The position numbers and the translations under genes were made by a program. The notes beneath the pieces are model-generated. The model was not told where the DNA came from. It searched no databases and worked only from the letters and a program-made list of their open reading frames with translations. A stretch of 64,000 nucleotides of DNA, taken from contig FN649755.1 of NCBI GenBank assembly GCA_000310025.1, forward strand, positions 3,941,923-4,005,922, written 5' to 3'. The stretch comes from Ectocarpus siliculosus (Eukaryota; Sar; Phaeophyceae; Ectocarpales; Ectocarpaceae). The number at the start of each line of letters is the position of its first letter. The first letter of the stretch is position 1. Below are positions 1 to 64,000 of this stretch, in pieces.

Positions 1-876
1 TGCACAAGTGAAGTCCGGCGGGTGAGCAGAAAGGTGAGCACCATGAGTCAGGTCCCAACGCGGGGCTTGTGTCGGCGCTGCCCGTTTCCTATCACCCGTC
101 ACGATGCGAGTCCATAAATGAAGATGATGTTGTACGCGGCACTGTCCGCGTACTACCTTGTCGGGTAAACCCTGCATTCTGCGGTCTTCCTGTGGCTTTG
201 TCCTACGAATCTGTCGGGGTCAAACAACTTCCAATAGTGCGGCGACCGACACCTTGACAAGGTTGCTGGCTTGCCCGTTAGCCCTACTCCCCACACCCTG
301 AACGACGAACGGGATACCATCCAAAGTCGCCCATAATTCATCGTCCCGTGGATGCTTCTCACAAAGGCTGCCTTGGTTTTGAAATCATTTTCTCTCATTC
401 TCCGTGAGCGTCCCCCTGGTGTTGATGTCGTTAGTGTTGTCCTCGTTATCTCAGATCATCTCAATTCTCGACCTTTTCCACGCCCCCAGGACCATAGATT
501 TCCCGGAGGCAAAAGGATTAAGCGGTCGTCACCGTAGCCTCATCCTCGAATGACGTCCGCTGCTATCCCTGGCCAGTACGGGGAATCTCTAGGCCCCACG
601 AATATCAATAACGGCCACCACCAGGAGGCGGGCGTTCTTGACCGGGGGCTCCGCGAGGGGACATAGTCATACCCACCGTCACACATCGAGGACGCGCACA
701 AACATGTCAGTTGGGCTCTCCCGTACTCCCTCTTTCAACCAGCGAGCGATAACACACTTGAAAACATTTATCCCCTTCAACATTTATCCCCTTCCTCCGT
801 CGAGTCTTGCCCCTGAGAGAAGCGTGAACGCGACAAGAAGTAGCCCCAGAACCCTATTTGTAGCCTACTGCAGACC

Positions 877-956
877 GCGCCACCACTAAAGAACTTAACA
901 GTTATGGATGGACTTGAGAGGCAAAAAAATCCGAATTCCAAGAACTTGGCAAGAAA
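877..956 (+). repeat. Dispersed repeat, copy 1 (pair at 63451-63530)
   Basis: This stretch starts GCGCCACCACT, continues with AAGAACTTA and ends AAGAACTTGGC. The same order of blocks with the same spacing is seen at 63451-63530 in the same orientation. The two copies sit near opposite ends of the window. No coding potential or terminal structure was seen, so the element class is unknown. Confidence 0.6.
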
Positions 957-1102
957 AACAGCTCCTCGGTCAACAAACCTACACTAATACCTATGTAGTC
1001 CCCACGGGGGTACCCCATAGACAAAAAAGGAACGAGTCTCGCCCAAAATTGGAGGTTCTAAAGAGGTGGCGCGTTCTGTGCGTGTGGGAGTCCCGCGGCC
1101 CG

Positions 1103-1132
1103 GGATTAGTCTGGATTAGTCTGGATTAGTCT
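1103..1132. repeat. 10-bp tandem repeat, three units
   Basis: Three perfect head-to-tail copies of GGATTAGTCT. They are followed directly by GGGCGCCAGACTA, which can pair with the last unit to form a small hairpin. Confidence 0.8.
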
Positions 1133-3623
1133 GGGCGCCAGACTAGATACGGTCTTTGGTAGGGATTGATTCGGTACTGGATCGGTGACCACCCCACCCC
1201 CCCCTGCTGTTGGTGCGGGCCAAAACCGAGCCCTGTACATGTATGTCGGATTCGAAAATCACCTGTGGCGTACGCCCTTGACGAAGACTTCAAGAGGTTG
1301 AGATGGGTCTTACTCAATCCTCACTTTTGGGCCCCGGGTACTAGAACCGACGATTGTTGATGGGAGGTCCTAATTTTGTCATTTCGTCAGCACCGTCGGG
1401 TACAGTGTATTCTATACCATATTTTACTGTCGGGTCAGGGGCCTCGACGGAACAAAGTAGCTGTGTTCAGTAGCCCGAATTTTATCATTTTTATCGTAGA
1501 AGAAAGGTTTCAGTTTTTACTTCCTAGCGGCATATGTCTGCCGGTCTATATCTACCACACAAGACACCTGCTGAGGTCCTTGTATCTCTCCCCGCTAGTG
1601 TACTAGCGTTCAAGAGACAATATGCAGTGCCCAACGTTCGTGTTGTGAAACCCTTCCCCGTGTTAGATGAAACATGCCCACGACAAATTGCTATCGCAAC
1701 TCTGGAAAATTGGCCGTGACGAGGGCTGCTGCACGTCTGAGATGAACCGCTGCATTGCGTCAGCTCAAGCGATAGAGAATGACGCGATTCACTCCAGGAA
1801 TGTTCGCCCTACACGGTGAGTGAGGCACATGCCCAATAGCAAAAACATCTCGGTACGTCTGGGTACACAATGATTAGATCTACCGTTGCGGACGGATTCT
1901 GTATAGTCCGTACCACTGACAAGCAAGCCACCCTGCCCTTTTTCGATCTTTTGCCGCAACGTTGACTATTATTATCGCTTTGGAAAGTGTGCAGTAGGCC
2001 CTTTACTTCGCAACCAGTCACCGATGAGAAAAACATTGCGGAGGGTACCTGCAAACCCGATGCAAGGAAAATGGCCGCGCGAATCCACGCGCGTTGTCTT
2101 CCTTGCCATTGCCTGCCCCACTTTGGTCGGGATAGGACGACAGCTGTAATTGTTTCTCGACGGAGGTAGTGCAGGGTGCATGTGGTGCTGTAGGTTTGGT
2201 TGTTGCGGAGTTCAGGGAGTCGTTTTGACCAGGGATTGCCTTTCCCCTTTCTGGAACCAGCACCTGCTGTTGAGTACAAGATGGGGGAGAGGCATTGTCC
2301 TTTTCACGTCGGTGTTCACCAAACCTAACACATTACCCACTTGTGACTTGCACAGAACACCTCGCTAAAGCAATTTACCGTTTGCTGTTGCACAGATGGC
2401 CATAGAAACCATGCAGTTTGCGGGATGGCGTGCGAAATTGACAAAGGAGTTACAACGCTGAGAATTTTGAGGTCGTATGCTACCCGTTGCCTACAGCGTG
2501 TAGACTAACTTTACGACAGTCAACAGCTGCCGAGGGCTCGTTTCTTTGACTTCGTGAGACCTGTTGGTTTTGGTACCATCGGCGATAGATTCCCGTGCTC
2601 AAGCTGGTCGCGTCTAAAACAGCGAAAGCCCGACTGTTGATACCGCTGCGTCCGATGACGGATGCAGGCAGCCCACCGCAAGAAGTCAATCACGGACTTT
2701 AAGGGCGGTCTTACTTCGGTGGTCATGCCCGGCGAGGCCATGGGGGAGTCGGAAATACGGGCGATGAATAGCAGGATTCATTACGTGCAGACCAAGCGGG
2801 CCGGCGGCACTCGAAGCCCGCGTCGCCGCGCGAGCCACCCACACACAAGATCAAAGAACAGACTTCAAGGCAAGTAGAATATACCTTTCGTAGCTGGGAC
2901 CTCGGACCTTGTGGTCGTTGTTTAGTTTTTTTTTTTTTTCATAGGTTCCCCAGTCGACCCTGCCGCGGGATGAAGACGTCAGCATCGTAACATGGGTAGC
3001 GAGTGTCGCTAAATCGCAAACAGTTGGAAGTCTCGACGCGATGTGTGAGGTAACGTTAATTTGCCTTGCAGCCTGTGGGTTTAATCTAATGGCACCTAAG
3101 ATGCCCATCTATCGGCAAGAGATGTTGATCTCTTCGCTTCTGTTAATGCGAACATGCGAACATCGTCGCATCAAACACCCCTCATCCCAACCGATCACCT
3201 CAAGGTTACGTTCTTCGAGCTTTCGTGCGCAACACTATCCCGCCAGAATACGATCGGCTTCCAAGTGCATGGTCGCGTCCACGTGGCGTTTCGTTCACCG
3301 GTGGTTTACACCTACCTACCTTTTCCTACCTTACGTGGGCTTGCCTTCTTGCATGGCTGCAGGCACCAGCAGGCGGGAACGCGCGAGACATGGGCTTACG
3401 AGACAAGGGTAACCCCGGGCCGGACGCCACCGGGGACAGGCATGGCAGCAAGCGCCAGCGATGCAGCGACGGTGGGAAAGGAAAAGGCAAGGGAGATCGC
3501 GACCCTCGGAAGCAAGCTCAAGGTCACCACCCGGCTCCGTTGATGCCTACGGGGCGGAACCGTACCGTGGTCATCTCTTGCATGGTGCGGTGCCGGGTTT
3601 TCATCTCGATGTTTGCCGGTGAC

Positions 3624-3710
3624 GTGCGATGCGATGCGATGCGATGCGGTGCGGTGCGGTACGGTGTGATGCGGTGCGGTGCGGTGCGATGCGATGCGGT
3701 GCGGTGCAGT
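3624..3710. repeat. GCGAT/GCGGT pentanucleotide microsatellite
   Basis: About 17 units of the 5-bp motif GCGRT, with GCGAT and GCGGT blocks alternating and a few variants (ACGGT, GTGAT). Open frames across it are low-complexity artefacts. Confidence 0.9.
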
Positions 3711-5019
3711 TAATCCGTCACACCTTCGGTTCCGGCGCGGGTTTATCCCGTTTAATTATTCGTGCGAACGGCGGCCTTGATAGCACATCCAAGACAAGCA
3801 CGTTTTTTATGGCTTGCAGATGAGCGTGACGCGTTGTCGGCGTACATAAATTTTCGCAACAAAAGTTGAGCCTTGTCCATCCTCACAAGAGTTGTCGTGT
3901 ACACAGACAGTGTTTTGTGAATGGAGGCCGCTGTTGACATCTTTCGCGGCCTGTGGGCCAGAACACCCCCAGACGCACGGAAAACAAATCTACTGTTTGA
4001 CCACTTTTTCCGGCACCACGTACAACCCCGGCAGTGATGTTTCTCGCTCACATCTACGACTACTACAGTGGGGGGGAGTCGATAACAACGCCCGTGAATT
4101 AGCGCCGGTGGCCCTATATGGCGTCGGTGCGTTTGCTGGGCACGACTGACCACCAAATATTTCTGTACGTTGAATAGCGCCGGTCCCTCTTGAACAGCGC
4201 TGGTCGATTCGTCGGGCACATACCGGCGTTGTTTAGGGCCCTCCACTGTATTGGAAACGTCCGAGTGCCAACAATTCTGGACGCACAACCCGGGTCATGT
4301 TCACCACTCACACGCATAAGCCAGAAATATGTCCTCGTTGCGCTGTCAGTCAGAGTCGACCTCGACAACCCCTTTCTCGATCGGCTCCGAAAGACACGGC
4401 GAGAGCAGCATGACCAGTTCCGCACGAACGCGGGGCCTTCCCTCCTTGTACAGATAGTGATTATCTAGGCCATATCTCCGCACGCCGAGGAAAACATGTG
4501 GCGTAGTGAGAGTCCATGAAATAGACTAAAACATGCGGAGTTGCAGGGAATGGAAGAGGTGCGCTACTGGATGAGGCGACTTTGTGCTTGAGGCTTGAAA
4601 AAATATTACAGGCGTGTTTTGGTAGGCATGGTTTTTGGTTGGTTCGGCGCGATGTCCTCCATTTTCCATTGATGCCAGCGAACGGGTGCACCGAACACAT
4701 GTCGAATTTCGTTGCAGCACGTGCTTCTCCCGACCGGTAAAACGCGAAGGGACTTTTGAGCGCCAACCTTGGAGCTCAGACGAGGGTAGACATAAATCCA
4801 TGCTCGCTCCGGCGTGGTACCAAGGACGTGGCATGTGACCTTTCGGTCCTCCGACGTAAACTTCTAACCGAAAGTCGACGTCTCTCCTGTATTGTCGGTT
4901 GGTGAAAACGGGTAGGCAAACACCAATCTGATAGTCGCCTCGAACTACACACACGCACACAATAGCTGCCGCGACACGAAGACAGCACGCGACTTCCTCG
5001 ACGCAAGGTAACTTGCCCA

Positions 5020-5460
5020 ATGGCAAAACGAAGAGATGATTGGGGTTTTCTACCCGTTTGTTGCCTACTTGGATAGCCTGACAACAATGCAAGAGCAGTC
5101 AAACATCACGAGGAGGCAATGGGCGTTGTCCACTCAGTGTTTGTCCTCTTTCGCGTACCCTATCCAGTTTTTTTCTCATTCGCATTGAGCGACAACAAGG
5201 CAACATCAATTTAACATCACGAGGAAACAATTATCGCTGTCTACCCAGTTTGTGCCATACTCGCACAGGCTGGCAACGATACAACAGCGTAGTTAAATCG
5301 CGAGGATGCCATCGACGTTATCCACCCAGTTTGTTCGTCATTCGCACAAGCTGCCAACAATTCAGCAGCAGTCAACTTCACGACGAAAGAACGGGCGTTG
5401 GGTACCAGTTTGTCCCTCATTCGCTGACAACAATACGACGAAATAAACACATCAAGGGGG
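5020..5460. repeat. Diverged tandem repeat, unit about 82 bp
   Basis: The order of blocks CACGAGGA, then GTTGTCCACCCAGTTTGT, then CTCATTCGCAC, then GACAACAATAC recurs four or five times. The CACGAGGA-like block is at about 5107, 5218, 5299 and 5381, so later units are spaced 81-82 bp and one earlier unit is expanded to about 111 bp. Units differ by substitutions and small indels, so the array is old. Confidence 0.7.
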
Positions 5461-5626
5461 CATGAACAAGGGGAGAGCACAAACAGTTTCAAACTACAAA
5501 AAAAAACGTCTCAAACTGCAGACAGGCTGACAACAATACAGGAAAGCAAAAAACACATCAAAGGGGCATGAACAAGGGGAGAGCACCAACAGTTTCAAAC
5601 TACATATATCTCCGCCTCAAACTGCA
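5447..5626. repeat. Direct repeat, about 100-bp period
   Basis: The block with ACACATCAA, GGGGCATGAACAAGGGGAGA and CAGTTTCAAACTAC occurs at about 5447-5500 and again at about 5549-5604. Each copy is followed by a related CTCAAACTGCAGAC segment. It directly continues the 82-bp array to its left. Confidence 0.7.
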
Positions 5627-7406
5627 GACACGTACGAAAGAGAAACCTCGCCCCGAGACAACCAACCCGAACCACTGTCCCTCCCCGGTTCGTACAATAC
5701 CCAATGCAAAACTGACAAGACGATGTGCTTTCCCCACACATTTTGCATGTTCACGTTGTAGCTAAAGGTAGCTTGGAAATGTTGGCTGCTAGCCATACTA
5801 ATTGAGAAGCAGGTCAATGCTAACGAGGGCAGGAAAAGTGGGAGAACCCCAAAAACAAATATCACCCCGACTCTTCCCTGTTCCCTGCATCTATGAGGCC
5901 CTCCGGACCGCACATACCCGGAAGTAGGTGTACAGCCTCGAAGGTTCCCATCTCTTACTGAACTGGGGACACCTTGTAGGGCATGTTATCCCTGCATGGT
6001 ACCTTCCTTTGCTTCCTGGTCACTTTAACGCTCACAACGTATCGTTGCCACTTCACGCACACTTCGAATGAATCAAGTCATCAACCTTGCACAATTTACG
6101 GCCTTCTCGGCATCGATTCCTGTCACTGCCTATTTACAACAAGAAACCCTTGACAATATGAGCAACGAGGTGCTGATAACGATCTCCGCAAGGACGTCAA
6201 CCACTGGAAACGGGACGATATCGAGGTACACGGCGATGCCGCCGAAACCTTCGTAGGAATATACGACATAGAGTGCGTTGTCTGCGGTCGCCGCTATTAT
6301 TGTTGTTTCCCCCGCACAACAGCCAAGTTTTCAAGGCCTTCGTAGACTTGAATATGGCTATTAGCACTCTGAAAGAGTACAGGTGCTAACACCTTCGCCA
6401 TCACCGTATCGCGTGGCAGTTCATTGCCATCGTCACCCTATGAGTGCTGACGCAAAACGGAAAATGCCCATGAAACCGCCTTTCCATCATCAATGCACGA
6501 CGTGCCCCCTCCCTAGACTATTTCCCTGCTTCGGGGGATTATGGTACTGTTGGATGTGCTTCGTCTGAATCTCACTCTGGCCGTCGGGCTTACCGGGGGG
6601 CGAGAGGGTGGGGGGGGCGGTGAGAGCATCTGTTCACCCGAGAAATTCCAAACAACACATATCACTGGCCCACTGAAAGTAGAGTTCATGAACAGGACTA
6701 CATGCAATGTCTATCTGCCTTCCTGTGACCCCTGCTGGAGAGTCAAACAGGTCTCAACTGATAGCTTTGGCCCGCAACGGATGGGGACGTAAAAACACAC
6801 ACGTACGCACGTACGTACACACACACATATCTCAGAGGGTACGGCCAAGCCGTCCAGGCACAAGACGTTCACCCCTGAAAATGAAGAATACCGACCATTG
6901 ACCTACAGCAGGTCAATGCAGCAAGCTGGCCGGGTCGATGAGGGCTGTAGAGGATACCGTGAGACGCACTTCGTGTGTTGAGCGAGAATCTTGCGCCAAT
7001 TATGCGAGGGAGACTTTTCTCGAGCTCTCACATGCCAACTAGCGCGTGGTCCTCCTCGGTCATGGCCACACGCACCCAGTAACGCATCACGACGCACTGC
7101 CCGCCATTAATCAGGTTTTGCATGTTGATTTGCTGCGGAAAGGTCAACGCAACGAACCACGATGAGCTTGGGGCAGAACAAGCAGCGGCAAAGAGGCCAT
7201 CAAAAGTGCAGCGCATTATTCGACCCACGAACACGGCCCCCCTCACGCTGGTGAATAGAGGTCAAGTTGGGGTTCGTTGGGCACCGATTACAACCTGGGG
7301 TCGGGGGGCTGCACGCCAAAGTGTGCAGACACTCTAATCTCGGATAACCGGTAGCGTATGTCCAGCTGAGGCGCGGCGGGCTGGCAGTGTAGAAATAGCA
7401 ATGTGT

Positions 7407-8234
7407 TCAAAGACCGATCCCGTCCTCCTCGGAACATCCCTCCAACCTCACATGTATGCTTTGATCGGCGCCCAGCCTGTCCCTCTGGCGACCATTGCAA
7501 CGGTTCCTGAAGGCCTCGGTCACTTGAATCGCGGCACACTCAACGCCATAAATCTCTGAAGTTGTATAACAGACTGAGTCTATCCTCATCCGATTTCTAA
7601 TCTGTATCCCACGAAGCTCCTGACCAGTACAGGCGGTTAGCAGAGATGGCCGTTCATGTATACGGTTCTGATGTACAGCAGTAGGAACGTAAACGCTTCG
7701 AGACGCCAATTGCCCCTCAGCGTAGCAAGAAGAAGACAGACTGCATCGACCTCCTTTTCTTACCTGGATATGAGCTTGTCCTCCGTCTACCAGCTGGCGA
7801 ACCTCCACCGTTTCTATGCTCTCTCTGCCGCCGGGTCCACAGGTCGTCGTAGCCACGACGTATCCGTCTAGCTGTCCGTCGTCTCCCAGACAAACTTTGA
7901 CCTGGTTGACCCCGCCGGCGCCTTCCGGTGAAAGGTTCCAGGGCCTTGCCGGCGTAACTTTTTCCTCGTCAAGCTTAAAGCTGAATAGATGAACAGAGAT
8001 GACAAGACGGAAGAAAGTAGTGATGGTGTAAACATATCTCTTGGCCTGATACGTGAGAGTATCGGGACAGATGTGTAGCAAGACAGACGCAGGGCGACTG
8101 TAGTAATGAACGCACGAGCTAAATCTCCGCTTCGTTCCATCAAAACAACGGAAGCCAGAGATAGATGTAGCACCTGGTAAGATCCAATCGGCAAACAACG
8201 CGCCTTGCCCTCCAAGGGTACAGAACCAAAGCAA
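7407..8234 (-). CDS. Possible exon or ORF of unknown function, 275 codons
   Basis: I do not recognise this protein. The frame runs 275 codons from an ATG without a stop, longer than expected by chance in 64 kb at this composition. The C-terminal 160 residues have a regular spread of cysteines (for example VCLGDD, TTCGPGG, GRCSLSSSC, RNRCNG), as in a secreted or disulfide-bonded protein. There is no convincing signal peptide or membrane segment and no repeats. It has no recognisable neighbour genes. It could be one exon of a spliced host gene, a chance frame, or part of an unrecognised element. The start codon is a guess. Confidence 0.3.
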   Translation of the reverse strand: MLWFCTLGGQGALFADWILPGATSISGFRCFDGTKRRFSSCVHYYSRPASVLLHICPDTLTYQAKRYVYTITTFFRLVISVHLFSFKLDEEKVTPARPWNLSPEGAGGVNQVKVCLGDDGQLDGYVVATTTCGPGGRESIETVEVRQLVDGGQAHIQVRKGGRCSLSSSCYAEGQLASRSVYVPTAVHQNRIHERPSLLTACTGQELRGIQIRNRMRIDSVCYTTSEIYGVECAAIQVTEAFRNRCNGRQRDRLGADQSIHVRLEGCSEEDGIGL

Positions 8235-11200
8235 AAGACTAAACGCAACATTACGAGACGGCTGTAGACATCTCTACGTGGAAACTTCGAGATATGTACA
8301 TGGGAGAAACCTCTCTCGAAGGCGAATAGCAGCCATAATGTACCTGCATAGGCTTTGCAAGCTCGAACCTGATTAGGTGCTGTACTATCGCAATTTCTTA
8401 ATTATTGGTGAAGAGCGCGCGTGCCGTAGTTCGTCCCAAACATGATGCTGCCAAGGTTACGAACGTTATCTGGTCCACGGCCATTGTGTATGAGTAGCAG
8501 ATGGTGGCATTTTGTCAACACCATTACCTGGACACACCGTGTGGACGGGCACCGGGACGTATGTTGAGCGAGTTTTTTTCGTCCTTCCCCCCATCAAGAG
8601 GTTGTTCGCAGACGGAAGGCTAAGGCCATGGCAAGCCGCAGTGGACAGAACACCGAATACGAATTAGGAGCATGCATATAGTATCGTGTCGCCCGTGTCT
8701 CTCGTGTGTCATTGGTGACCACTTCACGGCTCTGGCCGGGGCACACTGCGTTCCTCATATTTCGAGTCATGTCCTCAACAGGAGAGTGACCCGACGGGAC
8801 GACTATCATTAGCTACTCGGCATTGGACGCAAGTTCAAAAACATTGAACCGATGGGACTGGTGGGGACAACATCTGAATTGTAGCTCCCATCGCTGCTAG
8901 GCTTGTGTCCTTACCGACGGTCTCGTGCAGTGTTGAAAGGGGGACTGTTCGTGTGCGTGGGTGCGTGGATCTGGGTTGCATGTTATCACGTGCACTGCTC
9001 ACCACCGGAAAGCGTCACGGCAGTCAAATGTGGGAGGGGGGTGGGGTAATAACGAAAAACGTTCGTGTTGGTCTGCGGGATGCCCTCGCAGCGAGTGTGA
9101 GGGTGCGAATCATCGAACAGGACAGACAGTTATTTGGGTGGACTTTTCTCCAATCAAACCAATACTCCTCTCAAGCGAGCCAGCACACACAACGTGCGAA
9201 AATCGAAGAGTGGTCATGTCGCTCTTCAATTCTTTCGGGAGTCGAGGTGTTCGTGCCCATACCTCTCGGTGAAATTGTTCACGGCCGTCCGCTTGTGGAT
9301 GACTAAGTGTGAGTTGTTGAGGGCGATCACGTTCCGACTCTGGTGCTGCCGTTCTCCGGCCACCTGCAATGGTAGAACGACAAATCATGATCGGCACAGA
9401 AAAAAGGCCAACTTCGCGTATGGATACTGGCGGTACCAGTCATCTCCTAGCATGTGTATACCTTCGTTTGCCCGTATTCTTAAAAAATGTTTTAACTCTG
9501 GAGCACACGCCAGAAGAACAATTTCTTACTCGTTCACTTGGAAAGTTCCGAAACGAACAGTTTGTCGTAGTCATCGCTAGTGTCTGGTTTCACACTTGTG
9601 GCAGGTTGTGGGCACCCCCTGGTTTGAGTCACTTCGACAAGTACACGTACCCTAACTGACTTTGGTTAATGTATGCGCAACCAAAGAATAAGAGACCAGG
9701 GCGTCTAGGGTCTGTACCCTGTTTGGCGTGAAAAAATGCCCTTAAAGAGTTAGCACCCGGACAAAGTCACGGTGGGAGTTGGCACGATATGATCGTGGTC
9801 TTTGGCCCAAACAAGACCGGTGCATACACATGCGTGCTGTGTGGCGGGCTCGGAGTGTGCGCCGCAACCCTGCACGAAAACTGCCATGGCCCGATTCGCA
9901 GGTGGAAAGTCCGGCATGATATTCCGGGAAGGCCTGCGGCTCGCTACGCCTGTTGAAGCTGTGTTTCTTAGCCCATTTCTGATACTTTTCGAGAGCACTT
10001 GAGCGCTTGTTTCTCAGGGAAACATTTCTTGACTGCGTTCCCGCACCGTAAGGCGCATCCCTTCAGGAGTGATTCCCTGTAGACGTCTCCACGGTGTGCT
10101 TTTTCATATTTTCTACACAAAACGAAGTCGCAACCGTTTGTAGAAAGACCCCGTTGAACCACAACGCAACCTTTTCTCTTGGTCTGTATCACCATGACGA
10201 TGATTGTTCTCCACGCCAAACCATGAAAAGGACTCAGCGCCTCCCAAATCAATGTCCAGAGAGTACTACCCCACCACCCTGCCGCCTGAAGACATTAACG
10301 ACGGCGCCCGGAAAAAAAGCCTTCGTGATCACTATGGTTTCGGCGTTCATTTTCTCCACGTACATCAACGGTGCGGGAGATTTTTGTTGCACACGTTGGT
10401 ACGACCGGCGGGCCTTGAGGAGTACTCAATACACAAGACAGCAAAACGGTCACCGGGACAGATTCAACTTGGCGGAGAAGGTGAACATATGAGTATCCCA
10501 AACTAAAAACGCCGTCACAGTTAGACTGAACACCATCTTACTGTGGAATACGTACGCCTGCGGAGCATTGGACAACCGCGGTTCTTTTACTGAATATTGG
10601 TACATTCAATGAGCTGGCTTAGCTTTGCGCACAGAAGAACGCCTACAGTAGTACAGAAAACCCTATCTTGCAAGTGCTGTTGTATGCAAGTGCACTTTTT
10701 TATCGCGGCGGATCGCGGAGACTTCGGTTATTTTTTCCGTTCCACCCGAAGTCTGGTTGGTTTCATTCGTGTCTGTCGCCCAGGCGCCCGCCCCTTACCT
10801 GAGCTCGGATGGCCTGTGGGGGCGTGCCCAGGCATAGAAGGTACGCTTCAAACGTGTCGGACCTGCAACGCCACAAGGAAGAGGCAAACACCGGCAATAT
10901 AAGGGGGACCGATACAGATAGAGTGACAAATCGATCGCGCCGACGGGATCATTCTAGAGTCCGCGCTCTGTCCTCTCGCTTTTGCGTCGAGGAGCGCGTT
11001 GTGCGTCGAGGAGCGCGTCGAAGAATAGCTCAAGCCATCATCCGTCTGTGTAGTTCCAACCGACGTCGCGGAAAGCGGGTGAATGGAATAGGGCAGAAGC
11101 TGAAGAGACTGTTACTGAGAATGTTTGGCATCGTGTTGGGCTGGTGACACGGTAGGGGTGTGCACTTATGGGGTGAACTCTTACGCGTTGTGGATAAAAC

Positions 11201-11829
11201 GATTAACCCTGCTTCGGTGATGGTACCACGAAATGGACGGCCAACAGGCCTATGTAGAGAGTGTCTTCCTGCCTAAAAAAAGTAAGATGAGGTGACCCCT
11301 CCTGTAGCATCATTCGTTACAGTTCGAGTGAGTTTTACCCAACGAAATATTTCACTACAGGAGTTGGGGAGCTGTAGCTTGAGGACCACCAACGACCTCA
11401 ACAGCGAATCGACAGATAAGAAGCTACAGCATTACTGTCTCCTTTCCTTGAGCGTGTCTGTCGCCAGTCGGGCGTGGAGACAGAACACAGAATATGTACA
11501 TCAAGGGGTACCTTGATGTGCCCGCTACGCCCGCTTCCCCGCTCCGCCGCCCCGTTCGCTACACAGTGTCGTCGACCGCCAAGTAAAGATTTTGTTTTTG
11601 TCCTGAAAGTAGTTTAGCGATATTTCCAACGTTTCGCCCGGACCTGGATAAGTCTAACACCCAAGCTCCGGTGATGTTGTTCGCTGCATTCCAATGTGCC
11701 ATGGCTTGCTTGTCCGGCCCTTGAAAGCAACAGGGATGTATGGTTCTCCGGTAGAGATAATACAACGACCTGCCGGGGTGTCACGAGCAATACACGGAGA
11801 ATAACCAACCCGCTGAAGAGTTGTGGTGA

Positions 11830-11925
11830 TGTTGTTGTTGTTGTTGTTGTTGTCTTCACATCAAAACCGTTCCGGTCTCCGCTCAGTACCTTCTTATGTC
11901 CGTACTGCTCCAACTCACGCGGACG
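11830..11925 (+). repeat. GTT-tract dispersed repeat, copy 1
   Basis: A (GTT)7-8 run is followed by GTCTTCACATCAAAACCGTT, then CAGTACCTTCTT and GTCCGTACT. The same arrangement appears at 55318-55410 on the plus strand and in part, reversed, at 37755-37805. The unique flank shared after the GTT run shows this is a dispersed repeat and not just a microsatellite. Confidence 0.7.
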
Positions 11926-12237
11926 CCTTCCGTGGTCACCAGCTAACTACCCCCGCAAAAGGGGGTACCTTTCTTTCTAAAAATACCAATGGACACCAGA
12001 AAATTCCTTCAAGGGGCGATTTGGTTTTCTACCTAACTTTTTGAACGGAGAAAAAACACCCAACAGGGAAAAAGGCTAACCGGTGATGACACGCCCAAAA
12101 CACAATCACAGCCATGTCGCAAGACATCACCTGAAAGAGGAACAATTTTCAGTTTTCGACCTTTGAGCATGTCCAAGCGCCAACAGAATACTCAAATATG
12201 AGGCCGTGGTTTCGTTAGAAAACCCTACAGACCATAT

Positions 12238-12318
12238 TGTGATTTTCGTCAGGTATTGCTCCACACCTACCTATCCCTACAAATATGATGTGTGGAGCAA
12301 TACCTGGCGAAAATCACA
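12238..12318. repeat. 29-bp near-perfect inverted repeat (hairpin)
   Basis: The left arm 12238-12266 and right arm 12290-12318 are reverse complements except for one base. They are separated by 23 nt. The arm contains GGTATTGCTCCACAC, answered by GTGTGGAGCAATACC. It is far too long for chance and could be a miniature foldback element or a small-RNA hairpin; nothing decides between them. Confidence 0.9.
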
Positions 12319-13871
12319 CCTACCTTCAACTCGGGCTACATGTCTGTGTGAACCCTCCCCCCAAGAGCCAGGAGCAAGAAACTAACGACGTGATGAAAAA
12401 GTCCCAACAAAGGGAGGGACATCAACGTCGTCGCGGATAGCGTGCACTCCGAGTACAACATATTTTTCACCAGTGGGCGGAAGATGTTGCCATAGTCAGT
12501 GCTGATGTGAAATCGACGAAGTACATACAAACAATAATTGTTTGGGTGTCATTGTCCCCAAAACAACGCGAACAACCGCTGCTGTGAGAAGGAACAGTAA
12601 AGATGGAGAAACATTGAGCGTTATGCGCCGCAGCCGCCGTAAGATGGGAGAACAAACACAGATTATATGCATACGACAAAATAAACCCTCTCTTAACGAA
12701 GCTTCCCCCGATCAGGGACATCCCAGGAATCAAAGACATTACTCCCAACACTACAAAGTAGTCAAAATAATACACTGCACGGAAGAGTACCGTCCGCAGG
12801 TACAGCGTGGACACACGCACGAATTCCATTATCACCATACATACCGGTCCGGTCTGGCTGATTGAGCAATAAACGGGCGCATGATGTTCAACAACTTGCC
12901 GGCAGAGAACAACAGCAGAGGATTTCTCTGGCATAACACAAAATATACACCGTGATAAATGGCTTGCGAGAGTCTTCCACATGGTCAAATGCAAAATCGC
13001 GTCTACCACCTACCACTGGTGTGGAGAATGCCCGGGCACGAGCAATCTTCCAAGGAAATTCTAGAAGAACTCGAAGGCGTTCCACTCTAACAGCTCGTCG
13101 CCGTGAAATCTGAGGAGCAGGATGCTGCTTGTTGTGTTGCTGGGTACAAAAAGTGGAGGCACAACAAGCTTTGGAGCCGGATGGTTGTGTCGTTGTGATC
13201 GGTCGTGGTGGAAAGTGGGGACTGCACCGCTGGCCTTTTCCGTAGGGTGCGGGTGCGGAAAGTTGGCATCGAGTTATCTTGGCTTCTACATGTAAAGAGG
13301 AAAAAACTTTTCGTTTCGGTCCAAGAGGAGCCTCACGAAGAGCCAGCCCGGTGCATATGTGGAGGATAGGGGTCAGAGGGGCAGACGACAGAATCCAATG
13401 ATGGGAGAAAAAAATAAAATAAATACATGTGTATCTCAGTCAATCAACCAGTTGTTTTTCTTTCACTCTTTCAAGCCCGGGGGAATGACCCGTTCGTTTT
13501 CCGCTTAAAAACAAAATGTGCCGCGCGCATGCATGCACATGTATATTTTCTAGTATAATTTTTATGAAAAATATACTTTAGTCTGTCTACACACAAACAC
13601 AGAAAGACTACCCATTTGAGATATACCCACAGTCGAACGGGATGTGGTGGAGTACTTTCAAGTGAGAGTGGAGTATAAAAGTAAGGGAGAAGGCGCCGAA
13701 AATAATACCACCCCGTTTAAGCATATGGTGGCCTTCGCTTGTCAGGTGGGCGGTGATTCAGCACTGCGGAGGTGGTTCCAAAAATGGCCGAATAGCGTGG
13801 CATCGGTGAATGGAGCCAGTCGTGAATCCCTGTCTACTGTACCTACCTGCCTGCCCATCTGGGGTGCGCTC

Positions 13872-13937
13872 GCTGCTGCTGCTGATGCTGATGCTGCTGG
13901 TGATGCTGCTGCTGCTGCTGCTGCTACTGCTGTTGTT
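13872..13937. repeat. GCT trinucleotide microsatellite
   Basis: A run of GCT units with interspersed GAT and GGT. It makes poly-Ala, poly-Leu and poly-Ser artefact frames on both strands. Confidence 0.9.
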
Positions 13938-15051
13938 CCCGATTTGGGTTCCTGCGCGAACGCACACGAAGCTGTGTCTGTTGAGAACTTGTGCAAGCGG
14001 AGGTTGAGGTTCGCGGGGCTCTTCGAGGTAATAAATACGTGCGCTGTGTGAGCTGCTGAGTGTTCTTCAAAACCAAGCGGCAGCAGCCACAGCCAGCTGC
14101 GGGCTGGTCTGCTGCCTGTTTCTGTTGTCATTGTTCACTACACGCCTTGATGGCGCTCATGAGCCCACCCCGAAAGGATCACTTGTTGTAAGTGTGGGGT
14201 TAGAAAACGTGCGTGTCTCCGCAGAAGAACCGATAGTGCTACGTTGGGATTTTCCACGGGCACGCAGACAGTTCAAGGCGAAGAAGATGATGTTCGAACA
14301 GGCGTGTGCGCGAGAGGTGTTTGTATTTTGGGCAATGCTGATAAGTTACTCCGTGTACTGCTGCGAACAAGGTGCTCCCCAGGCCTCGCTGGGGTGGATG
14401 TGCTGTTGTTTCGTAGTGCCCGAGGTCATAGTTGATGGTGGTACCAAATACTGCTGGCTGGCCGAGATTGTCGGTACTAACCGCTGTGGTCGTTCGTGCT
14501 GTTTGTGGTAAAGAGTCTCTACTTGTCTGTTCTGTAGGCATCTACTGTACAATATCACTCTCAACATGTGTTAACACGCGCACACAGCAAAGGGTTCTTC
14601 CACTCGATCATGGGCCACCACGACGTGCATCGCACCATCAGAGGTGAAGTTTATCGTTCACCTGGTTGTTGTCTTTTCTGTCCGTTGGGGGCACCCTAAT
14701 CGACATGACGAGATGACGAGTATGCGTTATGCGTAAAGCGTGGTATGCGTTATGCATAACGAGTCAGGGACTCCTAAGGGTCACAAGACGTAAAGATTCA
14801 ATAAAGATTCACCGACAAACGTGTAGAGTGGTTCAGAGGTGGAGTCAGTCGCGGGCGATGCCACGAACACTTCACCGGGGTGCAGACGATAAATCTTGAT
14901 CTCTGTATTCCCGACGCCCCTCCACTGCCCCTTTGTCTTGTCGCATGCCCAATGCTTTCATAGACACTTCCTGGTTTGGTTCGAAATTCGAAATCGTTGT
15001 CTGTGTCGCCCCACTCTGAACTGTTCTTTACGCTTGACTCACGGGTAGGTT

Positions 15052-17339
15052 GCAGCAGAAAACTGGCTGCGGACGCTTGACCTCCGCCACAAAAGTGTGG
15101 AGTGGATCATGCCCCCGGCCCCCCTGTTGCCGCCAGATGAGTCCGAGTGGGCGCAAGTGGGCGCCTTTCCCACGGCCTCTCGCGGGTTTCCTACTTTGGA
15201 CGAGGTCACCCGGGACCCGATGGAAGGCGAATTACGTCGCTTGCCATGGCAGGCTCCCGTGTGGGATGCCAAGGGTTTCGTCCCAGGATTCGTGCGAGCC
15301 CATGCTGGGTTCTGGGAGGAGTGCATTCTCCGTGATCATCCCTTACGAGATACGTTGACTTCGTACATCCGGGATGGCGTTGACCTTTATGACCTTCTGC
15401 TTCCCAAATTCCGAGGCGAGTCGCCGTCTCTCCCCTACAATGTTGAGCATTTCCCGCAGCGCATTTTCTCCAACCACCGTTGGCCGCTGGAATTTGACAA
15501 CTTCGTCGACGCGGAAATGCAATCCTTGCTCGACCGAGGTTGCATTTCCCGGTGGGCTGACGTCAAGAGCTCCACCGGTCCGGTGCGTCCTCGCATGATC
15601 ATGGCTTTGTCGGTGGAGACGTCCAAACCGCGTCTTATTTATGACGCTCGACCGCTTAACAGCTGCACACGCAAAATACCTTTCGCCATGGACACGGTAG
15701 CGCGCGTGGCTAGCATTGCGTCGTCGGGATGCTACATGACGTCACTCGACGACTCCTCAGCGTTTCATCATGTTCTTCTGCGGCCATCGTCATGGCCTCT
15801 CTTCGGCTTATCCTACAAGGGGCGTCGACTACTGCTGGTGCGTCCTCCCGTTCGGATTTAGCCTCAGCCCGTACGTCTACCATACTCTCAGCGAAGCGAA
15901 GGCGGCCTTTCAGCGTTCCAAAGGCGCCCCTTCTCTCGCATACCTCGATGATTCTTGGCGGAGCAACTTTCTGGCCACATATGGTCGGCCGGCGCGGGAT
16001 CAGTGGTTGGCAGCCGGGGAAGCGACTCACGTCGCCATGCTGACTTCGCTCTTCTGCGGACAGTTCCTGTCACTCAAGAAGTGCGAGCTTCGACCCGTCA
16101 AAGCTCTACAATACCTCGGCATCATCTGCGATTCGGAGACGATGACATTCCGGATCCCGCAAGAGAAGCTGGACAAGCTGCATGGCTTACTGCAGACAGC
16201 TCTGGCCGATGGGGGAGTGTCCTACCGAACGCTGCAGCGCGTTGCGGGTAAGTGCATGAGCATGACGGTGGCGATTCGGCCGGCGTCGCTTTGGACGCAT
16301 GCCATGTTTGCCGTCCTTTCCGCGATGGACAAAACCAACCAGCGTCAGATCGATCTGACACGTGATGCTTACGCGGATCTACGGCAAGAATTCCAGAAGT
16401 GGCTGTCGCTGACGGCTTCTTCACACGAAGGGCCGTGGCAGCGAGCGAGCCACCTCATCGTCAAAATCGACGGATCATCAGACGCGTCTTCCCTTGGCTG
16501 GGGTGGTGCTATTAACATTAAGGGAGCTCAATACCGCGCAGGTGGCGTGTTCCCCGACGATTGGCTACACAAACATATTAACAAGAAAGAGATGTTTGCG
16601 TTGTACCACTTGTTGCGCCTATTCTGTGCGCGCTTTCCGGCTTCCTTGCAGCGGGCGCACAGTGCTCATCGACGTCGACAACACCGCGGTGTGTGGATCT
16701 TTCAACAGGGGGCGAGCGCGCGACCCAGAAACGCACGCACTTCTTGTTCGTTTGTTCGAGCTACAAGTCGAGTATGAGTTTATGCTGTCCCTCAAATGGG
16801 TCCCGTCGGCTGCCAATGTCGTCGCTGATGATATCTCTCGCCCTTCGCGTGAGGGCATCATCAGGCTCAACCCGGCGGCCTTTCAGGCTCTCTGGGCAGA
16901 CATGGGGCCGTTTACTATCGACCTCATGGCCTCCGACGCTTCGGCTCAACGTATCCCGGAGTCGGACGTTGTTCTGCCGTTTTTCTCGCGCTATGATTGC
17001 GAGGGTTCATCGGGTGTAGATGTTTTCGCCCAAGACGTGTCGTTGCGCCCAGGTTCTCTGGATCGAGCATTCGGTTATTGTTTCCCGCCGCCGGTGATGG
17101 CGGGCCACGTAGTGCAACACCTTGCGGAGTGCCACGCGCATGCGGTTATTGTTGTACCGGGTTTTAGGTCTTACTGGTTCCCTCGAGTGCAGCAGGCGGC
17201 AGTACGGTCTTTGCTGATTTCCCCGCCTAATGCGGGGGGATATTTCCAGTGGCCCTGCCCAGATGGGTCCCTGAAAGAGTGGAAGTACCCGAGGTGGTCC
17301 ATGGTAGCTTACGAGGTTGATTTTGGTTCTTGTTTTTAG
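15052..17339 (+). pseudogene. DIRS-type reverse transcriptase-RNase H, frameshifted
   Basis: The frame follows a TAG; the first ATG is at 15109. RT hallmarks are PRLIYDARPLNS, SLDDSSAFHH, LPFGFSLSPY and the catalytic YLDD at 15941-15952. RNase H-like blocks follow: KIDGSSDASSLGWGG, INKKEMFALYHLL, VLIDVDNTAV and NVVADDISR. The reading frame shifts twice. The first shift is near 15820 in a GGGG run, where one extra G is the simplest explanation; the second is near 16650. No premature stop is needed to follow the protein apart from these shifts. The last 130 residues (FTIDLMASDA, VDVFAQD, YCFPPP, VIVVPGFRSYWFP) are in the position where DIRS elements often carry a Dam-like methyltransferase domain. 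The product would copy element RNA to DNA. Confidence 0.85.
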
Positions 17340-17354
17340 GTGGCCGCCGCTTTT

Positions 17355-17355
<1 letters not shown>

Positions 17356-17387
<32 letters not shown>
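17356..17387 (+). repeat. 32-nt A run between the two DIRS frames
   Basis: An uninterrupted run of 32 A lies 16 nt after the TAG ending the polymerase frame and just before the recombinase frame. It starts directly after a GCTTTTC sequence. It keeps the downstream frame in phase but a TGA at 17394-17396 closes it. It may be a microsatellite, a relic of a retrotransposed transcript, or an assembly expansion. Confidence 0.95.
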
Positions 17388-17390
<3 letters not shown>

Positions 17391-17396
17391 CTTTGA

Positions 17397-18854
17397 TTGA
17401 CACCGGTACCTTGTAATGCAGCATGCGACTCTCGTCCATCTTGCCCAGTTCCCTCCCTTTGGCTTGTGGATGGCTTGTGCTTCGTCTCACAGGTCCCCAC
17501 CCTGCCTCCGGGCGGCTGTGTCCAGTTTGTCGCGTGTTCGTCGTGCCAGACGGAAAACGTGGGACATTACAACTATTGTTGGTCCTGCGGTGTTCAGCCT
17601 GCCCGCGGGCGTCCGGTACCGCGTGACCCCCAAGCGGCTCGGGTGTTGATCGATTTCGACGCGCTGCGCGCTCGGGGTGATCAGGTCCTCTCGGCCGCGT
17701 CTAACCGTCGTGCTCAACAGCGTAAGTGCGCCGTAGCGGACGGGTTCGACGCTTTCATACTTTCGGCGACTCAACAACGTCGGGGTTGGAAGCAGGCGTC
17801 GGACCGAGACGTGTTTGACTATCTCTGCTTCTTGGACACACAAGGTAGTGGTACCAAGTGGGTGCACGACAGGGCATGCCCTGGTGTCGGTACGACTCAC
17901 GGCCGCGATTGCCTTCCAAACTCGCCATGTGCTAAGCGGTATGCTGCCGCGTCCATGCAGAAAGGGATCGTGTCCAAGCTGAAGATGGCGATGCAAGAAC
18001 AGTTGGGAAAAGACAGCAGCTGGGACCCTGCCACGCGCTCGGGCAACCCCTGTTGTAGTCCTCTCGTCGACTCCTACCTCGTCTTCACGGGGGAGGAACA
18101 AAAACGTGTGGGTGTCGCTGTCAACCAGGCAGAGGCTATGTTACCGCACGTCCTCATCGATCTGTTGAGGGACATGCGCTCTCGCGCGCAGACTGCGTCC
18201 TCTTTGGCGGAACGTATTGAGCTCACCAGGGACGTCGCTTTGTTTTCGCTGGCGTTCGCCTCCATGCGGCGAGGCCATGATCTCTCCTTCACTATGGGAT
18301 CGCAAGTTCTGCGGTTGCCCGCGGGGCAGGGTCTGATTTTCAACTTCCAATTCGGCAAGACCCTCCGCGACTCCGTTGATGCCGTGGTCGTGCGTCCGGA
18401 CGTCGCTTGCCCGTCTATTTGTGCTGTAAGCAATGTTACGGCCTACATCAGTGCGGCGGAGGGTATTGGCTGGGATTTGTCCCAAGGACATCTGTTTCCT
18501 ATCGTTCTGCTGGATGGAACTCGGGGCTGTGCTCCGCTTACGGCGGTTCAGATGACGGCTGCCCTACAAGGGCATCTGCGAGCGGCGGGACTGCCGCACC
18601 GCTACACTATGCATTCGTTCCGCGTTGGAGGTTCGGTAGCGCAGTCGCTTGACGGAACGGCGATGGACGCTATCATGAAAATTGCCGGGTGGCGTACGGA
18701 GAGTGTAGCGAAGCGATATGTTGGCGCCACTACTAGTGTGGGGGCAACGGGTTCCAAGAGGATCCGGAGCGAGCTGTACGCAGACTCAAACGCGTTGCCG
18801 TTGTCGGCTGACTTCACATGCGATTTCTCTGCGTGTGCTCGCCGCGAAAAATAA
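17397..18854 (+). CDS. Tyrosine recombinase of the DIRS-like element
   Basis: An open frame of 485 codons. Near residues 48-67 it has a CxxC...CxxC zinc-ribbon-like motif (CSSCQ then CWSCG). The C-terminal half has the tyrosine recombinase signature in order: Arg in ASMRRGHDL, His-x-x-Arg in TMHSFRVGGS, the AGWR block, and Tyr in AKRYVGA, the expected nucleophile. It would cut and join DNA at element integration. The frame has no in-frame ATG until about residue 185, well after the zinc motif, so it is probably expressed by splicing or fusion to the upstream frame. A CACAG-GT acceptor-like site lies near 17490. It is the only intact gene of the element. Confidence 0.85.
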   Translation: MTPVPCNAACDSRPSCPVPSLWLVDGLCFVSQVPTLPPGGCVQFVACSSCQTENVGHYNYCWSCGVQPARGRPVPRDPQAARVLIDFDALRARGDQVLSAASNRRAQQRKCAVADGFDAFILSATQQRRGWKQASDRDVFDYLCFLDTQGSGTKWVHDRACPGVGTTHGRDCLPNSPCAKRYAAASMQKGIVSKLKMAMQEQLGKDSSWDPATRSGNPCCSPLVDSYLVFTGEEQKRVGVAVNQAEAMLPHVLIDLLRDMRSRAQTASSLAERIELTRDVALFSLAFASMRRGHDLSFTMGSQVLRLPAGQGLIFNFQFGKTLRDSVDAVVVRPDVACPSICAVSNVTAYISAAEGIGWDLSQGHLFPIVLLDGTRGCAPLTAVQMTAALQGHLRAAGLPHRYTMHSFRVGGSVAQSLDGTAMDAIMKIAGWRTESVAKRYVGATTSVGATGSKRIRSELYADSNALPLSADFTCDFSACARREK

Positions 18855-18898
18855 GAAAGTTTGGGTGGGCGAGACCTAGCTTAGAGGCGTGAGTGGTC

Positions 18899-18904
18899 AA
18901 TAAA
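18899..18904 (+). promoter_or_regulatory. AATAAA, possible polyadenylation signal
   Basis: A canonical AATAAA 45 nt after the recombinase stop, in the right place to end the DIRS transcript. Such hexamers occur by chance, so this is only suggestive. Confidence 0.35.
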
Positions 18905-19733
18905 TAAGATGTGACAGATCGGATAATTAACAAGAAAGTAATGGGCGGGACCACAGACCGGCGCAGGAGGCCTCACCCAACCAAATCCAATACTTACATT
19001 GAATGATCTGGGTAAGGGATAAGAATACAACAGTATTCTACAGCCCGAGAATATCTATTCCCGAACCCGCTCATCTCTCTAGACTTTGTAAAGAGTGCAA
19101 TTATTATGCATATGTAGGGTTTCAACTTGTTTGTTGCTCGGGTCGTTTTTCTCTGATGCTGGGACAGCGTTTTTCTCGCACTTTCTTCTGCATGGCACGC
19201 AGAGGACCCGTCGGTACATTACCCGTTACGTGTGGGGCTCGAGAGATACCGGTGGTTGTTGCGCGTTAGGGCCGCCTAAAAGTCGCCGAGACTAGCGCTA
19301 TTTCAGGGGTTGGTAATCCGAACCATGAAGGTCTCCTCGATCAAACGGCAAGAAAACTGGAAACATAACTGTTTTTTGCCCCGTGCCACGAGCACGCGCC
19401 CACGCGCCCACACAGCTGCTGTGTTGTTGTGTACACACCTGCCACAAAAAATGGGAAACAGGATCACACAAGAAGAGTAAGTGATCAAATGCAGCGGCTT
19501 CCAGCAGTAGGACCTGCAGCGAAGACAGCTCTAGCCTATGCATAAAAAAGCACACACTCGCGCACATCAAGCGAAAAGTCCGGGCGGGAGAAAAGAGAAT
19601 GATGTAAATTCCTGGCAGATTAGTATGTAACCCCGTACATAATGTACATTGTCTGGACCACAGCACGACTACTGCTGTACATTGTCTGTTTCCCGCACCG
19701 TACGTAGTTGTCACTGCTCCGCTTTGTGAAACG

Positions 19734-19783
19734 CGCGCGGGTAGGTAACCTTGTCTACCGCGCGGGTAGGTAACCTTGTCTAC
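19734..19783. repeat. Perfect 25-bp tandem duplication
   Basis: Two identical head-to-tail copies of a 25-bp unit starting CGCGCGGGTAGG and ending CTTGTCTAC. Identity of the copies implies a recent duplication. Confidence 0.9.
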
Positions 19784-20463
19784 CCAACGTGGTCTACCAT
19801 GCTTTGGTGTTAGGTGGTACGCTGTGTGAAAACAAACACAGTGTACCTACCTGCTGTGTGTGGTGCTCGTTTGCCTCTCATCGGCCTCTGACTTGCTGTA
19901 CACACATCTGCCAAGCCGAGTGTCCCCCAGGTGGTTGAACTGTACAAAGTCTGGTACTGGAAAATATTGCTGACTTGGCTCCAATATGTCCGCAGTGCAT
20001 TTATTTCGGGACACTTTCATTCTGACGTGAAGAAGCCAAGTCAGTCTTCGTCCCTCGGGAATGTATGGCCTCTCCCCCAATGAGCGGGCGCGATTTCTTC
20101 TGGACGCATACATCGGTATCACTAGACTATGTACTTGCTGTAGTACTGGACGCCCAAATGGGGACACACTTTGGGGACACAGCACTCCAACTTGTTGTTT
20201 GCCGCACCGTGGTCGTCACGACAATCGTTAGGATCCGCGGTGTGGAAAGCACGTGGGGAACCTTGGCCTACTCTAGCCATTGCTAGGTGGGACGATTGGC
20301 CCCCCGCCCCTGTTGGATAACTTGGTGCACCCGGCGCAGTTGTATTCTACCAGGGGTATATTTAGACGGCAAAAAAAAAGAACCGCGCGGCGAGTTTACC
20401 GGCAACAATCAAATACAGAAAACTCCCCGCGGGTGTGGTAACCCGCATCTGTGATGTTCCGGA

Positions 20464-20606
20464 GCGTGATAGCTCTGATGTGTTGACGCTGGTGGTTTGA
20501 TAGCTTTGTGATGGCGTGATAGCCTGGAGGCGTGACAGCCTGGCAGCGTGATAGCTGGTGGATATGTAGTGTGGACACGGGCGTGATAGCCCAGGGCCGT
20601 GATGGT
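20464..20606. repeat. GCGTGATAGC minisatellite
   Basis: GCGTGATAGC or a one-base variant occurs six times (about 20464, 20514, 20530, 20546, 20581, 20597) separated by short variable spacers, several of which begin CTGG or CCTGG. The spacing is irregular (16-50 bp). No protein role is visible. Confidence 0.7.
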
Positions 20607-20680
20607 CGGCAAAAAAGGAGGATGAATGATCCAAGGGCATGCGGCCAACACCGTTGCAGACACGCGTAATACCCAGAAAA

Positions 20681-20743
20681 CAATAATAAAAAATATAATA
20701 AAAATAATAATAATAATAGTAATAATAATAATAATAATAATAT
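20681..20743. repeat. AAT microsatellite
   Basis: Mainly AAT repeats with a few interruptions. It ends where the 130-bp dispersed repeat begins. Confidence 0.9.
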
Positions 20744-20877
20744 GTGGCAATGGTGGTACCACGATTCCCCCAATTTATCACAGCTAGCTGCAGAACCCCC
20801 GAAATTCCCCGCTCCATCTTCTCGGAACGTGCCTCGGTTGCAATAATCTGTCAATGCTGTGAGCACATCCAACAGCC
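20740..20877 (+). repeat. 130-bp dispersed repeat, copy A
   Basis: From AATATGTGGCAA to CATCCAACAG this segment matches 54737-54869 closely, including AATTCCCCGCTCCATCTTCT and GCAATAATCTGTCAATGC. Similarity stops sharply at both ends in both copies, so it behaves as a discrete short mobile repeat. Copy A starts at the end of an AAT tract. Confidence 0.85.
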
Positions 20878-21776
20878 CCCCAGCCCCCCTGTGGGGCGGG
20901 CGGCCAGCATGCGTCGGACGGGTGCACCGGTTTGATAGGCAGAGGAATTAGAGGCGATAATGACATCGGTACGAAGAGAGGGGTATGTAAGTCTTGGACG
21001 ATATGGGGTCCACGCGTCCGTCCGTTGCGTAGATATATATGTACTGTAATCGGCGGCAACCAAAATTGATACAACCGAAAGCAATATTCGTGGAAAGGTC
21101 AATGCCCGATCACCAAACGTAAGGCGGACGGAAGACGAGGGTGGGGAATTTAACGAGGAGGGAATGCATGCATGGATGAGATCGAACATTACATCAATTC
21201 ACTCAGGTGACATGTCCGCTTTCAATAACACATGGGCTCGTATCGGAGGCTCGTAGACAAAAACCTATGGAGGTTTGATACGCATCCGGATGATGTACAT
21301 GTAGTCTAGCTACACCAGCAGTTCGAATGATCCGAAACAACACGACACAACATGTTCAACACTACGGGTGCATGCACGCGCACAGACTGTCTACAGCAGC
21401 ATCGTGTCACTTTACCCGTTGATGTCCCATTGAAGTGCCCTTCGCACGGTCGCAGGAGGAATGTCATGCAGCCTATGTGTGTCCCAAAAGATTCGGTAGT
21501 TTCGGCGTTACCGAGCGATTGAGCGTACACGGAAAAAAAATGAAGTCGAGCTGAACTAATTTTTCCCATACGATAACATAGTAAGGTGCGTCGCTGTACA
21601 ACTCTACATACCCGCTATTGCAGCGAGCGCCGAATCTACTGAGAAAAGTAGCTATCCTACCGCTCCAGATCTCTGCCACGATCGTTGTGTGTGTTGCCAT
21701 CTTTGCTCCTCGAGTGGTCCAGTCTCGTCGGTACACCCAACACATTAGGGTTATGTACACTTTTTTACCATTTAAT

Positions 21777-21972
21777 GGACACGTCCGGACATCCGTGGAC
21801 ACGTCCATGGACGTCCGTGGACACGTCGGTGGCACGTCCGTGAACGTCCGTCCAAGGATGTCCACCGACGTCCACAGACGCGTCGACGGACGTCTTCGGA
21901 CGTCCGTGGATGTCCATGGACGTTGTCCGTGGGCATTTCCTTGGACATGTCCACAGACGGGAAGTGTTCGGA
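21777..21972. repeat. GTCCRTGGAC palindrome array, copy 1
   Basis: About 200 bp built from the self-complementary decamer GTCC(A/G)TGGAC and relatives, joined so that GGACGTCC and GGACACGTCC also recur. Most units are 10-12 bp. The whole stretch could fold into many alternative hairpins. The same motif makes a second array at 36401-36610. Confidence 0.9.
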
Positions 21973-22149
21973 AGTCCACTGTCCACGAGACGGATCACGA
22001 TTGTTTCCTTTTGCGCCCGCCCCTCTCCCACACTTTCGGGGTTTTGATCATCCGCCCGCCCATGAGCAGCCCATGGACAGCCCATGGACAGCTCATCACG
22101 CCTCCAGCCCGGATAGGTGATGGGGGGGGGGGGGGGGGGGGGGGGGTGG

Positions 22150-22686
22150 NNNNNNNNNNNNNNNNNNNNNNNNNNNNNNNNNNNNNNNNNNNNNNNNNNN
22201 NNNNNNNNNNNNNNNNNNNNNNNNNNNNNNNNNNNNNNNNNNNNNNNNNNNNNNNNNNNNNNNNNNNNNNNNNNNNNNNNNNNNNNNNNNNNNNNNNNNN
22301 NNNNNNNNNNNNNNNNNNNNNNNNNNNNNNNNNNNNNNNNNNNNNNNNNNNNNNNNNNNNNNNNNNNNNNNNNNNNNNNNNNNNNNNNNNNNNNNNNNNN
22401 NNNNNNNNNNNNNNNNNNNNNNNNNNNNNNNNNNNNNNNNNNNNNNNNNNNNNNNNNNNNNNNNNNNNNNNNNNNNNNNNNNNNNNNNNNNNNNNNNNNN
22501 NNNNNNNNNNNNNNNNNNNNNNNNNNNNNNNNNNNNNNNNNNNNNNNNNNNNNNNNNNNNNNNNNNNNNNNNNNNNNNNNNNNNNNNNNNNNNNNNNNNN
22601 NNNNNNNNNNNNNNNNNNNNNNNNNNNNNNNNNNNNNNNNNNNNNNNNNNNNNNNNNNNNNNNNNNNNNNNNNNNNNNNNNNNNNN
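22150..22686. other. Assembly gap (537 N)
   Basis: Unknown bases. The left edge is a 25-G run (22122-22146) and the right edge is inside a SINE-like copy. Open frames drawn across it are artefacts. Confidence 0.99.
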
Positions 22687-22980
22687 AACACAACGTGGTG
22701 CGATCATCCCCCCTTGCCCGGAGTGAGGTTTCTCGACCCCCCACAACATAATCTACTCGACCACCATTATGGTCCCCCCCAAAAAAAAAAAAAAAAACGA
22801 GGTAAAAAAAAAAAACGGTAACCTGGTTGCCGAGTTCACGAAGTGAATTGGCTTGTTTTACGACGTCGTTGCCAAGCGACGAAAACCCAATCCCGATGGC
22901 AAACACCGAGTGGGGGGCTTGTTTTACAACGTCGTTCCCAAGCGACGAAAACCCAAACCCCGATGGCAAACACCGGGGGG
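22687..22980 (+). repeat. SINE-like element, copy 1 (partial)
   Basis: This runs from AACACAACGTGGTGCGATCATCCC through GTTTCTCGACCCCC, CGACCACCATTATGG, A-rich tracts and CGGTAACCTGGTTGCCGAG to a 66-bp tandem duplication (22851-22916 and 22917-about 22980) containing CCAAGCGACGAAAACCCAA. The head is lost in the assembly gap. The same blocks occur at 24484-24675 in the same orientation and at 25862-26130 reversed. Confidence 0.75.
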
Positions 22981-23984
22981 GTTGGTGGGGGGGGGGGTCT
23001 TGAAAGGAGGGAAAACTCCGACGACTATTTGTTCCGGCTCTATTGGTATGCGATCACCACTATGCGCACAGTCACCGCACGTTGATTCACCCTTATCCAT
23101 CTTTCAACGTGACCAATAACATACCAAACGTTTCCAACGTACCCTATCCCTTCAGCAGGCGTTTTCAATGTTTTGCTTGTATCATATCAGTATCGTAGAG
23201 TTTTGGGGGTTCAGTACCTCTTGTGAAAACATAGTATCGTCATCTTGTTGATGATACCCCTTCTTCGCCATCCTTCATACCAAGTAGAGAAGAACATACT
23301 ATTACAGGGGGTGGTATGGCACCCATACGACCACTCCGTCGCCCCCAGGCCCTCGTCACCTATAGTTGCCATATGTGGTTGATCCGCGCTCAGCAGAATA
23401 CCGAGATAATGCACGTCACAGAGTAGGGCGCCTTCTTTATTTTGATGCCCGTGAGTGGGTTTCTTAACGCCAGATATCAGGCAGTCCGTGGTCATGCGGT
23501 GTCGCCTAGCTCATGGATCGAGGACTTGAGATGGAATGAATATATATTGAATGCACGTGGCTCCGTGCTTAGGCATGTCATTTCTGTTAGCGTCGCATCC
23601 CACGCTGACTGGCTTTAGTGTTGGAGTGTAGGACAGGGCACGATGGAGCTGGGCTTCGAACCAATTTGAGCACGACCCTCTTCTCTTCACCTTGTTTGAG
23701 TACCCTTGAGTACGGAATGCAGATCTTTCACTACTACTTGGGGTTGTGGTGGGGTGATATCGACGAACAACACATATTGCTAGACGTGGTCCTCAAAGGG
23801 TTCACTGTTCGTGTGTAAGGTTCCTTGACCACCTGTCATCGACCCAAGGCAGACACGTCGCTACCACGTACCCGGCAGTAGAACTTTCCCGCATCAAGAC
23901 CCCCAGACATTCCCTAACCCAGACCCTACTTCTACTATACGCACTTCATGTTTACCTCCCGGTGTCCGTCCCGCCAAATGGGTG
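22981..23984. other. Non-coding stretch, nothing recognised
   Basis: After a G-rich tract at 22974-23000 there are only short open frames without similarity to known families and no clear repeats. Confidence 0.5.
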
Positions 23985-24020
23985 GGCGGCGATTTTACCA
24001 CCAGGTGGCCGCCGCGCCTA

Positions 24021-24105
24021 CAGGACCGATCACTGATGGCCAATCGTTCTTTCCTACCATGCCAAAGGTGGTTCAAGTCATGTTTCCCTATCCTATCTCT
24101 CCTAG
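24021..24105 (-). repeat. LINE family B 3' fragment, partial copy
   Basis: The plus-strand blocks AGGACCGATCACTGATGGCC, CCAATCGTTC and CCTATCTCTCCTA match the longer LINE family B copies at 24690-25130 and 27030-27600. Only part of the 3' untranslated region is left. Confidence 0.6.
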
Positions 24106-24175
24106 CGTTAGAAATTCCAGGCGTTTCAGCCCACCTACTTTTCAGCCCATATAGCGGTCGTATTCTCCTGGGAGG

Positions 24176-24600
24176 TGAGGGGGGTACTCAATATCGTGCA
24201 TGCCATAGTCGTTAGACTATGGACCTCGAATCCCTACAAAGCCGGGACGGAGCACACCAGGTCCTCACAGGACCAGGCTCGCCATCACCAAGCGCGAAGC
24301 GCCGTGAGGTACACGGAGAGTCGCTTGAAGGGTGCGCTGCATCCTGGTAAGGGTGTTGGGTATCTTGTGCGTACTTCCTGGCATACGGATGACAGCTGCG
24401 AATGGATTCATTTTTTTCTGGTTCTTTCATGTACAGAGACAGATAAAAGCACTGTGCAACTGCCTCGACGATGCTTGGCCAAGTTAACACAACGTGGTGT
24501 GGTCATCCCCTTTTGCACGGAGTGAGGGTTCTCGACCCCAGACAACATGGTGATCGACCACCATCATGGTTGCCGCAATACAAAATGAGGAAGAACAATA
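24176..24600 (+). repeat. SINE-like element, copy 2
   Basis: It begins after a G run with GTACTCAATATCGTGCATGCC and a TAGTCGTTAGACTATGGACC block, somewhat like the 5' part of a tRNA-derived promoter. It goes on through GCGCGAAGCGCCGTGAGGTA, GGTGCGCTGCATCCTG, GATGACAGCTGCG and the AACACAACGTGGTG block. The reversed copy at 25862-26412 has all these in the same order, so the element is about 550 bp. No protein is encoded. A tRNA origin is only an inference. Confidence 0.7.
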
Positions 24601-24689
24601 AGTAGTGGTACACGGGTTATGGACCGCATGACGCGCTCGGCGTGCTCTACAATGTCGTTGCCAAGCGAAGAAAAGACGTCAGCCGGGGA

Positions 24690-25130
24690 GGGGGGGGGGC
24701 GTACTCTTATGTTTTTCATGCCTTAGTGGTTACACCATTGACCACGCGTCCTCGAGAGGACGGAGTATTGTTCCCACAGGACCGATCACCGATGGCCAAT
24801 CGTTCCTTCCTACTTTGCCACAGGTGGCTCAAAAATGTCTTCCCTGGCCTATCTATCCTAACGATATGACTTCCCGCCTTTTCAAACCACTTCTTACTCC
24901 CCAGTACTGCTACCGTCTTCTACTCTCTATTCCATGCCTCAAACATCTCCCTGTACCTCCCTTGTATTTTTCCCAGCGGTCACGTACGCTTACGTCTCCT
25001 TTTTGTACAACTGACATTCCGCGACTACATGAACACGGTCTTCGCATTCGAAGCCGCAATCACGTTTGAACTTGTCGTCTTCGTCGTCTACCGTCCTATG
25101 GCTTCGTCGACGTTCTCAACGTCAGCCGGG
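24690..25130 (-). pseudogene. LINE family B 3' end, copy 2
   Basis: On the minus strand this contains the end of a LINE ORF2 with the cysteine-rich motif DCGFECEDRVHVVAECQ. A 3' untranslated region follows and ends in a run of C (G on the plus strand, near 24686-24696). The coding part is short and interrupted. It matches copy 3 (27030-27600) block by block. The motif resembles the CCHC-type tail of non-LTR retrotransposon polymerases. Confidence 0.7.
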
Positions 25131-25861
25131 CGGCGGACAAAGGTACGGTGAGACTTCGGGGGAAAACGTCGCGGAGGATACATACCTTGCGGTAACGTGC
25201 CGCTCGTGCAGCGCGTCCTTTGACTCAATCACACAGCTTCAGGGGTTTAGCCTGCGGCATATGTGAGGGGAAGTAGGAGAGCCCCAAAACACAGGGTTTC
25301 AATGTGTCCGCATTGACGCCGCAGAGGTGTGGAGAGCATGAACTTCCCCAGCACGTCTTAGACAGCTTGTGAGTGTTACGTTGGGCAGTATTACGGTGTG
25401 CGCTCATGATCATAGGGTCGTGTGCGCGTGCGTGGCCTGTCCAAACACTAAACACCTTTTCAGGACGACGTTGGCGAGCATGGCACACCAACGGTTGTCG
25501 AAATTAAGGGGCCCGTAATACTGTACAGTGTTACGGTATACGTAGCTCTCCGGTAGAGGATACAAGCGGGTGATCCCTTTTGCGGCCGTCCTCTCGACTT
25601 CCTATCCCTCGTGCACAATCACCAATCGCTAACGTCCGGCAATAATTGAGAGGCGTGGACGGAGAGAAACCCACGTGCATGGCAACTAGTCTACCTCGCT
25701 AGGCCTCCGTGAAGGTTTTACATTACATCTACTTCGTAGAATGTAGCTTGTACCTGTGTTTTTTTTTAAATACGTTCAATTGTTTCTTTCTTTTTGGGGG
25801 GTTTGGAGGGGGTCTAGCATTTTTGGGTCATGCAAGCACAATAACAATTATCCCGCACACC
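25131..25861. other. Non-coding stretch, nothing recognised
   Basis: Short frames only. It ends with a poly-C tract (25867-25878) and CCTCCGCCGGAGGGCC, which marks the edge of the reversed SINE-like copy. Confidence 0.5.
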
Positions 25862-26412
25862 TAGCCCCCCCCCCTCCGCCGGAGGGCCCCTCGGTGTTTG
25901 CCATCGGAATTGGGTTTTCGTCGCTTGGCAGCGATGATGGGGGTAAAACAAGCCGGTCGCTTCGTGATCTCGGCAACCAGGTTGCCGCTTTCTTTTCCTT
26001 TGTTTTTTATAGTGCGGTAACTATTTATGGATGGTGGTCGAGTAGATTACGTTGTGCGGGTCGAGAACCCTCACTTGTCGCAAACGGGATGATCGCACCG
26101 CGTTGTGTTAAAATGGTCAAGCACCCTCGAGGCAGTTACAGTGCTGATGACTGTCTCTGGAAGTGAAAGCGCCAGCAAATAAATTAGATCATACGCAGCT
26201 GTCATCCGTACGCAAGGAAGTAAGCACAAGATGCCGAACACCCTTAGCAGGATGCAGCGCACCCTTCATGCAACCCGCCGAATACCTCACGGCGCTTCGC
26301 GCTTGGTGATGTGAGCGCCTGGTCCGGTGAGAACCCGGCGTGCTCCGTCCCGGCATGCGAGGTCCATGGTCTAACGACTACGTCATGCACGACTAAAGTA
26401 CCCTCCCCCCCC
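25862..26412 (-). repeat. SINE-like element, copy 3 (reversed, most complete)
   Basis: Read on the minus strand, this has the same block order as copies 1 and 2 in one continuous unit: GCATGACGTAGTCGTTAGACC, GCGAAGCGCCGTGAGGTA, GATGACAGCTGCG, the AACACAACGCGGTGCG block, CGGCAACCTGGTTGCCGAG and CCAAGCGACGAAAACCCAA. Both ends carry C10-12 followed by CTCC(GC)CGGAGGGCC, so the copy is bounded by similar GC-rich sequence. Copies 1 and 3 face each other and form a large interrupted inverted repeat across 22.7-26.4 kb. Confidence 0.75.
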
Positions 26413-27029
26413 CCTCCCCGGAGGGCCGCGAAGAAAGTTTCTTTTCGCGGTACTTGTAGTTGGTTTTCAAGTCTTAAATAATACGGTAGTGCTTGGGACA
26501 ACCCCCCAAGCTGTAAAGCTCAGAACGTCTCAAAGCTTCTGGGACAAGTCCACCACGACCATTTGACCTTGGGCGAAAACTACAAAATAACATCAACAAA
26601 CAGCACACAGAACGAAATAACACATTATAACCATGCGTGGAACATCATCAATCCAAGCTTACTCGAGCCGGGAAAACACCGGAGAGGGGCTGGCGAGGAG
26701 CCTACGGTAGTGGCTTCACCTTCGCCACGTGCAACACCCGTGACAATTGCAGTTTGCCGTGCGTTGTACTTATTATGCCCGAAGCCCCCCACCTCCCCCA
26801 ACAAGACTAAACAGCCGCTTCTTCGAGCGCTTTCGCCTCGAGCGACTTCATCCTCCCTCCTCCTCCCTAACTCTACCCCTAACTCTCCTCCAACCTCTGC
26901 TACGGTGCCGTTGGCTGCGGTACAGGCAAGCTCGTCCAGGGGCTACGTCGATTGTACTACCGCCGTGCATGAAATGTGCCCCCTTTCAATAGGATTTTAT
27001 TATTTGGACCCGATTTAGTGAGGAAATTG
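26413..27029. other. Non-coding stretch, nothing recognised
   Basis: A proline and serine rich frame at 26563-27018 is of chance length and low complexity. No domains or repeats seen. Confidence 0.5.
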
Positions 27030-27600
27030 CATTGGGGGGGGGCGTACATATATGTTGTGCATGCCTTAGCGGGTACACGTTCTCGAGAGGACGGAGCACT
27101 GTGTTCCCACAGGACCGATCACCGATGGTCAATCGTTTCGTCCTACTTTGCCAAAGGTAGCTCAAAAATGTCTTCCCTAATCCATCTGTCCTATCGATAT
27201 CACTTCCCGCCTTTTCAACCCACCCAGTACAGGTACCGTTTCTCCTGGCTATTCCATGCATCATTCTTCTCCCTGTATCTCCCCTCTACTTTTCGCAGCT
27301 CAGTCATGTCCACTTTCCTCTCCGTCTTGTTCAACGAGCATTCCGCAACTACATGAACAAGGTCTTCGCACTCGGAGCCGCAATCACATTTGAACTTTTC
27401 GTCTTCATCGTCTACGTTCTCGAAGGCCAACATCCCCGGTTCTGAATTTGACCTTAAGCTCTGTCCCGGTACCCATTGGTCCATGTAGGTACTCCTTAAA
27501 CCCTATTCCTTCTTTCAACACTCCGTACAATTCTAGAACCTCCTTTTGCTTGGTTTTTGGTTGCAATCTGTTCTTCTCTCTGGGCACAAGCAACAGGGGG
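27030..27600 (-). pseudogene. LINE family B 3' end, copy 3 (best)
   Basis: The minus strand encodes the end of a non-LTR retrotransposon ORF2 in two overlapping frames. The first (27405-27593) has RLQPKTKQKEVLELYGVL and LKVKFRTGDVGLRERRR. The second (27215-27484) has the zinc-knuckle-like CDCGSECEDLVHVVAEC. A 3' untranslated region of about 180 bp then leads to a C run (27033-27040 on the plus strand is G). One frameshift lies near 27450. No RT core is upstream, so the copy is strongly 5'-truncated, as is usual for LINEs. Confidence 0.75.
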
Positions 27601-28059
27601 GAGCTTCCCCCCCCCCGGAGAGATCCAAAATATAGTTTCGGGGTTAGGCGTCAGCATTTATTTTTTGGTCGCACATTGGGTCACGTCATGATATTTCTCG
27701 TGGTACCTCATTGAGGCTTGGGCACCATAAGAGTATTCTCATGGTGCGTCATGGTACAGTACCCCATGACAGAGAGCGTCGAATCTCTACTGAGCTGCTG
27801 TCGAGTGCCGAGAGCTTCTCCCGAGCGTCTGACGTTGGATCAGCAGCGTAGGTCTATCCTCGATTGATTATTCATGATAAGGGTCGTGTGTGAACAAAAA
27901 CAATAGATGGAATACAGAATGTTGGGTCGCCTCTGTTGTACAATAGACAATAGACTGCTGTGCCCACTAGAAAAAATCACCAATTACACCGGCCTCTTCA
28001 ACCCGGCCATTGCTTCGCATGCTGATAGCGTTCAGGTTTTTTAACGTTGGCAAAGCCGC
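27601..28059. other. Upstream flank of the Ty3/gypsy element
   Basis: No gene. A 5' LTR should lie here if the element were complete, but I see no match to the candidate 3' LTR blocks near 35645 (TCGCATCTTCGATC) and 35932 (CAAGAGATC). The element is probably 5'-truncated or the LTRs have diverged. Confidence 0.5.
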
Positions 28060-29895
28060 ATGAAGTCGCACCGCGCGCGTGTACACAATAAAAATGGCCC
28101 GGGTAAGAGCAGCGGCCATACACAGGGTGACGGCCGCCGCTCTGGGAAACGTAACTCAACTACACACGCACCACCTCCGGCGCCGGCCGTAGGCGCCGCC
28201 GCGACCCCGGCGCCCGCCGCCGTACCTGGAACTCCGTACACTCAAAGTTCCGGAACCCCGCACTCGCGGGGTAACTGACACGCCGGTGACGGCCTTTTGC
28301 ACACATCGCCGTCAACAGCACCGGGTGTGCGCTGTACGACTAGTTCCCAAGATGTTCGTATCACACAGACGCCTTCGGGTTCGCCTATGTTAGTTTCCCA
28401 ACCTTTTATTTCTCAGATGTCGCCTCACGCCTCATCACAGCCTGTTTTGGATGACCGACGTGACTCGTCGGCGCCAAATACAGTCTTGTGGTGTGGGCGA
28501 AAGGCCGACCAGGCTTCGGGTGTCTCACGGACGCTCGCCCCGATGTCTACGCCCCCCGGAGGCATGGCTTCGGCTTCTCCCACCGTTTCGGCGGCTCCGG
28601 GTGATCTCGTCAACCACGCTGGAGCACAGGGACCTTCGGGACAGCCGCAGGCCCGCCGCGGTGGCTCGAGTACGCTTGTACCCACCGCGCCCCCTCCGGA
28701 CCCCTCGCGACGTTCCTCTACGGAGCACCAACGTCGCACGGTGCTGACTGCACGGCCGTTGCCGAGCGCAAGTAATGGTTTCCCCAAATCGGAAGGTTCA
28801 TGTTCTTTGTCACGAAATAGCGGTCCCGAGCCTCCCGCGGCCGCTGACCATGTTGGTCGAGCGCCCGCGATGAAGGCCGCTTTTATTGAACAGGCCTACG
28901 CCGACGTTTTGCGCGAAAACGCCCGCGTAGACCGCTTGGTTTCGCACGCTTCTGCGGCTGGTTCACCGCTCTTGCCTGCCTCTCCTCGTAACCCACAATC
29001 CGGCCCGCCTTCGGGCGGCACCCAGATTGTCCTGCCGGTTGCCGGTGCCATTTCTCTTGATGATATTTCTTCGAGGAAGGTAAGCGCACCCGCGCGGCAG
29101 GCCCCTGTTTTTGACGGTTGTCAGGAATACTATAACGATGAGGTTTTCCTCTTTTGGAAACCGCCGTCCTTTCTGTCTAACTGGACGCCCTGTGAGTTCT
29201 CGGTTCATGGCATTCGCTACGTGTGCGGCGAACAGTTCATAATGGCGGAGAAGGCCCGCATTTTCGGCGATGATGCCGCTTATGCCAAAATCATGGCTAC
29301 CTCCGACCCGAGAGAACACAAGTCCCTTGGTCGCAAGGTACGCGGTTTTGACCATGCTCTATGGGAGCTCCGGCGCGAGGATGTTGTCTTTTCGCTTTTG
29401 TATGCGAAATTCGCCCAAAATGCTGACGCGCGTGAACGTTTGTTGGCTACGGGTGATAGACAGATAGCAGAGGCCAGTCCTTATGACGGATTGTGGGGCA
29501 TTGGTGTTGATGCCTCCGATCCGCGTGCGGCGTCGCCCTCCAAGTGGACTGGTAAAAACCTCTTGGGCAAAGCGCTTGTTGCGACGCGCACGCTTCTGCG
29601 TGTGCGCCCGGTCGAGCCCGATAAGCCTTTACGCCCTGAACACTCGGGGCAACCTGCTCCCGTGTGTCCCACTATCCACGAAATTGCGCCCCCGGGTGAG
29701 GACTCTTCGGTCAATGATTCCTCGCCCGAGGACGCTCGCGGCCCGCTGGACGTGCCAGCCAACATGCCCGCGGACCACTCGAAACAGGTGCTGCATATTG
29801 CCTCTGCTGCTTTTCGCGAAGCCGCCGCTTCCCCACCGCCGCTATTGGCGGAACACGGCCCAGATTTGGTGAGCGGTGATGTTTTAGTAGATTGA
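28060..29895 (+). CDS. Gag-position ORF with C-terminal NADAR (YbiA-like) domain
   Basis: ATG at 28060 opens a basic, Ala/Pro-rich segment (MKSHRARVHNKN). This meets a TGA at 28276-28278 and the same frame then runs open to the TGA at 29893-29895. The first 270 codons after that TGA are low-complexity Ser/Pro/Thr rich, with no capsid fold or CCHC zinc knuckle visible. A complete NADAR domain lies at about 29107-29602: LFWKPPSFLSNW, GEQFIMAEKARIFGD, LGRKVRGFDHALW, ERLLATGDRQIAEASP, DGLWGIG and WTGKNLLGKAL. The Glu of GEQFIMAEK and the WGIG and W-G-N-LGK blocks are family hallmarks. Known NADAR proteins are N-glycosidases that act on riboflavin-pathway intermediates or remove ADP-ribose from nucleic-acid guanine. 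Its role here is unknown. Confidence 0.85.
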
Positions 29896-30864
29896 GATAC
29901 CTCTACGACGCGAGTCCGCGTTCATAGTGGTACCGGAGCCGTGTGTACAGCGCCTGGTGTAGCCCTTTTGGACTCGGGCTCACCTTCATCTTTCATTAGT
30001 GATTCTTTCCTTGAAGCCATGGAGGTGTCAGGAGCTGCATCTGTCCACAGCCGTCGTTCGGTGCCCGTTCGGCAGTGGGGTGGTTTTGGCTCTGGCAATG
30101 CTCTTGAAACCACCTCATCCGTGCGGCTGTCCGTTCAATTTTTTTATGGTGATAGTGCCACCGCTTCGTTAACGTTGTGGGTGTATGTTGTCCCAGCTGC
30201 CGCCACGGGTCACGCCCTCCTTCTTGGACGTGATAGTTGGATGCGTTTTAACTCTCGTTTGTCCACTACTTTGCCCACGCGGTCGGCAAGTGGACGCATT
30301 ATGGAGAAACTTTCTCTGTCATCGGATTTTACGACGGGAGCTTCCGCGTATGTCGCTGGACCCTCCGCCCCCGGGGCATCTTACTTCCTGCGGTACGCCG
30401 GCAGGAAGGGTGTCTCCCTTTCCGATAAACCCACTTTGACGAGGGTGAACCTCGTTCTCAACTCTGGCACCCCCGCTCTCACCGGCAACTATCTTGTCAC
30501 GTTTTTACCGAAACACGGCGCCCTCTCGGCGTCGGACGCGTTTGTTTCGGACGGGCCTCAACACATCCCATTGACAGGGTGCGCCGAGTTGGAGCCAGGT
30601 GAGGTGCTTGGAGTGGCGACTGCCCCACTTGTGCAGATTCCGCTTGCGTCGATTGATCCTACACCGCAGACGGCCGAGGGTGTTGGGTTGAGTGACCCTC
30701 CGCCGCCAGCCTGTTCCGCGGATGGGCCGCCGTCTCGCGTGAATTCTTTGCATTCAAACATCCCGGTTGCGGATCCGGAGATCTCGAATTCTCCTGCGCC
30801 TCACTGCCGCCGAAACCGCCGCCACCGGATCTGTTGGAACGCCTCTCAGAAGCGCAGCGAGTGA
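29896..30864 (+). CDS. Retroviral-type aspartic protease
   Basis: The frame follows the NADAR ORF directly in the same phase after a TGA, so a readthrough gag-pro fusion is possible. The catalytic motif is LLDSGSPSSFIS (D-S-G), and the later ALLLGRDSW is the flap-distal ILGxDW-like block, at the usual distance of about 85 residues. It would cleave the polyprotein. The last 190 residues have no recognised domain and lead toward RT. The frame ends with TGA at 30862-30864, with RT continuing in other frames. Confidence 0.75.
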   Translation, partial: DTSTTRVRVHSGTGAVCTAPGVALLDSGSPSSFISDSFLEAMEVSGAASVHSRRSVPVRQWGGFGSGNALETTSSVRLSVQFFYGDSATASLTLWVYVVPAAATGHALLLGRDSWMRFNSRLSTTLPTRSASGRIMEKLSLSSDFTTGASAYVAGPSAPGASYFLRYAGRKGVSLSDKPTLTRVNLVLNSGTPALTGNYLVTFLPKHGALSASDAFVSDGPQHIPLTGCAELEPGEVLGVATAPLVQIPLASIDPTPQTAEGVGLSDPPPPACSADGPPSRVNSLHSNIPVADPEISNSPAPHCRRNRRHRICWNASQKRSE

Positions 30865-32330
30865 GTTTTCGCGAGTTGTGGCAACGTTTGCCTGCACATT
30901 GCACGATGTGACTTTTGATTTACATGACTCGGGTTGGACCCCGGAAGCCATCGACAGCCTGGCGGATGTGCTGTGTGACTTTTCGGATGTGTTTTCGCGG
31001 TCACCGTCCGATTTCGGTTGCTGTTCCGTGAAACCGTTTCGTGTGGAAGTGCCCCCGGGAACGAAACCGTTGGCTTCGCGTCCCTATAGGCTCAACCCTC
31101 TGGTGGAAAAAGGTCGATGCAATTCTCGACCAATACCTTGCTGCCGGTCTTATTCAGACCTCGCAATCGCCGTGGGCGAGCCCTCTGGTTGTCATGCCTA
31201 AAAAGGACGGAAATATCTGCGTTTGACCGTGAACTACAAAAAGCTTAACAAATTGTGCAGCCTTGGTCAACAACCGCAGCCGCGAGTTGACCACATCATC
31301 GATTCCCTGCACAAGGGGAAGGTGTTTTCCATTTTCGATCTTAACTCCGCTTTCCACCAAATCACCGTCGAAGAGGACACGGTTCAGCTTACGGCGTTTT
31401 GTACGCCCACGCAACTTTTCGAGTGGCTCCGTATGCCTCAGGGAAGCTCCGTGGCACCGTCGTGGTTCACCATGGTCATCAACGAAGTGGTTAAAGGTCT
31501 GGACCATGTGCTTGCATACCTGGACGATGTGATTGGTTTGACGCCGACCCCATCCACCATGTCGCCAACATACGGATATTTTTGGAGCGTTTGGGCAAGT
31601 TCAACCTCAAGCTTTCTCCTGTCAAGAGTCACGTCGGCGCTAAGGAGGCTGTGTATTTAGGTCACACAATCTCCCCTGCGGGTATTAGTCCTCGTGCCGA
31701 TAAGGTCGAAGCCCTCACAAAAACGCCGCTGCCTAACAACGTCAAAAAGCTGCGTTCCTTGCTGGGTGGGCTTTCGTATTACCGCAAACTCATCAAGGGT
31801 TTGGCCATGCGCGTGAAACCACTCACAGACCTTTTGCGTAAGGACGCGAAGTTTTGTTTTACGCCGGCTATGGCGGATACCGTCAAAGAACTCTTGGCGA
31901 AACTGTCAGAACCTCCGGTTTTGGCTTTCCCGGATTGGGACGCTGTCGCAGATGGCGGCCGCCCTCTCCGGCTTTGCTGTGATGCCTGTATCGATGGTTT
32001 TGGTGCGGCCCTTGAACAGGAACAGGCCGATGGTTCCATCCGTCCCATTCTGTTCGTTAGCCGAGCTACGCTCGAATCCGAGCGCAACTGGACAGTGCTC
32101 GACTTGGAAGCTGGAAGTATCGTGTGGGCAATTAATCGCTTACGCGGTTATTTTTGGTCCACGCACTTTCTGATTTATTCGGATCACAAGGCTTTGGAGA
32201 GCATCGTCAAGGTGGGTGAACACAACGCCCGCGTCCAACGTTGGCTCGAGTTCCTTCCTCGTTCAATTACACCCTTGTCTACCGCAAAGGCACTGCCAAC
32301 GCCAATGCGGATTTTCTTTCGCGGTTGCCC
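30800..32330 (+). pseudogene. Ty3/gypsy reverse transcriptase and RNase H, frameshifted
   Basis: RT blocks in order are ILDQYLAAGLIQTSQSPWAS, VVMPKKDG, FSIFDLNSAFHQI, MPQGSSVAPSWF and the catalytic YLDD at 31517-31528. Then come VYLGHTISPAGI and the thumb block LRSLLGGLSYYR. RNase H follows from about 31975 with LCCDACIDGFGAALEQ (Asp at 31981), NWTVLDLEAGSIVWA and IYSDHKALE, ending in the YRKGTANANADFLSR block. At least five frame changes are needed (near 30900, 31110, 31215, 31550 and 32260) but hardly any internal stop. The enzyme would make element cDNA in the cytoplasm. This copy cannot express it in one piece. Confidence 0.85.
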
Positions 32331-32339
32331 CTGCCGGCA

Positions 32340-33110
32340 ACCGACGCGGATAGACACGGTCACACCAGTATCGCAGTCGATGACGCCGCGGGCGTGTATC
32401 TCATTCGTGCGTGCGGGCGGAGTTATCACTCTAGTTCGACGCCGAACATCGGCTTGGGTGGGCTTGACATTGACGATCAACGACACGCGTTGGCACACGC
32501 GCCTCTGACGGAGGACGACTTTGGGGACTTCCGCCGTTTTGGGCCACAAATGGTCCTGCCGGCTCTGTCGCCCTCCTCCGTAGTGGATTCGTCGAAATTT
32601 TCGCCGCCTGGTGTTTTCGCTGTCGTTTGCGATGCAGCCCCCGAGAGTTCTGTGCCCGATGGACCTCCTCCGGCTTCCGTTTCTGCGGAGCCAGACGTCG
32701 CTCCCTCGTCCACCGTCGGAACCTCCTCAGCTGCCCTGTCGCTTTCGCGTGGCCCTCTGATTTCTTCTCGTACCCGGGCGAGAACGAATTCGGCCTCGGG
32801 CATGGCTCACAGCCGTCCCAATTATTTTCCGCAACAACCACGGGCCGTTGTGGTGCCCAGACCGCCGCGACCTCCTCGAACGCCGGCCCGGTCGAGCCGT
32901 GCCGCGCGGTCTACGAGAACCGTGGGTAGCCCTACTTCTGGCCCGCTGCCTTCTTCGGCGCCGGCTGAATTGCAGCCGCCGCCGCCCGCGCCTGCTGCCG
33001 CCACCCCGGCGCCACCGCCGCCCGCGGCGCCCATGCCGCCAGTATTGTCGCCCGCAGGTACTAGCCCTGCGACTTCCGTGGTGCCGCCCACGGCCGCTGA
33101 GGAAGCTCAC
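32340..33110 (+). CDS. Pro/Ala/Ser-rich spacer between RNase H and integrase
   Basis: The open frame 32241-33575 continues from the end of RNase H into about 250 residues rich in Pro, Ala, Ser and Arg. It includes RPPRPPRTPARSSRAARS and PPPPAPAAATPAPPPP. It then passes into the region before the integrase zinc finger (AEEAHLRDCVHTF onward). Most Ty3 elements have only a short linker here. The stretch is GC-rich and likely disordered. It may be a real spacer or expanded low-complexity sequence. Confidence 0.6.
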
Positions 33111-33301
33111 CTCCGCGACTGTGTACATACATTCTCGCATGCCGATTGGGCCCGAGAACAGCTGTCAGCAAGTGAGTGTGTCGCGGTTATACATTTTTTG
33201 TCTTTGGGATCCCCGGCGGTTTTGCCGGATACATTCTGGGATTGCTTGCCCTGTGCGCGACGGCCGGCGTTCTCTGATGTTGTCGCCCTCGCATCTAAAA
33301 C

Positions 33302-34530
33302 ATGCCTACACACACAGACGATGGTACGCGATTGTTGGTGCGAAATTCTGCCCCACTGCCTATCGGTAGTTCGGGCGGGCGTATCACTCGCCTCCCGCCT
33401 TCGAAGACCCCGCGCATATACGTGCCTATGCTATTGCGACCTTGGGTCCTACAAGCATGTCACGCCACCGCGTCTTTTCACCTGGGCACCGCTCGGACTT
33501 TCCGTATGTTGGAGCGATTTTTCTGGTGGATTGGGATGGATTTGTCCGTTCGTTGGTGGCTTCGGCATTGTTTAATTTGCCAAGCGCGCAAGACTTCCCG
33601 GCAAACGTATCGTTGGCCTACGCTCACTCTGCCCCTCCCGAATGGGCCGGGTATTGTAGTAAGCGTCGATTTTTTCGGGCCATTGCCGGTCACGTCCCGT
33701 GGGAATGCATATATACTTTTGTTTACGGACCGTTTCAGTCGACGGGCGGATATGTACGCCACTACCAAGGCGGAATTTACCGCTAAAGGAACGGCTAACA
33801 TTTTCGTCAACCCCTACATGGCGTTGTGGGGTTGTCCGGTGACTCTTCTTTCGGATAACGGTATGCAATTTTGTTCCAAGTTGTCCTTGGCTATTTACGG
33901 GCTGATGAAGATCAAGAAAGTCACCACCAGTTCGTACCACCCCCAAACTAACGGTGGGGCCGAGCGTGTTAACCACACCATGGCTCAAACGCTTGCTGTT
34001 GTGGTCAATGAGCGTCAGGACGATTGGGACGTCCATCTTCCCCATGTCGAATTTGCGTACAACAACTCGGTAAACACCGCCACAGGTTTGGCGCCAAATG
34101 AAGTGCATATTTGGACGTTTGCCCCGTCTCCCGCTTTCTGTTTTGGACCACCCTAGCGTGGGTGGCCATCAAAGTTTGGATCGAGACCAGCTCGCTTTCT
34201 GCAATCTTGCGGTTGAACGCCAGAGACGAGCTTACGCGTTGGTGCGGGAACAACATGCGATTACGGTGTCGCGTGTCGACCGTCGTAACTCTGCACTGTT
34301 GGACGGTCTGCGTCAGATCCCGAAATACGAAGTTGGTGGTTGGGCTTGGGTCTACAACTCTGCCGCTACTATTCGGCAGGGTGTGCGGAAACACACCGAT
34401 GATTCGGTGCTCAAAGCGAAGCTTTCGCTCGACTGCACCGGACCGTATAAAATCCTTGCTGTTGGCCCGGCTAAAGCGGAGGATTCACCGGATGGAAAAC
34501 CTGTGGAGCGCAAACTTCTCTACCGTCAGA
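33302..34530 (+). pseudogene. Ty3/gypsy integrase with GPY/F-type C-terminus, frameshifted
   Basis: The zinc-binding HHCC domain is seen as HATASFHLGTART then HCLICQARK (33461-33581). The catalytic DDE core has Asp in VSVDFFGPLP (about 33667), Asp in LLSDNGMQFCSKL (about 33855) and Glu in PQTNGGAERVNH (about 33961). A frameshift near 34110 leads to the C-terminal part, with VREQHAITVSRVDRRNS, GGWAWVYNSAATIRQG and the CTGPYKIL block, which fits the GPY/F module. The product would insert cDNA into chromatin. The DDE triad is intact. Confidence 0.85.
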
Positions 34531-34531
34531 C

Positions 34532-35340
34532 ATGCTGGGACCAGAATCCCGCAACCGTGTCTCCGTCTTGCGGTGCAAACCGTGTACCAACCCATACGAC
34601 ACGGATGACCTGCCTAAGTATATGCCGGCCAATCTGTCGAAATATGTTTTGCACTCGTATAGTAACAAGTCTCCCCCGAATAATTTGACTGCTGATGATA
34701 TTTTAGCGGAGTCTAGTCGTCTGGATGTTGAGAATATTTCAGGACACCAAATTGTACGTGGACGCGGTGGTGTGGTAGCTGTCTTGTACCTGACTCATTG
34801 GATTGGTTTGTTGACACCGTCGTGGGAAAGGGAGTCTGATTTGCAGGAATACAGAAAACACATTCTGCTTTACTGGTCTGGTAACGCTAGTCAGCGCGTA
34901 CAAGGAAACCGAGCTTATCGCAATGCTCGGATAGCTTCGGCCGACCGAGAACTTGCTCGGAATCAGGCCGAACGTTTCATTGCTCCTGGGTACGAGTTGG
35001 TTTCGGGTGACATTTGGTTGGCTCGCTTCTCTGTTTCTGTTTTGCCCGTCGGAGCCCACATTTGGTACAAAGCTTTGGATGGACTTTGGTGGCTTGGGCA
35101 GGTTAGTAGTTTCGTAACAGGCCAGCACATTGTTCGATTTTTGGACACCCCCGGCCCTTGAAAGCTTTCTCTCCCAGAGTATAGTTACTCCACGGTTTTG
35201 GATGCTCCTTGTGGTTCTTGGTGCTTGCAAAAACACCGTACTCGTGGTTTGAGCAACCCTTCCACGGATGATCGCGTTACGTCGCGAACACCAGGCGTTG
35301 TGGCACAGCTGGCTGTTGCCCCATCTGGATCTGTGCTTTG
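34532..35340 (+). pseudogene. Chromodomain plus Tudor-like tail of the integrase
   Basis: Frame 34532-35161 contains a chromodomain at about 34723-34875: VENISGHQIVRGRGG, VAVLYLTHWIG and SWERESDLQEY. After a basic linker there is a Tudor-like module at about 35039-35160 (GAHIWYKALDGLWWLGQVSS and HIVRFLDTPGP). A TGA at 35159-35161 interrupts the frame, but the same phase continues with KLSLPEYSYST and CGSWCLQKHRTRG. The decayed copy at 48190-49275 shows the same blocks, including VRFLDEPGPIKIAL and GSWCLQGHRG. Chromodomains steer integration to modified histones; a paired Tudor-like reader is inferred. Confidence 0.75.
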
Positions 35341-35540
35341 ATATCATGCCGCCTACGGGCCGCTACATGTTTTTTATGTTTGTTCTACATCGTACGCAGT
35401 GGTACGCTAGCGCGTGTTTGGGTGGTGTGAGCTTCTTCCATTGTTGCAATAGTCACCCCGACTTTTGCGTGCCCAACGCGACCGAACCCCATTTTGATTC
35501 AGATTGGTTCCGTCGTTGGCGATGTGATTCTCAGTAGTCA

Positions 35541-36000
35541 TCATTGTGTGGTGGGGGGATGGTTTGGAGTATTTGTCGGGGATGAAATATTTTCTCTGAC
35601 CCTAGTTGCTTTTAATTTTTCTTATTTTGTCTGATTTGGAAAGTCGCATCTTCGATCTTTATTTGAGGTTGAGTATTGGATTGAAGATAAAGTATCTGCA
35701 TCTACGACTTCCCAGGGTGGGCTAATGTAATGGAGCAACTAGTGTATATGCATTGTACGAGCGTTTCATGAACGTTGTATGAGCGCTTGTTGGATATTTT
35801 GAATTTTCTTTGGATATGGATATTTGGCGACGTTGAGGGGTATTGAAGTAGCTTGAAGGAAGATCGAATTCCCAGCCCCGCTCCCTCACTCTCAGAGTGG
35901 GCGCTGAGCGGACCTGGTCTAAGAAGGCTAAAACAAGAGATCAAACAACAACAACTGTGAGTACCCGAAGCCTTGAGCAACGAGCTTGCTCCCTTCCCTC
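35541..36000 (+). repeat. Candidate 3' LTR region of the Ty3/gypsy element
   Basis: The blocks TCGCATCTTCGAT (about 35645) and CAAGAGATCAAACAACAAC (about 35932) lie 287 nt apart. On the minus strand after the decayed chromovirus, TCGCATCTTCGATTC and CAAGAGATTAATAAACAAG occur in the same order about 246 nt apart (47316-47577). Conserved non-coding blocks at the same place in two copies suggest an LTR, but without a 5' partner its ends cannot be fixed. Confidence 0.4.
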
Positions 36001-36400
36001 TTTTATTTCTCTGTTCCTCCAGAAGAGGTGACCAAGATATTACACCCCTGGATCGTGAACATTCTAAGAAAGTTGTTTGTCATTTCGCGACGGAAGAGGA
36101 TTACTTCTGGTATCTATAGGATCAAAGCGACAGCTTTGGGAAAGCCTCACGGCACCATTCCGACAACCCCACTCTGCTGTGGACTACGTCGTCATCGATC
36201 GTTGTTACATGGGCCAGGGGGGTGATATCTTGTGTCATATACGACACTGATCACCATGTTGGCACCGTTGCACTTTTTTGCGGTGGAGATTGGGGCCGGG
36301 GGTGTGACATATTCTGTCGCCTACGGCGTGCACAGAAAACTATAGCCACCTACATCCAATATGGATTTCCGGAGTTTGCAGTATTGCAGTAAAACATCTG
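36001..36400. other. Non-coding stretch, nothing recognised
   Basis: Short frames only between the candidate LTR and the second GTCCRTGGAC array. Confidence 0.5.
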
Positions 36401-36610
36401 GTCCGTGGACGTCCGTGGACGTCCATGGACGTTTCCGTGGGCCGTCCACGGATGTGGGTGGACGCGTCCGTTGACCACCGTCCATGGACGTCCACGGACA
36501 ATTGGCCGTAGACGTCCATGGACTTTTCCACGGACACTTCACTGGACGTGCCCACGGGCGTCCACGGACAACGTCCACGAGCGTCTTTCCGGTGTCCATG
36601 GACACGTCCA
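36401..36610. repeat. GTCCRTGGAC palindrome array, copy 2
   Basis: About 210 bp of GTCCGTGGAC, GTCCATGGAC and variants at 10-12 bp spacing, like the array at 21777-21972. Flanking DNA differs between the two arrays, so the motif itself is what has spread or is maintained. Confidence 0.9.
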
Positions 36611-39600
36611 TTGTAATGTCAAATAATGTAAATCATTGACACATTACATACCCTCCGTGCAACCCTACATGCAATCTAGCCATGGGCACATGATGACATG
36701 CCGTACCTGTTGTTGTCAAGTGGTCAACATGTACATCATGACTATGACGTCATACCGACGTTGTGCAAAAGCGGGTGTAGAGAGTTATTCAGCGATGCAC
36801 GTATTGCATTCAGGGATGGCCGCGGCACGGCAAAGTACATACATACACAGCGTTTCAGGGATCATACCTCAGCGTTCGCGAGATCGTTTCCACCGGAATG
36901 CACACGGCAGATTGACGGGTTCGTTTGGTGCCACGGTGTCGACGCGTGCGGATCGATTACTGAGAATGGTGCCGCCGCGTCGCAATTTTTTCCATCGCAC
37001 ATGATGATGTTTGATTGTTTTGATGTTCAACGAGGTGAAGCGCAACTGGTATGTAGAACAACCGAAGGAAGAGGGATGTACTAATCCAAGGCTGATGGAA
37101 AGTCGGTGGCCATACCCAACGAGATGCATCGTTTGTTGAGCACAACGGCGATCCGCCTCCTCTATCGGGTTCTGCTTGTTGTTGCAACATGTTTAGCGAT
37201 TAAATTGCGGCAGGTATGTGGACGCCTGAAGTAAGAGGGATGTACCAGTCAGTTCAAATGAAGGACCGAAGCCGATGGAATTTCGGCAGCCAGGTCATGA
37301 GGCGATTTTCACATGGGCTTGCAATCCAAAGATAATGTCGTTCATGTCCGCAGTTTCTACTTGGAACAACTGGGTTCTGCAACGGCCACCACCATGTCAG
37401 ACGACAGTACTCTACTTTGTCCGAGGTTTACGCATTGATGAAGGCAAGGGTTCCCTTGTTGCGCGCCGAAACAATAAACTACCACGTGCGTCCACTTGTA
37501 ATATCGAGTCTAACGCATCGCGACCCTGTGAGTAAAATGTAACATGTGGTACGGCTGTGTGACAAGCAGCGTAATCCTCCCTCTCGGCCTCTCTGATTTA
37601 CGGTACTCAAATCTCCCAAGCCGCATGTCCGCTTGTTGGTGAAGCCTGTATTATCAGCTGAAGAAAACGCTGACTTGGCGTCTGCATGTCAAGTAATGTG
37701 TCCCCAGTGAAGTTTCTGTCACAATTAGCCAGCCCTCGTCCCGGGACTGTGCAGCCCTCGTTCTGGAACTACATGTTTTTAATGCGAAGACGACAACAAC
37801 AACAACAATATCCTGCAACAACCCTAACAGCGTGCTGCGCACAGTAGTTGGAGTGTTAGACGAGACCTTCACTGACACCAATAGAGCGGCCATATGTAGC
37901 ATGACCTCGGCGACGACGGTAGCGCTGTGTATGAACACTGTATAGCGTCTACAGTCTTTTTGCAACTCTGCAGCACAAGGACTTTCGCGTTGAGCGGTCT
38001 GCTACAGTACACTGAACACGATCGATCTGTCCCCACGCTATCGCCTTGAAAGCCGAGCTGTTGTTGTCAGCGAGCAAACATATTAATCAATAGTCTACAG
38101 CAGTGGTTTGCCCAGGGCCAGCGCAATGATATCAATTTCTAGCCAGCACGAGTTGCTTTGGAAAGAATCGCATGGTCGAGACGGTGGTTGATTGTGTGCT
38201 GCCGTTACTGGGCGTTGCTGGCGTCACTTGCAAGAAGAGGGGCAGAGCCGGGAAACAAGGGGGGGGCGCGACGAGAGTTGGTTGTCGAAGTCGGCCGGTA
38301 CGGACATGCATGAGCGACAAGAAGCACAGAAGTGACTGTTGCGCGATTCTGGCGTCAAGCATTCCACGCCCACATTCATTCGCGCATGCATCGTGATACC
38401 GCTTTGATTCTTGGTGGGTGTCGAATTAACGCCTCTTCCACTCTCTCTCTCTCTGGAACGATGAAACCCTAAAGTGAACACGCATACAGAATGGAGATCG
38501 ATGCGGCGTCTTCATGGATGGCTTTTGGCATAGAAAACGGTAAACATGCACGTACGAATCATGCGAAAACGGCCGGAGGAATATTGGAGGCCTAGTGGTG
38601 TCGTTTCGTGGTAGTGAAAATAGAACGCACTTGCACGCATGACCCTTGCAGGTATTGAAAAATGACATTTAGTCACGTAGCTTGAGACCGCCAACGTTTG
38701 GCTGTGCCGATTTACGCTGCAGCCACTGGGCCGCTGAGTTTGACCCAACGAAACTTAGACCGAGGAGTCACTAGGAACTTGGGTGACATTGCACCGAACC
38801 AACACGACAAACCCAAATAATCGTTTGGCATGTCTAAATGTACGAACCTCCGGAGAGAGAAGTTGTGCCTTCGTACCGTGGTCTAAGCAACGTATTCAGT
38901 ACATCCAGACCATACTTTAACCTCTTGGAGTGTTTTGGTCACCGCGCGGGTTTTTGTGCGGACGTCTCCAGCTCACACCATGGAGTGAGTGCGGGACAGT
39001 TCAACCCATCTACCTGTCAATTCGCCAAGATGCATTGCGCCCGTCGAATTCCCACCTCCCACCACACCTCACTACGCGCAACACCACCACCGACTCAGGG
39101 TCAAATCACTACGGAAACAACTATAGACATGGTTCGGTGGAGATAATCAGTTGTGCTCCCGTTCGAACGGCTTCGACACTACGGTGTGAGAGAAAATACA
39201 TACCATGGAAATATATGCGTAGGTCCGGTCACAACCCCGATATTGGCAACGACTGACTGTGAGTCAGGTTGAGCTGTGTCGTCGGCCCCCGCTCGCTCGA
39301 TTCGTGCCTGTCGCTGCAACGCTACAACGTAGAACGAACCAAGTGGAGCATGTTAACGCGCATCATCGACCTGGCACCGTTCTCACCTTGGTACCTTTTG
39401 GAGGTGGTGGCGAATGCGGAGTGACATGTTCTTCGACATTTCCCCGAATCAATCGCGGATAGACGCAGAAAGCGTTTGGCCGCTGTTCCCTGTGCCTGTT
39501 CGAGCTTCGGGTTATCACAAAAAATAAATGCCGAACGCGCGAATGAAGGTGCAAGTACGCCGATATTTGAAGCTACAGTACGTCCACAGCGATTTCCTCT

Positions 39601-40748
39601 GGACAGCTGCAATATAGTACTACAGCCGTTCCTCCGTTTCTCCGGATGGCGGTTGCGACTATATGTTCTATCGAAAAACGGACAGACGTAGGCGCCCTTC
39701 GGATCCACACGGCGTGCCTCACACGACAGACTACGAACTTGAGCGACACGCTTTTTGTGGGACGAGTTCGCAGCGGTATTCCTGAAAGTGCATCATCACC
39801 TCACATGGTTTTGTGTCGACACAGTTAGCGCCCGCGATGACGAAATTGTTTCATGAGAAACGAAGGTCAATATATTGGCGATAAATATGAAAAATCGACC
39901 AAGAATCACACCTCAGCCGTTGATCCTACACTAAACTCTACATAATGACCTATGCTTGACGGTGGCGACGAACTGAGACGTTTTGCCTCGACCCCAAATT
40001 GTCGTTTCTTAAACGCGCGCCCTAGCTGTAGGATTTCATTCCGCGACTTGGTGTCAGCCTCCACGACGACGGGACGTTTAACTTGACCTGTCGTGTCCCA
40101 TTGGAACCACGACTCCAATCAATATCAACGTGTACCTACAATACATCGATGATCGATTTTCGCTTTCGGCCAAACAAGTTGCTTGTCAACTATACGTATC
40201 CACCTGACAGGATCGATTATTCAACCTGGTGACTGACCGAACCAACATTCAAGGAGTCCAGACGCCTTTACCCAAACGCCCCTCCTCGAGACGGAAGAAC
40301 TGTGACCGGTGTCTCCAGAAGGAGGCCAGTTGGGAAGAATTATAGACAGGGAAGACGGCTAGAGTGGTGCCACGGTAGGGGGGTCACCCCATATTACATT
40401 TTCGAGTAGGGAGGCACAGTCTAGGCTAACCTGTTGGATGCAACGTACTGATATAGAATCACGGAAACAGAATGACACGTTTTTTTCTGAAAAGACTACA
40501 GAAAGTTGTAACCCCAGTACACCCCCTACTCCTCAGCGTGGACTGGTGCGGCCATGACGCCTGTCCGCGGGTTGTCATCCTTGGACCTCTGGTATCCGGA
40601 TAGCTTTTTCGTCTACCAATTAGATGGCCAACAAGCTGTACAGCATTTTCATTGTTAACGGAAAGGCATACAATCAAGGAAAGACTACTCATTCGAGAAA
40701 ATACCACAGTCGAAAGTGGGAAGAAACCCATGCATCCATCTGAATAGT
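36611..40748. other. Non-coding stretch
   Basis: No gene recognised. It includes a reversed partial GTT-tract repeat (37755-37805) and a CT microsatellite (about 38437-38455). Remaining frames are of chance length. Confidence 0.55.
37755..37805 (-). repeat. GTT-tract dispersed repeat, copy 2 (reversed, partial)
   Basis: A GGAACT block, a T run, AATGCGAAGACGA and (CAA)5 match the reverse complement of 11830-11870. Only the first half of the repeat is present. Confidence 0.5.
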
Positions 40749-40967
40749 ACCGTAAGAGTCGGAGACATGGCACCCCCGTGTTAGCGTTTTTGTATAGTGT
40801 ATTTCTCCACAACCAGGGGGGTACCACTGCCGAAAACGTTTGTTTAGAAACATCTCGTCGAGGGCTTTCCTGAGTGGAATCGGTGGGTGTTCGCACCCTC
40901 CTAGTTGTGGAGAAATACGCTACAAAAAACGCTAACACGGGGGTGCCATCTCTCCGACTCTTACGGT
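40749..40967. mobile_element. 219-bp foldback element (MITE-like)
   Basis: Left arm 40749-40822 and right arm 40895-40967 are reverse complements over about 73 bp with few mismatches. The outer part CCGTAAGAGTCGGAGA pairs with TCTCCGACTCTTACGG. The 72-nt centre is unique. No coding sequence. The structure fits a non-autonomous inverted-repeat transposon; no clear target duplication was seen. A minus-strand frame over it (40459-40998) is an artefact. Confidence 0.9.
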
Positions 40968-43900
40968 GCTGTAGTTCGGAATTATGACGGCGAGGCACGG
41001 TGTTTCAAAAATGTCTTATGTCCAGTGCGTTTTCACGCCTCGGTTCCAGTAAGATGTCCTCTGCCTTGGTGTCCACGAATGAACGACAGCGATGAGGCTG
41101 CTGTTGCTGGTACTATGTACATGTACTCTCTTGGCATTGTAGACTCCGTCAGGTGACGGTCTCGTTTCAAACAAATGCCACAACCAACCCCCAAACCACC
41201 TGACACGAGAAAAACCTATCCCAACGGCAAGGTCCAGCAAGCGTTCTGATAGTACGAGTATCCTTGCACGTGAGGAACGAAAAGATCGAAGTACAATAGA
41301 AGAGGTGAAAGAAGCATGTAGGCATGTACACGTAGGTCATTGCCTCTGGGCCTGCTGAATCTTCACTGATTTTTGTCTCGTGGGACACGAAGGGTTGCGG
41401 AATACTCAGGTGTGGCAATCCACCGTCATCCGTACTGAAAAACGGCCCCCCTGTATATCAGAAGTATGATATAGCACGAAAGCCAAGCCCACCAGCTGAC
41501 GCAGCTTTGGCTTGTATCAATGGCCCAACCAAGTACTTGGATCATGGTCTTGCCGCTACAGAGAATATGCTCTGCGCCGTTTGGAAAGGACAGCCCATTT
41601 GCCAGCCATGCACAAAGCATGGGGTTGATCGGGCCTTCTCTGACCCACAGAAGAAGTCGAGGCCCAAGACAAAAGGCACCAAAGGAGTGCCAAGCTCAAC
41701 GGGAGTTAGACCCGTCCCCCAGGGCGGAAGGGCGGGCAGGGCCACCGAAGAACCTGCGAGGGAACCATGGGGGAGGGCATGGTCATCGACCCTCTAACGA
41801 TACGTACGAAACCTACACATAGGCTTCTAGGGCCGCTTGCATCCTATAGACAGGAAACTAAAACATTCCGTAGTGGTGCTCAATGGGCATCTACTTCCAA
41901 AAACTCCATAGTAGCTCGTGAATCATGCTTGCTTTCCCGAAACGGTCGCATCTTCGCCACTATTGCAGCCAATCGCTTATCGTTCGATCTCTCTCGAATT
42001 TGCCCAGTCAATTTCGAAGCTGCGGCCGGTTGGTGTACAATCTATTATTGATAGCGCCATACCCAGCGTGTGGAGGTGAGCAAATCTGACCAAGGGCGGT
42101 CGGGGAAAATCCTCCTCACCAACCCTGGTCAATCTGCCACGAGGGGACAGACCCTCGCAATGACACCCTCTTACCCCTCCAGCAGGAGAAGCAGCATTAG
42201 TCATAAAAGCAGTATCGTCGTGGTCATTTCCAGAGTGCCGTAGAAACCAAAGGCCTAGCCACATGACGGGCCTACCCTGGAGAGAGGGGTTGCAAATCCT
42301 TCTTCTATAATTCCTTCGCGAGAACTGCAGTCAAGGGACGCATGTCAAGAAGGGCCCTGTGAAACTGCTTTGTGGCTGATCTTTATTCAAAAACATCGGT
42401 GTGTCGGCTCATCATTTCACGGGTCACGAAACAGATTGGCTAGACGCCACGTCCATCATCGGCAATGCTCACCACACACTTACCGTCATACGCCGTGTGA
42501 GATATGTTGCCGTCCGTCACCGTTGATGCCGAAAATCCGTTCGTTCGATGGTACAACTATGCTGGTGCGAGTGCGGCGGTCCTTTCTGCTCTTCATGGTG
42601 ACCCACGAACAATCCGTAACGCACGCAAAGGAGACGCGCGCGTTCCTCGTTGGCCCGTTATACGACACCAAGAGAGAAAGGTATCGTCAAGCGTTTCAAC
42701 GAACGCACTCGAGCAACATCCCCCTAGATCCCCAAACGAGCCAACGCCATAGCAGCGGTACCACCACCCATTACTACCGTGAAGTTCGCCTTGCCAACCC
42801 TTTATCAGGTGGGCCGATGCCAAAACACAATGCAGCAGAGAGCAAGCTCACAACGTGACGCACACGAAAGGAACCTACACTAGAGATATAGAGCTACTGC
42901 TTGGGCTTTGCCGTCGACAGGAAATCTGATCAACGAAGCAGCGGTCCCGTCGGGATTGACATATATCACGGGTGTATATTATCAGAATCCGAGGGCGGAT
43001 GCGACTGGTTCTTCCTCCACTCCGAACATCTCGTTAACGATGTTGGCAACGGTGATACCTGGGCCGAGTCAGCTCGACTTGCGCATCTTGATTTCGTGGA
43101 AGAAGAGCGCGATCGCCTTTGTTTGCGTGCCGGAGACAGAGGAAGAGAAATCGGACGTCGGTCGCACGCGTTAATTCATGCATGCGTGCCGAGGGGAGAG
43201 AGGATCGGCGTGTGTAAGGAGGCGTTTTACGTTCTGATGCATGGACGGCGCTTTGCAGCACGCTTCCCACTCGGTTTGTTCGGAGAAAAGCTTTTCGCAA
43301 CTGTGTCCTAATCAAGAGGAAAGCACAAATTTAAGTACCATTTAGCGGGGTGTTCTGCATGCCACTTATTTCCACGCGTAGTCAGTCGTACCCAGGAAAG
43401 GCGTGCTGCCCGTGAATGACAATGGTGAAATTTCCCGTTCTGAGTAACGTTAATAGGCTGTGAGCTTTCAAAATTTCAAACCGCGCGCTCGTCTCCTTTC
43501 CGCAGGCGGCACAACATACTACACCTCCTGGACGGATGTTCTAATCTGGATGACTGTGCAGGAAAGTAAGGTGAGCGCGGCGACGATGGCGTTGAAACCG
43601 CCGTCTCGTCCGGAGCATCCAATAAACGCATCGTTTCGTTTGAAGTTGATATCCACTTTTGAAGTTCGATCCAGGGGATGTGGAGTCTCATGCTACCTGA
43701 AGCACACGATTTGTCATACAGGATTCTCGACTACATGTAAACACATTTTCTTACGGTCAAGCGAAAATCTCATCATATTTCTAGCCTACATTCTTGACTC
43801 CCAGGTTCTCGAGGCATGGCGCTTGCTCAACTTAGTCGTCCACTGGACTGAAAAAAAAAAGAGGCATCCCCGGAGAGCGGAGACAAGGGTCCCGCCCACG

Positions 43901-44045
43901 CGCCCAAACGCTAGACGACAAAGCCTCCTGCAATGAAGCAATCTCACAAAAAAACAACAACAACGTGGGGAACACCCTTTCAGGCCAGGCTTGATCAATA
44001 CAGACACACCCATGAGAGAGTACGGGCTGTCAACAATAGCCTCCA
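40968..44045. other. Non-coding stretch, nothing recognised
   Basis: Frames up to 162 codons occur, all of chance length and without recognisable motifs. No strong repeats seen. Confidence 0.5.
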
Positions 44046-44171
44046 CGTCACGGAAAAACGCCATAAGAAGAGTCAGGCTTCTCGTCTGTGTGGCCCCCCA
44101 ATACACCTCGTCACGGAAAAACACCATAAGAAGAGCCAGGCTTCTCGTCCGTGTGGCCCCCAATACAGTCG
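44046..44171. repeat. 63-bp tandem duplication
   Basis: Two head-to-tail copies (44046-44108 and 44109-44171) containing CGTCACGGAAAAAC, CCATAAGAAGAG and GGCTTCTCGTC, with only a few differences. Downstream, at 44195-44225, a short CCCTGAATA-GGCACTA block is also doubled. Confidence 0.85.
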
Positions 44172-45014
44172 GTGGTCCTTTTCGGCGGTACCCTGAATAG
44201 CGGCACTACCCTGAATACTGGCACTAAAACCTCTTGTCACTACCTACCGCTGTTGAGGACCGCCGGCTGTGCCGGACTCCTTCCGCCAGACGTAGGGAAG
44301 CGAAGTAACAAATTGAGAGAGGGAGAGGGAGAGGGGGGTTGTTTGCCAAATGTGTGCGCGACGTGGTCTCCAAAAAAAAAAAGAGTGAAACTTTCATCCA
44401 TGTCTCTTTTTTCCAGTATGCGTTAATCACAGAAAAGCTAGACGTTCGAAATATACGGGCCGTCGAGAGGGAGGGTGTTGTAGTCGTTGCCGTGAGTGCG
44501 ATAAAAAGCGGCGGAACACTGGGCTTGTCTCAGTGCTCTACGCAAGGTCTTATATGTAAACAACATACGGTACTGGATAGAGTACATAATTGGCTAAGTT
44601 GGGCATGGGATAAGATTTGGGTTGGGGGTAGGGTCTGTGTGCCCCCTGCCTGGTCATTTTGTGGTAACCTAACAAACATTCTTTGCGTAGGCAGTCCGCG
44701 TGTTTTGAGCCTATACTAAATTATTCCGGTGGTGCCCGCCGGTGCACACCAGAAGAAACCCGTAGGAAAACATTTAAAAGCGAGCGCCAATTCGAAAGAG
44801 AGCGTCCGCTTGAAGTGGCAGCTCAAAAGCAACCGCCGGCCTCAAATCCGCAGTTGCTGGTTGAAAGCGAGCGGAACCCACCTGAAAACCAGTGGTCAAG
44901 CCAAGAAGGGCGTGCCAGTTTGCTTTATCGGCTACCATGACAAAGTAAGGCGGTTGCAGCACCTCGGTACGCGTCGGGAACAATCTGCAGGCGGGGAGGG
45001 AGATTGTGTCACCA
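44172..45014. other. Non-coding stretch, nothing recognised
   Basis: Includes a GAGAGG purine tract near 44314-44336 and a poly-A run near 44371. No gene recognised. Confidence 0.5.
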
Positions 45015-45835
45015 TCCTGATAGTTCTACCATCCGGATTTTCTTGCCATCAAGATTGTTCCACGATCAACGTTAATAATCTGGAATTGGTTCATCGTCGG
45101 AATTGGGCTATCATCCCGATTGCATCCCAATTTGGCCATCATACCGATTGGCCTATCATCTACCGTCCCGATTGGCAGCATCCCCGCTTTGGTGAATCAT
45201 CCCGATTGTTTCATATCTCCATTGGCTACCATCCCCCTTGTTGGTCCACCATCCTGATTGTTCCATCATGCACCCATCTCGACTGGTCTACCATCCCGAT
45301 TGGTCCAGTATCCCCATTGGTCAAGCATCCCGATCATTCCTCATCTCCGTTAGTCTACATGTACCATCTCCAGTTTTGTTCTATCATCCCGATTTGTTCG
45401 TTCTCCTGATTGTTCCATCGTCCACCATCTCGACTGGTCGACCATCCCGATTGGCCCATCATGCCGATTGGCCGATCGTCCACCATCCCCATTGTTCTAT
45501 CATGCCGATCGGCTTTTTCTCCGGATTGATGCATCATCCTGATGTGATCGGTTCATCATCCACCATCTCAATTGATCCATTATCCCCATTGATCCACCAT
45601 GCCGATTGGCCGATCATCCCTAATAATTCCACCATCCCGATTGGTCTACCATCCCCATTGGTCGATTGTCCAGTATCTCGACACCTCGACTGCCCAAGCA
45701 CATCCCGATTGGTTCATTCTCCCAACTGTTTCATCATTCCGATTGCGCTATCATCCGGATTGGTCCAGTCCCTTTGGGTAATCATCCCGACTATCCCATC
45801 ATCGCGATTGGTCGATCATTCCGATCGGTCCATTA
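45015..45835. repeat. About 800-bp minisatellite, 15-bp core CATCCCGATTGGTCY
   Basis: Variants of CATCCCGATTGGTC, often preceded by CTAC or CCAC, follow each other for about 820 bp at a 15-bp rhythm with shorter and longer units mixed in. Because the period is a multiple of three, it gives a long frame with repeats such as HPDW and IPIG (45238-46023), which is not evidence for a protein. Confidence 0.85.
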
Positions 45836-45839
45836 GATC

Positions 45840-45936
45840 TCCATGGGCAACGACAGTCCCCCTGGTGAGCCGTCATGATGACCATGGTCAACCATGGAGA
45901 TCTCCATGGATAACGACAGTCCCCCTGGTGAGCCCC
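45840..45936. repeat. Direct repeat around CCATGG boxes
   Basis: The block AACGACAGTCCCCCTGGTGAGCC appears at about 45849-45871 and 45913-45935, each after a CTCCATGG box. Confidence 0.85.
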
Positions 45937-46254
45937 ATGTGTATACACCATCCAAGTTTTTCACCCGGTCGCCGAGGCCATTCACCCGCACACCTCATTT
46001 GGTCGTACGCTATCGTTGGATAGCCATGACCAGCGAAGGTGCACATACTACCGCGTACAGCCCCATCAATCAGACACCCAAACTTTCGTCCCTCTATCTT
46101 CATGAATAATTCCGGCATGTCGTGCATGCGAATGTCGACGCCTCCCGCATGTACTTGGCGTGCTTCGCCAATTCGTCATGTTCCCTTAAAAGTGAGCAGC
46201 AGATGTTTATTGCACTATTATATTCACATTTCGGGTGTTGTTTGTCGAGTGAAT

Positions 46255-46405
46255 ACACGGGGATACCCATGGAAACCATGGTGATTCTCCATCGTAACCA
46301 TGGTGTTCTCCATGACTAACCATGGAGATCTCCATGGCCTCTATGGTGTTCTCCACGGTTAACCATGGTCTCCATGGCGTCCGCCATGGTTAGCCATGAT
46401 GATTA
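46255..46405. repeat. CCATGG-rich palindromic minisatellite
   Basis: The palindrome CCATGG occurs about ten times in 150 bp with links such as GTGTTCTCCA and GGTTAACCATGG. The flank pattern resembles 45870-45910, so both stretches belong to one repeat type. Confidence 0.75.
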
Positions 46406-47167
46406 GACACACGCGTGATGAGCGTATCTACGTTGACACATAAAAGAGGATAAATCGAAAATACTATCATAGATGGATCCAAATGTAACGATGTACCGAC
46501 AACAATGCTCAAACCTTCTTAGGCACCATGCGGGAGGGTGTCGCTAAGGTAATCCGTGGGAGAACGGGCACCGGGTGTCACGAAAGCATGGTGTCACAAT
46601 CTATCTGTGGAGGTAATTGCACCCACAAGTACTACAACGTCAACGACAACGACAACGACAACTCCGGGAGGTACGATTCCAGACTCTGGTGAACTTCCAG
46701 CGTGCTGTCATCGTCTTCGCTCTGAAAGCGCCGCCAAGCATGCCCTCCCTGCAGTAGTCCACCCCCTGCGTCATTCACGCGCCCGCCCCCCCCCCCTCAT
46801 CCTCTGGTCGCCCCCCTGCACCCGTCGTTTCCTGATGAACTTTTCATAGCTTCGTCACTACCGTACTCCCCGCACATTAAGAATCAGTATACGGTTTGTC
46901 CAGACCCTGAAGGTTGAATCGGGTCATCACCTGAACCGTCGACGGCCAGAACCACCGCCACTCCACAACTCTCGAAAAGGCGAAACCGGTACTCCTCGCA
47001 GTCGTCGGACATGGGCAGTGTGTCCCGGCTACCGTAACCACAATGAGACACACCAAAAAGGAAAACAGGAGCGGAGCAAAAACGACCTCTCACGCTAAAA
47101 AACAGCGAAACCAAAAAACCCAGGGAAGGCCAAAAATCCTTACTGTCGACACGCCAAAAGTTGTGGG
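46406..47167. other. Non-coding stretch, nothing recognised
   Basis: Includes a short (CAACGA) tract near 46637-46660. No gene recognised up to the gap. Confidence 0.5.
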
Positions 47168-47267
47168 NNNNNNNNNNNNNNNNNNNNNNNNNNNNNNNNN
47201 NNNNNNNNNNNNNNNNNNNNNNNNNNNNNNNNNNNNNNNNNNNNNNNNNNNNNNNNNNNNNNNNNNN
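47168..47267. other. Assembly gap (100 N)
   Basis: One hundred unknown bases, the usual placeholder for a gap of unknown size. The candidate LTR of the decayed chromovirus runs up to its right edge. Confidence 0.99.
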
Positions 47268-48189
47268 GATCCCTGAAGACCCTGCCTGATGAAGACTCAC
47301 TTGTTTATTAATCTCTTGGAACAGCAGTGCTTGCTGTTGCCTTGCTTTCAAAGGTAGACTGGGCACAGAGGGGGAGGACGTGTCCCCTCTAAAAGGGGCC
47401 ACAAAGGTCCTGTCCCCTGTTTTATCCTTCCATCAGGAGTCACATCTCCCGCACTTTCCTCTGGGAATTACTCCGCAATACCGTTGACGCTTGCTACAAA
47501 TCAAAGCCCATAGCCAAACCCCAAGATATGACCCAAGTCAAGTATTAAATTCGGAAATGAATCGAAGATGCGAAACTCCACAACTCAACAATCCACCCTC
47601 CCACACCTCTACATCAGATGGATAACAACCATCGTTGTAAACACAGATGTGAAAGTACTCACGAAAACGGGAAGAAAACGGTCCAATGGACAAGACGAAT
47701 ACAGAAGAATTGGAAGCCTAAACTGAAACCAACCGAAAAGACCATAACCCAACGAAAAAGGAGCTTCGCCTAGACTCAACCGTCGAAAAGAAAACTCAAT
47801 CGTCTGAACGACGAAGGCAAAGACGCAGAAAATGGAGTAACAAAACGACGCACCCATCGGTGAAAAACCGAACGTCACAGAGACGAAGCAAAAGGGGTAG
47901 TAGTACCAACCAAACGTTCGTTCGCGGCAACAGAAAAGAAAAACAAAATCGTCAACACGAAACGACGTACCCAACGACAACAAGTCGATCGTCCAAAGGA
48001 CAGAATAAAGGAGTCGTAACAAACGAAGTGCAATACCTATGCAAACGACAACAACAGCTCAAACACACGAACAAAATGCAAAAAAGAAGCCGGGAAGAAT
48101 ACCCGAAACAACCAACCCTAAAACTTCAAAGCGAGCAGTCCGTACCACAAACAACCAGCCGCGAAAACAATATTCACCCAACTATCAAG
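47268..48189 (-). repeat. 3' non-coding and candidate LTR region of decayed chromovirus
   Basis: On the minus strand this lies just after the end of the chromovirus tail. It shares TCGCATCTTCGATTC (about 47563-47577) and CAAGAGATTAATAAACAAG (about 47300-47318) with the region after the better copy. The strand is strongly skewed: the plus strand is A/C-rich and poor in T between about 47640 and 48190. No gene seen. Confidence 0.4.
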
Positions 48190-49267
48190 CTCTATTCAGT
48201 GCGCACAGGATCCCCGGAAGACGCTTGGAGTGTGGTTGTCCAAGAAAGGCGCCCAAGTTGACCTCACCCGCCTCAACACCACGCGACATTCCGATATTAC
48301 GAAGAATGCCTTTGAGGAGAGCGCTACCACGGTGTCCTTGGAGACACCACGACCCGCGGACAGCATTAGCAGCGTTATCGTAACGAGCATTGCGGAGGGC
48401 GATCTTGATCGGCCCTGGTTCGTCGAGGAAGCGAACGATGTAATGATCTTCTTGAAGAGTAGGTCCAGAAATCTTGCCCAGCCATCAGAATCCATCTCGA
48501 TCCTTGTACCAGAAGAACGCGCCCAACAGGAAGAGTAGCAGTGGAGAAGCGGCGGTCCCAAGTAGAACGAGAGACGAGAGAGAGTAACCCGAGGGCAAAT
48601 ACTTGTCGCGTTTAGCACGTGCCAATGCCCGAGCGGCGGCACCAATACGCATGGCGCGATACCGTCAATTCGTCTGGCGGTGTTGGTCAGGCGAACCCGT
48701 CTAATACCGGAGAATGTGGGATCTGGAGTGCTGAAGGTCCATCTCCCGCTCCCAAGGAGGGCGGAGAAGACCTTTCCAGTGTGTCTCATATAAAACAGCG
48801 ATGACGCCACCACGACCACGAACGTCGTCTTCCGTAACATGGTACGGAGGAGATTTGGTCGAGTAATTGTTCAGAACATAGTCTACCTAGGCATATCATC
48901 TGCGTCATGTGGGTTGAGACACGGTTTGCAACGCGCAACCGAAACACGACGCTGTGCCTATCAGGGTCGACGGAAGGTTCAAGAACAGCAGCTTTGCCGC
49001 CAAAGGATTGCCATCGGGAGCTTTCAGACAGGGGCCAACACCCAAAATTTTGAATGGGCCAGTCTATCGCCAAGACAGTTTCGCTTTGAGACCCTATCAT
49101 CAGTACCGGCCCGAACACCTTGGCGAATGGTAGATTCAGAGTTATAAAGCCAAAACCAACCGCCAACGGTGCAAGTCGGAAGCTTGTGCAGAGCATCCGA
49201 CAGAGCGGAATTCCGACGTTCGATCCGTGAAACGAACAAGTTGTGCTGCTCGCGCACCAGCATAAGC
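48190..49267 (-). pseudogene. Decayed chromovirus: integrase C-terminus, chromodomain, Tudor-like tail
   Basis: Read on the minus strand from 49267 down: integrase C-terminal VREQHNLFVSRIERRNSAL and TVGGWFWLYNSESTIRQG. Next comes a chromodomain with VRGRGGVIAVLYETHWKG and WEREMDLQ, then a linker with two stops. The Tudor-like block follows (FFWYKDRDGF, a stop, WLGKISG, then YIVRFLDEPGPIKIAL), and the tail RGSWCLQGHRG ends it. The order and spacing equal those in the copy at 34110-35340. At least three stops and several frameshifts make it non-functional. It continues the integrase fragment at 52004-52435 across an insertion. Confidence 0.8.
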
Positions 49268-52003
49268 ACTAATAGTGTTCTGTATCGCATATCGGATGAG
49301 CGATATATTTTGCGATATGCGATAGATATATCGTATCGAACATCGCGGAGAAACTCTGGATATCTGGATATTACCTCATATCTCATGTCATGCGATATGG
49401 ATACAGTCGTGGGCCCGGTTTAGCGGTCCATAGTGTCAAGAAAAATTGTAACCGCTATCCAGACCATCGCCACTAAACCTCTTTAGCGGTTATGAACCAC
49501 TAAACCGGGAGGCTCAATAGCGGTGATGAACCGCTAAACCGGGAAAAAGCCCATTTTTGCCCAACAAGAGCAGCGTCGAAAGTTAATCTCGATGAAGGAC
49601 CTGCATGTGTCTCATTACAGCAGTCATGCGAGGGTGCAGATGAAGAAGTATCGACCCTAAGGATGACAGCACAGCAAGCACATTAGTGCATTTCAATTTA
49701 CGAAAGCACAAAGCGTGTTTTCCCTGATGGACTGTATGACGTTCATTAAGACTGGAAAATCGTTCCCGTCTCTAACGAACCTGGGGCAAGTTCGTGACAA
49801 CGCAATGGCAACCAACCACGTGGTTGAGCAGCTCATTTTAACAATTTGTCGCGTGTATCGACCATGTTTAACCCAACCTCTCTGTGATATTCGCTGCGAG
49901 GAATGCCATTTTTGCCTTGCAAAATAGTGCGCTGCCTCGCCCACGCCACACAACTCCGTGCACTCTTCAAGCTGGCCAATATCGGCCCGTAGCTCCTAGT
50001 ATGGCGGCTGCGCCATCACCCCCTTGCCCTTCGCACCATCAACTTCTGCGGCGCAATCTCGCTATAGCTCTAGCTGTAACTCGTCGTCGGAGGGGTTAGC
50101 CGCCTCCGTGAACATACTGAAGAACTTCTCAACGAGCTTGTTATTCGATCCTTTGCAAAGCTTCGGTCTCTTCCTGCGCGTTATTTCTGAGTGCGCTACC
50201 TTCTGGTCAAGAATATTTCAGACCCCAAGTTTCTGGCCGAAGTTGGGCCGCGTGCGGGGCTGTCGTGTAGATGCAGCGCGAGTGTTTTTTTTTCGCGCCT
50301 GGTGCTAAAAAGTCATTTTCCGCCTCTTTGCGCTTGGTTGGGTGGATTCGCGACGCGAGGGGAACTTTGGGCCTTCTTGGTTGCACACTAATGGAAAATA
50401 CGGTGTATCTCGTTGCCATCAGGATCCTCCACCTCTCCATACATGCCGTGCATGCGGCCACCACAGCCGCCTTTACAATCGTGCGCGCCGCTTGGACTCA
50501 GTGCCGCATCTTAAAGCTACAGTTGTCCATCCGCCGCATGTTGTGTGTGTGTTGCTGTGTGTTACTATTACGAGCATCGACCACGCTAAGGGGCTGACCA
50601 ATATCTCTGTGTCTCTGCAAAAATTGAACCGATAACCGCTAGTGGTGGCTGAAAATATGTCCAGTAACCGCTATTGAGGGCACGACAGGTTTAGCGGTTA
50701 AACCCTAAACCGGAGTGCAGACGTGTCACGAGATTTTATATCCGCTATTCAGGGCATCCCGCTAAACAGGGAACCGCTAAACCGGGCCCACGACTGTACG
50801 ATATATCGGTATTCATCCGATATCATGCGATATCGATACGATATCTCGATATCTTGCTTCCAAATCCTGCAAGAACGCACGGCCATGAACGATGTTCCTA
50901 CAGCAGTGGCTGTGCGTTTGTGTACAGCGGTATTCGTATGTATGCATCTTCTTTTTCACGCTCGACCAGAGCGTCTGCGTCATGGCAGTGGCCTATATAC
51001 ATGAAATATATTATGGTTCGTCAGGTTTCAGATAGAAACAAGAAGCGGCAAGACGTGGATTGGGTGATTCATTGCGTGTTGGGATTGATGTTTGATAACA
51101 ACGTTCAGACACGAACATAAGATAACATCCCAGCCGATCTTGTTTGCGGCGTCGGCGCAAGCTCGTGGGCTCTCGAGAGAGAGTGTTTGTCTGGTGCACA
51201 CAGTGTTACTGTAGCAGGAGTGACAAGTTCCTTTCATTGAGAGCACTGGCAGGAAGAAAGTAGAGAGCCTTGCGCGTCAAGTCCATCAAACCCACAACAA
51301 CCACGTACGTACAGTATATATCCCCCCGAGATCTCGGATATCCGTGTTCTATGCCTAAGACACACGAACACCCCCCCCCCTATTACTCGCTTCGAGATAC
51401 GCTTTACGAATAATACCTCCTCACGTATCGCCAGGTAAGCGGCAACATGTCGTTATCACCCAAAATCCAGCATCAATCATTCGCAACACCCCTGTCTCGG
51501 ATTCATTTCATATTTTTACTGTGGTGCTCCGTATCCAACATTGAACCTAACTATAGTCCTTGAAATATCAACCGTCTCGAGAAAATATCTTGAAAATAGA
51601 ATCGCAAGAAGCTAAAAAAAGGTTTATCCTTGGAAAGGCTGCATGGTGACTCGAGTTTTTCCCGCCGGTTGTTGTGCTTGTTGCCGCGTGTGAAGATTCG
51701 CAAAGCGGTGGCTTTACCACACATCGCACCGCCGTTGGTTGGAACCACGACCGGTAGGTATGTGTGGTATGTGTGTGGTGTTGGAGACACTCGCGGATGA
51801 CTGGTGCTCGCTGCTCTAGTTACTGTAGTAATCACCCCATGGTATATCCCATATCCTGTCGATATGACCGGGATATCCGATTTATATCCTAATATCGTAT
51901 CGATATCGCATGATGTGAGATATTGGATAATATCGAGATATCGTATCCATATCTCAACTTTTGGGGGTGGATATATCGACATCGTATCTTGGCGTTTTCA
52001 AAT
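49268..52003. mobile_element. Insertion of about 2.7 kb splitting the decayed integrase
   Basis: The integrase coding breaks after a Gln-Arg-Arg (CAGCGTCGC on the minus strand, ending at 52004) and resumes with Ala-Tyr-Ala (GCTTATGC, from 49267), exactly as these residues adjoin in the better copy. The inserted DNA is rich in GATATC and ATATCGATATCG near both ends (49280-49400, 50800-50855, 51840-51990). Without the pogo-like element inside it, it is about 1.34 kb. I found no coding sequence and no clear terminal inverted repeat or target duplication, so its class is open. Confidence 0.65.
49404..50796. mobile_element. 1393-bp pogo-like non-autonomous DNA transposon
   Basis: The left end CAGTCGTGGGCCCGGTTTAG (to 49427) and the right end (50773-50796) are perfect 24-bp inverted repeats. 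Both are flanked by TA, the target duplication of Tc1/mariner and pogo elements (49402-49403 and 50797-50798). Within 160 bp of each end there are extra copies of AACCGCTAAACCGGG in both orientations. The centre has only short frames (longest 108 codons) and no DDE transposase, so it is non-autonomous. Perfect ends and TA duplication suggest a recent insertion. Confidence 0.9.
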
Positions 52004-52435
52004 GCGACGCTGGTGATCGGCAGCGAGATCGCAATATTCGAGATGATCACCATCATCAGGATGCTCGATGACAGTCATCGGCGGTCGAGGCAGACTGTTC
52101 ATGTCCACTTCGTTCGGTGCTAGACCGGTGGCAGCGCTATCTGGAATGTTATTCGCAAACTCCCCCTGAGGAAGATGTGCTTCCCAATCGTCTTGCCGTT
52201 CGTTGACTACGATGGCAAGCATTTGTGTCATACTGTGGTTACCTCGCTCTACACCCCCACTACCATTGGGGTGGTAAGAGTTAGGCGGCACTTTGCGTGC
52301 CCCGAGGATTTGTAAACAGCGTGCGACAGTTTCGAACAGAACTGTGTGCCATTGTCAGACAAGAAGCTCGAGGGGAAACCCCACAAAGGGATATGTACCG
52401 GTTCACCAAAATATTTGCAGTACCTTCTGTTTAGA
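52004..52435 (-). pseudogene. Decayed chromovirus: integrase core fragment
   Basis: On the minus strand: PVHIPLWGFPSSFLSDNGTQ and FCSKLSHAVY carry the second catalytic Asp. Then come the PPNSYHPNGSGGVERGNHSM block with the catalytic Glu, VVNERQDDWEAHLP and GLAPNEVDMN. It is about 70% identical by eye to the core at 33830-34100. A frameshift lies near 52290. The first catalytic Asp and the zinc finger are missing because the fragment ends at the palindrome 52433-52497. Confidence 0.85.
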
Positions 52436-52497
52436 AGAACGATGACCACCAGACCACCAGCCAGGCTGGCTGGTGGTCTAGTGGTCATCGTTCTTCT
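52433..52497. repeat. 65-bp near-perfect palindrome
   Basis: Arms 52433-52464 and 52466-52497 are 32 bp each with one mismatch and a single central base. The outer arms AGAAGAACGATGACCAC and GTGGTCATCGTTCTTCT show the symmetry. It lies where integrase homology stops, so it marks a rearrangement or insertion junction. Confidence 0.95.
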
Positions 52498-54379
52498 CAA
52501 CAAACGTTAATGCCGGAGTCCGTCAAGCTTTCTTTCAAGCCACGAACACGTCCCCCCGGGGTTTCCATCCCTGTCATCAGCGCTGTCTTGCCCGGAAAGC
52601 CCCATCGGTACAAGAGGTTGAACGGCTTAATTTGCGAAACCTATTTTCACAGACTCTTTCTCCTAATACATGGGGGCGCAAGTAAAATCCTCAAAGGATA
52701 AAGTGCTCAAGGGGTGATTCTTTGATCGAGCACACGTGCACCCCAATTGTCGGGGATACACACGTCAGGCTTTGAAGCCGTCACTCTCGTGGTGAACTGG
52801 CACACCGCACTTCTTCGCCACTCTTGGTTCGGTCTCTAGGGGTATTTGGAAACGGTTCGGATCGGTTTGTCGATACCCTTCTGGCTGTTCCACGTCGAGG
52901 TCCATCTTTCGACCACACACATAAGCGAACAGTCTTGACAAGAGACGGCACCACGTCACCACTGGAACTGCCATATTACGAACACCGTTGTGTATTTGCG
53001 GTCGCAGCTGGGCAGCCAGTAGTATGCGTTTGTTTTAGATCCTCCCTCCAAAATCGCTTTCACGCTCGGGATCTTTGAGCTTGGAAAATTGCTTACATCT
53101 CCAACCTTGTCGACGTGGAAAGCGTGCGTTGGCATGCGAAACCTTCCCCACCATCACATCCCGTGTTGTCGTCGATGCTGGCTGAGACAAGCGGTTTGAC
53201 CTTGGCGGGAGACGTCCGCATGATGTGCGACAGGAAGCGGTCAATTCATCCCCCCGTCGAAAATCACGGATAATCTCTCGACTTCGTCACTCCCTTTCTG
53301 AACGTCGCGTGGAGGTAAATGTATCCGTGTTGGCTTGGTTACGGCCCACTCTTGGTTCTTGCCTAGGGCCCCATGAACGCTCGTAGTCCACGAGAATACA
53401 AGGTGCTCACGAAAAGACCAAGGTGATCAACGCCACCCTGACCTGCCATTCCTGTTGTATTGCTGTGGCAGGGGAGCGTGACGCAAAAGGCACCCGTAGT
53501 GCGCTCACGGGAAGACCCCATACATAGACACCCGGCTTCAAACCAAAGTAAGTACGAAGGGAATGAACGGCCTGATGATGCAATGATCCTTTCTGTCGGA
53601 CACCGATTTCGTGCACGTGCGTCTGTTCCGTCGTCGCTTCGGGCGGTATGTCATGTCCTGCAGAAGTGCAGACGTGTGGATTATGGCAAGAAGATGACCA
53701 ATGTCCGGATAGCCTTCCTGCTCCCGTAGATGGCTCTACGGCCTGTATTGGCCAATGTGATCCTTATGTGTGCTGCAAAGCAGATAAGATGGTGCGTGGT
53801 GGAACTCTCCCGAATGAGATTGATGGTTCCGATCCTTTTTTGGTTCACTGCACCTACGCTTGTTGTACATGCGTCCGAACCATATCATCATTTTCGGTGT
53901 TGAACATGTTCCGGATCACCTTAATCGGAATTTCATTCTAGATTATCTCCGTTTGTAGTATAGGCTTTGTGTTTTGTGGGCACGATGAGCTTTGCTTACG
54001 CCTTTTCAGCCCTTTCACAATTCCATCATCGATATGTATATGCACGGCAGGGCCGGCACTGATATCTCCTTAAGCCGTTGTCCCGCGTTGTTTGGGCGGG
54101 TGGTAGGCGGCGAGGATGGATAAAGGAGACCAGCGGACGTGCGCCGGCGTCGTCGTCGTCTCACTGCTTCGATGCATGTGGTGCCCATCCCTACCGCCAG
54201 CTTTCACCTCATATTTCGGCGCAATGATGACAGGCATCGCGACCCGCGAAGGAAATGAGAAACCTGTTACAGGTGTCTTTGGACATTAACCGCGGTGTCT
54301 TTGGGTCGGCCCTCCAATCCATTTGGGAGGGAAGGTGACTTTAGGTATATTACAGGGTGTATTGGTGTATTGGAATGGC
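52498..54379. other. Non-coding stretch, nothing recognised
   Basis: No match to the missing 5' part of the decayed chromovirus, no long frames and no clear repeats. Confidence 0.5.
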
Positions 54380-54736
54380 TGAGAGCGTGCGGTGGTGGAT
54401 CCGGAGTGTTATTCTTGTCAGTTTCGGAAGGTGCCGCGGCATGCAAAATGTTGGTCGCTAGTGCCTTTGCCTCTTCCGAACAGACCGGGAAAGATGGTGT
54501 CGTTTGATTGTTTGGGTCCGTTGCCGAAAATGACGAAAGACAACGAGCATGCGTTCCTGGCGGTAGATTTATTCAGCAGACGTGCCGAGGGATACCCACT
54601 AACAAAGGCGCAGCAGAATGCGAAACGTTTTGTGTCTGTCATGGTGAACGATTATATTGCGAGGTGGGGTTGTCCGCACACCATGTTGTTAGATAGGGCA
54701 GCAGAGTTCGCGAATGAGGTAGCGAAGGGAGTGAAC
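54380..54736 (+). pseudogene. Integrase fragment of a second Ty3/gypsy family
   Basis: About 118 codons in one frame: CYSCQFRKVPRHA (the last zinc-binding cysteines), the catalytic block KMVSFDCLGPLPK and HAFLAVDLFSRRAEGYPLTKAQ. It ends with YIARWGCPHTMLLDRAAEF, where the second Asp is kept but the usual DNG is DRA. It diverges strongly from the integrase at 33302. It stops where the 130-bp dispersed repeat begins, so the rest of the gene has been lost. Confidence 0.8.
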
Positions 54737-54869
54737 AATATGTGGCAAAGATGGTAACACCATTCCCCCAAGTTATCACAACAGCAGAACCCCCTAAATT
54801 CCCCGCTCCATCTTCTCGGAACGTTCCTCGGTTGCAATAATCTGTCAATGCTGTGAGTACATCCAACAG
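54737..54869 (+). repeat. 130-bp dispersed repeat, copy B
   Basis: Matches 20740-20877 from AATATGTGGCAA to CATCCAACAG. It starts directly at the broken end of the integrase fragment, which shows where the repeat's own left end lies. Confidence 0.85.
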
Positions 54870-55590
54870 GGTGTGTGGCCTGGAGTACTGTACAACGGTT
54901 AGGGTGGGGCAAGGCGTATCGAGGGGGAGTATGCACTTGCTGAGCGTTCGAACGATTAATAATCCTCTTGGCCCATAGAGCCGAGTGTCTACGAGCGAAG
55001 AGAGGCACACCAGTGCAGAAAGCGATTTCCTCGAAAGGGGGGGACATCACATGGCCTGCGCATGAACTGCCTTTTGAGTACATGCAGGTCTATCGGCACT
55101 GTGGCCACACACTGCACCACGCCCGAAACCCCGTGAGGTGCCTTCGAGTGAAGCGAGTCGACCCGCATTGGGACCGCACACTGCATGCACCCCGCCCGAA
55201 ACCCCGTGAAGTGCCTTCGAGCGAAGCGAGTTACGATGCCACACCCGCATTCACTCCACACCGATTACATCAATAACACACCAAACCGGTCTATGTCTTT
55301 TTCGAATGTTATTGGTTTTGTTGTTGTTGTTGTTGTTGTTGCTGTTGTCTTCACATTAAAAACCATTCCGTTCTCTCTGCCCAGTACCTTCTTCTGTCCG
55401 TACTAGTCGAACAGTTGACGGGGCCGATTCCCGTGGTCACATTCCAACTCACCAAAGAAAGGTATACGAAAACAAAATGGACCCGAAGGGTCCGCAAGCC
55501 AATAATAGTCCACGACAGAATGTCTAGGCCGCTCGGCTCGCCTCTCTGCACGCTATGCGAGGCAACCCTAGATTGGAAAAATATAGAAAA
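54870..55590. other. Non-coding stretch with duplicated block and GTT repeat
   Basis: CCCGAAACCCCGTGA(G/A)GTGCC is duplicated at about 55119-55148 and 55195-55220 with CTTCGAG(T/C)GAAGCGAGT after each. The GTT-tract dispersed repeat copy 3 is at 55318-55410. No gene. Confidence 0.6.
55318..55410 (+). repeat. GTT-tract dispersed repeat, copy 3
   Basis: (GTT)8 with one GCT, then GTCTTCACATTAAAAACCATT, CAGTACCTTCTTCTGTCC and GTACTAG. It aligns with 11830-11925 over its whole length. Confidence 0.7.
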
Positions 55591-55591
55591 A

Positions 55592-55655
55592 GAAAAAGAA
55601 ACAGAAAAATAAACAGAAACAGAAACAGAAACAGAAACAGAAACAGAAAAGAAAG
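55592..55655. repeat. ACAGAA/AAGAAA hexamer microsatellite
   Basis: About seven ACAGAA units with A-rich neighbours. On the minus strand it reads TTTCTG and lies downstream of LINE A in its direction of transcription. Confidence 0.85.
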
Positions 55656-56077
55656 GAAGAGCGCAGATGGAGAAAAGAAGCAAAGAGAAAGACACACTAC
55701 ACGCCGTAGCGACAGACAACAAACAACCCAACAACACAAAACAACACAAGACAAAGCGGGCCACTCGAGCCAGCCCATGCACGTCATCGCTCGCGGGGGG
55801 TTGGTGCAATGGTGCAGTGCCGGGGGGGGGGATATGTCAAGCAACAGGTTCAGTTCGGCACGGTGTTTCGCGCCACTCGGTCCGCCTCTTCGCGTGTCTT
55901 GCCTTTCGTCGCCGTCTCGTCCGCCTCCTGTACCCCTCCCACCCCCGTGATTGTTGCCGTGTCCGTGTTGTTGTTAGACTTCATGTTTCGTTTGAGCGGT
56001 CGTTATCGCCTAGCCTCCTCTTCCTTCTTGTGCCAGGAGGCCATGAACCTGTTAGCTCCCTGCAGTACCCCTGTATG

Positions 56078-58160
56078 TCACGGTACCCCCCGGTCTACCT
56101 CCGCTGCTTCCTGCATCCAAGTTGTTTCCGGGACTCCGAAGAAATATGGCTCGGCGTCCGTAGATCCGTGCTCTGCTTCGAACATCTTGAGGTCGTCCTT
56201 TTGGCACATCTGCCAGTTTTGCTCCGGTTTCGCCCTGCCTGGGCTCTCCCCCCCCACCAGTTCGCCAAGCATCACCCGTTTCGGGAGTCGTCCGTCTGGC
56301 TGCCTTACCAGCGCTCCCGCGAACAGCAGGCTCGGTTGCCAGATAGTGGTTTTCACGCTCTGGCACCCTACCGTCTTCAGAGTCTGGGCGTAGGAAAGCT
56401 GCCGGTAGGTGCCCTTCTTGCGTTGGTAACCGATAACTCGCAGGAGCAGCCGGTGGTGTATCGTCCGCAACGTCCGGTATTGGTCTTGACGTGGGGCCCA
56501 TATCATGCAGCCGTACAGCAGTGCCTCCATCGCCTCGGCCTGGAGCAAGGGGAGTCTTGAGTCGGAACGGTGCTTTCGGCCTGTCGAAGAGCTCCTGGCC
56601 ATATCTCCTGACGCCGCCTACGCTGCTCTGCTCCGGGAATTGATCTCTCGGGTGACGTCGCCATGTTCGTTGACGAGGCCACCTAGACCCCGGAATTCAG
56701 TCGTCTGGGCATACCTCTGCCCCGCTGCCTCGATGATCAGCGGTGGTGGCGGGGGGGCCGGTGGTGTTGTTGTGTGCTTCTCCTTTGCGCGCATCAGGAG
56801 CGTCTCCGTCTTCTTCTCCGATACCGTCAGCCCGAACTTCCCGAACACCTCCACGATGACGGTCATCATTCTCGCCAGTCCTTCTGCAGACCTCGATACG
56901 ACGCCGGCGTCATCGGCATACAGCACCCCCCATACCGCCCTCCACTCGGTCAAGTGGTGTCCTCGCCCCCGCTCCCGTCTCCTCCTCCAGGTACACGAGG
57001 TTCTCCAGAATAACATCATCTCGCTGAATCGAATGGCAACGACCTCGATGACCGCGGCGAAGAAGATATTGAACAGCAGTGGGGACAGTGCACACCCTTG
57101 TCGTAGGCCTTGTGTGACCAAGAACCAAGCCGAAAACTCTCCGTCGTCCATGCGCACCCGGGCCCGCATTCCGTCGTGGAGTTGACGGATGACGGCGATC
57201 ATCTCCTCAGGAATCCCGGCCCTGGCCAGCACCTTCCACAACATCTCTCGGTCCACCGAATCATACGCCTTCTTCAGGTCGACGAAGCACATGTAGAGTG
57301 GTATTTTCCTTCTCCGCCCCAACTCCTCGAGTCGGCGCACGACAAACAGCATGTCGATGGTGGATCGCCCAGTTCGGAACCCGCATTGTTGGTCCGGGAG
57401 GATGTTGTTGGTTTCGCAGAAGTTGCTGTTGGACCGGTCACCCTTTCTTTTTGTACAACACCTTGACGGTTGCGTCCTTCCACTCTTGCGGGATCTCTCC
57501 TCCGTTCCACACCTCAACGAGGATGTCACGGAGGTGCTCCAGGACGATGGGTTTCTCGTCATCGTCGTCGACCTTGAGCAATTCTGCAGGGAGGGAATCA
57601 TTGCCGGGTGCCTTCCAGTTCTGCAGTCTATTCGTTGCCCGTTCCACTTCCTCGAGGTCTGGCACCGCTCCCAAGCGTCGAGTGGCATGTGTCGCCGGTC
57701 GCTGCGTCACTTGTTCGATGATGTCTGGGTTCAGGGTGGAAGACTTGGTGTTGAGGAGGGCGCCGAAGAATCTCGCCCATCGCTGGAGGATGTCGTTCTT
57801 TCTCCGGAGCAGCACGCCATTCTCGTCCGCAACCGGCCGCCGTCCTCCCGCTTGTCTCCCACTGAGCCCCACAAGCTCTTGAGGTGTTGGTAGAAGCCTC
57901 GCATATCGCGGTCCTTGTAGATCGCTTCGAGTTCCGTCACATATCTGTCCAGGTGGGCACATATGTTCGACTGCTGCAGCCACTCTCTTACACGCTGCTT
58001 TAAGGACCTTCCACGATGTTGTGCTCAACTTGTCCTAAGTCACCGTTTGGTGAGGGCCTCCTCCAATGCTGCTCTTGTCTCAGGGATCTCACACCATTCC
58101 TGCGTGCGTCGTCTCCGCGGTTCCTCGGGCAGTATCACCCTCTCGCTTCGAGGAGATTAT
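56078..58160 (-). pseudogene. Non-LTR reverse transcriptase, frameshifted and internally deleted
   Basis: Blocks in order on the minus strand are NWKAPGNDSLPAELLK, EIPQEWKDATVKVLYKKKG and LPDQQCGFRTGRSTIDMLFV. Then come MCFVDLKKAYDSVDRE, TQGLRQGCALSPLLFN, the catalytic VLYADDAGV (YADD at 56909-56920) and EAMEALLYGCMIWAPR. Between the KKKG and LPDQQC blocks about 25-30 residues normally found in LINEs (the NYRGIS region) are missing and the frame changes (near 57440). There is a TAG at 56618-56620 and a stop upstream near 58032. Only the RT and thumb are left. The plus-strand frame 55667-56560 is a shadow of this gene. Confidence 0.85.
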
Positions 58161-58805
58161 TCGAATAATTTCCATAATTCGTTTTCTCGGAATGGCTGCC
58201 AGCCAGCACAGCCCACGTACAAACACACCCAGTACGATTACCTTACTTATCAAACAGCATCACAGCAGCCTTCTTCCACTGCTGTAGCCGTCTTCCACCG
58301 CCGTGTGTGTCTACGCGCTGTAGTAGTAGTACTTGTAAATATGGTGCGTTTTCACATCTACATACATTGTTCAATGGTTGAAAATGGGTCTTTCGACCTC
58401 TGATTCTTTCCGAATGGCTGCGGGCCATGACATGTATGTATACCACACAGCAGCCTCAACAAAACGTCCCGTCAGTGCGTCAGCATCAGAAAAACGTCCA
58501 GTTTGTCTGCGAATGGCTGAGGTTCATGACACGGATACTAAGAGCGGCATCAACAACGTACTACGCTACGTACGTATGCATCTGCAGCAGTACTCCTTCT
58601 CGGGGCTGGTCATCATGTGTAGAACTATGTGCCTCAGCCGATGTGCCTATACCACGGGCAAGTCCGATTTATTTATATCGACATCAAAAGTCGAAATCTG
58701 CACAATCCTAACATCCAAATCTGCCGTGCCATACAAAAATCCGTCTCGAACTGCGTGTCGAAATCCCCCCCCGGGGGGGGGGGATTCTCGTAAGTCCTCC
58801 TCCGG
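58161..58805. other. Non-coding stretch
   Basis: A block GAATGGCTG followed by GCC/GGTTCATGACA recurs near 58190, 58412 and 58511, spaced about 100 bp in the last two. No gene seen. Confidence 0.5.
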
Positions 58806-59125
58806 GGGAGGATTAGCGTCTAAATACCCCCCCGTCTCTATCTCCGCCCACAAGGCACCAATCGAGCCAGGACATACACGGCTAGTTTGCTGTGATGTTG
58901 GGCTATCGCGGGATACATCGTACAGCGGAAACGGTGCATGTTTGGTGCAGCCATGGCTGATGGGCAAAGTATATATTTTGCCCGAACCTGCCCCCGGGGG
59001 GGGATTAGCGTCTAAACACCCCCCCTTGTGTATCTCCGCCCACAAGGCACCAATCGACTGACAAACACCGGTAGAAGTGTGTGAAAACATGCACATACAG
59101 CGAACAGCAGCGGGCAGCAGGTGAG
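58806..59125 (+). repeat. Large inverted repeat, left arm
   Basis: About 320 bp whose reverse complement is at 59660-59983. Within the arm the block CGTCTAAA(T/C)ACCCCCCC with TCTCCGCCCACAAGGCACCA occurs twice (about 58815-58863 and 59009-59058), so the arm is built from about 190-bp subunits. Arms differ by small changes. Confidence 0.85.
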
Positions 59126-59387
59126 TCCATTGGAGCCTTGTACAGAGGTGCGGGGTCCAAAGTGGGGTATTAGACATACCCCCCCCCCCGCAGGAGCACA
59201 TCCGTCGTTTACCCCAACGGCGGTGTTACCACCTGAACGGAACCCTTCGGGCTACGCCGTTCGGGCTAACGATGGAGCCCTACAGCGAAGCAACACAGTT
59301 GAGCATGTCTTGTGTCGACTGAAGTCTTTTGTGACGACATACCGCTGGGGGGGGTAACAAGGCTTTTGTACCCCACCAGTGAGACGG

Positions 59388-59740
59388 CGGTGTTCGCTTC
59401 CCACTGGGTGTGTGTAAAGCTATGGGTAGGAATACTTGATGTGCTGGTCGCCTCACCTCGTGCCCGCTGCTGTGTGCTGTGCGTGGGCGTTCGACACACT
59501 TCCACAGTCGATTGGTGCCTTGAAGCGCAACATGCGTATACAGCAGTGGAATTCTTTCTCGAAAAGCTTAAAGAAGTCTGCCTCAAGAAGAAGAGAAGAA
59601 GTGTTCGGTTCCCATTGGGTGTGTGTAAAGCTGTGGGCAGAAATACTTGATATGCTGGTCGCTCCACCTGCTTCCCGCTGCTGTGCGCTGTACATGCATG
59701 TTTTCACACACTTTTACCGGTGTTTGTGGCTCGATTGGTG
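59388..59740 (+). repeat. Direct repeats between the inverted arms
   Basis: The segment from TTCCCACTGGGTGTGTGTAA through AATACTTGAT and GCTGGTCGC to CCCGCTGCTGTG at 59398-59477 recurs at 59609-59688. The second copy runs into the right inverted arm. Confidence 0.8.
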
Positions 59741-59983
59741 CCTTGTGGGCGGAGGTACACACGGGGGGGGGTGTAGACACTAATCCCCCGCCGGGGGGCA
59801 GGTTGGGGCAACAGATACATTTGGCCCATCAGCCATGGCTGTGCACCAACCGTGCACCGTTTCCGCTGTACGATGTATCTCGCGATAGCTCCACATCACA
59901 GCAACACAGCCGTGTATGTCCTGGCTCGATTGGTGCCTTGTGGGCGCGGAGATACAGACAGGGGGGTATTTAGACACGCCGTT
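59660..59983 (-). repeat. Large inverted repeat, right arm
   Basis: Reverse complement of 58806-59125, including CACCGTTTCCGCTGTACGA and GCTCGATTGGTGCCTTGTGG twice. G and C runs differ in length between arms. Confidence 0.85.
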
Positions 59984-60136
59984 TTTTTTTCACAACGGCG
60001 AGAAGAAGGAACGCGCCTTTCATATTGCACCGCGAAAGAACCGGTCAGAGCGTGTGGGAGAGTGTAGTTGCAACCTTTTTTCTCCACATTCACGATACCT
60101 CAAGGCATCTAAGCTGGTACCAGAAATATGCCGGGT

Positions 60137-60531
60137 AGAGCTAGCTCCCTCGGGGTGGCATTGCTCTTGCTGTTGCCTTCTCCTTCGCAAAGTTATCGCT
60201 GGAGAACCAAACGCGCACACAATCCCTGCGAACTTGAACCAACCGCTCTCTGGCGTGGGTACTTTAGGGTCGATTTTTCCCGATGCGCACGATACCCCAC
60301 GGCACCAAACCTTGGGCATGAAAGATGGAGCAGAGAGCTACCTCCCACCGAGCGGCCTTGCTATTGCTGTTGCTTCCTCCTTCGGAAAGTTATCGGTGGA
60401 TAACCAAACCCGTGGCGGTCAAAAACATCGAACTTGAACTAACCACTCGCGGCCGTTGACGGTTGTGCACAGCACAATCGTTTTTCCCGACGCATTCAGC
60501 ACCCCGCGGCACCAAACCTTGGCCTTGCCCA
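60137..60531. repeat. 197-bp tandem duplication
   Basis: Unit 1 (60137-60333) and unit 2 (60334-60531) share AGAGCTA(G/C)CTCCC, TGCT(C/A)TTGCTGTTGC, AAAGTTATCG, GAACTTGAAC, TTTTTCCCGA and GGCACCAAACCTTGG in the same order. They are diverged at perhaps a quarter of positions. Confidence 0.75.
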
Positions 60532-60691
60532 ACAGCCCGTGGCATCACCTCCTTCCAGATATCATTCATGAGGCAACTCGGTATTCGTCGAGATATCGGT
60601 GATCATAGCCTTCCTACAATCCATGCTGGAGAGGGTCTACGTGTGCGGTGGGGGTAGCAGCTTGACGTGAACCGGTATAATATTTCGCCGT

Positions 60692-60730
60692 GCAGCTTTT
60701 CTCGCCCCTTCCCGACTCGAGAAAAGCTGC
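60692..60730. repeat. 13-bp perfect hairpin
   Basis: GCAGCTTTTCTCG and CGAGAAAAGCTGC separated by 13 nt, about 150 bp before the helicase relic. Helitron ends often carry a short hairpin, but this one is upstream, so the link is weak. Confidence 0.6.
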
Positions 60731-60884
60731 TCATTTCGGCCAAGTTGCAGCTTTTTGCCCCGAAGAAACTGGCAGAACTCTTCGTGCAACGTTTAGCTCC
60801 CATACTGAGCGTACATTAGCAAATCTGCAAGAGAAGTTGCAGAACTGAAGCTTTTAATGCAACTTTGTGCTGCCATAGAAAGCA

Positions 60885-62330
60885 GTGTCAGAGCAAGAAG
60901 AACTTTGTGCTCAAACGACACCACAACTAACTCGAGAACAACGAAACACCTTCGACACAGTCATCACGACCAGTGCTATGGAAAAAAAAAGTAGTGTATA
61001 CATGATAGATGCTCCGGCCGGGACGGGAAAAACGTGCACAGAGTGCGCAGTTGCAGCCCACCTGCGCGCCCGTGCAAAACTAGTCCTGTGCACTACATCA
61101 GCAGGACTAGCTGCCCTTATCCTACCCGGCGGTCTTTCGACCCACAGTACAATTAACTCCCTTCCTTTCGGAGACAATGCCAGACCCACAGTACCTTTAA
61201 CCTCCCTTTCGGAGACAATGCCATAGAAGGCAGCGTTTGCAACGTCCCACCTGAGTCCGAACGTTCCGACGTCCTAAAAATCGTCATTAATTAGTTGGGA
61301 TGAAACTGTATATCTTCAAAGTTTGCCCCAGAAGCACTCAACCCCACTCTTCAGGACCTATGTCAAATGACGTGCGGATTGGGGTCAAGTTGCTCCCTCC
61401 CGTGTTCTACCGTTCGGAACTAACTGAGAGTGAAATCGTACAATATGCTTTCTTTCCTGTCGTCAGGCTTATGGTCACATGTTCATCGCTCCCGCCTTAC
61501 CAAGTGCATGAGGGACAAAGATGACATCCCTTACGCTAAAACTGTCCTATTTAGCTGTTGGAGAGGGTAAAATTGAACCAGTTATTTTAGCCGATGGTAC
61601 CGCCGCTGTTCCATTGCAACACACAGTCAAAAACGACGATGGTTCCGAAACTACATGTTCAATCGCCGGAACAACGGAATTTGAATACCTCATTGAAAAG
61701 TCTATCCCGACCTCTTAGAAGCTAACCACAACATCTACAACGACCGTGGCATTCCAGCACCCACAAATGATAACGTTGACCAGATCAATGACTCCATCCT
61801 TCGTAAAATTCAGGAAATGTTCACGAACAACATAGTTCACACAAGATCATCAAGGACAACGAAAACATGCCAGATGTGGTTTCCGTCGAATACCTCAATA
61901 GCATCAACGTCTCCGGCACGCCACCGCAAAAACTCAACCTTAATGTTGGAGCATTGATCTTCTTCATCAGGAACATTAACTTTGATTGCGGTCTCGTCCA
62001 TGGCAAACGGGGAGTTATTCAAGGGATTTCAAGACGCGTTATCGACGTTGAAGTTCTATCCGATGAATCTCCCATTGCATCTGCTTCGGCGTCAAAGTGG
62101 GAGCGCGCGGTATTACCTTTCACCGTTACCACTTCCGTGTCAAATTGTGTTGCGCTATGACCATCAACAAGTCTCCGGGATAAACTTAAAAATAAGTCGG
62201 CCTCGACCTCAGGGGATCAGTCTTCTGCCACGGTCAGTTGTACGTTGCCGTTTTTAGCTGTACAACCTGCAGGGACAATATCCTACGCCTCGTTGAACAT
62301 GGATCATCTCGTCAACGACATCCCCCACGT
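60885..62330 (+). pseudogene. Helitron-type PIF1 helicase relic
   Basis: The Walker A motif APAGTGKT is at 61011-61034, preceded by LTREQRNTFDTV and followed by TTSAGLAALILPGG and STHSTINSLPFGDN, as in Helitron helicases. Later blocks in shifting frames include LISWDE, LTKCMRDKDDIPYAKTVL, NHNIYNDRGIPAPTNDNVDQ, TPPQKLNLNVGALIFFIRN and GLVHGKRGVI. Near 62158 come AMTINKSPG, three stops, then VGLDLRGSVFCHGQLYVA. Helicase motifs are thus present from start to end but the frame is broken many times. No Rep (HUH) nuclease is seen upstream, so it is 5'-truncated. The living enzyme unwinds DNA during rolling-circle transposition. Confidence 0.85.
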
Positions 62331-62499
62331 GCACAACGTCGTCTTCTCTAAGATTTTTGTTGCAGCCACTGGTCAGCTTCCCCCTACGTTTGACATTCAA
62401 CCATGGCCAAGGTGAAGGATGCAACAATGGCCACAGCACCTCGTCTAATGATGGCGACAGCGGTGGGGCGGGCAACAACAACGGCAACAACAACAACCA

Positions 62500-62936
62500 A
62501 GGATCTCGGCAAGTTGTCAATGAAGTCAGTGATGGGGCATGCCTACTACGATGCATCGCCCGTCGAGTTTTCAACGACCAACATGCACCAACTGGTCAGA
62601 ACGCAACTCATCGACCACATCAACGACAACCTCCATAACCCCTTACCAGCTTCTGGACAAAACACTTTTTACGACTCCATCTCTGCTGGAATCAATTCAG
62701 AGAACACTCAAATAGCTGGTCAACCTCAACAACCCTACCAAAGGGTCCCGGAATACCTCCATCTCATGTCTGTTCCAACTGCCTATGCTACCCATGTCGA
62801 GATTGCAGCTGCCCAACAGTTGTACAACATTATCATAAGGATTACCCTCGCCGGCCAACCCTTTCCACCTCCTCGTCCGTCCCATGGCACGTGCGATGTT
62901 TTGTACGGGGGCGAGCACTACCGAACATTAAGATAA
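62500..62936 (+). pseudogene. OTU-like cysteine protease domain
   Basis: Directly after the helicase relic: VNEVSDGACLLRCIARRVF gives the catalytic DGxC with Cys. After one frameshift (near 62590) come LIDHINDNLHNPLP, THVEIAAAQQLYNIIIRI and the catalytic-His block LYGGEHYRTLR just before TAA at 62934-62936. The spacing fits an OTU deubiquitinase-like domain of about 140 residues. OTU domains are known in Helitron2 or Helentron-type elements. A low-complexity Gly/Asn linker (GGAGNNNGNNNNQG) joins it to the helicase, so both were probably one protein. Confidence 0.75.
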
Positions 62937-63450
62937 AGTCCATGCCATGCAGCCCTTTGAGCGATGCGCGTGTGGTCTTGCGTCATCCCCGGGGGGGCTG
63001 ACACCCACGTCCCGAAGGGGAACGTTGTATATATATGTTGAGGCGTGATGGAATGGATTCTTGAGAACGTTGGCTCTGGGAGCAGGGTTGGGTTTAGTTC
63101 TGGTTGAGATATGGTCAAATAAGATACGTATAATGAAAAGTGTATGAGATTGGAGACTATAATTGAGGAAGTGTTGGTTTAGGGTTGGAAAAATTAGCTT
63201 ATGCGGGAATTTCAGTTACTATGTGAGATAGAGAGAGAGGGTTGGAGAGAGAAAGAAGCGGTGCAATTGGCGAGATATAGGTGCAACCGGGCCAGCTGGT
63301 GTCGCACGCTCCCTAGTTTAGTGTTCGACTTCCCTGCTATTCCCAGCCCAAAAGCAGGCCTAAGGGGTATTGTTAACGCAACGGAAATTCACGCATTTTT
63401 TCACGGAATGGTGAAGAAGATCCGATTATTTTTCGGTTGTTGTACAGAAC
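62937..63450. other. Non-coding flank of the helicase relic
   Basis: No gene. A GAGAGAG tract lies near 63226-63253. A rolling-circle terminator (CTRR next to a hairpin) could not be identified with confidence. Confidence 0.5.
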
Positions 63451-63530
63451 GCGCCACCACTTAAGAACTTAGCAGTTAAGAACCTGAGCCTCAAACAATC
63501 CAAAATCTAAGAACTTGGCCATAAGAACAT
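63451..63530 (+). repeat. Dispersed repeat, copy 2 (pair at 877-956)
   Basis: Same order of blocks as at 877-956, starting GCGCCACCACT. Here it is followed by several more TAAGAAC units up to about 63640, which gives a loose repeat of the AAGAAC motif. Confidence 0.6.
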
Positions 63531-63724
63531 ATTCTCAGTTCCGACGTTGTATTAAGAACAAGAACCCGCCCGGTGTACCAATGCGCATAGGGATAAGAAC
63601 GGAGCCCCAAAACGCGGCGGCTGCAAGATAAGAACTCAGGAGGCTGGGGGTGACCCAAACAGTTAGTTTCTGATTCGAGGCGGGGGGGGGGGAGAGAGAG
63701 GACCTCGTGATGAATTCTTGTACG

Positions 63725-64000
63725 CACGGAGGGGGAGAGCGTACTCTCTCTCATGTTTCGCATGCCTTAGCGGTAGGACAATTGACCAACGTCTTCGAGA
63801 GGACGCATCCATGTTCCAACAGGATCACTGCTGCCAATCGTTCCTTCCCACTTCGAACTACTTTGTCAAACGTGGCCAAACCATGTTCTCCCTAGCCGAT
63901 CTACCCTATATCGATATCACTTCCCGCCTTTTCAACCCACTTCCTATGCCCCAGTACAGCTACCACCGTTTTCTCCTGGCTATTCCATGCCCCAAACACC
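63725..64000 (-). repeat. LINE family B 3' end, copy 4 (cut by window edge)
   Basis: GCATGCCTTAGCGGTA, TCGAGAGGACG, GCCAATCGTTCCTTCC, ATCACTTCCCGCCTTTTCAA and TCTCCTGGCTATTCCATGC match copies 2 and 3. The coding part would lie to the right, outside the window. A G run near 63679-63690 lies a little further left than in other copies. Confidence 0.65.

Follow-up and report, generated by a model that had tools for sequence, protein, structure and literature searches.

The window analysed here, a stretch of 64,000 nucleotides from Ectocarpus siliculosus, carries a NADAR domain next to a retroelement protease. We asked what kind of element holds this domain, how the domain would be produced and what it might do there. 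A preliminary description had placed it in the gag position of a Ty3/gypsy chromovirus and regarded the arrangement as an undescribed system. The fusion itself proved to be in print, since Dinatale et al. reported a NADAR-bearing Gypsy lineage in Ectocarpus, e.g., Gypsy-12_Ec32, in September 2025 (PMC12477816, available text). The main text of that paper uses none of the terms readthrough, stop codon and frameshift, and its available text holds no residue-level analysis of the active site and no selection test. Among the matches listed in our searches, we found no other treatment of NADAR in transposable elements. The NADAR-Gypsy fusion was thus already known, and the additions made here, as far as these searches show, are a putative readthrough signal, active-site conservation, selection and tests of co-inheritance.

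Architecture of the window copy

The element lies on the plus strand. The 5' part of its Pol ORF (28279 to 29895) consists of a low-complexity leader with an SQDVR motif, followed by a complete NADAR domain of YbiA type (29152 to 29601; PF08719, E 3.1e-46, 158.1 bits against a cut-off of 35.1). Directly 3' of this frame and in identical phase is the frame of the aspartic protease region (29896 to 30864), which has an LLDSGS motif and an RVP_2 match below the cut-off (E 0.011). The arrangement of NADAR and protease first described was thereby borne out. The stop codon separating the two (29893 to 29895) is absent from the four other copies compared at this place.

Further downstream, we found a reverse transcriptase (RT) piece (31202 to 31660; RVT_1, E 8.3e-21), the end of the RT with an RNase H piece in a different frame (31495 to 32508; RT_RNaseH, E 2.2e-27), a long frame, rich in proline and alanine, that links RNase H to integrase and has no Pfam match at E 0.1 (32220 to 33575), and an integrase piece (33299 to 34156; Integrase_H2C2, E 6.1e-15; rve, E 4.1e-9). 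A chromodomain-like stretch follows (34727 to 34873), and a 3' LTR of 296 bases (35726 to 36021), which begins with TG, ends with CA and matches the LTR ends of other copies, closes the element. No LTR pair was found between 22000 and 40000, and neither a 5' LTR of this element nor a second NADAR match within the 64 kb. Protein P0175 has about 390 residues at the same linker place, between the end of RNase H at 685 and the start of H2C2 at 1072.

The RT, RNase H, integrase and chromodomain-like matches stand in changing frames, indicating that this copy is broken; it also lacks the 5' LTR and most of Gag. From its sequence, the window element belongs to a Ty3/gypsy (Metaviridae) lineage of brown algae that carries NADAR, and is a copy truncated at its 5' end and broken in frame. 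At the level of the family, the Metaviridae order of LTRs, Gag, protease, RT, RNase H and integrase is present. The window copy shares with the published lineage a NADAR at the N-terminus of a gypsy Pol in an Ectocarpus-type genome. Its best protein match (84% over 59% of the query) and the four next-best all come from Ectocarpus sp. CCAP 1310/34.

The label chromovirus found no support. The PF00385 match in the window copy is below the cut-off (E 0.042), five relatives (P0149, P0150, P0175, P0176 and P0179, some of them partial) gave no Chromo match at E 1, and chromodomain-bearing Gypsy lineages of Ectocarpus do not group with chromoviruses according to the available text of PMC12477816.

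Gag lies upstream of NADAR in related copies

The window was compared with 10 distinct copies of the same subfamily (11 rows, two of them the same place). Homology begins abruptly at 27977 in six of them (L002, L003 = L057, L005, L006, L040 and L055), and at 28050, 28356, 28536 and 28776 in L004, L007, L058 and L053, respectively. What remains of the Gag ORF is therefore its 3' end (27977 to 28275, plus strand), which stays open for 77 codons up to the stop. A query with the Gag region of P0002, a protein of Ectocarpus sp. CCAP 1310/34, had no match in the window. Of 20 sliced relatives, drawn from all kinds, 15 have a Gag-like region upstream of NADAR. NADAR thus lies between Gag and the protease and not in the gag position, and we reject the reading of the first ORF as an unusual Gag. 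The absence of a visible capsid, as first reported, holds for the window copy, which has lost its Gag; it does not hold for the family.

The Gag label is based on position and on similarity between copies. A Pfam search of three Gag frames for a zinc knuckle yielded matches in one frame, below the cut-off (E 0.12 and 0.31), and a search for PDB relatives of Gag gave nothing convincing. In L058 (minus strand of its locus), an LTR stands directly before the NADAR region and Gag is missing; this copy is perhaps a deletion derivative.

The NADAR element forms a large family

We scanned the genome (189,456,909 bases in 492 contigs) and found at least 150 NADAR places over the cut-off (150 scored of 230 candidates) and, with a query from the lineage, at least 104 RT-RNase H places with an E value no higher than 1e-60 (104 scored of 602 candidates). 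Pairing the listed NADAR places, and five further ones, with these RT places showed that 91 of the 104 have a NADAR 0.5 to 6 kb upstream on the same strand, at a median of 1533 bases. The remaining 13 have none among the matches listed, and for at least one of these the contig ends too close by. The preliminary description had named copies lacking NADAR as evidence against it; most of the listed places have the domain. In several copies the open frame exceeds 2000 residues. The protease follows NADAR in all 30 of the best-scoring NADAR loci fetched, the window's included, which disposes of a chimeric assembly junction.

NADAR proteins of the element kind also occur in other assemblies, with 39 to 59% identity to subfamily B, one of five subfamilies (A to E) distinguished here (P0149, P0152, P0153, P0155-P0172 and others), many of them on ENA contigs hundreds of kilobases long. 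In the tree, P0153 is almost the same as subfamily D, and it could well come from Ectocarpus. P0156, P0158-P0162 and P0164-P0172 make up a clade of their own, outside the five subfamilies (100/100). In all, 28 of the 29 element rows form one group, which is not firmly supported (84/63). The NADAR-protease protein P0157 stands outside this group in the best tree, and since forcing it inside costs nothing (p-AU 0.519), it may belong there. In the JGI protein P0012, NADAR is fused to WD40 repeats.

A putative UGA readthrough signal precedes NADAR-Pol

In related copies, Gag and NADAR-Pol share one frame with a single stop between them. In the window copy this stop is an in-frame UGA followed by C (28276 to 28278, plus strand). 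Across 33 distinct copies, UGA followed by C was found in 28 of 28 readable junctions (A 8/12, B 4/4, C 2/2, D 11/11, E 3/4), located with anchors that themselves contained UGA-C and tolerated up to five substitutions and one indel, of which at most two substitutions occurred.

A stem can form 5 to 9 bases past the stop in every subfamily, and its loop can pair downstream. In the window copy, the predicted stem S1 (28287 to 28314, plus strand; arms 28287-28293 and 28308-28314) starts 8 nt past the stop, and stem S2 of the predicted pseudoknot (28298 to 28331, plus strand) pairs loop bases 28298-28304 with 28325-28331. Against 400 dinucleotide shuffles, the pseudoknot had P values of 0.005 (A), 0.075 (B), 0.005 (C, copy L038), 0.0025 (D) and 0.0125 (E); against all positions of the same slices, the values were 0.0020 (A), 0.067 (B), 0.0047 (C, copy L033), 0.0020 (D) and 0.0042 (E), with a Fisher combination of the latter of 1.2e-7. 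These P values are generous, as the stems were seen by eye before the ranges were set and the five subfamilies are related. A pseudoknot is thus predicted at about 8 nt in five of five subfamilies and is individually unlikely by chance in four, B alone not being significant. The base pairs vary among subfamilies and the pairing is retained.

Subfamilies A, B and C have an SQD[VA]R peptide after the UGA and ahead of the first Pol AUG. The first AUG of subfamily D (codon 14) comes before this motif. In subfamily E the motif is absent after the UGA, and a similar NSQDAR string is found before it (L050, oriented ORF ending 2426). Outside the motif, the leader from the UGA to the first AUG is weakly constrained, with pN/pS of 0.18 (A), 0.76 (B), 2.06 (C) and 1.15 (E), values that rest on few changes, with three of six pairs usable in B and no change at all in D. 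The string lies before the gag stop in E and after the UGA in A to D, possibly a cleavage or binding motif that has moved across the junction.

UGA also codes for selenocysteine, and Pol could be reached from the gag-pol RNA by selenocysteine insertion at this codon, or by re-initiation, an internal promoter or splicing over the stop. We consider such a route unlikely: all five subfamilies hold the frame through the UGA, a conserved peptide precedes the first AUG in three, and the spacer and stem resemble known readthrough signals. The layout is like the gag stop signal of Candida Tca2, itself MuLV-like, with one in-frame stop, an 8-nt spacer and a pseudoknot downstream, and UGA-C is the Sindbis signal (PMC2194720, available text). 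In favor of another route, the same text states that readthrough of Tca2, which has UGA and a pseudoknot, could not be demonstrated in yeast. Unlike Tca2 and MuLV, the present element is a brown-algal Ty3/gypsy with a UGA-C context, NADAR as the first Pol domain and a spacer that is not purine-rich. Taken together, the UGA-C in all readable junctions and the predicted pseudoknot suggest that NADAR is probably produced only through UGA readthrough, within a Gag-NADAR-Pol fusion that would take it into particles.

The NADAR active site is conserved and the domain appears selected

The domain passes the PF08719 cut-off and is predicted to have the NADAR fold; with Glu, and not Asp or His, at the E125 position (see below), it is of the YbiA subfamily of the NADAR superfamily. 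It is 34% identical to the Phytophthora nicotianae NADAR (PDB 8BAU) and 29% to E. coli YbiA (2B3W), from both of which it differs in being part of a retroelement polyprotein. Nine of the 11 ADP-ribose-contact residues are identical across the five subfamilies. At the position of E125 (P. nicotianae numbering), 32 of 33 copies have Glu, the remaining one having a stop there, and Glu is likewise present in 24 of 24 proteins (P0007-P0009, P0149, P0152, P0153 and P0155-P0172). DarT1-associated (BC4488) NADAR antitoxins have Asp at this position, which sets the element NADAR apart from them. Judged from these alignments, the active site of the element NADAR is strongly conserved.

The preliminary description had proposed that substitution rates of the domain be compared between copies. 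Between subfamilies, synonymous differences are saturated (pS 0.75 to 0.87) at a pN of 0.23 to 0.36. The pN/pS ratios within subfamilies are 0.25 (A, n = 12), 0.16 (B, n = 4), 0.09 (C, n = 2), 0.66 (D, n = 11) and 0.42 (E, n = 4); the higher values of D and E may stem from the small number of changes and from decay after insertion. NADAR distances follow protease distances with r = 0.93 over 23 elements, a value reached by none of 2000 permutations in a Mantel test (23 of 24 elements were used, subfamily A being left out as the copy chosen was without the motif), and NADAR is more conserved than the protease in 88% of pairs. This correlation and conservation are as expected for a domain inherited with, and needed by, the element. 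The idea that a Ty3/gypsy element captured a NADAR enzyme is supported, and the domain it holds looks catalytically competent and selected.

Origin of the element NADAR

The NADAR tree had 63 hand-picked rows, comprising 58 of 176 domain-bearing proteins and five subfamily sequences. In the best tree, element NADARs join brown-algal host genes (81/84). A tree that instead unites them with nine rows around Nannocystis and a planctomycete, and leaves the host genes out of the group, fits no worse (p-AU 0.489). The available text of PMC12477816 raises possible horizontal transfer from bacteria for the Ectocarpus element NADAR; our trees favor neither a bacterial nor a host origin.

On contig C24 (2125206 to 2127003, minus strand), a brown-algal NADAR gene, that of Ectocarpus fasciculatus, matches in two exon-sized pieces, with 71 and 89% identity and about 1.4 kb apart. 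These pieces probably represent an intron-containing host NADAR gene, which may have donated the element domain or be related to it. Relatives of this gene were seen in Pylaiella, Scytosiphon and Ectocarpus (P0043, P0053, P0044 and P0035).

A viral source is not indicated. A scan of IMG/VR viral contigs, consisting of one alignment (A2), gave four relatives, the best at 42% identity, and the 676 phage records that match the NADAR part, the best among the matches listed at 39 to 47% identity, do not point to a virus either.

Possible role of NADAR in the element

We propose the following model, in which our confidence is evenly divided. In intact members, Gag would be the main product and end at the UGA. 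Some ribosomes would pass the UGA, aided by the C that follows and the downstream pseudoknot, and yield a Gag-NADAR-protease-RT-RNase H-integrase-(chromodomain) fusion, an architecture read from sequence. NADAR would thereby enter the particle at Pol stoichiometry, as a small share of Gag, and be freed by the protease. Given its predicted fold and contact residues, it would act in the particle as a YbiA-type ADP-ribosyl hydrolase/N-glycosidase. It would most likely strip guanine-linked ADP-ribose from element RNA or cDNA, the least certain step of the model, so that host ADP-ribosylation would not block reverse transcription or integration. Eukaryotic and YbiA-type NADARs hydrolyze guanine-linked ADP-ribose on DNA (PMC11543638 and PMC11125620, available texts). 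Our best guess, and the most economical function, is that NADAR clears ADP-ribose from RNA or cDNA of the element itself.

In the host genome, we found no match to DarT or Tpt1, which introns could hide, and four short exon-sized matches to PARP; we therefore identified no host nucleic-acid ADP-ribosyltransferase. We wondered whether the domain is the element's own ADP-ribose eraser, delivered by UGA readthrough and countering host guanine ADP-ribosylation of foreign RNA or cDNA, which would be a eukaryotic counterpart of DarT-NADAR warfare against a defense yet to be found. This extension is speculative, and we would sooner expect it to fail than to hold.

Other roles were weighed against removal of ADP-ribose from nucleic acid. 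NADAR may cleave small molecules in the particle or cytosol, either free ADP-ribose derivatives acting as host immune signals or riboflavin intermediates, a possibility that we regard as real and of low probability. The N-glycosidase YbiA acts on riboflavin intermediates and action of NADARs on soluble ADP-ribose derivatives has been predicted (PMC9503650 and PMC9303266, available texts); viral NADARs in general, and phage ones above all, might prefer such derivatives (PMC9503650), and the residues kept in the element bind ADP-ribose itself. However, fusion to Gag at the level of Pol would place NADAR with nucleic acid, an odd position for a cytosolic metabolite enzyme. Less probable still is an RNA-processing or RNA-binding module, serving packaging, priming, or cap or 5'-end handling, with catalysis secondary. 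Processing of an RNA intermediate was proposed in PMC12477816, and the nematode NADAR protein SNA-3 acts in SL1 trans-splicing, where key NADAR residues matter (PMC9303266; available text in both cases), but the ligand-contact residues of the element persist while its linkers diverge, which a purely structural role would not need. We regard it as highly improbable that NADAR is neutral cargo, i.e., a host gene fused by chance, as the preliminary description had considered, or an assembly chimera. The brown-algal host NADAR gene could have been a donor; nevertheless, the five subfamilies are diverged with saturated synonymous sites, NADAR precedes 91 of the 104 listed RT places, and NADAR-protease proteins recur in other assemblies. 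As a general account, neutral cargo is refuted by subfamily conservation, the correlation of NADAR and protease distances and the linkage to RT.

NADAR has also been reported in the ORF1 of Tx1 LINEs of the Pacific oyster (PMC12477816, available text) and in polyproteins of positive-strand RNA viruses (PMC9503650, available text). As in the present family, the domain is embedded there in a mobile-element or viral protein; unlike it, these are other element types, and the LINE NADARs are reported to be divergent, a distinction drawn from the published descriptions. The physiological roles of NADARs across eukaryotes were stated to be unclear (available text of PMC11125620). Should the element NADAR prove to be a hydrolase that is active in particles, LTR retrotransposons would be added to the users of NADAR-type ADP-ribose erasers, alongside bacteria, phages, giant viruses and RNA viruses, and eukaryotic defense by nucleic-acid ADP-ribosylation could be sought in brown algae. 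The element offers a defined, testable case, with a conserved active site, known neighbors, and a putative production route and stoichiometry.

Other retroelement remnants in the window

The window holds further retroelement remnants. The frames at 15049 to 18854 (plus strand), which we take to be a DIRS/Ngaro-like remnant, comprise an RT-like frame (RVT_1, E 0.0019, below the cut-off) and then a second frame that weakly matches a tyrosine recombinase (Phage_integrase, E 0.059, below the cut-off). A LINE-like reverse transcriptase frame lies at 56618 to 57706 (minus strand; RVT_1, E 7.8e-26). Other gypsy remnants, at 48410 to 48957 and 52091 to 52395 on the minus strand and 54317 to 54733 on the plus strand, are 39 to 64% identical to the integrase and C-terminal parts of the NADAR element.
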